Shown: positions 1 to 37,134 of the stretch, piece by piece
How positions within the stretch are numbered: the first letter of the stretch is position 1
Layout: every line of letters begins with the position of its first letter
Assembly (NCBI GenBank): GCA_014799405.1
Contig: JAAVIA010000040.1
Span: forward strand, 3,743 to 40,876
DNA length: 37,134 nt
Origin: Lachnospiraceae bacterium
GTDB taxonomy: Bacteria > Bacillota > Clostridia > Lachnospirales > Lachnospiraceae
Direction: 5' to 3'
The notes under the pieces: generated by a model
The model's database searches: none
What the model was told of the DNA's origin: nothing
The model's input: only the letters and a program-made list of their open reading frames with translations
Translations under genes and position numbers: made by a program

Positions 1-1166
1 TTTCCATCGTCAGAAGGAATAAATGACTCTAATACCTTTATTGCTTCAGGAAATATATTATTTCTGTAATAACACCACGCCAACTGGATTTTCAGGTCGT
101 TATCCTCCGGTTTTTCTGCAAGTTCCTCATTCAGTTTTTCAATCAGTCCCTCATTTGCCCTTGCCATACGGTTATATACGCCTACATCATAACCGTTACG
201 CTCCAAAAGCTCAACAAAAATGACTTTGGACTTTTCATATTCTCCTATCGCATAATAATAATCTCCCATTCTCACATTTGCATTATAATTATCCGGTTCC
301 GCTTCTAATGCCATTTTGTAATATCTGCCGGCATCCTCATAAACCGACCGTGCAAATGCAAAGTCACCACAGGCGAGCATAACATATGTCTCGTCCTTAT
401 ATTGTTCAAGAATTGCCTCCGCCCGTTCCTGCATCCCGGCAAGCTTTGCAGCATACCGCTCTGCTCTTTCCGCCTGACTGTCAACCTTCCCGTTTATCTT
501 GTGAAGTTCATGACGAAGCATGCTAATCTCAAAATACGGATGATTAATTCCTGTTTTTTCCATGGACACAATATACTTCTTTTCTTCTTCAACATCCGAC
601 ATTGCAAGTGCCGCATCAAGCCTATAATACATGCGGATAAATTCATCTATATCATCGGAATCCGTATCAAAAAGCGCATAGTTAATGACATCCTTGTACT
701 TTGCATTACTTAATATATGCTCGATAAAGCCTGCGGGATACTCTTCCGACAGTTCATTCTTTATCTCATCTATATGAAATGTTTTCATTATAAGCTGATA
801 CACGGACTGCGGTACATAGCTGTGCTCCATCAGAAAGGAGAGGAACATATGCATTGAAGCATCAGAAGTATCTAGTGCGACAAACTCATCCCTGTCAAAT
901 ATACGCCTCCATTCCTCCACATCGATTCTTCTCTTAAAATCCGCATACAGATTTGTCATCTCATAAAGCAAATCCTTTTCCGCCGGTTCTTCCTTCTCCG
1001 TGTCTGCCTCCGATTCCCGTAAGGCTTCCTCATATGCACCTCTGAGCTTCATAAAATTTTCGGAGTCATCCTCGGGATTCACATAAACCAGCCTGTTTCT
1101 GTATGCCTCCTTTATTATTTCCTTATCCTTTGTTTTATCAATTCCGAGAATTTTCCACTTATCCAT
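1..1166 (-). CDS. J-like domain / TPR protein, 5' part only (runs off window start)
   Basis: An open frame runs from an ATG at 1166 to the window edge with no stop in the parts I translated (about 388 codons), so only the N-terminal part is present. GGAGGAAGTA precedes the ATG. Residues 1-50 resemble the helical J-like domain of DjlC-type proteins, with WKILGI and EAYRNRL, but the position of the HPD motif reads NPEDD (about 30-34). An acidic linker follows, then a helical region and, near the window edge, TPR-like helices. It is co-linear with the complete 1032-residue protein at 30739-33837: both share FDRDEFV, LSEEYP and a similar TPR entry, so they are paralogues. The function is not established. 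By analogy it is a co-chaperone-like scaffold for an Hsp70, whose gene could lie just outside the window. The gene follows nifU by 61 bp and may have its own promoter. Confidence 0.8.
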   Translation of the reverse strand, partial: MDKWKILGIDKTKDKEIIKEAYRNRLVYVNPEDDSENFMKLRGAYEEALRESEADTEKEEPAEKDLLYEMTNLYADFKRRIDVEEWRRIFDRDEFVALDTSDASMHMFLSFLMEHSYVPQSVYQLIMKTFHIDEIKNELSEEYPAGFIEHILSNAKYKDVINYALFDTDSDDIDEFIRMYYRLDAALAMSDVEEEKKYIVSMEKTGINHPYFEISMLRHELHKINGKVDSQAERAERYAAKLAGMQERAEAILEQYKDETYVMLACGDFAFARSVYEDAGRYYKMALEAEPDNYNANVRMGDYYYAIGEYEKSKVIFVELLERNGYDVGVYNRMARANEGLIEKLNEELAEKPEDNDLKIQLAWCYYRNNIFPEAIKVLESFIPSDDG

Positions 1167-1192
1167 TACTTCCTCCATATTTTACAATGCAG

Positions 1193-1221
1193 TTTATACC
1201 AACCCAATTATGAATAGTGAA
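1193..1221 (-). promoter_or_regulatory. Possible sigma-A promoter for the partial J-like/TPR gene
   Basis: Reading the minus strand, TTCACT (1221-1216) and TATAAA (1198-1193) are separated by exactly 17 bases, 27 bp upstream of the ATG. The -35 box matches the consensus at 4 of 6 positions and the -10 box at 5 of 6. It fits a gene that follows nifU without overlap, but the match is modest and the region is AT-rich. Confidence 0.35.
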
Positions 1222-1227
1222 AAAGCT

Positions 1228-1692
1228 TTAGGCATCCTCTCCCATTGCATAAAATTCTTCCGTCTCGTCAATGTCCTTTACAGGAGGCTTTAAGCCTTCT
1301 ATCTTAATGTTATTTTTCTCAGCATAATCCCACAGTGCAGCATGTATTGCCTCCTCCGCAAGCAGTGAGCAGTGAACCTTTACAGGAGGAAGTCCACCCA
1401 ACGCCTCCATAACTGCCTTGTTTGTAACCTCAAGTGCCTCCTGTATAGTCTTGCCCTTTACAAGTTCCGTTGCCATGCTGCTTGTGGCAACAGCAGCTCC
1501 GCAGCCAAAGGTCTTAAATTTTGCCTCGGTTATTATGCCGTTTTCATCTACGTCAATATACATTCTCATTATATCTCCGCATTTTGCATTTCCCACTGTA
1601 CCTACACCGCTTGGGTTTTCTATTTCTCCCACATTTCTTGGATTTGTAAAATGGTCCATGACCTTTTCGCTATATTCAGTAACCTGACTCAT
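1228..1692 (-). CDS. nifU: NifU/IscU-type Fe-S cluster assembly scaffold
   Basis: This 154-residue protein consists of the IscU/NifU N-terminal scaffold domain. It transiently assembles Fe-S clusters from cysteine-desulfurase sulfur and passes them to apoproteins in the cytoplasm. The three ligand cysteines are visible: C38 in KCGD, with the usual Asp at 40; C64 in FGCGAA; and C108 in HCSLLAEEA. It lacks the NifU C-terminal domain, so it is the short clostridial form, but it has an acidic tail of about 20 residues after the core. It lies 16 bp downstream of nifS on the same strand, so the two are almost certainly co-transcribed, which fits the desulfurase-scaffold partnership. The start follows a GAGGTACGAAAAG stretch. 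Confidence 0.95.
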   Translation of the reverse strand: MSQVTEYSEKVMDHFTNPRNVGEIENPSGVGTVGNAKCGDIMRMYIDVDENGIITEAKFKTFGCGAAVATSSMATELVKGKTIQEALEVTNKAVMEALGGLPPVKVHCSLLAEEAIHAALWDYAEKNNIKIEGLKPPVKDIDETEEFYAMGEDA

Positions 1693-1708
1693 CTTTTCGT
1701 ACCTCCGC

Positions 1709-2893
1709 TTAGTTCTTATTTGACTTTACAAAATCTTCATATAAAGGTGACATGCTTCTAAGTCTTTCAACTATTTCCTTAAGCTTGTCAACAACAAAAT
1801 CCATTTCTTCCTTTGTGTTTTCATCTGAAAGGGTAAGTCTCAGTGACCCGTGGGCTATCTCATGGGGCAGCCCTATTGCAAGAAGCACATGTGACGGGTC
1901 CAGCGAACCCGAAGTACATGCCGAGCCGCTTGAACCGCATATTCCGTTTCGGTCAAGCATAATAAGCAGCGACTCTCCCTCAATAAACCTGAAACTAAAG
2001 TTTGCGTTGTTTGAAAGTCTTTCGGTTCTATGTCCGTTTACCTTTGTGTAAGGTATTTCATTTTCCACCCTGCTTATAAGATATTCCCGAAGCTTGGTCT
2101 CATAGGCTGTACGCTCCCTCATTTTTCTTTCTGCAAGCTCTGTAGCTTTTGCAAAACCTATGATACCGGGTGTATTGTGGGTACCTGCTCTCCTGTTTCT
2201 TTCCTGTGCACCGCCGTGAATAAGAGGTGTTATTTTTACATTTTTTCTAATATACATTATGCCTATTCCCTTTGGTCCATTAAGCTTATGTCCGCTTGCG
2301 GAAAGCATGTCGATATTCATTTCATCAACATTTATAGGTACATGACCGTATGCCTGAACTGCATCCGTATGGAAAAGGATGCCGTGTCTTTTTGCTATCT
2401 CACCGATTTCCTTAACAGGCTCTATCGTACCGATTTCATTGTTTGCAAACATAATGGATATAAGTATTGTTTCCGGCTTTATTGCAGCCTCAAGCTCATC
2501 TAATTTAACAACTCCGTTTTCGTCCACGTCAACATATGTTATTTCATATCCGTTTTTCTCAAGGAACTCACATGTGTGTAAAATCGCATGATGCTCTATC
2601 TTCGATGTAATTATATGGTTTCCCTTTGATTTATTTGCCAGGGCAACGCCCTTAAGCGCCCAATTATCAGACTCACTTCCGCCACCTGTAAAATATATTT
2701 CCTCAGGCGTTGCACCTATGAAATCTGCAACTGTTTTTCGTGCCCTGGCAACCTCACTATTTATCTCGCCTGCAAATGTATATACACTGGCAGGATTTCC
2801 GTAGCTTTCCTCAAAATACGGATGCATAGCCTCATATACTTCCTTATCCACCCTTGTTGTGGCGGCGTTATCTAAATATATAAATTCTTTCAT
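1709..2893 (-). CDS. nifS: Cysteine desulfurase, NifS/IscS class
   Basis: This 394-residue PLP enzyme converts cysteine to alanine and delivers persulfide sulfur to the Fe-S scaffold encoded next door. Hallmarks seen: LDNAATT at the N-terminus, HH at 101-102 stacking on PLP, HTDAVQ (D177, Q180), the Schiff-base lysine K203 in SGHKLNGPKG, and the catalytic cysteine C326 in the SSGSACTSGS loop of class I desulfurases. The length is normal for NifS/IscS. AGGAGGAAG lies upstream of the ATG at 2893. A second ATG four bases earlier is out of frame. No IscR regulator gene lies upstream; instead there is a near-consensus sigma-A promoter. Confidence 0.96.
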   Translation of the reverse strand: MKEFIYLDNAATTRVDKEVYEAMHPYFEESYGNPASVYTFAGEINSEVARARKTVADFIGATPEEIYFTGGGSESDNWALKGVALANKSKGNHIITSKIEHHAILHTCEFLEKNGYEITYVDVDENGVVKLDELEAAIKPETILISIMFANNEIGTIEPVKEIGEIAKRHGILFHTDAVQAYGHVPINVDEMNIDMLSASGHKLNGPKGIGIMYIRKNVKITPLIHGGAQERNRRAGTHNTPGIIGFAKATELAERKMRERTAYETKLREYLISRVENEIPYTKVNGHRTERLSNNANFSFRFIEGESLLIMLDRNGICGSSGSACTSGSLDPSHVLLAIGLPHEIAHGSLRLTLSDENTKEEMDFVVDKLKEIVERLRSMSPLYEDFVKSNKN

Positions 2894-2942
2894 CCATGCT
2901 TCCTCCTGTATAACAAAAATATTATGCTAATCCAGCAATTGT

Positions 2943-2971
2943 AGTATAAGCCACGTTTTTCCTTATGTCAA
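2943..2971 (-). promoter_or_regulatory. Near-consensus sigma-A promoter for nifS-nifU
   Basis: On the minus strand, TTGACA (2971-2966) and TATACT (2948-2943) are separated by exactly 17 bases, 50 bp upstream of the nifS ATG. The -35 box is a perfect match and the -10 box matches at 5 of 6 positions. I see no obvious operator palindrome around it. Confidence 0.8.
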
Positions 2972-3018
2972 CGAATATGGGCAATTCCAAAATGATAGAA
3001 TTTCTCAAAAAGAAATCA

Positions 3019-3555
3019 CTAATAATTTTCCGCCTTAATTTCAAAATATCCTTGTGAATGCTTACATACAGGACAAATACCGGGAGCCTCCATACCCACT
3101 ACAATATGTCCGCAGTTTCTACACTCCCAAATCTTAACCTCACTTCTTGCAAATACCTGCGCCATTTCGATATTGTTTATAAGGGCACGGTAGCGTTCCT
3201 CATGATGCTTTTCAATTGCAGCAACCATCCTGAACATATGGGCAAGTTCCTTAAAGCCTTCCTCCTCCGCAGTCTTTGCAAAACCGTCATACATATCTGT
3301 CCACTCGTAATTTTCTCCCTCGGCAGCAGATTCAAGGTTTGTTTTTGTATCACTTATTCCGTCAAGCTCCTTAAACCAGAGTTTGGCATGCTCCCTCTCA
3401 TTTTCTGCCGTTTCAAGGAATATTTCAGCCATCTGCTCATAGCCTTCCTTTTGTGCCACGGCAGCAAAATAAGTATATTTACATCTTGCCTGTGACTCCC
3501 CTGCAAATGCAGCCTTTAAATTCTCATACGTTTTTGTTCCGTCATATTTGCTCAT
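3019..3555 (-). CDS. rbr: Rubrerythrin
   Basis: This 178-residue protein has the classic two-part rubrerythrin layout. A ferritin-like four-helix diiron domain (about 1-135) carries the E20, E53-H56 and E115-H118 region ligands, in [12 protein letters not shown] and [12 protein letters not shown]-terminal rubredoxin domain carries C145, C148, C161 and C164 (WECRNCGH and GICPVCKH). In anaerobes rubrerythrin reduces hydrogen peroxide using electrons from rubredoxin or NADH oxidoreductases. AAAGGAGGAATTTTTT precedes the ATG. It is a single gene, divergent from spoVAA; I cannot pick a convincing promoter or PerR box upstream of it. Confidence 0.96.
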
Positions 3556-3691
3556 AAAAAATTCCTCCTTTAATTTATCTTCTAGTAAATATTCCCATTT
3601 TAAAAAAACCTATACAAAAAGCAGTACCGTCATATAAACAATACTGCGCAAAAACATATCTATTATGTTCAAAATACAACTAAAAATTTTA

Positions 3692-3721
3692 GAATAATAT
3701 GGACAAATGAAAGAAATAATA
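3692..3721 (+). promoter_or_regulatory. Weak candidate sigma-G-like promoter for spoVA
   Basis: GAATA (3692-3696) matches the sigma-G -35 pattern gHATR. After 18 bases, AATAATA (3715-3721) matches CATWHTA at all but the first C. Start would be near 3728, leaving a leader of about 16 bases that still includes the AAGGAAG ribosome site. spoVA operons are known to be sigma-G dependent, which motivated the search. The stretch is extremely AT-rich, so the match could be chance. Confidence 0.25.
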
Positions 3722-3743
3722 AAAATAAAAAGGAAGAACAGCA

Positions 3744-4382
3744 ATGGAAAATAAAACTCTGTATTTTTCCCTGGAGCAAAGTACATTGGTTCCCTCAAGA
3801 AAGGTTCACGTGGGTGATATAGCATCAATATTTTGCTCTGATATGGACATAAGCCATGATGCGGAAAAAACACTTATAACAACACTTACAAACACAGAGC
3901 AGGATCAGATTGTTATAACGGCAATGAAAATTGTTGAGCTTATTTCCCTCCAGTATAAGGATTTAAGTATTGTCAGCATAGGTTGTCCTGAAACAATCGT
4001 GTACTACCGTAATCTTAAACCGGTATCGAAGTTTAAGGGAAATTTAAAAAGCGCACTTATGATACTGCTTGCCTTTTTCGGAACTGCATACTCAATTATG
4101 TCATATAACGGTGACGTTGATGCCGTAAAGCTCTTAAACGATCTATACATTTTGTTTACCGGTGACAGAAACGGAAGCACTGTGGGGCAAATACTTGGAA
4201 TCGTTGCATATTCCATTGGACTTTGCGCCGGCATGATTCTATTCTTTAATCATGGCATAAACAAGAAAAGCACGGATGACCCGACTCCCCTTCAGGTACA
4301 GATGCGTTTATATGAGCAGGATGTTAATACCTGTATTATAGTTGACAGCTCAAGGGATAACAAAACCTTAGATGTTAATTAA
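3744..4382 (+). CDS. spoVAA: Stage V sporulation protein AA
   Basis: This 212-residue protein opens the spoVA operon. SpoVA proteins form the inner-membrane route by which dipicolinic acid enters the forespore and leaves during germination. The N-terminal soluble half (about 1-100) matches the SpoVAA ectodomain type. Two hydrophobic segments follow, at about 102-120 and 148-168, then a hydrophilic tail of about 40 residues. AAGGAAG precedes the ATG. The stop overlaps the start of spoVAB by 11 bp. SpoVAA and SpoVAB are absent from many clostridia that keep only AC, AD and AE, so this is a Bacillus-like full set at the 5' end. Confidence 0.9.
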   Translation: MENKTLYFSLEQSTLVPSRKVHVGDIASIFCSDMDISHDAEKTLITTLTNTEQDQIVITAMKIVELISLQYKDLSIVSIGCPETIVYYRNLKPVSKFKGNLKSALMILLAFFGTAYSIMSYNGDVDAVKLLNDLYILFTGDRNGSTVGQILGIVAYSIGLCAGMILFFNHGINKKSTDDPTPLQVQMRLYEQDVNTCIIVDSSRDNKTLDVN

Positions 4383-4788
4383 AAGCATTGCCTACGTTTT
4401 ATTCTGCTTAGTTGCAGGGGGAGCCATCTCAGCAGGATATGTGGCATTTATAACTTTGCTTGGTGTTTTTGACAAATTGTCAGAAAAACTCAAGGCGGTA
4501 AAACATACCTATGTAATAGAAACATTAATAATAATCGGGGTGACAATTGGCAATTTTGTATATCTGCTTCAGCTTAAGCTGCCCTTTGGACTTATAGGCT
4601 ATGTATTTTTTGAGCTTATTGGCGGAGTGTTTATAGGCTGTCTTGCAGGTGCACTTGCAGAAACCATAAATATTTTCCCGATACTTTCAAGAAGATTTTC
4701 AATCAGGAAAAATCTTCACTATGCGCTTATTGCAGCAGCTTTGGGAAAGGCGACAGGCTCATTAATCCAGCTTCTGCTGCTCAAATAA
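4372..4788 (+). CDS. spoVAB: Stage V sporulation protein AB
   Basis: This 138-residue, strongly hydrophobic protein has about four membrane segments (roughly 5-28, 47-66, 73-98 and 115-137). It fits SpoVAB in size, hydrophobicity and position between spoVAA and spoVAC. The start overlaps the end of spoVAA by 11 bp, suggesting translational coupling. Its exact role in dipicolinate transport is not established for the family; it is thought to assist the membrane channel. The assignment rests mainly on synteny and profile. Confidence 0.87.
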   Translation: MLIKSIAYVLFCLVAGGAISAGYVAFITLLGVFDKLSEKLKAVKHTYVIETLIIIGVTIGNFVYLLQLKLPFGLIGYVFFELIGGVFIGCLAGALAETINIFPILSRRFSIRKNLHYALIAAALGKATGSLIQLLLLK

Positions 4789-4801
4789 TAAGGAGGTAAA
4801 T

Positions 4802-5263
4802 ATGAAGGTAAAACAAAATGATGAGGAATACAACAAATATGTTGATGCCGTAACTCCCAAACACAACCCATTTAAAAATTGCTTAAACGCTTTTTGGATA
4901 GGCGGACTTATATGTGTAATAGGACAGGCAATCAATAATTTCATGATGTCATATTTTGAATTTAACAAGGATGACGCAGGAAGCTACACATCGCTTATAT
5001 TAGTTTTATTAAGCGTGCTTCTGACAAGCTTTAATCTTTACAAAAAAATTGCCAAATACGGAGGCGCCGGAGCCCTGGTTCCAATTACCGGTTTTGCAAA
5101 CTCTGTGGCTTCACCGACAATCGAATATAAAAAAGAGGGTGAGGTATTTGGAAAGGGTGTCAAGGTATTTACTATTGCCGGTCCCGTAATACTTTTTGGA
5201 ATAGTAACAAGCTTTGTACTTGGTTTTATTTACTGGGTAGTAAAGCTTATAGGCTTAGTATAG
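4802..5263 (+). CDS. spoVAC: Stage V sporulation protein AC
   Basis: This 153-residue membrane protein is one of the core SpoVA components. SpoVAC is known as a mechanosensitive-like channel subunit for dipicolinate. There are three clear hydrophobic stretches (about 28-50, 62-79 and 124-150). The family signature GGAGALVPITGFAN lies at about 87-100, and a matching motif appears in the SpoVAE product of this operon. AAGGAGG precedes the ATG, 13 bp after spoVAB. Confidence 0.94.
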   Translation: MKVKQNDEEYNKYVDAVTPKHNPFKNCLNAFWIGGLICVIGQAINNFMMSYFEFNKDDAGSYTSLILVLLSVLLTSFNLYKKIAKYGGAGALVPITGFANSVASPTIEYKKEGEVFGKGVKVFTIAGPVILFGIVTSFVLGFIYWVVKLIGLV

Positions 5264-5275
5264 GAGGAAACATAT

Positions 5276-6307
5276 ATGAATAATCAGTCAGTGGGAAAAC
5301 AAAGCATAAAATTTGAAAATCCTCCCGTCATAATCAGTCAGGCATCCATTGTTGGCGAAATGGAGGGACAGGGACCTCTTGGCTCATATTTTGATCAGAT
5401 TGAAACCGACCCCGCCTTTGGACAGGAATCCTGGGAACTTGGAGAGTCTGAAATGGTAAGACGGGCCGTTTCTACAGCAATAACAAAATCAGGACTTGAT
5501 CAGGATAAAATAAAATATATCTTCGGCGGTGATCTCTTGGGACAGCTTATCGGTACAACCTTTGGCCTAAAGGATTTTAATATACCTCTGTTCGGTCTTT
5601 ACGGTGCCTGCTCCACATGCGGAGAATCTCTTTCCCTTGCAGCAATGACGGTAGCGGCGGGATATGCAGAAAATGTCCTCGCTGTTACAAGCAGCCATTA
5701 CGGCGGTGCTGAAAAGCAATTTCGTTTTCCGCTCGAATATGGAAATCAGCGTCCCTTAAGTGCCACATGGACCGTCACGGGAAGCGGTGCATTTATTGTG
5801 AGCCACACAAATGAGGAGCAGCCCATGCTTCAATATCCCCGCATAACCGCAATAACAACAGGTAAGGTAGTTGATTACGGTGTGAGGGACAGCCTTAATA
5901 TGGGGGCATGTATGGCTCCTGCGGCAGCAGATGTCATATATCAATGCTTCGAGGATTTAAACATGAAGGAAACTCAGTTTGATAAAATAATAACCGGAGA
6001 TTTAGGAAAGGTTGGAAGCGAAATTTTAATTAAGCTTTTAAAAGATAACGGCTATGACATAAGCAAACAGCATATGGACTGCGGTGTTAATATATACAAC
6101 AATGAACAGCAGGATACACACAGCGGAGGAAGTGGATGCGGATGCTCAGCAGTGACTCTTGCAGGCTACATTATTCACAATCTGAAGCAGCATATGTGGA
6201 AAAAGGTTCTCTTTGTTCCTACGGGTGCACTTTTATCAACAGTGAGTTACAACGAGGGACAGACAATTCCGGGAATTGCCCACGCCCTTGTTATTGAGCA
6301 AAAATAA
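5276..6307 (+). CDS. spoVAD: Stage V sporulation protein AD
   Basis: This 343-residue soluble protein has a thiolase/ketoacyl-synthase-like fold. SpoVAD binds dipicolinic acid on the inner membrane surface and is essential for its uptake. Seen: FENPPVIISQASIVG near the N-terminus, the thiolase-type nucleophile region LYGACSTCGESL (C112), SSHYGGAEKQ, and the C-terminal GIAHALVIE. Length matches the family (about 335-340). GGAGGAAAC precedes the ATG, 12 bp after spoVAC. There is no membrane segment, as expected. Confidence 0.96.
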   Translation: MNNQSVGKQSIKFENPPVIISQASIVGEMEGQGPLGSYFDQIETDPAFGQESWELGESEMVRRAVSTAITKSGLDQDKIKYIFGGDLLGQLIGTTFGLKDFNIPLFGLYGACSTCGESLSLAAMTVAAGYAENVLAVTSSHYGGAEKQFRFPLEYGNQRPLSATWTVTGSGAFIVSHTNEEQPMLQYPRITAITTGKVVDYGVRDSLNMGACMAPAAADVIYQCFEDLNMKETQFDKIITGDLGKVGSEILIKLLKDNGYDISKQHMDCGVNIYNNEQQDTHSGGSGCGCSAVTLAGYIIHNLKQHMWKKVLFVPTGALLSTVSYNEGQTIPGIAHALVIEQK

Positions 6308-6337
6308 AAATTAAAATAATTATATCAGGAGAATATT

Positions 6338-6697
6338 ATGGATTATATAAAAGCATTTATAATTGGCGGCATTATATGTGTCTTGGCACAGATATTAATG
6401 GACACTACAAAACTTATGCCGGGGCGGGTAATGGTTATACTCGTATGTACAGGCGCAATTTTAGGTTCAGTCGGAATTTATAAGCCGTTTCTTGAATTTG
6501 CAGGAGCCGGTGCCTCCGTACCCCTAACGGGCTTTGGCTACAATCTTTGGAAAGGAATAAAGGAAGCTGTTGACTCTGACGGATTTATAGGATTATTCCG
6601 AGGCGGATTTACAATGGCTGCGGTTGGAACCTCAGCAGCGCTTATACTGTCCTACTTTGCATCTCTTATATTTCAACCTAAAATGCCGAAAAATTAA
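6338..6697 (+). CDS. spoVAE: Stage V sporulation protein AE (AEB type)
   Basis: This 119-residue membrane protein matches the SpoVAEB type in length and layout. There are three hydrophobic segments (about 4-21, 31-47 and 88-111), with FAGAGASVPLTGFG at about 54-67, closely resembling the SpoVAC signature. It is the last gene of the operon. No SpoVAEA, SpoVAF or LysA gene follows, so the operon is AA-AB-AC-AD-AE. An AGGAG site precedes the ATG. A strong hairpin lies about 80 bp downstream. Confidence 0.93.
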   Translation: MDYIKAFIIGGIICVLAQILMDTTKLMPGRVMVILVCTGAILGSVGIYKPFLEFAGAGASVPLTGFGYNLWKGIKEAVDSDGFIGLFRGGFTMAAVGTSAALILSYFASLIFQPKMPKN

Positions 6698-6730
6698 CTT
6701 ATTATCTGCATATGTTAATAATAAGCAAAC

Positions 6731-6775
6731 AAGCATATGCTTTTAATATAGATATTGTATGTTTAAACATACAAT
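6731..6775. repeat. Two perfect palindromes between spoVAE and the PBP gene
   Basis: AAGCATATGCTT (6731-6742) is a 12-bp perfect palindrome. At 6754-6775 there is a 22-bp perfect palindrome with no spacer, whose half-site is ATTGTATGTTT. The left one also pairs with a GCATATG copy just upstream (near 6708), so it could form an alternative stem. They sit between convergent genes directly before the terminator hairpin. Possible roles are an extra bidirectional termination signal or a dimeric regulator site; nothing in the sequence decides between them. Confidence 0.7.
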
Positions 6776-6826
6776 AAGGGGCTGCGCAGCAGGGATTTTA
6801 CCCGTATGCGACAGCCCCTTTCATTT
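6776..6826. terminator. Rho-independent terminator between convergent genes
   Basis: AAGGGGCTG (6776-6784) pairs with CAGCCCCTT (6812-6820). Inside it, CGCA pairs with TGCG and GGG with CCC, giving a long GC-rich stem. On the plus strand it is followed by TCATTTTT, so it best serves the spoVA operon. On the minus strand it is followed by TTATTGT, so it may also stop the PBP transcript. Confidence 0.85.
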
Positions 6827-6834
6827 TTATAATA

Positions 6835-9699
6835 TTATTCTGCCGGTGGCGTCTCCGTTGGCGGTGCTTCTGTAGAAGTCGGTGCTTCCGTTGGCGGTGC
6901 CGTTGTAGATGTTGTAGGATCAGGTGGTGTCGTGCCTCCTCCGGTTTTATTGAAGGTGACTGTAATTGTTGCATCCATCTCGATGTTTGTAAAAGTATAT
7001 GAGCTTACAGGTCCCTGACTTACTCCATTTACAACAACATCATTAATGGTATATCCGTTGTACGGAGTTATGAAGAAAGTAACCGTTGCACCCTTTTCAA
7101 CTGAAGCTGAGCCGGATATGGTTCCACCTTCACCTGCCTGAGAGGTTATTGTAACCTGATCTGCCTGTTCAGGGTGCAAATCACATATCTCCTCCGTATA
7201 TTTGTAATCATCGTGGCCCTCTCCCACGTATTCCTTTGTTCCATCATCCTTTACCCTGACAACAAACTCAAGTACGTCCGGGCAGGTATTTGTTGCTATT
7301 TTCTTTGATTCCTTACATATCATTACAGGCTCATGTCCCGCACAGGTTCCCCCTCTAAAGGTTCCCGTTGCACAGTAATCAGTAAATGTAGGACATGTCT
7401 CAAGTGGGATGTCTCCTGTTATCTGACAGAGTGTTATGCTGGATATACCATCCGGTCTTTCCATTATAACCCTTGAGGTGTCCTGCTCCTCAAGCTCTGC
7501 TATTCTGTCCATAACGTCACGCCACATACATTTTGGTGCATTTGTACCATATCTGAGAAGGTCCACATTGGAATCACATCCCATCCAAACCGAACCCGTA
7601 TAATACGGGGTCATACCGCAAAACCAAAGGTCATAGTTGCTTGAGGTTGTACCTGTCTTACCTGAGCAGGCAACTCCCGACCTAAGATGAGCCATGCTTC
7701 CCGTTCCTGCCGTAAGCGTAGTCCTCATTGCCTCAAGAAGAAGCCATGCCGTCGTAGGCTTCATAACAGTATGCGATGTCGGTGTTGTATTGTCTATTAT
7801 CACATTTCCGTCATGGTCCAAAACCTTAGAATAAAATACAGGCTTATTATAAACTCCTCCATTGGCAATTGTGGCATATGCCGCAGTTATCTCAAGGTTT
7901 GTCACTCCATAGGTAAGTCCACCAAGGGCTACGGACTGATTTATATCGGAATATACGGTACCATCCGAGCCGGTTTCGTTGTCAACAATGGTTGTAAAAC
8001 CATAATCAATCAGATATTGGTACGCAACCTCCGGTGTGGCTGCCGTAATTGCCTTAACCGCACAAATATTTGCAGATTGCTCAATGGCCTCTCTCAATGA
8101 AAAGTATCCTCTATATGATAGTCCCCACCAGTTTTTAACCTGTACACCATTGTCATAATAAAATTCCTCATCAAGGAAAGGAGATGCAAGAGAGCCTCCG
8201 TATGAATCTATATAAGGCGTATATGCTGCAAGTATTTTAAACGTGGAACCTGCCTGACGCTTTGACATGGTTGCCCTATTAAACGCCCGGTCAACCTTTT
8301 TTTCTCCACGTCCGCTGAATATTGCTTTCACATAGCCGTTATGCTGGTCTATAATCGTCATTGTAAACTGAGGCTGTGGGTCAACCTGATATGTTTCTGC
8401 AAAAAACGTCCCGCCTGTCTCCTCAAGCATTGCCTCCTTATATGCATCTGCGGCAGCCCTTGCAGAGGCTTCGTCCGGATATATTTCATTATACTTTGGA
8501 TTACCTGTCTGTTCTCTATAATATGAGAGCAGATTTTCTAAGCTGAAATTCATAGGCTCATTGTTTTCATCCGTTAAGGTGAGCTGATATTTCAATGCCA
8601 CACTCGTTCCCTCATAGTAATAGTCCGTTTTATTCAATTCTTCGTCAAGTATAGCCTGAATATCGTCATCCTGAACAGAGTATATGGAATAGCCTCCCGT
8701 AAATACCTCAATAGATGCCTGTGCTTTTGTAAGTCCATACAAATCCATAAGGTCATTTTCAAATGCATCAATAAGGGCATCCGTGTAATATGAATTGGCA
8801 GAATAGCTATCCTTCTGAATACGGTCAATCTCCGCTATTCTTGTATACACGTCGTCAGCCATGGCTGTATCATACTGAGCCTGAGTTATATATTCCAGCT
8901 CAAGCATCTTATCAAGCACGTCCTCACGTCTGTGAGAATTTGCCTCCGGAAAAAGAGTAGGGTCATAGCCATATGGATTTTTTGTTATTCCCGCAATAAC
9001 CGCTATCTCAGATATGGTAAGATCTTTTATATCCTTGTCAAAATATGCTTCCGCAGCAGCCTGAATGCCGTGAACACCGCTGCCCAAATATATTGTATTA
9101 AGGTAATATTCAAGTATGGCCTCCTTGTCATACTTTTTTTCCAATTCAAGGGCAAGGTACTGCTCCTGAACCTTTCTCTCTACTTTGTCAAGGAAAGAGG
9201 ACTCATCCATACCTACATTAAACACATGGTTTTTTATAAGCTGCTGCGTTATTGTACTTGCACCCTGATCAAAATCTCCCGTACTTAGTCCATGTATTCC
9301 TGCACGGAATATACCTCTTACGTCAATTCCGTTATGTGTCCAAAAACGCTGATCCTCGATTGCCACAAAGGCGTTTATCCAATCTTCCGGTATATCCTCA
9401 TAATAAACATATACCCTGTTTGAATTTATGGTAGCAATCTCATTTTTAACATTTCCGTTTTGGTCATATATAACCGTCCTGAATCCCTTTGGTACAATAT
9501 TTATATCATTAACATCCGGCGCCCCATCCAAAATGCCTTTCATCATTCCAAATGCAGCACCAGCTCCCGCAACGATAACACCTATAAATGAAACTAATAT
9601 TAACTTAAAAAAATTGACTAAAACTTTTCGTCTGGTCCGTTGTGCCTTGGAGACCAGTTTTCTCTGTTTCTTCTCAGTCTCCTGTCTTGAAAAGCCCAT
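6835..9699 (-). CDS. Class A penicillin-binding protein (PBP1A-type transglycosylase/transpeptidase)
   Basis: This 954-residue bifunctional murein synthase is membrane-anchored. A basic cytoplasmic N-terminus is followed by a membrane anchor at about 30-52. The GT51 glycosyltransferase domain spans about 90-260, with catalytic E115 in EDQRF and GASTITQQL at 146-154. The transpeptidase domain carries S485 and K488 in GSTFK, SAN at 542-544 and KTGT at 681-684. After about 845 there is a bacterial-repeat (InlB B-repeat-like) module of about 70 residues, then a Thr/Pro/Glu-rich tail of about 35 residues. These extend beyond a normal PBP1A and may contact wall polymers. Several cysteines at 758-806 could form disulfides. 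AAGGAGGTGGCTCC precedes the ATG, and a sigma-A promoter lies 44 bp upstream. Confidence 0.95.
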   Translation of the reverse strand: MGFSRQETEKKQRKLVSKAQRTRRKVLVNFFKLILVSFIGVIVAGAGAAFGMMKGILDGAPDVNDINIVPKGFRTVIYDQNGNVKNEIATINSNRVYVYYEDIPEDWINAFVAIEDQRFWTHNGIDVRGIFRAGIHGLSTGDFDQGASTITQQLIKNHVFNVGMDESSFLDKVERKVQEQYLALELEKKYDKEAILEYYLNTIYLGSGVHGIQAAAEAYFDKDIKDLTISEIAVIAGITKNPYGYDPTLFPEANSHRREDVLDKMLELEYITQAQYDTAMADDVYTRIAEIDRIQKDSYSANSYYTDALIDAFENDLMDLYGLTKAQASIEVFTGGYSIYSVQDDDIQAILDEELNKTDYYYEGTSVALKYQLTLTDENNEPMNFSLENLLSYYREQTGNPKYNEIYPDEASARAAADAYKEAMLEETGGTFFAETYQVDPQPQFTMTIIDQHNGYVKAIFSGRGEKKVDRAFNRATMSKRQAGSTFKILAAYTPYIDSYGGSLASPFLDEEFYYDNGVQVKNWWGLSYRGYFSLREAIEQSANICAVKAITAATPEVAYQYLIDYGFTTIVDNETGSDGTVYSDINQSVALGGLTYGVTNLEITAAYATIANGGVYNKPVFYSKVLDHDGNVIIDNTTPTSHTVMKPTTAWLLLEAMRTTLTAGTGSMAHLRSGVACSGKTGTTSSNYDLWFCGMTPYYTGSVWMGCDSNVDLLRYGTNAPKCMWRDVMDRIAELEEQDTSRVIMERPDGISSITLCQITGDIPLETCPTFTDYCATGTFRGGTCAGHEPVMICKESKKIATNTCPDVLEFVVRVKDDGTKEYVGEGHDDYKYTEEICDLHPEQADQVTITSQAGEGGTISGSASVEKGATVTFFITPYNGYTINDVVVNGVSQGPVSSYTFTNIEMDATITVTFNKTGGGTTPPDPTTSTTAPPTEAPTSTEAPPTETPPAE

Positions 9700-9742
9700 G
9701 GAGCCACCTCCTTAATACAGTATGTAAACTCAATCATTCGTA

Positions 9743-9771
9743 AGTATATCAAAAAAAAACTCCAAATACAA
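9743..9771 (-). promoter_or_regulatory. Sigma-A promoter for the PBP gene
   Basis: On the minus strand, TTGTAT (9771-9766) and TATACT (9748-9743) are separated by 17 bases, about 44 bp upstream of the PBP start codon. The spacer contains a run of nine T. The -35 box lies within one arm of an 8-bp inverted repeat (TACAAGTA at 9767-9774, TACTTGTA at 9815-9822). Confidence 0.6.
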
Positions 9772-9838
9772 GTACCGTAAAATTCTAACACGAAATCATG
9801 TTCAAATTGTGACCTACTTGTAATTTTTGACTTATATT

Positions 9839-10507
9839 TTAAATGTTATTCCATTTTAAAAACTCCGCAGCAATATTCACGATAAGTCTATCCATTTCCT
9901 CCGATACAAAAACCATAAGCCGCCCGTCTGCTTTCTCCTGAGCCATAACCTTACCTATTTCACCCTTTACCCTTTCCATACTGAAGCCGTAATTATCTAT
10001 CGTTGCTTCACAATCCTTCAGCTTGAGATTTCGGAGTTCATACATGTCAATATAACGACCGTTCATTCTTGTATAATCCCCATAATACATTTCGTCAGAA
10101 AAAAAGAGCTTCCTTGGATAAATTCTTCCGTTGTCAACAAGCTTTACCTGAGTCACCTCATCATACAAAAATGCAGGTTCAAGCTTGTCGTTAAAAAAAC
10201 GAAAGTGCTTTGTCCAATACAGCTCCAAAAATTTTAAATCAAAAATAAGGTGATGGTAATATCCCCTCACAAAGGGCTCATTCATCCTATCACCGTGCTT
10301 TTTAAAAAAAGCATTAATATCCGGTTTTCTTACAAACTGCGTAAACTCCGAATCACTCCAAAAATGGCTTTGCTTTTTATTATTCCCTTCCACAATATCC
10401 GGTGCAACGCTTCCCACAATATAATCGTTTATATATTTTTCATCCCTTATACCGCACAGTTTCAAATATTCCTCAGCGGCTGCCATGTGAATTATAAAGC
10501 CCGGCAT
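9839..10507 (-). CDS. Zinc-dependent phospholipase C-like protein
   Basis: This 222-residue protein has no signal peptide, so it is probably cytoplasmic. It has the scattered His/Asp pattern of the zinc-dependent phospholipase C / S1-P1 nuclease superfamily: H7, D37 in VGSVAPD, H48, and H86-x3-D90 in YYHHLIFD. I infer a metal-dependent hydrolase; the substrate is unknown. GGAG seven bases before the ATG supports the start. The first 16 bp overlap the end of the flavodoxin-like gene, so it is the third gene of the TetR operon. In anaerobe genomes such proteins are often annotated only as hypothetical or zinc-dependent PLC family. Confidence 0.6.
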   Translation of the reverse strand: MPGFIIHMAAAEEYLKLCGIRDEKYINDYIVGSVAPDIVEGNNKKQSHFWSDSEFTQFVRKPDINAFFKKHGDRMNEPFVRGYYHHLIFDLKFLELYWTKHFRFFNDKLEPAFLYDEVTQVKLVDNGRIYPRKLFFSDEMYYGDYTRMNGRYIDMYELRNLKLKDCEATIDNYGFSMERVKGEIGKVMAQEKADGRLMVFVSEEMDRLIVNIAAEFLKWNNI

Positions 10508-11172
10508 AATCTCACTCCTGCAAGCATATCCTCATCAAGATATACGTTATTTAATTTCTTTCGTACCATATTCGCATCCATCTTTTCTACTGTTGCTGCA
10601 TCAGAATTCATATCCTGTTGTACTTTTTTATCCGCAAGGCATCCACTAATGCTTTCAAGGCTTTTAATATTGTACATAAGCAGCCCTGACAGTATTTTTT
10701 CTATGGACATTTCCACTGCCTCCTGCCTCTTTAATTTCATTTCAGTATAATCTATGCTTCTCGGAATATCGATGCATCTTACATATATGTCCTTATCCGT
10801 TCCAAGCTTATTTTTCATAAATTGTTTTCTCAATGTACTTAAATTCAAAAGCCTTATATCTATATTTTTGTCAGAGCATTCTGACAGTGTTTCCCCCACA
10901 ACGGAAATATATACATAGGTATTACTGCTGACTCTCAGATTTTGTAAAAAAGAATATACCGCAAGGGAAAGCCCCCATCTGTATGCAGGAACCACAAGCC
11001 CCACGCTGTCGCAGGAAAGCATTTCGCCTTCATATTCCGTATATTTTTTTACCACGCAGTCATTAAGCCCTTTTTGTAAATGCAGTGCTATGACTCTTCC
11101 GGCATCCATTTTTCTAATATGTTCCGACCTGTAATCAGTATCGGTATCACATACATAAAACACAAGATTCAT
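10492..11172 (-). CDS. Flavodoxin-like protein of unknown function
   Basis: This 226-residue protein begins with a hydrophobic beta strand (MNLVFYVC). It continues with a region resembling the EFR1/flavodoxin-like fold: VGLVVPAYRWGLSLAVYSFLQNL (about 58-80) recalls the segment of clostridial flavodoxin-domain proteins that closes on FMN, followed by a strand YVYISVVG. The usual N-terminal phosphate loop (SGTGNT) is not present: residues 8-14 read CDTDTDY. FMN binding is therefore doubtful. There is no ferredoxin Cys cluster at the C-terminus, unlike EFR1 proteins. It starts 3 bp after tetR ends and overlaps the next gene by 16 bp, so it is co-expressed with both. Confidence 0.55.
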   Translation of the reverse strand: MNLVFYVCDTDTDYRSEHIRKMDAGRVIALHLQKGLNDCVVKKYTEYEGEMLSCDSVGLVVPAYRWGLSLAVYSFLQNLRVSSNTYVYISVVGETLSECSDKNIDIRLLNLSTLRKQFMKNKLGTDKDIYVRCIDIPRSIDYTEMKLKRQEAVEMSIEKILSGLLMYNIKSLESISGCLADKKVQQDMNSDAATVEKMDANMVRKKLNNVYLDEDMLAGVRLCRAL

Positions 11173-11175
11173 ACA

Positions 11176-11802
11176 CTACCCCCTGACCAAAGAATCGAAA
11201 AACATTCTAAAGGAATAGTGTAAATATTCTTCCTTCGTCATATTTAATCTGCTGTTTATATAGTCCCTTTTTCTTCCTGCTATCTGTATAATTCCGCTTA
11301 TTGCAGACCACACATATAATACTGTCGGTTCAAGCTCAATATCCTTTCTTAGGGCATTACCCTTTATGCCCTTTTCTATAAGCTCCATTATAAGAAGCCG
11401 AAGCTCCCTTCCCATATCATGCTTTATCATGGCCTGTCCCTTTTTTTGATTATTGAGACGGACGTCTCCTGCAAGCCCTGCAAAATACCTTGGATATTTT
11501 TCTTCAAAGGCTACAAGACATTCACAAAACCTGTAATAGCTTTTCTCAAAATCCTGCTCCCTGTCTATCTCCCGCCTTATTTCAGCACCAAGCTCCTCAA
11601 GATACTCTTCCACAATATAATTAAAGATATCCTCTTTGCTCTTGAAGTAAACATATATAGTTGACTTGCTGTAATCAGCATGCCTTGCAATATCATCCAT
11701 AGTAGTCTTGTCAATACCGTTGATATCAAACAGTTCTTTTGCGGCAGTAAGAATATTGTCACGATTAAACTGTTCCAAGGCCTCTTTTTTTCTCGCACCC
11801 AT
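11176..11802 (-). CDS. TetR/AcrR family transcriptional regulator
   Basis: This 208-residue protein has an N-terminal TetR DNA-binding domain (about 12-60): ILTAAKELFDINGIDKTTMDDIA, then the recognition helix region YSKSTIYVYFKSKEDIF. A helical ligand-binding domain of normal size follows. It leads an operon with a flavodoxin-like and a PLC-like protein, which it probably controls together with itself. TTGAGG precedes the ATG. The upstream region contains a 12-bp inverted repeat suitable for a dimeric repressor, and a near-consensus promoter more than 260 bp away. The inducer is unknown. Confidence 0.93.
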   Translation of the reverse strand: MGARKKEALEQFNRDNILTAAKELFDINGIDKTTMDDIARHADYSKSTIYVYFKSKEDIFNYIVEEYLEELGAEIRREIDREQDFEKSYYRFCECLVAFEEKYPRYFAGLAGDVRLNNQKKGQAMIKHDMGRELRLLIMELIEKGIKGNALRKDIELEPTVLYVWSAISGIIQIAGRKRDYINSRLNMTKEEYLHYSFRMFFDSLVRG

Positions 11803-12069
11803 AAAAATACCTCAAATTAGACTCATACAAACACACCCAAAGTACGATTTATAGAATCAAAGTATAATAAACATATCAATAGTATAATTTTCATATATTA
11901 AGTTTATTTATTATACTTATAATTCATAAAACAAATTAATAGTATTAATATAATACAACTAGTTTTTTTATTATATATTAGGTTTTGTTTTTAAAATATA
12001 TGTTTAAAAAGAAAAATCAATATACAAATTATATACTATTATATTGTTTTTCGTACTTAATTGTTTTTT
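11803..12069 (-). promoter_or_regulatory. Very AT-rich leader upstream of the tetR operon
   Basis: About 265 bp of extremely AT-rich DNA lie between the tetR start and the -10 box at 12070. There is no open frame of note. It contains repeated AGTATAAT-like motifs on both strands and a 12-bp inverted repeat (AAGTATAATAAA at 11860-11871, TTTATTATACTT at 11907-11918). If transcription begins at the upstream promoter this is an unusually long 5' leader. Closer, weaker promoters cannot be excluded because nearly any AT-rich hexamer resembles a -10 box here. Confidence 0.5.
11860..11918. repeat. 12-bp inverted repeat, candidate TetR operator
   Basis: AAGTATAATAAA (11860-11871) and TTTATTATACTT (11907-11918) are perfect inverted copies separated by 35 bp. 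They lie about 60-115 bp upstream of the tetR start codon. TetR-family proteins commonly bind palindromes in their own promoter region. The spacing is longer than a single dimer site, so looping by two dimers, or a stem in the leader RNA, are alternatives. Confidence 0.45.
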
Positions 12070-12098
12070 ATTGTACTATTAGTTCGATTTTTTGTCAA
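12070..12098 (-). promoter_or_regulatory. Near-consensus sigma-A promoter reading toward tetR
   Basis: On the minus strand, TTGACA (12098-12093) and TACAAT (12075-12070) are separated by exactly 17 bases. It lies just after the sigF stop codon and points into the AT-rich region before tetR. No other minus-strand gene is closer than tetR. Confidence 0.7.
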
Positions 12099-12114
12099 CA
12101 GTATTATTAACTTT

Positions 12115-12840
12115 TTATACATTCAAGGTTTCTCTCATCTTCTCCAAAAGCTTTTTTTCCAATCTGCTCACCTGTACCTGACTTATTCCAAGCTCTCTTG
12201 CAACTTCACTTTGGGTTTTATCCTGAAAATATCTCATGTTTATGAGCTTTCTCTGCTTGCTGTCAAGTCCGCTCATTGCCTGCTCTATCATTATATGGTT
12301 TATCATTCCCTCCGCTGCAATTTCCGACCCCGCATCATCTGCAACCTGATCCACAATGTACATCTCTTTTCCATCATGTCCGTACACGGTCTGATATAGC
12401 GACTCTATCTCCCTGTTTGCCTCCGTTGCCATAACAATATCTTCAATCTCAAGCTGTGTCTCCCTTGAAAGCTCCTCCAAGGTTGCCTCCCTGCCCAGCT
12501 TATTTGAAAGCTTTTCCCTTGCCATTGAGAGCTTATAGCCATTCTGCTTTAAAATTCTCGATACCTTTATCATTCCGTTATCCCTTAAAAACCTTTTTAT
12601 TTCCCCGGAAATAAGCGGTACCGCATATGTGGAAAATTTAACCTGATACTCCATTGAAAATCTGTCTATGGCTTTTAGCATCCCTATACATCCTATCTGA
12701 TATATTTCCTCCAAATCATAACCTCGTCCCATATATCTTCTCGCTATGCTCCATATTAGTCCGGCATTGTCCGAAACTATCTTTTCCTTAGCAGCCTTAT
12801 CACCTTTTCTTGCCAGTTCAAATAGTTTCATTTCATTCAT
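12115..12840 (-). CDS. sigF: RNA polymerase sporulation sigma factor SigF
   Basis: This 241-residue sigma-70 family factor directs early forespore transcription after septation. Region 2 spans about 20-88, with LIWSIARRY, DLEEIYQIGCIGMLKAIDRF and FSTYAVPLISGEIKRFLRD. Region 3 runs from about 93 to 145. Region 4 has the helix-turn-helix at 208-232 (KTQSEVARELGISQVQVSRLEKK). SigG is very similar in sequence, but position directly after spoIIAA and spoIIAB identifies this as SigF. The gap to spoIIAB is 4 bp. No clear hairpin terminator follows the stop codon. Confidence 0.95.
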   Translation of the reverse strand: MNEMKLFELARKGDKAAKEKIVSDNAGLIWSIARRYMGRGYDLEEIYQIGCIGMLKAIDRFSMEYQVKFSTYAVPLISGEIKRFLRDNGMIKVSRILKQNGYKLSMAREKLSNKLGREATLEELSRETQLEIEDIVMATEANREIESLYQTVYGHDGKEMYIVDQVADDAGSEIAAEGMINHIMIEQAMSGLDSKQRKLINMRYFQDKTQSEVARELGISQVQVSRLEKKLLEKMRETLNV

Positions 12841-12844
12841 CTAT

Positions 12845-13288
12845 TTAATCAAACTGATGTTTCGACACACCAATCTCCTTCCACATTTTTACTATGGTAC
12901 CTACCCCGTATTCCGATTCGACAGTAAGACCATCCATAAATGCCTCCATAAAGGAAAATCCCATACCTGACCTGTCCTCCTGTGGTTTGCTTGTATATAA
13001 AGGCTCCATTGCCTTTTTTATATCCTCTATACCCTTTCCGTTATCCTTTACCTCTATGTACACCATACGTCCGTCAACCCTCGTCCGTATGCTTATCAAT
13101 CCGCTGGATTTTTCATACCCGTGTATAATGGAATTTGTCACTGCCTCCGAAACGGCTGTTTTTATGTCCGACACCTCCTCTAATGTGGGATTTGTTCTTG
13201 TTATAAATGCAGCAACAACCATTCTTGCAAAGCTTTCATTTTGAGCTTCTCCTGAAAATTCAACCATCATTTCGCTTGTGTTATTCAT
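12845..13288 (-). CDS. spoIIAB: Anti-sigma F factor / serine kinase SpoIIAB
   Basis: This 147-residue GHKL ATPase-fold protein binds SigF and inactivates it. It also phosphorylates SpoIIAA on serine. The ATP-binding boxes are present: the N box EAVTNSIIHGYE (about 48-59), the G1 box DNGKGI (82-87) and the G2 box RSGMGFSFM (106-114). Length is typical. The start codon overlaps the end of spoIIAA by 8 bp and GGGAGG lies within the spoIIAA coding end, so translation of the two is likely coupled, as expected for proteins whose ratio matters. Confidence 0.96.
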   Translation of the reverse strand: MNNTSEMMVEFSGEAQNESFARMVVAAFITRTNPTLEEVSDIKTAVSEAVTNSIIHGYEKSSGLISIRTRVDGRMVYIEVKDNGKGIEDIKKAMEPLYTSKPQEDRSGMGFSFMEAFMDGLTVESEYGVGTIVKMWKEIGVSKHQFD

Positions 13289-13634
13289 AGTAACCTCCCT
13301 TTAACATTTCCTTAATTATCTCTTCCTTAGACCTTTTCTTTTTTACTATCCTGTATATGCCTGACATTGTGAGAATTTTATCTATATTTGCATTTATATT
13401 TATTACATAGACCTGCCCACCCGTATCATGAACCTTTCTGTATCTTCCCGTTATAAGTCCTATTCCGGAGCTGTCCATAAAGGTTGTTTTATCAAAGTCA
13501 AATATAAGATGCTTTATATCACCATCCTTAAAACAGCTCTCCGTCTTTCTCTTAATCCTGTCCGCCGCAAAGTGGTCAAGCTCCTGCGGCAGGTAGTAAA
13601 TCATTACTCCATTGCTTACCTCAAATGCTTCCAT
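13281..13634 (-). CDS. spoIIAA: Anti-sigma F factor antagonist SpoIIAA
   Basis: This STAS-domain protein releases SigF by binding SpoIIAB when unphosphorylated. The phosphorylation site is the DSSG motif in FMDSSGIGLI, at about residues 54-57 in this numbering. I chose the ATG at 13634, giving 117 residues, equal to the Bacillus protein. GGAGAG lies seven bases before it, whereas the longer frame from 13649 (122 residues) has no visible ribosome site. The gene heads the spoIIAA-spoIIAB-sigF operon. Such operons usually use a sigma-H promoter, but I could not find a good match upstream. The leader holds a small hairpin (GGCATC / GATGCC, 13662-13676). Confidence 0.95.
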   Translation of the reverse strand: MEAFEVSNGVMIYYLPQELDHFAADRIKRKTESCFKDGDIKHLIFDFDKTTFMDSSGIGLITGRYRKVHDTGGQVYVININANIDKILTMSGIYRIVKKKRSKEEIIKEMLKGGYYE

Positions 13635-13691
13635 TTCATATCTCTCCATTTCATTTTTTAAGGCATCTTCGATGCCGTAGTTTGCACAATT

Positions 13692-13793
13692 AAAAAGGAC
13701 TATCCCTATGGTTAGCCGTATAGAAACATTAAAACCTTATCGTTTTACTTTTCCTGTGTTCTTTTACAGCCTGCCATAAGGACAGTCCTTTTT
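13692..13793 (-). terminator. Long-stem, long-loop inverted repeat (terminator or structured RNA)
   Basis: Arms of 20 bases at 13692-13711 and 13774-13793 enclose 62 bases. On the minus strand the stem pairs at all 20 positions, two of them G-U wobbles. On the plus strand those two positions become A-C mismatches. On the minus strand the 3' arm ends in TTTTT, so the element can terminate the zinc-ribbon/TPR transcript just before spoIIAA. The plus strand is also followed by a T-rich run. The 62-base loop is far longer than an ordinary terminator loop, so a small structured RNA is possible. Confidence 0.6.
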
Positions 13794-13806
13794 GTTTTTG
13801 TATTTT

Positions 13807-14946
13807 TTACTCGTTGTCTATCATATTTTGTATATCATCAGCCGACATACCGGTTTTCACGGTTGAATAATCCGGCATTGAATCATTAGCCATGGTTACA
13901 TCATTTTCAAGATTTTCAATCCTGACATTAAGCTCTGCAATCTGATCGTTTAACGCTGTGATTGTGGCATTTTTAGCAGCCAGTTCCTCACTGTAGTATT
14001 TAATTTCATTTCTGTTTTCATTTCTTATTTTTTTCGTTTGTGCAGGGACTACTACAAAGAACAGAATAAGTATACCCAGCACAAGCCCCACTATTACATA
14101 TGTACCTGAATATTTTGCAAAGCTTACCTCGCCGTACTCTCCAATTTTGACGGTTTTATCAATATTATTTTTCTTAAATTCCTTGAATACATTTGTTTTA
14201 TCCTCAGGAGGCGCCTCAAGATTACCGTTTTGTGTAACGGAAAGCTCCTCCATATACACGTCGTCCAAAAGTCCATCGTTTTCTATGGACTGTTCACGCA
14301 TCATAATGATATTTTCATCGGTGTGCCCCATTTCATGAAGATACCTTATAGCCTGCGGATTAGCCTTGTCTATTTTCAGCACACGTCTTAAGGTGGTGCC
14401 TGCTTTTTCGTAGTTTTCTACCTTAAGATACAAAAGTGCAAGCAGAAGATACCCCTTTACAAAATGAGGATTTTCACCAAGAACGCTTTTTAGCTGCATA
14501 ATTGCAAGGTCGTAGTCCGCCGTGTTTGCATATCCAAGCGCCATATTATATTTTTTTGCAATTTGGTCAATAAACTCAAGCCTTCCCGGGTCCTTTTTAA
14601 GCTCCTTCAAATACTTGGAGGCAATATTATTACTCGGTTCATAGTTGACGCTCATCACAAAATGGCTTATTGCCTCAACGACCTCACCCATCTCATAGTA
14701 TATAAGTCCCAAAAGATTTCTTGACATAATATTCTTTTTGTTATATCTAAGAGATGTCATAAGGGACTCAATGGCTCCCGACAGGTCTCTGGCAATAGCT
14801 TTATCATATCCTATGTTGTAATGGTAGTCCGACGTATTAAATGCTTTCCATGTGACATTGACATGCATATTACAGCCACTGCAATATCCGTTTTTCAAAA
14901 TTCTTTTGCCACAGCTTGGACAAGTTAAAGGTTTTGAATCAGCCAT
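13807..14946 (-). CDS. Zinc-ribbon / TPR membrane protein
   Basis: This 379-residue protein is of unknown function. An N-terminal zinc ribbon has C9, C12, C22 and C25 (CPSC and CSGC). TPR-like helical repeats run from about 40 to 205, including YKLDYDLAIMQL-type and NYEKAGTTLRRVLKID repeats. An acidic linker leads to a single membrane segment at about 280-302 (VIVGLVLGILILFFVVV). A predicted coiled coil follows, at about 305-352, then a short tail. The topology suggests a cytoplasmic zinc-ribbon/TPR part and an external coiled coil. It is 2 bp downstream of the 60-residue gene and belongs to the addB-addA-queF-folC run. A possible role in envelope or division scaffolding is only inference. 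Confidence 0.85.
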   Translation of the reverse strand: MADSKPLTCPSCGKRILKNGYCSGCNMHVNVTWKAFNTSDYHYNIGYDKAIARDLSGAIESLMTSLRYNKKNIMSRNLLGLIYYEMGEVVEAISHFVMSVNYEPSNNIASKYLKELKKDPGRLEFIDQIAKKYNMALGYANTADYDLAIMQLKSVLGENPHFVKGYLLLALLYLKVENYEKAGTTLRRVLKIDKANPQAIRYLHEMGHTDENIIMMREQSIENDGLLDDVYMEELSVTQNGNLEAPPEDKTNVFKEFKKNNIDKTVKIGEYGEVSFAKYSGTYVIVGLVLGILILFFVVVPAQTKKIRNENRNEIKYYSEELAAKNATITALNDQIAELNVRIENLENDVTMANDSMPDYSTVKTGMSADDIQNMIDNE

Positions 14947-14948
14947 AA

Positions 14949-15131
14949 TTAAAACCTCGTTCTTCCCGGCATTTGAACGTATGCTGCCGACGTTGTACTT
15001 CTGAGATCCGTTGTCATCTGCGTCACAATATCACTGATATCCTTCAGGTCATTGCTGTATATAGCCTCCTCCGCCTGACTGACATCAGGTATTGGCTTAA
15101 ACCGCTTTAGTTCTTCCTCAAAATTTATCAT
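14949..15131 (-). CDS. Small conserved-looking protein, 60 residues, unknown function
   Basis: A short soluble protein, mostly helical and acidic to neutral in its first 45 residues, with a basic C-terminal end (MPGRTRF). I do not recognise a family. It looks real because its ATG overlaps the last 14 bp of folC, the next gene begins 2 bp after its stop, and the composition fits its neighbours. The gap would otherwise be unexplained in a tightly packed operon. The partner is probably the zinc-ribbon/TPR protein. Confidence 0.6.
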   Translation of the reverse strand: MINFEEELKRFKPIPDVSQAEEAIYSNDLKDISDIVTQMTTDLRSTTSAAYVQMPGRTRF

Positions 15132-16473
15132 TGTATGTTCCTCCTACAAAAAGCTCCTCTATACTTCCCACAAGATATAAGGAGCCAACACAATAAAGCA
15201 TTGTATCTTCACGCACGGCTTCATAAAAAGCTTCCTTAAAGGACGTCTTTATATCCTTGTCACTTATAATATTGCATGCGCCTTTATCTTTCGTATTTAT
15301 GTCGAATATCTTACCGATTATCTCCGGCTTCAAGCCTCTCACATTAGAAGATTGTGTTATGTATACCTTTTTCAGTCTCAGATTATTGCAAATATATTTT
15401 ATAATATTTTCATAATCCTTATCCTCACTTGACCCATAAAGAAGTATTATAGGGTTTTCCTTATTGGTAAGACTTACAGTCTCCACAAATCTTTTTATTG
15501 CGTCAAGATTGTGGGCGCCGTCAAGTATAACCCTCTCATGTATACGCTCCATTCTTCCCGCCCAAAAAAAATCCTTTAGTGATTTTTTTATGACTGCTGC
15601 ATCCAAAACTTTTTTTTCAACATCAGTATTTCTAAATAACGTATAGCATGCTTCTATTGCGGTTACCGCATTGTCAATCTGATATAAGGCACACGTGTTT
15701 ATCTTCAGGTTGTCATAACTATAATAACTACCTGAAACCGAAAAATCAATGGTTTTATCTGTTATTTCATTTATTATATATTTTGTTTTTGCGACATTAA
15801 TTGCATCTGCACCAAGAGTATCTGCAACCCCACAAATAACTTTGTCGGCCTGTTCATCCCCTGTATTATATACGACAGGTACATGTTTTTTTATTATTCC
15901 TGCCTTTTCGTAAGCAATTTTTTCTATTGTGTCTCCTAAATATTTTGTATGGTCAAGTCCAATTGAGGTTATTATGCTCACATCGGGCATAAGGACATTT
16001 GTCGCATCAAGCCGTCCTCCCAATCCTGTTTCATAAATTACAAAGTCAAGCTCTCTTTTTGCAAAATATACTGCTGCCATTGCAAATATAAATTCAAAAA
16101 AGGATATATGGGGATTTCCGCCTGCGACGAGTACATCATTCTTTTCCTTCACCTCATTAAATACAGCAAGAAATTCATTATCATCGATTTGTTTTTCCCT
16201 ACTTCCCTCAACTGTAGCAATTCTCTCATTTACCCTTACAAGATGAGGCGAGGTAAATATTCCCACATTCATGCCTGCCGATACGAGTATATTTTTTATA
16301 AACTGTGCCGTTGAGCCCTTTCCGTTTGTTCCTGCAATATGGATGCATCGATGTGCCCTATGGGGCATATTAAGCATGGCAAGAACCTGAATAAGATTTT
16401 CGTTTCCCGTTTTACCCCTGTCTGAAAATCGTGGAATATTAAAAATATATTTTACTGCTTCCTCATAATTCAT
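15118..16473 (-). CDS. folC: Bifunctional folylpolyglutamate synthase / dihydrofolate synthase
   Basis: FolC adds glutamate to dihydropteroate or tetrahydrofolate in an ATP-dependent reaction, making retained folate cofactors. The 451-residue protein has the Mur-ligase-like fold: P-loop GTNGKGS at 48-54, TSPHLVRVNERI, YETGLGGRLDATN, SIGLDHTKYLGDT with metal ligands, and DGAHNLDAI in the C-terminal domain. I place the start at the ATG at 16473, two bases after the queF stop; the open frame continues upstream to 16545 but that part lies within queF and does not resemble FolC. The 3' end overlaps the small gene by 14 bp. Confidence 0.95.
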   Translation of the reverse strand: MNYEEAVKYIFNIPRFSDRGKTGNENLIQVLAMLNMPHRAHRCIHIAGTNGKGSTAQFIKNILVSAGMNVGIFTSPHLVRVNERIATVEGSREKQIDDNEFLAVFNEVKEKNDVLVAGGNPHISFFEFIFAMAAVYFAKRELDFVIYETGLGGRLDATNVLMPDVSIITSIGLDHTKYLGDTIEKIAYEKAGIIKKHVPVVYNTGDEQADKVICGVADTLGADAINVAKTKYIINEITDKTIDFSVSGSYYSYDNLKINTCALYQIDNAVTAIEACYTLFRNTDVEKKVLDAAVIKKSLKDFFWAGRMERIHERVILDGAHNLDAIKRFVETVSLTNKENPIILLYGSSEDKDYENIIKYICNNLRLKKVYITQSSNVRGLKPEIIGKIFDINTKDKGACNIISDKDIKTSFKEAFYEAVREDTMLYCVGSLYLVGSIEELFVGGTYNDKF

Positions 16474-16475
16474 AC

Positions 16476-16970
16476 TTATCTGTTGTCCACCTTTTCCGGA
16501 TACATGTCGTGATTTGCAAGCCTGTCCCAAGCAACCGTTTCCCATTTGGTTCCGGGCCTTCCATAATTACAGTACGGGTCTATGGAAATTCCTCCCCTTG
16601 GCAGAAATTTACCCCACACCTCAATATACTTGGGATTCATAAGCTTTATCAGGTCCTTCATAATTATATTTATACAATCCTCATGAAAATCACCGTGATT
16701 CCGAAAGCTAAACAGATACAGCTTAAGTGATTTGCTTTCAACCATAAGCTCGTCCGGTATATAGGATATATAAATTGTGGCAAAGTCAGGCTGTCCCGTT
16801 ATAGGGCAAAGACTTGTAAATTCAGGGCAGTTAAATTTTACAAAGTAATCATTTTCACGGTGCTTATTGACAAATGTCTCAAGCACCTCCGGACAATAAT
16901 CCGACTTATATTCCACATTTTTATTTCCCAAAAGAGTTAGTTTATTTGTTTCCTTCTCGCTTCTTGCCAT
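16476..16970 (-). CDS. queF: NADPH-dependent preQ0 reductase (7-cyano-7-deazaguanine reductase)
   Basis: QueF reduces the nitrile of preQ0 to the amine of preQ1 in queuosine biosynthesis. The 164-residue single-domain form has the catalytic cysteine C55 in [12 protein letters not shown], the general acid D62, the QueF signature [16 protein letters not shown] beginning at E78, and HE at 96-97. AAGGAGAAATAAA precedes the ATG. It sits between addA (13 bp gap) and folC (2 bp gap), without queC, queD or queE in this window, so those genes or a preQ0 salvage route must lie elsewhere. No preQ1 riboswitch is visible in the short gap before it. Confidence 0.95.
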
Positions 16971-16983
16971 TTTATTTCTCCTT

Positions 16984-19900
16984 TCAGATATCCTCCGTAA
17001 CTGCTATCGTCTTATCAAGGTAAAAGGAATATATAAGCTTTTCCTTTACCTTAAGTCCCGTGAGCCGGTTCAATGTCAGGGCGTAATATGTGAGCTGTGC
17101 ATGATAACGTCCGATAAGTTCCGCCTCGTCTGCCCTGTCTGTTTTATAATCCATAAGCACAATCCCGTCATCCTCATAAAAAAATGCATCTATGATTCCC
17201 TGAACTATTACTATATCATCACTGTCAACATTTTTGTATATCTCTTTTACGGGAATGCCTATGGAAAACTGCTGTTCCTTCTTAAGCTTTCCGCATTTTG
17301 CAGCTGCTATCATCCTCTGCCCCAAATCAGATTTAAGCATCCTGTTTATTTTTGCTTCGTTTACGGCATTTTTCTCCTCCTCCGTAAATACGTTAGCCTC
17401 CACAAGCCTTTTCATGGAATTTTTTATGTCACGTATATAATCTCCATTTCCGAGGGCAGCAAAGTCCAAAAGCTCCATAAATTTATGTATAATTGTTCCT
17501 CTTTCGGCACCCGTGAAATTTTTTTCCGAACCAATGCCATATTCCTCCTGCTTACATATCTCCTCCTGAAATACTTCCTCCTGATATGCTTTAACAGTGG
17601 AAGCCACGTCGTAATTTTCCCCGTCAAACGCCTTCATCTTCTTTATTTCCGATATAGGCATTTTACTTTTTATTTTCGTAAGAGCCTCATATGGATAAAC
17701 ATAGTCAAAGCTTTCCTTAAATTTCTTATAGGCCTCATTTTCACCATGGAGCATGGCATTCTCCACAAATTCCTCCAGATTTATTCCCTTGTCTGTCTCC
17801 TCCTTTACCTTCCTTGCCAAAAGCATATCCGGGCTTATAAGCTTTGTCTCAATAACCGCCTCTGTAAGCCCCTTTTCCAAATAATAGTCATATCGTTTCA
17901 TTGATGCTATAATCCAGTTTAAAAAGCCTTTTCCCGAATTTCTTATACTGTAAGGCAAAAGCATTTTTTCATATCCAATATCAAGCCCTTCCACGAAGTC
18001 CTCGTAATCCTTTATATAGCCCGTAATTATAAGCTTTTCCTTTGCCCTTGTCATGGCAACATAAAGAATTCTCTGCTCCTCGGCAAAGGACTCCTGCCTT
18101 GCAAGAAGTATGACCGCCTCCCTCATAACAGAATTTTTTCTGTACCTTTTTTCCGTGTCTATAAGCTTTGAGGAAATGTAATAATCCGAGTGAAGCTGTA
18201 TGTTGCGACGCACATCATTTGTGTTGAACTGTCTGCCGAGACCGCTCACAAACACAACAGGGTACTCAAGTCCCTTACTCCTGTGCATAGTCATAATGCG
18301 GACAACATCCTCGTCCACACCCTGCTGCCCTGCCTCGCTGAAGTCCACCTCATTGACCTTAAGCTTATCCACATATCTGAGAAAATTGAATAATCCTTTA
18401 TACACTCCATTTTCAAATCTTCTCGCCTTGTCCACAAGCATGTCAAGATTGTTTTTTCTCCTTTTGCCTGCCGGCATTGCAGCAGCATAGTGATAGTAGC
18501 CTGTAATGTCATAAACCTTAAGTATGAGCTGTGAAATTGACAGTGTTATCTTTTCCTCCTTAAGCCTATCCACCATCTCAAAAAATGTATTCAGCTTGTC
18601 TGCCACACCGTCAGACACATTTTCAGCATAATAAAGGCATTTATCATATAAAATATTTTTACCGCCAAGATTTTTTTCTGCATATGAGCATATAAGCGCC
18701 AGTTCATTTTCATTAAGCTCGGCAATGGGAGAAAGCAATGCGGCTGAAAGGGGAATATCCTGTCTTGAATTGTCAATGACAGCCAAAAGAGACATGATAA
18801 CCCTGATTTCAGTTGCCTCAAAATACCCTTGGGGGTCATCAATATATGCAGGAATCCCCTGTGCAGTAAGTGTATTGTAAATGATGTCACCATAGCCCGA
18901 TACACTTCTCAAAAGTATAACAATGTCACCATAGCATGCTTTTCTGTATTCGGACTTTTTTTCATCATACACATAGAGAGGCTTATCCGAATTTACAAGC
19001 TCGTCAATGCGGTTTGCAATCATCACCGCCTCCAATTCCTTCTTACTTTCCTCCTGTACATCATCGTTATCATCCGTCCGCTCCTTATCAGTCACACAGG
19101 CAAGCATAAGCTCCGTTGAACGGCTTATATTCAAATCGGCAGCATCCTCAAACTGCCTTGAAGGCACAAGCGCTACATCTGCTGTATAGTCAATTTCTCC
19201 CATATCAGTGCCCATAAGCTGGTAAAAGAAATAATTTACCGCGTCAAGAACAGCAGCTCTGGAACGGAAGTTATTTTTAAGTTCTAGTTTCACCTCGCCT
19301 GCATCATTTTCCCCTTCATAGGCTGGGAACGTATTATATTTTCCTATAAAAAGGTCTGGTCTTGCCATACGGAATTTGTATATGCTCTGCTTTACATCCC
19401 CAACCATAAACAGATTATTTTCTCCCCTTGATATTCCCGAAACGGCAGTTAGTATATACTCCTGAAGGTAATTGCTGTCCTGATATTCGTCAATGTATAT
19501 TTCCCTATACCTCTCGCCAATCTCCCTGCCAATCTCCGTGGGAATTACATATTCCATCTCCCTGCCATGACTGTCCTTCTTTTTTGCACGGTCTCCACAC
19601 ACAAGTTTGTATGCCATGTGCTCAACATCGGCAAACTCCACAATATGCTTTTGCTTTTTTTCCTCCATATAGCGGAGCGAAAAGATTTCTGTAATTTCTA
19701 TGAGAGGCATGAGATACTCTCCCATGATTTTAAGCTGTATAAGAATTTCCTCACATGGGGTTTTACATATATCAAGTTTTTTTATCAGCTGCTTATAATC
19801 CCCTCTTATTTTTGCAAACCGGTTTACAAGAGCCTCGTCAAAACAATCTCCCTTACAGCTCTTAAGCCGCTGCCATGAAATGTTTTTTACTGCCTCGCTT

Positions 19901-20715
19901 AGCTCCTCATAGCTTTTTACATCTGCAAGCCCTTCCATAAGCTCTATGTCGGATTTGCTTACCTCAGCATTTTTATACGGTCCGCAGGTGGCTTTTGTAA
20001 GTGTTTCCGCCTCCTTTGCCATAAGAAGCGCCTCCCCGATAACCTTTTTTGCATACTCAAAAAGAGCCTTCATCCATAAGGTATTTTCCAAGACCTCCCC
20101 GTCTTTTATTTCAAGGGCATTCTTTGCATCTTCAAGCCATTTTTCAGGCATTGGATAGCTTGAGGCAAGGGTATATATTTTTAAAATCAGTTCCTTAAGA
20201 CCGCTGTCATCCCTGTCCCCTCCGAATATATTAATAAGCCTGCAAAATTCTGCCCGCTCCTTTTCATTTTCACAGTTATATTTTTCCTCAAATAAATCCT
20301 CAAGCACGTCAGCCTTCAAAAGCTCCGTTTCTCCCCTATCTCCTATGTTAAAATCAGCATCAATGTCCAAAACGCTGAAATATTCCTTTACTATTCTTAA
20401 ACAGAAGCTGTCTATTGTTGTTATGTCCGCCCTATTTATAAGGATCGTCTGCCTCATGAGATGTTCATTGTCAGGAGTCTTCTCAAGCTCACTCCACAGC
20501 CTGTCAGATATTTTATCCCTCATTTGTGCTGCCGCCGCCTTGGTAAACGTCACGACAAGAAACTCGTCTATGTCCACCGGATTTTCCTTATCAAGCACTC
20601 TGTTTATTATCCTTTCAACAAGCACAGCAGTCTTTCCGGACCCTGCCGCCGCAGATACGAGAATACTTTTTCCTCTTATGTCGATTGCATTTTGCTGTTC
20701 CCTAGTCCAAGGCAT
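16984..20715 (-). CDS. addA: Helicase-exonuclease AddAB subunit AddA
   Basis: AddA is the UvrD-like helicase and 3'-strand nuclease subunit of the AddAB complex that resects double-strand breaks for RecA. The 1243-residue protein has Walker A AAAGSGKT at about 22-29, the DEYQDSN box near 405, [11 protein letters not shown] near 440, and [15 protein letters not shown] and [11 protein letters not shown] helicase motifs later. A C-terminal RecB-family nuclease is shown by GIIDAFF and MDYKTDR near 1190. I chose the ATG at 20715: GGAGGTGAGGAAG lies directly before it, while the frame's first ATG at 20739 would place this site inside the coding region. The gene overlaps addB by 14 bp. Confidence 0.97.
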
Positions 20716-23700
20716 CTTCCTCACCTCCAAGCTCCTCAAGGATTTTTTTGTACACTAAATCCCGCTCTTTATCCTTATATTTCTTATATCTGTAACTATT
20801 ACCGCCATACTTATTGTCAAAGCGGCAAACATCCTTGTAAGGACAGTATGTACATGCCGTTTTATCCCCTGATTGCATAGGAGCTTTATCTATAATTCCC
20901 TCAATCATAACATTTGCAAGCTCTCTTGTTTTTTTCATTGCAAAATCAGACACATTTTTTATATATTCAGGATTATCGGAAATGCCCTTAAGAATAAGCT
21001 TTTTATCTCTTGCTGCCTTAATATCCTCCTCGCTGTCCGATACCACATCCACAAACGGGTCCTGCATTTGAAAATAGTACATACCCTCAGGAATAACCTC
21101 CGCATTTCCGCCATTCCTATTATTATTTCGTTCTCTTACAAGCTCAAGCATAATGTTCATATAAACGGAAAGCTGGAGCTGTAGTCCTTCATACAGCTCG
21201 CTTATTTTAAAATCGTGATTTCCCGATTTGTAATCTATTATCCTTAATTTTATGCTGTCCTCTTCACTGTTGTAATAAACGTCCCCCCTGTCAACAATTC
21301 CCGTGAGCGTAATATTTTCTTCAAGCTTTTCCTTAAACCTGTACTCAAAATATTCCGGCTTTAACATTCCCCTTACGGTTATGTCACATAAGGCGGCAGC
21401 AGTCCTTTTTCCGATTCTCTTCAGTGTATCCTTGAAATATAACAGTTTTCCGTCGGCCACGTCATATTCCTTGTCAAAAACCTCCTCAACAAAGCTTTCC
21501 ACAAGTCTGTCTCTCTCATTATCGCTGACCCTTTCCCATGCATTATCAAGATTATCGTGTACATGCCTGTAGAGCCTTTCCATTGCAGCATGAAGCAGTG
21601 TTCCGATATTCCTGTCGTCCAAGGTATTCATCTTACGTTCCCTTAGTCCTATAACATATTTAAGAAAATATCCGTAGGCACAGCCTGCATACTGCTCAAG
21701 CCTTGACACGGAAAGAGACGTAAGCTTAAGCTTTATAAGCTCATGTACGTCGTCAGCAAGCCTATCCGGCAGATTATTATAGAGAAGCCCCGCCCTTACC
21801 TGCTCCAAAAGCTTTTTTTCACCGCTGTCATGGTAAAGCTTGTACAAGCCATAAAGGGAATAAAGCTTTTCATCATTTCCTTCCATAAGCTCCTTCAGTC
21901 CGTCTGTTAAAATATCAACTCCCGTAGCTTTTGTTCCCGAAAAATCTGTGTCTTTTTCCCCATCCACAACCTCTATCAGCGGAAATATATTACATATCCT
22001 GTTTATTATGTATGACGGTCTCATTTCTTCATTTTCACTGTTTGAGGTTACATATGATATGTAAAGCCTGTCACTTGGCTTTGTCATATTGACGTAAAGA
22101 TAAAACTGCTCAATATATGCATTTTGCTTTTCAGTATCTGCCAGCTCAAAGCCTAAATGGGAAAGCTTTTCCTTATCCCTGTCACTTATAATCTGTGTAA
22201 CTGCTGGTCTTGCACATAAAATGCCGTCATTTGCATCAAGAATAAACAGTACCTTTATTCCGTCAAGTCTTGTTCTTGTTATATCTCCTATTGTAATCAT
22301 GTCAAGACATGTAGGTATGATACCAAGAGATAAATCCTTAAGTCCAAGCAAAAACAGCTCCTCAAAATCGCGTATGTCTATTATGTCATTCCCCATAATC
22401 TGTTCCATCTTGTCAAGGAGCTCGCATATTTTTGCATAAAGCATTCCATAAAGCTTTGACATTTCAATATTGTCATCCTCAAGGAATTTTTCGGCTTCCA
22501 TGTTAAGCCTGTTTTCATAGTCAAGGTTTTCCATAAATTCAAATATAATAGTTGTAAAATTCTTTACAGGTGCAGCCTTGATAAGCCTTCCGTTTTCCGT
22601 TATAAACGGCTTCGCAATTTCCATTATATACTCTCTTGCAAAATCTATTTCATCCTTCCACTTCCTGTTCCACATCCATAAGCCCTTTATTCCGTGTGCA
22701 AGGACATAATTTTCCAACATTTCCACATCATGGCAGCTTATGCCTGATACAACGCCTGATTTTATAAAAGCAAATATGCCGTCATAGGAAAAATTTTCCC
22801 TGACAGCTTTGAGCATATGGCATATGGCATCAATATACGGATTATTTTTTACAGGTCTGCTGTAATCCAAAAAAAAGGGGATATCATATAACGGCATAAT
22901 CTGCTTTACGATTTCCTCTGTTTCCTCAAAATTGGCGGTAATTACGGCAAAATCCTTATATCGGTAACCCTCCCGCATGACAAGTCCTCTTATAATATCT
23001 GCCACGCCTGATATTTCGCTCCTTAAGTTTACATAACATGAAATATTAATATTGTCGGGCTGTTTTTCATACTTTGTATAAGGGTATCTGAACAGATTTT
23101 TTTCAAGATGGCAAAGCTCCTCATTTTTGCCAAAGCCGCTTCCCTCTATAAATATATCATCACATATTTCTACCTTATGGCTTATTGCTTTCTCCTTAAG
23201 CCTTGTCATTGTTTTTCTTGTGAGATGAAACAGCTCATGCTCCTTAACCGTTTTTTTATCATAAAAGGTTTTATCTATCGTAAAAACCCCGTACACCTTT
23301 CTTGAATTGTACAAAAGCTTCTCTATTACCCTGTACTGTATAGGCGTAAAACCCGTAAATCCATCCATGACAATTACGCTGTTTTTTATAAGCATAGAAT
23401 CGTCGATACAGTCCGCCAGAAGCTCTGTGATTTCCTCAGCAACTATATACTGGTTACCAAGTTTATTTAAAAAGGCATCAAAAATAATGGACATGTCAGC
23501 TATTTTTTTGCCAAGAAGCGTATCCTCCTCATTGTTTTTCTTGAGGGCATCTGCTATAGCTTCAATTTTTCCATGTCCCAAATCATACTGATAAAGCTCC
23601 GACATAAGTGATTTCACCTCGTCAATAAAGCCGGGCTTATCTAAGGAGTTTCCATATATTTTAAGCTTGTCCCTCACGCTGCCTGCCACCTGCCGTATAA

Positions 23701-23980
23701 GCATGCTTTTTCCAAAGTCCTCAAGCACCTTTGCAGTCTTAACTCCCTGCTCGTCAAAAACACGGTAAGCAAGTCTGTTAAAGCCGATGACGTCTATATT
23801 CATTGCTCCGCCTACAGGATTAAGCATGACCATTTTCCTCTGTAAAAGCATGGAATACTGCTCAGGAACAAGAAGTATATAATTCGTATCCGGATTTTCC
23901 ATTGATTCGTCTATTATTTTATTGTAGATATAATGGGATTTGCCTGCACCTGCGGCTCCCAATATAAGCTGTAAGGACAT
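20702..23980 (-). CDS. addB: Helicase-exonuclease AddAB subunit AddB
   Basis: AddB is the partner subunit with an inactive-helicase-like core and the 5'-strand nuclease. The 1092-residue protein has a Walker A site GAAGAGKS at about 8-15. The nuclease domain is marked by RIIDYKSGNHDF near 915. Cysteines near 767 (AGCAYGYF) and 1044-1053 (CTYCPYKDVC) form the known 4Fe-4S staple. The ATG at 23980 is chosen because AAAGGAGGTAAAA lies just before it, whereas the frame's first ATG at 24004 has no such site. It is the first gene of a minus-strand operon and is divergent from the phosphoribosyltransferase-like gene, leaving only 78 bp for both promoters. Confidence 0.96.
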   Translation of the reverse strand: MSLQLILGAAGAGKSHYIYNKIIDESMENPDTNYILLVPEQYSMLLQRKMVMLNPVGGAMNIDVIGFNRLAYRVFDEQGVKTAKVLEDFGKSMLIRQVAGSVRDKLKIYGNSLDKPGFIDEVKSLMSELYQYDLGHGKIEAIADALKKNNEEDTLLGKKIADMSIIFDAFLNKLGNQYIVAEEITELLADCIDDSMLIKNSVIVMDGFTGFTPIQYRVIEKLLYNSRKVYGVFTIDKTFYDKKTVKEHELFHLTRKTMTRLKEKAISHKVEICDDIFIEGSGFGKNEELCHLEKNLFRYPYTKYEKQPDNINISCYVNLRSEISGVADIIRGLVMREGYRYKDFAVITANFEETEEIVKQIMPLYDIPFFLDYSRPVKNNPYIDAICHMLKAVRENFSYDGIFAFIKSGVVSGISCHDVEMLENYVLAHGIKGLWMWNRKWKDEIDFAREYIMEIAKPFITENGRLIKAAPVKNFTTIIFEFMENLDYENRLNMEAEKFLEDDNIEMSKLYGMLYAKICELLDKMEQIMGNDIIDIRDFEELFLLGLKDLSLGIIPTCLDMITIGDITRTRLDGIKVLFILDANDGILCARPAVTQIISDRDKEKLSHLGFELADTEKQNAYIEQFYLYVNMTKPSDRLYISYVTSNSENEEMRPSYIINRICNIFPLIEVVDGEKDTDFSGTKATGVDILTDGLKELMEGNDEKLYSLYGLYKLYHDSGEKKLLEQVRAGLLYNNLPDRLADDVHELIKLKLTSLSVSRLEQYAGCAYGYFLKYVIGLRERKMNTLDDRNIGTLLHAAMERLYRHVHDNLDNAWERVSDNERDRLVESFVEEVFDKEYDVADGKLLYFKDTLKRIGKRTAAALCDITVRGMLKPEYFEYRFKEKLEENITLTGIVDRGDVYYNSEEDSIKLRIIDYKSGNHDFKISELYEGLQLQLSVYMNIMLELVRERNNNRNGGNAEVIPEGMYYFQMQDPFVDVVSDSEEDIKAARDKKLILKGISDNPEYIKNVSDFAMKKTRELANVMIEGIIDKAPMQSGDKTACTYCPYKDVCRFDNKYGGNSYRYKKYKDKERDLVYKKILEELGGEEDALD

Positions 23981-23997
23981 TTTTACCTCCTTTTTTC

Positions 23998-24026
23998 TTG
24001 CCATAACAATATATAGATTGTATAAT
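23998..24026 (+). promoter_or_regulatory. Sigma-A promoter for the phosphoribosyltransferase-like gene
   Basis: TTGCCA (23998-24003) and TATAAT (24021-24026) are separated by 17 bases, 32 bp before the plus-strand ATG at 24059. The -10 box is perfect and the -35 box matches at 4 of 6 positions. The -35 box sits only 18 bp from the addB start codon on the opposite strand, so the two divergent transcripts may interfere. Confidence 0.7.
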
Positions 24027-24058
24027 AGCCTTAACTATCAAAGTATAAGGGGGATACT

Positions 24059-24700
24059 ATGGAAACTAACAGTCTAAATATTTATTCACAATACAATAAT
24101 CTTATTGCATTACATGTTACGCCGGGACATTTTGTTACTTCGTCCTCTCATATCAATTACTACATTGACATGACTTCTCTTAAAACAAGGAGAAATGAGG
24201 CAAAAGCGGCTGCAAAGGCTCTTGTTCAGGAATATGTTACCAGCACCATCATTGACACAATCGTCTGTCTTGACGGAACCGACATTATAGGAGCTTATCT
24301 TGCCGATGAGCTTACAAGTGCAGGTATAATGTCCGCAAACATAAACAATACGGTTTATATTATCACCCCTGAGCAAAACTCCGTGGGACAGCTTATTTTT
24401 AGGGAAAATTATATGTCCATGATAAGGGACAAAAATATTCTCGTGCTTTTGGCAACTGCCACAACAGGAAAAACCGTCCGCACCGCACTTGAATGTATTG
24501 AGTATTACGGTGGAAAAATCGCAGGCGTTTCCTCTATATTCTCGGCAGCACCGGAGATATACGGGCAGAAAATCAACACGATTTTCACAAATGCCGACAT
24601 TCCTGACTATGCAACCTATCGTGCATCCGAATGTCCTCTCTGCAAGGGAAGCCAAACAATAAATGCGATAGTAAACAGTTTTGGATACGCCAAATTTTAA
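24059..24700 (+). CDS. Phosphoribosyltransferase-like protein (orotate PRTase type)
   Basis: This 213-residue protein has the layout of a type I phosphoribosyltransferase, closest by eye to orotate PRTases: an N-terminal hood, CLDGTDIIGAYLADEL at about 70-85, and a PRPP-loop region at about 126-145 (NILVLLATATTGKTVRTALE). The loop keeps TTGKT but lacks the two acidic residues that normally precede it (VDDVxTTG), so activity with PRPP is doubtful; a regulatory or altered role is possible. A CPLC motif occurs at 192-195 near the C-terminus. AAGGGGG precedes the ATG. It is divergent from addB, with a clear promoter of its own. Confidence 0.7.
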   Translation: METNSLNIYSQYNNLIALHVTPGHFVTSSSHINYYIDMTSLKTRRNEAKAAAKALVQEYVTSTIIDTIVCLDGTDIIGAYLADELTSAGIMSANINNTVYIITPEQNSVGQLIFRENYMSMIRDKNILVLLATATTGKTVRTALECIEYYGGKIAGVSSIFSAAPEIYGQKINTIFTNADIPDYATYRASECPLCKGSQTINAIVNSFGYAKF

Positions 24701-24767
24701 ATTTCATATTTAGCATAAATACTCCTCATTAAGAATATATTTTATACAAAAGTAGTACGTTGTCTGT

Positions 24768-24800
24768 CCTCAAAGGCATCTTTCAAAAGTTGCTTTGAGG
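24768..24800. repeat. Hairpin between the PRTase-like gene and the membrane protein
   Basis: CCTCAAAG pairs with CTTTGAGG (8 bp, two more pairs with a bulged G) around a loop of about 15 bases. No run of T follows on the plus strand, so it is not a standard terminator. It could attenuate the following gene, whose ribosome site GAGGG lies in the right arm. The other bases of 24701-24807 show nothing clear. Confidence 0.4.
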
Positions 24801-24807
24801 GCGTATA

Positions 24808-25269
24808 ATGGGGAGTTTTATTATGTCTTCAAACACAAAAATAGTTGTCCTAAAGTCAAAAGAGCTTATTTACACCGGCATATTTATAATACTCGGAGTA
24901 CTCTTGGTGTTGCTTTTGTTTTACATGTTTTCTCCAAATGATAAGCAGAAAGCAGAAACAGATAACACCGAAGCTGTAACTACATATGCTCCCGGTATTT
25001 ACACATCTTCTATTAACCTCGGCGGAGCCTCACTTCAGGTTTCTGTTACAGTTGACAAAGACTCCGCATCACATGTATCAATAGAGAATCTTGACGAAAC
25101 CGTAACTGCCATGTATCCGCTTATAACACCTTCGCTTGATGAGATTAACTCGCAAATAAACAGCGTCAGCTCTCTTGATGATATTACATACTCCGGTGAC
25201 ACCCAATATACCACCATTATACTTATGGAGGCTGTGAAGCAGGCGCTGGAGCAGGCGGAAGTGAAGTAG
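24808..25269 (+). CDS. Small membrane-anchored protein, FMN-binding-domain-like
   Basis: A 153-residue protein with one membrane anchor at about 19-41, a short linker, and an external domain of about 95 residues. The domain begins PGIYTSSINLGGASLQVSVTV and ends with a helix EAVKQALEQA, the same order as FMN-binding (FMN-bind) domains. The flavinylation motif SGATxT is replaced by SGDTQYTT, so covalent FMN is unlikely. This family call is from pattern only. An ATG at 24823 (148 residues, preceded by GGGGAG) is an equally good start. Its function is unknown. It shares a strand with the phosphoribosyltransferase-like gene 107 bp upstream. Confidence 0.6.
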   Translation: MGSFIMSSNTKIVVLKSKELIYTGIFIILGVLLVLLLFYMFSPNDKQKAETDNTEAVTTYAPGIYTSSINLGGASLQVSVTVDKDSASHVSIENLDETVTAMYPLITPSLDEINSQINSVSSLDDITYSGDTQYTTIILMEAVKQALEQAEVK

Positions 25270-25280
25270 CTTATTATGTG

Positions 25281-25459
25281 TTAGTGACGGAGCAGTCACA
25301 TTGGGAATATTTATATAATAATAACAAAAATACGCTTTCGCTCGTCTCCGACGTAACGGTACTAAGGTGCCAAAATACGTCACCTAAGTACCGACGTCTT
25401 CAAACGATTTTTTCTATTATTATATAAATATTCCCAATGCGACTGCTCCTGTTTCACTA
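25281..25459. mobile_element. Palindromic element with 35-bp inverted arms (MITE-like)
   Basis: Arms at 25289-25323 and 25415-25449 are 35 bp each with a single mismatch; the outer ends begin GGAGCAGTC. Outside them TAGTGA (25282-25287) and TCACTA (25454-25459) continue the symmetry. Inside, a second imperfect hairpin is formed by GACGT (25350-25354) with ACGTC (25394-25398), CGGTACT (25357-25363) with AGTACCG (25387-25393), and AGGTG (25365-25369) with CACCT (25381-25385). There is no open frame of interest. The centre is richer in G+C than the AT-rich arms. It lies between convergent genes, which is a common site for MITEs or REP-like repeats, and it could also act as a bidirectional terminator. 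Only one copy is present here, so mobility is unproven. Confidence 0.6.
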
Positions 25460-25544
25460 TTACTCATAACTTAGCATGTATACTATCAAAACTTATTTTT
25501 TTGTTAATATGTGATACCATAGCAAGCACCGTAAAATCCGCTTT

Positions 25545-26237
25545 TTATTCGGTTTTGGCCGCTATTATTCCTCCCGTTTTGTATATGCTGTCTGACGGTA
25601 CATATCCTCTTACAGGGGACAGCGGATATATGTTCGTATTTCTGCCGATTACGCTTCCCGGATTAAGAACACTGTTGCAACCAACCTCAACATGGTCGCC
25701 GAGCATGGCTCCGAATTTCTTAAGCTCCGTGTTTATGTCAAAGTCTCCATCTGAGTTTTTACCCTTTACATGTACAAGTGTTTTGTCGCTTTTTACGTTT
25801 GAGGTTATTGAGCCTGCACCCATATGGGATTTGTATCCCAGTATGGAATCCCCCACATAATTGTAATGTGGCACCTGTACGTTATCAAATATAATCACGT
25901 TTTTAAGCTCCGTAGAATTACCTACAACGCAGGAGGATCCTACAAGGGCGTTTCCTCTTATAAATGCACACTGCCTTACCTCCGTATCAGCGCCTATTAT
26001 TGTTGGGCCTGCAATATATGCCGAGGCAAATACCTTTGCAGTTTTGTGTATCCATATCTGAGGCGATACCTCATCATATTCGTTTTTGTCAAGACGACTT
26101 CCCAATTCAAGAATATAGTCCTTTATGTTCGGTAATGCCTCCCACGGATAGGTAAGCTTCTCCAAGTATTCCTTTGCCATCGTGTGCTCAAGGCTGTACA
26201 TGCTTTTTATTGTCAGTTCCGAAATAATGTCATTCAT
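25545..26237 (-). CDS. Left-handed beta-helix (GlmU C-terminal-like) protein
   Basis: This 230-residue protein is made of hexapeptide repeats of the left-handed beta-helix type (for example IHKTAKVFASAYIAGPTIIGADTEVR and VGDSILGYKSHMGAGSITSNVKSD). It resembles the C-terminal acetyltransferase domain of GlmU, with an added N-terminal region of about 60 residues, but without the nucleotidyltransferase domain. Such proteins are often annotated as UDP-N-acetylglucosamine pyrophosphorylase-related. An acyltransferase or binding role is possible; the substrate is not determined. It is 77 bp downstream of topB and is the last gene before the palindromic element. Confidence 0.75.
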   Translation of the reverse strand: MNDIISELTIKSMYSLEHTMAKEYLEKLTYPWEALPNIKDYILELGSRLDKNEYDEVSPQIWIHKTAKVFASAYIAGPTIIGADTEVRQCAFIRGNALVGSSCVVGNSTELKNVIIFDNVQVPHYNYVGDSILGYKSHMGAGSITSNVKSDKTLVHVKGKNSDGDFDINTELKKFGAMLGDHVEVGCNSVLNPGSVIGRNTNIYPLSPVRGYVPSDSIYKTGGIIAAKTE

Positions 26238-26314
26238 TTTATATCCTCCATTTAATTTCGTTTCATATTCATCATGTTTATTTCATCTAACACACCAATT
26301 AATATTATGTAAAC

Positions 26315-28357
26315 TTATACTTCCGTCTTTGCTTCCTTTTTCTTTCGTGGTTTTACACTTTTTTTCTCGGCATAATAGGGTTGTGTCATATCAAATATTG
26401 TTGTTATTTTGTACTGATTGTCAAGCTGTTTTACAAGCTCCGTATTTTTTATGACAAAGCTGTTCATTTTTTCCGTGTATTCTTCTTTTGATATGGTTCC
26501 CTCTGCAACACCTGTAAGTCCTTTTTCCCAGCTTGCTGTCATCTCAGCCCGAAGAAGATTATTTATGGAATAATACACAACATCATATATAATTTCTCCG
26601 AGAAATGTAGGCGTTACTATCTGTGTTTTCTTATTGAGTGCTATATATTTGTTTGTGACAAGCTTAGTAATGATGCTATCACGGGTTGCACTTGTTCCTA
26701 TACCGCTTCCCTTTATCTGACTTCTAAGCTCCTCATCCTCAATAAGCTGTCCTGCATTTTCCATTGCAAGTATAAGAGTTCCCGAGGAATATCTTTTCGG
26801 CGGGGTTGTCTCCCCCTCCTTAATGTTAAATTCCTTTACCGAAAGCTGCTGCCCTTTTTTCAGCCCGTTTAACATCTCCATCACGGCAGGTGTAAGCTTT
26901 TCCTCGTTTTCCTTTTTACCCGTTCCGGCTATCTGAAGATATCCTGGTGATACAAGCCTTTTAAAATTAGAGAAGAAATGTTCAGGCTTCTTATCCTTAT
27001 CGCTTGTTATAGTTCTTGTTAATACAAGAGCTATTTTCTCATACACTGCCGCCGGATAAAATATGCTTAAAAATCTCCTTGCGATTATATCATAAACCTT
27101 TTTTGCTGTTTCCGAAACACTATTTAATGCTCCAAGCCCCTGACCCGTCGGTATGATTGCATAATGGTCAGTAATCTGCTTGTCATTTACATATTTTGAT
27201 TTTGCTATACCCTTATATCCGCCCTGATTCATAATATTGTCAGCAAAGGCGGAAAGCGGAGCGTATTTCCTAAGTCCTCCGATATTTTTGTGTATTTCTT
27301 TTGAAACGGCAGTAGAAAGCACTCTGGCGTCCGTTCTCGGATAAGTGACAAGCTTCTTCTCGTAAAGCTCCTGCACTATATTTAAAGTATCCGTGGGACT
27401 TATTTTAAACATGGCAGAGCAGTCATTTTGCAGCTCTGCTAAATTATAAAGCATGGGTGGTGCCTTTTTTTCCGTCTTTTTTTCAACTTTTTCTACAGTG
27501 AGACATGCCGGAGGATTTTTCATAAGCAGTTCTATAAGCTCCTTTGCTGACTCCTCCTTTTTAAAGCCGTTTTCCTTATAAAGCAGCGGCGACTTATCAT
27601 ATGTACTTCCCTCCACCGCCTTCCACTCTGCTTCAAGTCCGTCAAGCTGTGCCACAACCCTGTAAAACGGTGTAGGAACAAATTCCCTTATCTCTCTTTC
27701 ACGCTTTACAATCATACCCAAAACACATGTCATGACACGACCCACGGCAATCACGCATTTGTCAAGCTTCAAATAGTTTTTTACCGTATAACTGTACTTT
27801 AATGTAAGAGCTCTTGAAAAGTTAATACCCATAAGGTAATCTTCCTTCGCCCTTAAATATGCTGAGTCACTTAAGCTGTCATATTCCGAAAGCTCCTTTG
27901 CTTCACGGATTCCTCTTAATATTTCCTCCTCAGTCTGCGAGTCAATCCAAACCCGCTTTTTTGTCTTGTCATCTCCCACATTTGCCATTTGGTCCACGAG
28001 CCTGTATATGTATTCTCCCTCACGTCCCGAGTCTGTACAGACATATATACATTCAACATCCTCACGGTTAAGCAATCTTTTCACAACATTAAACTGATTG
28101 CTTGCGGCAGGTATTATTTCATACTTAAATTCATCGGGAACAAATGGAATCGTATCCATGCTCCACCTTTTTAATTCAGGGTTATATGCATCAGGATAAC
28201 TCATTGTGACAAGATGGCCCACACACCATGTCACGATAGAATCCTCCGTCTCTATAAAGCCTGTTTTTGCTCCTGCGCTGTCAGCTCCCTTTACTCCTAA
28301 TGCCTTGGCAAATTCCCTTGCCACACTTGGCTTCTCAGCTATATATAAATTCTTCAA
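26315..28357 (-). CDS. topB: DNA topoisomerase III (type IA)
   Basis: This 680-residue enzyme passes one strand through a transient single-strand break and resolves recombination or replication intermediates. The Toprim domain has IAEKPSVAREFA at 6-17 and TDSGREGEYI at about 108-117. This resembles the Firmicutes TopB variant DAGREGE, which has Gly in place of the second Asp. The catalytic tyrosine is Y339 in LVTYPRTDARVLS. GRVMTCVLGMIVKRE (206-220) replaces the usual GRVQTPTL. A basic C-terminal tail (KKSVKPRKKKEAK) may bind DNA; there are no zinc fingers. It follows the DUF308-like gene by 20 bp in the long minus-strand operon. Confidence 0.93.
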   Translation of the reverse strand: MKNLYIAEKPSVAREFAKALGVKGADSAGAKTGFIETEDSIVTWCVGHLVTMSYPDAYNPELKRWSMDTIPFVPDEFKYEIIPAASNQFNVVKRLLNREDVECIYVCTDSGREGEYIYRLVDQMANVGDDKTKKRVWIDSQTEEEILRGIREAKELSEYDSLSDSAYLRAKEDYLMGINFSRALTLKYSYTVKNYLKLDKCVIAVGRVMTCVLGMIVKREREIREFVPTPFYRVVAQLDGLEAEWKAVEGSTYDKSPLLYKENGFKKEESAKELIELLMKNPPACLTVEKVEKKTEKKAPPMLYNLAELQNDCSAMFKISPTDTLNIVQELYEKKLVTYPRTDARVLSTAVSKEIHKNIGGLRKYAPLSAFADNIMNQGGYKGIAKSKYVNDKQITDHYAIIPTGQGLGALNSVSETAKKVYDIIARRFLSIFYPAAVYEKIALVLTRTITSDKDKKPEHFFSNFKRLVSPGYLQIAGTGKKENEEKLTPAVMEMLNGLKKGQQLSVKEFNIKEGETTPPKRYSSGTLILAMENAGQLIEDEELRSQIKGSGIGTSATRDSIITKLVTNKYIALNKKTQIVTPTFLGEIIYDVVYYSINNLLRAEMTASWEKGLTGVAEGTISKEEYTEKMNSFVIKNTELVKQLDNQYKITTIFDMTQPYYAEKKSVKPRKKKEAKTEV

Positions 28358-28377
28358 AATATTTCCTCCAAAGCAGT

Positions 28378-29028
28378 CTAATCATTATTCAGACGCACAA
28401 TATGAATAGCCAGTGCCATATGCTCCATTCCAAGTATCCGCATATGAGGATAGAGCTTTGTTACAGGGTCAATCAAAAGCAATAGTGCAAGCGTAATCTG
28501 CAACATTGCCTGAAGCATGTCCGCAAGCCATTTTTTCTTGTGGGTAAGGTTATAAATGGCAACATTAAGGCTTTCCGTACCCTCAATCAAACCAAATATT
28601 CCCCATATAACTCCAATCAAACCATCAGCCCGATTTCCATGTACAATAATGGAAATACCTATTACAATCAAAAGAATTCCCGCTGATGAAAGCTTTGTAT
28701 CCAGTCTTTTATATTCCTTGGTTATTACGGCGCAAAAAACAGAGCTTGCGCCTATTGCAATCATAAGACTTCCCATAGTATACGGCAGAAGCTTATAGAT
28801 AAAATCAACAAAAAACAGGCACAAAAAGCCAACAACCAATAATATGGTGACAATGAAATATCCAAGTCGCTTACTTAACGGCGTACCAAACGTATGCCGG
28901 CTGTAAAATTTCCATGTGGATATATCAGATTCCTGTCCCTGCATTGACTGTCCCTGTTCAAACTGACTATGCTCTAAATCAGAAATATAACTGATATGCG
29001 GCTTTTTTTCTTTTTCTCTTTTTGTCAT
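28378..29028 (-). CDS. DUF308-like integral membrane protein
   Basis: A 216-residue protein with a hydrophilic N-terminal region of about 50 residues rich in Gln and Lys, followed by roughly six membrane segments, including LGYFIVTILLVVGFLCLFFV and LLIVIGISIIVHG. The layout resembles DUF308/HdeD-like membrane proteins. I place the start at the ATG at 29028, preceded by GGAG at seven bases; the frame's first ATG at 29067 lies inside the Hsp70 gene. It is located between an Hsp70 gene and topB. Its function is unknown; a link to the adjacent chaperone is only suggested by position. Confidence 0.75.
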   Translation of the reverse strand: MTKREKEKKPHISYISDLEHSQFEQGQSMQGQESDISTWKFYSRHTFGTPLSKRLGYFIVTILLVVGFLCLFFVDFIYKLLPYTMGSLMIAIGASSVFCAVITKEYKRLDTKLSSAGILLIVIGISIIVHGNRADGLIGVIWGIFGLIEGTESLNVAIYNLTHKKKWLADMLQAMLQITLALLLLIDPVTKLYPHMRILGMEHMALAIHIVRLNND

Positions 29029-29047
29029 TAACAATCTCCGTAATACG

Positions 29048-30742
29048 CTATATGATATCCTCCTCAATAGAATCTAAAAATTCTTTAAATTCTTTTCTTG
29101 CGCTTTCAATCTTAAGCTTGTCCTGCTTGTCAAGAACCTCCTCAAAGGCATTCATCTGCAATTCAATTATATGCCTTGTATCTCCTGTTGCCTCCTCATA
29201 CATACGGTCACCACGCAAAAGTAACAGTTTATTTTCCTCCTGCTCTCTCGGATGTATCTTGAGGGACGCTAAGGATTCAAGCCTTGCAGCTATCTCCTCA
29301 TCACTCATATCCGTATCTTCATTTTTTATAACTACACGCTTTGATATTTTTGTAGATAATACCTTAACCTCAACCTCCAAAATAGAGTTCACGTCATAGG
29401 TATATGTCACGTCAATTGCCTCTTTTCCTGCCGGACCAATTGGTACAGGCACCTCTATCTCACCTAAATATACATTGTTTCTGGCATACCGGCTCTCCCC
29501 CTGAAGTATCTTGACAAGGATATGGCTTTGATTATCAGAGGCTGTATAAAGCCGCTCTGTCCTGCTAACAGGTATTACCGTATTTCTCTCTATTATAGGC
29601 AGATAATGACCATTTTCCTTGTAGCCACCGCTTCTTGTGACAACTATGTCCGTTCCAAGGGTGAAAGGACATACATCCGTAAGAATTATCTCCTTTACCG
29701 CCTCGTCCCTTTCCTTCATAGCAGCCTGTGTAGCTGCACCTACGGCCACAACCTCGTCAGGATTTATGCTTGTATTTGGAAGTCTGCCGAACAGACGGCT
29801 CACAAATTTTCTGACAATGGAAAGCTTTGTAGCTCCTCCTACCAGTATAACCTCCTCAATATCTGCAAGCTTTATCTGAGCATCCTTAAGACTTCTCTCT
29901 ATCGGCTTTTTTATCTTGCCAAGCAAAAGCTGACAGGACTTTTCATAATCGTCTATGTTTATCTCATACTCATATTTTTCCTCGCCTATTCTGCATTTAA
30001 AAACAGAGTTTCTGCTTTCCTCAAAGCCAAGCTTGCATATTTCTGCCTGCTTTCTTATATGAGCAAGTGTTTTTGCATCAAGCTCATCCTGGTCTATCTC
30101 CTTTTCCCTGAAAAACATCTGCTCAAGAACCTCTGTAAAGTCCTCTCCTCCAAGGTAGTTATCACCTGCAACTGCACGAACCTCCATAATATTCTGATAC
30201 AGCTCAAGTATTGATACGTCAAATGTACCGCCGCCCAAATCAAAAACAAGGAATTTGGTATCTGCATTTTTCTTATTTAAGCCATAGGCAATGGCAGCAG
30301 CAGTAGGCTCACTGACAATACGCTCAACTACAAAGCCCGCCATTTCTCCCGCTTTCTTTGTAGCCTTTCTCTGTGCATCATTAAAATAGGCAGGAACACT
30401 GATAACAGCCTCTGTCACCTCATGTCCCAAAAATGCCTCAGCATCCTCCTTAAGGGATTTTATGACAAGGCTCGATAATTCTTCTGCCGTAAATTCCCTT
30501 TCGCCAAGCATAAACTTTTTGCCTGTGCCCATGCTTCTCTTAAAGACGGAAGCAGTCTGAGACGGATTAGTCATACCACGCTCTCTTGCGGTTTTTCCTA
30601 CATAAACTACGCCTTCATCATCCACGCTTACAACGGAAGGCGTAAGCATTTCTCCCAGCTTATTAGGTATAACCTTAGCCTCATCCTTATCAAAATATGC
30701 AATTAAACTGTTTGTTGTTCCAAGGTCGATTCCTACTATCAT
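29048..30742 (-). CDS. Hsp70-family chaperone, HscC-like
   Basis: This 564-residue Hsp70 is shorter than DnaK (about 610), with a reduced C-terminal lid, like HscC. The ATPase signatures are intact: IDLGTTNS at 5-12, [10 protein letters not shown] at 116-125, [10 protein letters not shown] at 145-154, [10 protein letters not shown] at 168-177, and VGGATKLS later. The substrate-binding domain follows from about 370. It overlaps the upstream J-like/TPR gene by 4 bp (ATGA), so the two are translated together; E. coli HscC likewise sits beside a DjlC-type gene. This supports a dedicated Hsp70/J-like pair rather than the general DnaK-DnaJ-GrpE system. Confidence 0.93.
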
Positions 30743-33700
30743 TTATTCTCAATCCTTTTTAGTTTTTCCTCTATGACTGCATTATGTCCAAATATGCTTA
30801 ACGCTTTTTTGTAACACATTTTTGCCATTTCATAATCCTTCATCTGCTCATAAACAAGTGCTTTTTCATACCACAGCTCATGGCATTCACCATAGAAACA
30901 TCCCTCACATCTAAGGTGTTTTAAGCCTTCATCCACAATGGCTACAGCCTGTTTTGTTTTTTTTGTAACCCTGTAAAGTCTTGCCATTTTAACATAGTCC
31001 AAAGGCGTGTGCATTTTCTCCTTTGGAATTGTAGCACGTTCAACATAAACTTTTATGTCCGGCTTAAATAAAGTTTTTTTGCTTAAAATAACTTCTATCA
31101 AATTACTATAATAATTTGCTTTATTGTTCATGTCAAGCTTTACGGCCTTCTCAAAAAGCTTACGTGCATCCTCCATAAGACCATGGTCCTTGAAAACCTC
31201 TCCCATGCTTACATATGCTCTCTTATCATCTCCCTGATTGCTTATGGCAAGCTTAAAGCTTTCATGCGCCTTGTCTATATAGCCCTCCAAACCATATACA
31301 TAGCAAAGCTGTCTCATACACATCTGTATGTCTTCATCATATGGCAGTTCATCTATGCATCTCTTCAGTACATTAACGGAATCCTCCATTCTTCCCATTC
31401 GGAGTAAAAGCTCCGAATAGTCGTACATTACGTCGGCATTCAATCCGAATGTTTCAAGATATTCCTTATATACCGCTTCGCTATCCTCAAAACGGTTCAT
31501 GCACTGTAGGGTTCTTGCTTTATATGCATATATATTTGCCTTCATATCCTTATCCGCATCCTGCATATTAATGTAAAGCAGCGCCTTATCATAATTTTCT
31601 ACAGCCAAATCAAACTGTCTGTGTAATTCGTAAATAAGTCCCAGTCTGCTGTAGCAGTAATAATTGTCAGGCTCACGTTTAATCGCCTCCTGAAAATCGG
31701 AAAGAGCGCTTTTGTAATTGCCTAAAAATCTGTTTAATATTCCCTTGTTTATATAATAATATGCACTTGGTTTTATTTCCAACTGTTTTTCAAACAGCAT
31801 TATCGCCTCTGCATATCTTCCGTTATGCTTAAGGGCAAGTCCCTTTTGCCCGTAAACGTACTCATTATCCGGCCAAAGACTTATTACCTTATCATAAATG
31901 TCAATTGCATCATCAATCATGCCTCTCTTTTTAAGCAACTCCGCAAGCTCCATATACACAGCATAAAATTCCTCCATGTCGCTTTCATCCGGCTTGCTTT
32001 TTTCAATTATCTCTTTTAATATATCCTCAGCCTTTCTATATTCCTCCTCATGCTTATATATCATGGCCTCCTGAAAGCTTATACTGTCACTTTCTATGTC
32101 AAAGCTGTTATATCTTTCGATAACCCTCCTTGCACTATCCGGCTGATTATATCTTAAATATACCTTTATCTCCTGAACATAAGGCTCAGCCACAAAAGGA
32201 TATATCATTATGGCATGCTCACACGCATTCATAGTCTCCTTTATGTAATCTAAATCAAAGGCTGCCTTAGCCATATAGCTGTAGGCAATATAGTTACTGT
32301 CATCCTTTTCGATAAGCTGCTCACATGCCTCAAGGCATTTCTCATAATTATTAAGCCTATATTCCAGCTCACATTTTGCCTCATATGAGAGCATAATCTC
32401 CTCATGCTCCTTCGAAAGGGCAATTTCCAGGAAATGACCTGCCTCCTCATAGCGCTTTGTCTTTATATAACAGTCTGCTATAAGGAAATTGACATATTCA
32501 TAGCGTTTTCTTTTTGCAACAGTGTCCTCACTGTCATCATCCTCAGGGAGCTCCTCAATCTCCTTTTTCCATATAAAGAAGCATTTTAAAGCCTCATCAT
32601 ATCTAAAAAGACATAAATAGGTTCTTCCCTTTACATTATTATACTCACATACTTTTTCTTCCCTTGGTGTAAAACTATCAAGCATCTCTATGGCTTCATC
32701 AAATTTGTAGGACTGATAATAGCTCCATGCCATCTCCATGCGTGTATCGTCATCAGTCGGATTCTCCTCAAGGGTCTTTTTATATTGCTCAATCAAAGAA
32801 AAATTTGCCCTTATCATTCCAGCCCTGACACCGTTGTCATAATGGTTAATCTTTAAAAGGTCCATGTACATATCTCTGGACTTTTCAAAATCGCCAAGAT
32901 AAAATGCAAGGTCTGCCTGTTTTCCATTTACAATGTATTTATCGTCGGAAAGTTCCTCAGCCCTGCCATAGCACTCCCCTGCCCTGTCATAATCTCTATT
33001 ACTTTTGGCAATGTCACCACATGCAAGCAAAATTGCAATATCATCAGGGAAATCATCTACAAGTGCATCAATGTCCTGCTGTATTTCGAGAAGCTCATCT
33101 TTACATAAATCATAGAGCACTTTTTCATCATTTTCAAGCTGCTCCTGATACTGATTGTGTAGCTTTTGAAGCTTATTTTTAACTATGGCAATCTCCAAAT
33201 ACGGATGATATGCGTCAATGCCTTGAATTTCAGAAATTATTTTGTCCTGTTCTTCAATATTACCTGCCCGTATGGCTGAATCCAACTTATAATACCTTTC
33301 AATAAATTTATCTATATCCTCCGTTTCACCCTCGAAAAGATAATAATTTATCAAATCATCATATGTTGAATTGGTAATAACGTAGTCTATAAAATCTATA
33401 GGGTATTCCTCTGACAGCTCCTTCCTTCTGCTCTTTATATCAAAGGAGTCAACAATATATTTCCATACCTTTTTTGGAATATAGAAATAATCCATAAGGA
33501 ATTTCATAAGCGTATCAAAAGCATCTTCGGATGAATCAAGAGATACAAACTCGTCCCTGTCAAAAAGCTCCTGCCACTTGTTTACATCTATTCTTGAGAA
33601 AAAATCAAAATACATATCCTCAATGGCAAGCAGCAACGGCGATTTTTCTTCATCGGCAGCCTGAGCCGACTCATCAACATCAGCAAGGCGCATTGCCTCC

Positions 33701-33837
33701 TCGTATGCAGACCGAAGCTCCTTAAAACCCTCGGGATCATCCTCCGGATTAACCTTGGACAGCTTTTCCCTATATACAGTTTTTAATTCCGTTTTGTCTT
33801 TTGTAGGTGCAATACCCAGTATCTCCCAAATTTCCAT
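30739..33837 (-). CDS. J-like domain / TPR protein, full length
   Basis: This 1032-residue protein has an N-terminal J-like helical domain (about 1-50) in which the HPD motif is replaced by NPEDD at 30-34, in the context [19 protein letters not shown] typical of DjlC-like proteins. The middle region is helical. From about residue 260 onward there are many TPR-like repeats up to the C-terminus, including [38 protein letters not shown] and [19 protein letters not shown]. There is no signal peptide or membrane segment, so it is probably cytoplasmic. GAGGAATGTAA precedes the ATG, 11 bp after icd. It probably recruits clients to the HscC-like chaperone. The left-edge gene at 1-1166 is its paralogue. 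Confidence 0.9.
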
Positions 33838-33848
33838 TTACATTCCTC

Positions 33849-35057
33849 TTATAAACTATTTTCCAATGTTTCGCGTATAGCCTTAATAAAATCCTCACTG
33901 TTAAGAACAGTGACATTTTCAAGGGTGGTAATAAGCGCTAAATCCTTAGTCATCTTACCATCCTCTATTGTCTTTATGGTTGCAGCCTCAAGCTTGTCTG
34001 CAAATTCCATAAGCTCATTAATATTGTCAAGTTCTCCTCTTTTTCTTAAAGCCCCTGTCCATGCAAATATTGTTGCAACGGAATTTGTTGAGGTTTCCTC
34101 ACCTGCAAGGTACTTGTAGTAATGTCTCTGTACCGTTCCGTGTGCCGCCTCATACTCATATTTTCCGTCAGGTGATACAAGCACGGACGTCATCATTGCA
34201 AGTGAGCCAAAGGCTGAAGAAATCATGTCACTCATAACATCTCCGTCATAGTTTTTGCAGGCCCATATATATCCTCCCTCAGATTTCATAACCCTTGCAA
34301 CCGCATCATCTATCAGAGTGTAAAAATACTCTATGCCTGCCTCATCAAATTTTTCCTTGTACTCCTCATCAAATATCTCCTGAAAAATATCCTTAAAGGT
34401 ATGGTCGTATTTCTTTGAAATAGTATCCTTTGTAGCAAACCAAAGCGTCTGCTTTGTGTCAAGAGCATAGTTAAAACAACTTCTTGCAAAGCTTTCAATG
34501 GAGCCGTCAATGTTGTGCTGTCCCTGTATCACACCCGGTCCTTCAAATTTATGTATTGTCTCCTTTATGACATTTCCATCCTCACCTGTAAATATAAGCT
34601 CTGCCGTGCCTGCTCCCGGAACATCTATCTCAACGCTCTTATAAACATCACCATATGCATGTCTTGCTATTGTAATAGGCTTCTTCCAATTCTTAACACA
34701 TGGCTCTATCCCCTTTACAACAATAGGTGCACGAAATACCGTTCCATCAAGAATTGCACGAATTGTACCATTTGGACTTTTCCACATTTCCTTCAGGTTA
34801 TACTCCGTCATGCGGGCAGCATTTGGTGTGATTGTTGCACATTTTACGGCAACTCCATATTTCTGTGTCGCATATGCAGAGTCAAATGTAACTTTATCCT
34901 CTGTTTCATTTCTATACTCTAATCCCAAATCATAATATTCCGACTTAAGGTCAATAAAAGGATAGATAAGTTCGTCCTTTATAAGCTTCCAAAGTATCCT
35001 GGTCATTTCGTCCCCGTCCATCTCCACAAGAGGGGTTGTCATTTTAATTTTTTCCAT
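33849..35057 (-). CDS. icd: NADP-dependent isocitrate dehydrogenase (eukaryotic-like type)
   Basis: This 402-residue enzyme decarboxylates isocitrate to 2-oxoglutarate and gives NADPH. It belongs to the IDH1-like group, not the E. coli-like group: [13 protein letters not shown] at the N-terminus, [20 protein letters not shown] with the substrate-binding segment, [10 protein letters not shown], and the C-terminal [11 protein letters not shown] and [12 protein letters not shown]. Length is normal. TTGGAGGAAAAT precedes the ATG. It begins 16 bp after the HAD gene. In a fermentative anaerobe it most likely supplies 2-oxoglutarate and NADPH for glutamate synthesis. Confidence 0.96.
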
Positions 35058-35073
35058 TTTTATTTTCCTCCAA

Positions 35074-35871
35074 CTATAATAATATTTTTTCTTTTATTGT
35101 TTTAATTACGCCTTGGTTTGCCATAGTATCCGTGACAAAACGTGCAGCATCCTTAACCTCCTGTCTGGCGCTTCCCACCGCATAACTGTACTTTGCACAC
35201 CTTATCATGCCGATATCGTTTATGTTGTCTCCAAATACCATAACCTCATCATCTGTTACATGAAGCTCATCCATAATTAGTTTTAATGCATTGCCCTTAT
35301 TTACGTCACTGCGGTTACAATCCACCCAATTTAAGCCTGCGCATGCAAGAGCCGCCTTGTCCTGCCATTTGTCATAAAACCACTCTCTGACAGCTCCCTC
35401 AGCATCCGTTGGATGATATAGGGAAACCTTTGTAATATCATCCTCCACAAGTGTTAAATCATCCACACGCTTTATATCAAATCTGTACTCATCATGAATC
35501 CATCTGTAAAGCCGGTCACTGTTTTTATCAAGATATACATAATCCCGGCCTGCAAGCATAATGTTCACATCAGAAAGCTTCATGGCATCCCTTACAATAT
35601 CCTTAACAAGCTGCTTATCCATTGCATTTGCCGCAAGAGTATTATCCCTGCTGTCTATGACAAAGCCCCCGTTATCACTTATATAATATATATCCTCCGC
35701 AACCGGAGCAAAAAGTCTTTTTATGCTTGCATACTGTCTCCCGCTTGCAGCGGCAAATAAGATTCCTTTTTCCTTAAGCTTTTTTATTATATCATATATT
35801 TCAGGATTAATATTAAAAGTGCCGTCAGGAACCAGAGTTCCATCCACATCACTGGCGATTAATTTAATCAT
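35074..35871 (-). CDS. Cof-type HAD hydrolase
   Basis: This 265-residue HAD phosphatase of the Cof/YidA class has motif [13 protein letters not shown] with the nucleophile D8 and D10, motif [12 protein letters not shown], and motif [12 protein letters not shown] with the metal-binding aspartates. The size and C2 cap are normal for the class. Family members dephosphorylate sugar phosphates, flavin or other small phosphates; the exact substrate cannot be read from the sequence. GAGGAGAAAGAGA precedes the ATG. It appears to be the first gene of the operon that contains icd and the chaperone pair. Confidence 0.92.
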
Positions 35872-35930
35872 TCTCTTTCTCCTCTTGCATGAATATCACA
35901 GTATTTTATGCCAAACAAAAAGGCTATAAT

Positions 35931-35959
35931 ATTTTATCACAAACAAAGCCAATAAACAA
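35931..35959 (-). promoter_or_regulatory. Probable sigma-A promoter for the HAD-icd-chaperone operon
   Basis: On the minus strand, TTGTTT (35959-35954) and TAAAAT (35936-35931) are separated by 17 bases, about 60 bp before the HAD start codon. The -35 box matches at 3-4 positions and the -10 box at 5 of 6, with TG one base upstream of the -10. No other gene lies between this site and the terminator at 36011-36082. Confidence 0.45.
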
Positions 35960-36010
35960 GGTTAGGAATTTTAATCCTGCTCAAGAAGAAGCATTATCAA
36001 ATGTCATATT

Positions 36011-36082
36011 AAATAAAAATGGAGCTGTGACATAGGCAGGTATCATTACCAAAACCTTAGTACAACAACCCCATTTTTATTT
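36011..36082 (-). terminator. Terminator of the MFS transporter gene
   Basis: Arms at 36011-36028 and 36065-36082 enclose 36 bases. On the minus strand all 18 positions pair, two as G-U wobbles, and the 3' arm ends CCATTTTTATTT. The loop itself holds a small hairpin, GGTA-ATGA-TACC, with AGG and CCT around it. It lies 20 bp after the transporter stop codon. Confidence 0.75.
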
Positions 36083-36102
36083 ATTGTCTGCCTAATGCAT
36101 AA

Positions 36103-37134
36103 TTAAGCCTTAGCTTCCTTTTTTGCTTTCTTTGCTTCAATTGCCTTATCCGTAGGTCTAACCAGAACAAGACATATAATAAGCGCTATGATGTATAACA
36201 CAATTGTAGCATATAAAACATGCTGATATCCCGTAGGATTTACCGTAATCATCTCCGTTGTTCCATCTGTAAGCTCATGTGGAATCTGAACTTCTTTACC
36301 AAAATGCTTTACAATCCAAGTTGCCATTTGATTTCCTGTAAGTCCTGCAAAAGCCCATGCAGAAAGCGTAATACCATGTATTGCACTTATGTTACTCATT
36401 CCATAATGGTCGGAAAGCAGCGTAGGCACATTTGAGAAACCGCCGCCGTAGCCTGCGTTTACAACAAATATAAGTCCTAAAACTAAAATCATGAGAAGCG
36501 TATTGCCCTCTCCGTTTTCGATTCCTTTTGTAAGCATAACGATTGCAGTAAATGCAATGGAAAGTATAAATATAAGCTTATAAATTGTATTTCTGTCCTT
36601 CATTGTATCAGCCCAAGCTGAAAAGCCAAGACGTCCGCCTGCATTAAACACTGCCGATACCGTTGAGATAATACCTACAACACTTGCAAGTCCTATACAT
36701 TTTACAATCATTTTCTCCTGTGATATAAGTGCAAGACCGCAGGTAATATTTATGTAGAACATAAGCCATATTCCAATGTAGTTTCCAACAGGCTTTGTCT
36801 TTATAACTGACATAATACTTGTTTTTTCCTCTTTATTCTGTGGCTCATGCCAGCCCTCAGGCTTCTTTAAAAGAAGATGCCCTACAAACATCATAACAAA
36901 GTAGACACATGCAAGTATGATAAACATTTTGTAAATGCCACCCTCGCCAAGATTATCAAGCATAGCCTGCATAATCGGACTTGCTATAGCCTTTGCAGCT
37001 CCAAAGCCCGCAACTGCAAGTCCCGTGGCAAGACCCTTTCGGTCCTCAAACCAAAGCATAAGCGTTTTTACAGGTGACAAATATCCTGTACCAAGTCCGA
37101 TACCCATAATAAAGCCATAGCATACATAGATACC
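36103..37134 (-). CDS. MFS transporter, oxalate/formate antiporter-like, C-terminal part (runs off window end)
   Basis: The frame is open from the stop at 36103 to the window edge (about 343 residues seen). Upstream of the in-frame ATG at 37107 the frame continues with GIYVCYGFI, so the true start lies outside the window. The protein resembles OFA-family major facilitators: GLGTGYLSPVKTLMLWFEDRKGLATGLAVAGFGAAK is the characteristic loop and membrane segment region, with about ten further hydrophobic segments and a Lys/Ala-rich C-terminal tail (KAIEAKKAKKEAK). Known family members exchange oxalate, formate or other small carboxylates. The substrate cannot be assigned here. It probably forms a single-gene transcript, as a terminator follows. 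Confidence 0.9.
   Translation of the reverse strand, partial: GIYVCYGFIMGIGLGTGYLSPVKTLMLWFEDRKGLATGLAVAGFGAAKAIASPIMQAMLDNLGEGGIYKMFIILACVYFVMMFVGHLLLKKPEGWHEPQNKEEKTSIMSVIKTKPVGNYIGIWLMFYINITCGLALISQEKMIVKCIGLASVVGIISTVSAVFNAGGRLGFSAWADTMKDRNTIYKLIFILSIAFTAIVMLTKGIENGEGNTLLMILVLGLIFVVNAGYGGGFSNVPTLLSDHYGMSNISAIHGITLSAWAFAGLTGNQMATWIVKHFGKEVQIPHELTDGTTEMITVNPTGYQHVLYATIVLYIIALIICLVLVRPTDKAIEAKKAKKEAKA

Follow-up and report, generated by a model that had tools for sequence, protein, structure and literature searches.

Bacterial MITEs are short, non-coding, dispersed elements that have terminal inverted repeats and are flanked by target duplications. The ends are what usually identifies a short mobile repeat in bacteria, and a conserved centre combined with variable ends is not usual in MITEs that arise by internal deletion. 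ERIC and BOX, found in other hosts, are modular palindromic repeats with inserted segments, and the family described here can be likened to them by description, not by sequence. The GTAG and CGTC REPs, together with BIMEs and REPINs, are palindromic and intergenic and occupy convergent or codirectional gaps. Di Nocera 2013 (PMC3733652) reports that some REP dimers lie within longer palindromes, that CGTC REPs occur without a transposase, and that CGTC REPs have stems of 8–9 bp beginning with A-T pairs, loops of 4–5 and an unpaired tag. The mitochondrial repetitive hairpin-forming elements (PMC2800124) are dispersed intergenic hairpins that are thought to be mobile.

The palindrome studied here lies in a 37,134-nucleotide stretch (the window) of contig C40 (JAAVIA010000040.1) of a Lachnospiraceae bacterium, whose 2.8-Mb draft genome is designated G000; window coordinates equal contig positions minus 3742. 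The family to which it belongs shares with MITEs the short, non-coding, dispersed form with terminal inverted repeats and, in one lineage, target duplications, but its copies have in common a folded centre of ~85 nt while their arms and ends differ. It resembles the REPs, BIMEs and REPINs in its palindromic form and in its intergenic position in convergent and codirectional gaps, and its sense core contains CGTC. However, compared with the CGTC REPs as characterized in PMC3733652, the CGTC here is paired, the helix begins with GG, the inner span is longer, the arms reach 43 nt, and G000 has no Y1 transposase; assignment to the GTAG/CGTC REPs was rejected, since the unpaired tag and A-T start of a CGTC REP disagree with the pairing and the GG start. 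The likeness to the mitochondrial elements, which belong to different genomes, is one of description and not of sequence or mechanism.

The original prediction, made from the sequence alone, described a single palindrome whose 35-bp arms, with one mismatch, enclose a second hairpin. The inner 35 bp of the arms (25289–25323 with 25415–25449) indeed contain exactly one mismatch, and the arms extend to 43 nt each, 93% complementary and spaced by 75 nt. The minimum free energy of the element is −85.6 kcal/mol vs a shuffle mean of −32.1 (z = −13.97), and none of 200 shuffled sequences was as stable. The enclosed hairpin is real and corresponds to the conserved core of the family, and the proposed G+C enrichment holds, with 51% between the arms vs 28% in 25282–25331. 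The location was also correctly read as a convergent gap; it separates a 153-aa ORF on the plus strand from the beta-helix gene on the minus strand, which encodes a hexapeptide-repeat protein. No gene-like frame was found in the element, as had been claimed; a mechanically called 101-aa ORF (25078–25383, minus strand) extends into it and is mostly antisense to the left gene.

Table 1 Positions of the palindromic element, its structural parts and its neighbours in the window, and loci of the nested copies.
Feature	Position or loci	Strand	Basis
Whole palindromic element, family copy	25281–25459	none	Fold and arms; relatives in own and public genomes
P1 left arm	25289–25331	none	93% complementary to 25407–25449
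P1 right arm	25407–25449	none	93% complementary to 25289–25331
Structured core, full-length match to covariance model R1	25330–25414	−	G000:C40:29072-29156:-, 84.3 bits, E 9e-20
Mini-hairpin GC-GAAA-GC, GNRA tetraloop	25334–25341	−	GNRA in 84 of 87 aligned cores
Conserved helix, side one, two-base bulge at 25355–25356	25350–25362	−	Alignment and covariation
P3 hairpin, apical loop GTATTTT (25372–25378)	25366–25384	−	Inner-loop comparison
Conserved helix, opposite side	25388–25398	−	Alignment and covariation
Left neighbour, 153-aa ORF	24808–25269	+	Context only; no Pfam match
Right neighbour, hexapeptide-repeat (left-handed beta-helix) protein	25545–26237	−	Context only; PF00132, 48.8 bits
Complete nested copies	L034, L036, L038, L039, L040, L042, L044, L046, L048, L102, L103, L106		

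An alignment of 87 non-redundant cores, from which spans outside 42–48 nt were excluded, shows that the core is nearly constant over ~85 nt and that it is conserved on one strand only, which is the minus strand in the window. The constant parts on the sense strand are ACGTCGGTACTTA, a GTNYTTT apical loop, GTACCGYTACGT with the two-base bulge of the conserved helix, and a GC-GNRA-GC mini-hairpin. The 84 GNRA tetraloops comprise GAAA (33), GAGA (30), GCAA (8), GGGA (6), GGAA (4) and GCGA (3), and the inner stem pair of the mini-hairpin is C-G in 66 cores and T-A in 14. The arms and inner stems covary: 401 cells are double-changed vs 158 in shuffles, none of 500 of which reached the observed value, and vs 84–168 in slid controls. 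The count of pair types stands out less, with 18 of the 500 shuffles reaching it. The inner loops are represented by 118 distinct sequences, 75 of them 19 nt long; these 75 P3 loops contain 46 different stem halves and 416 Watson–Crick pairs out of 450, with 8 G.T and 1 A.C. The stems vary by compensated changes, and the core they surround stays fixed on one strand. Searches of the window against Rfam 15 yielded no match at the gathering score, so identity with a known structured RNA was rejected, and at E values up to 5 only IRES_Kv1_4 appeared (16.4 bits vs a gathering score of 100). The antisense strand of the core at 25350–25398 may resemble the 23S rRNA stretch around helices 69–71 (the I-CeuI site), although a search of the draft for a motif of that stretch, allowing 1 mismatch, gave no hit.

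The element is single within the window, as predicted, but not within the genome, where core copies number dozens. A BLAST search of the draft with a 201-bp query gave 75 matches, several per copy and some representing the palindrome read backwards. At up to 3 mismatches, a 25-nt motif of the core occurs at 50 sites vs 0 in the control, and the covariance model, built from 69 of the 87 aligned cores with 18 left out, matches at least 30 times, 30 being the number of candidates scored. The inner 14 nt, GCTGTCGCACTAAG, of the outer stem GGGGCTGTCGCACTAAG occur with up to 2 mismatches at 130 sites of the genome vs 10 in the control, and some of these sites are short terminator-like hairpins without a core (for example L109–L118). 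Copies lie within ~250 bases of contig ends in C19, C25, C27, C29, C34, C42, C47, C58 and C60 and at the end of C5, and the hairpins therefore probably break the assembly.

Beyond the genome, public genomes contain at least 113 stretches with a two-part core pattern. Lachnospiraceae is named in 48 of 80 titles among the core-pattern matches listed, and most of the others name clostridial groups; four of the listed titles, from two MAGs, carry the unchecked labels Gastranaerophilales or Bacteroides. With the window copy as query, BLAST matched 15 of the 25 genus genomes and none of the 16 genomes that represent 16 other families of the order. Of 146 genomes of the order, the covariance model matches 11, every one of them within the family of the window, and was negative in four further named family members and in the remaining 131 genomes, 115 of which are not individually named. 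Two loci, L172 and L207, have similar arms. In three stretches of G142 (L278, L279 and L280) cores repeat every few kilobases between adjacent ORFs. Viral contigs and plasmids gave no match, and phages gave one matching record, L287 (MT839589.1), which is unannotated and whose ORFs look bacterial by eye. This 4172-base sequence from human faeces, deposited as an unverified bacteriophage, holds a core at 30–100 and a separate palindrome with perfect 30-nt arms at 168–197 and 379–408.

The occupancy of orthologous sites differs between closely related genomes. Three sister genomes, G001, G015 and G011, were searched for the flanks of 19 copies from G000, and 15 sites were compared by eye on alignments, with L013, L019, L020 and L038 left out. 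The element is wholly absent from at least one sister at 10 of the 15 sites (L010, L011, L012, L015, L018, L024, L025, L026, L027 and L046); only the core is missing at L010 in G001, and the element is present at L015 in G015. A plain terminator-like hairpin stands in place of the element at L024 and L046, at the latter in both sisters. At three sites (L017, L021 and L034) the sister has only a short core-less hairpin where G000 has a long one. The element is degenerate in both sisters at L039, and at L040 the core is missing in G001 and present in G015. The window's own site is occupied in G001, G015 and G022 by palindromes whose arms or core stems differ, and in G011 by a short plain hairpin. 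Downstream of the LbH gene in G023, G016 and G008 (L088, L090 and L095), the orthologous site contains another nested palindrome, around GATTCGCTCAGAAACCGAA...TTCGGTTTCGTGCGAAT.

One lineage, whose ends read TAGGYAATTGCGAAACT or a variant of it, is a unit of 208–212 bp (211 bp in 10 of 13 units) that carries terminal inverted repeats and target duplications, and this lineage belongs to the MITEs. Using repeats of 8–12 bp, a one-base shift and a score of at least 5, duplications were detected in 9 of the 13 units vs 6 of 156 mismatched flank pairs, and the observed sum was attained in none of 5000 permutations. An earlier version of the test, with 19 units (six with other ends) and lengths of 8–10, likewise gave 0 of 2000 shuffles. 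An exact 13-bp repeat is present on both flanks of L217, and the flank repeats of L025, L133, L160 and L253 are below the score. With up to 2 mismatches allowed, 23 of 60 genomes in the family contain ends of the TAGGYAATTGCGAAACT type; two genomes have 50 and 68 such sites vs 0 and 1 in the control, the window's genome has 17 vs 2, and several of the 60 have counts no higher than the control. For the window's own lineage no target duplications were seen at the compared orthologous sites. The search of the genome and its relatives thus returned many copies, with flanking duplications in one lineage and arms that covary. The MITE- or REP-like character proposed in the original prediction is borne out by the dispersed copies, by their presence or absence at orthologous sites and by these target duplications; a lone conserved copy without covariation, the case it had set against a mobile repeat, is excluded by the dispersed copies and covarying stems.

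The core and the arms are combined in more than one way. The same core is found under different arms in one genome: three copies in G000 match the window copy over the core only (query positions 58–142, 94–98% identity), and their arms differ. Cores are also nested in cores, and in all 12 of the 12 complete nested copies the inverted core lies within the outer core. Among 18 hand-sorted copies with readable arm polarity the inner block points one way in 14 and the other way in 4, as would be expected from occasional inversion between the arms. Some core-less hairpins hold, by eye, a piece of one arm at their tip, as slippage deletion would leave.

Candidate enzymes were sought in the genomes of the genus. 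The Y1 transposase (PF01797) occurs in 5 of 25 genomes and, among the 15 BLAST carriers, only in G004 and G023; it was not found in G000, G001, G011 or G015, and RAYT/REP identity was rejected on this basis. The group II maturase (PF08388) occurs in 3 of the 25 (G006, G014 and G024), of which G014 and G024 are carriers. It too was not found in G000, G001, G011 or G015, and derivation from a group II intron was therefore rejected. No transposase-sized pair of ends enclosing a transposase was present in the loci examined or among the sites listed. Core pairs as the ends of a larger transposon were rejected since the L275/L276 pair encloses a DUF2334/polysaccharide-deacetylase-like gene; ORFs also lie between the cores of L277–L280. 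A 2286-bp end pair in L217 was rejected as the parent because its ORFs look metabolic by eye and one end belongs to a 211-bp unit.

One core strand is favoured, as RNA or as single-stranded DNA. The structured RNA suggested in the original prediction holds as far as a structured strand is concerned, with covariation in all stems and loops that are fixed on one strand; this evidence fits RNA and single-stranded DNA alike. It is possible, if doubtful, that the core is a functional RNA, such as a ribozyme or a protein-binding RNA, that has its own role and travels as a passenger of hairpin transposons. The GNRA tetraloops favour this, as does the sense strand, which folds better in 131 of 167 copies (813 G-U pairs vs 590) and on which G.T exceeds A.C in P3 (8 to 1, as above) and in P1 (137 vs 87 over 126 copies, with 7 more lacking the stem); in P2 the counts are 9 G.T vs 3 A.C where the stem has 4 or more pairs, and 15 vs 14 over all 92. 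However, the P1 excess is not above that of unidirectional terminators in the same DNA (29 G.T vs 16 A.C; bidirectional ones have 16 vs 5), which it resembles, and therefore RNA and DNA are not separated by the strand test. Moreover, the bias is reversed for P2 and P3 together on the gapped alignment (16 vs 33), and no Rfam family matches. Nor is the orientation tied to genes. Between codirectional genes, 46 of the 167 copies share the direction of their neighbours and 44 oppose it; convergent gaps hold 31 copies and divergent gaps 10, and the count leaves aside 26 copies at edges, 7 within ORFs and 3 distant from ORFs. The even orientation and the gap counts argue against a gene-tied cis-regulatory RNA and for tolerance behind genes.

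The excess of convergent over divergent gaps also suits terminators that have grown into palindromes by local duplication and are immobile, as do the many relatives that follow stop codons with A/T-flanked stems and the plain terminator at the L046 site in both sisters. A bidirectional terminator, one of the options of the original prediction, fits many relatives, but not the window copy: there were no terminator-like sites in 25200–25560 in a scan limited to loops of 3–8, and in that scan the copy fails the intrinsic-terminator test of a G+C-rich stem followed by a U-run. A fixed 85-nt core is unnecessary for terminators, near-identical copies are dispersed, and the target duplications refute a terminator-only origin for the lineage that carries them; as an account of the family it is very improbable. 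Alternatively, the core itself may be mobile, a folded single strand that inserts at the centre of palindromes already present, whether these are hairpins of terminators or further cores; most of the arm sequence would then be target, and nested hairpins would result. Unrelated arms around the same core in one genome, core within core in every complete nested copy, and the short or plain hairpins of the sisters at L017, L021 and L034 agree with such insertion. However, the short hairpins may equally be slippage deletions, some of them with part of one arm left at the tip; in the target-duplication lineage the arms and core form a single unit of constant length; and a search of G000 for the Y1 transposase gave no recombinase that acts on folded DNA. 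Insertion of the core alone seems unlikely.

The window element probably belongs, as one of many copies, to a superfamily of short mobile hairpins in Lachnospiraceae that are non-autonomous and MITE- or REP-like and share a structured core. Under this MITE- or REP-like reading, a transposase supplied in trans would read the outer ends and move the copies, which may survive in gaps behind genes, often replacing a terminator. The core would be retained because some factor reads the folded single strand, as RNA or DNA, and slippage could later remove the hairpin tips, giving rise to short core-less hairpins. Against it, target duplications are limited to one lineage, which is not that of the window, no parent transposon was found among the places listed, and a fixed centre with variable ends is atypical of internal-deletion MITEs. 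More tentatively, the ~85-nt core, with its three-way junction, GNRA mini-hairpin and fixed apical loop, might be a portable folded domain, a signal for mobility or survival read as single-stranded DNA or RNA, that is exchanged among unrelated hairpin transposons and also enters terminator tips and those of its own copies, building nested hairpins layer by layer.

This is a widespread family of mobile hairpins with a conserved core that is absent from Rfam 15, and no report of the element appeared among the matches listed in searches of open-licence papers. The nested copies form a natural record of the growth and shrinkage of long palindromes, and several draft contig ends fall in them. Across a gut-bacterial family the inside of the element is kept while its arms and ends are replaced, an indication of a factor that reads the folded strand, and the alignment and covariance model make such a factor searchable.
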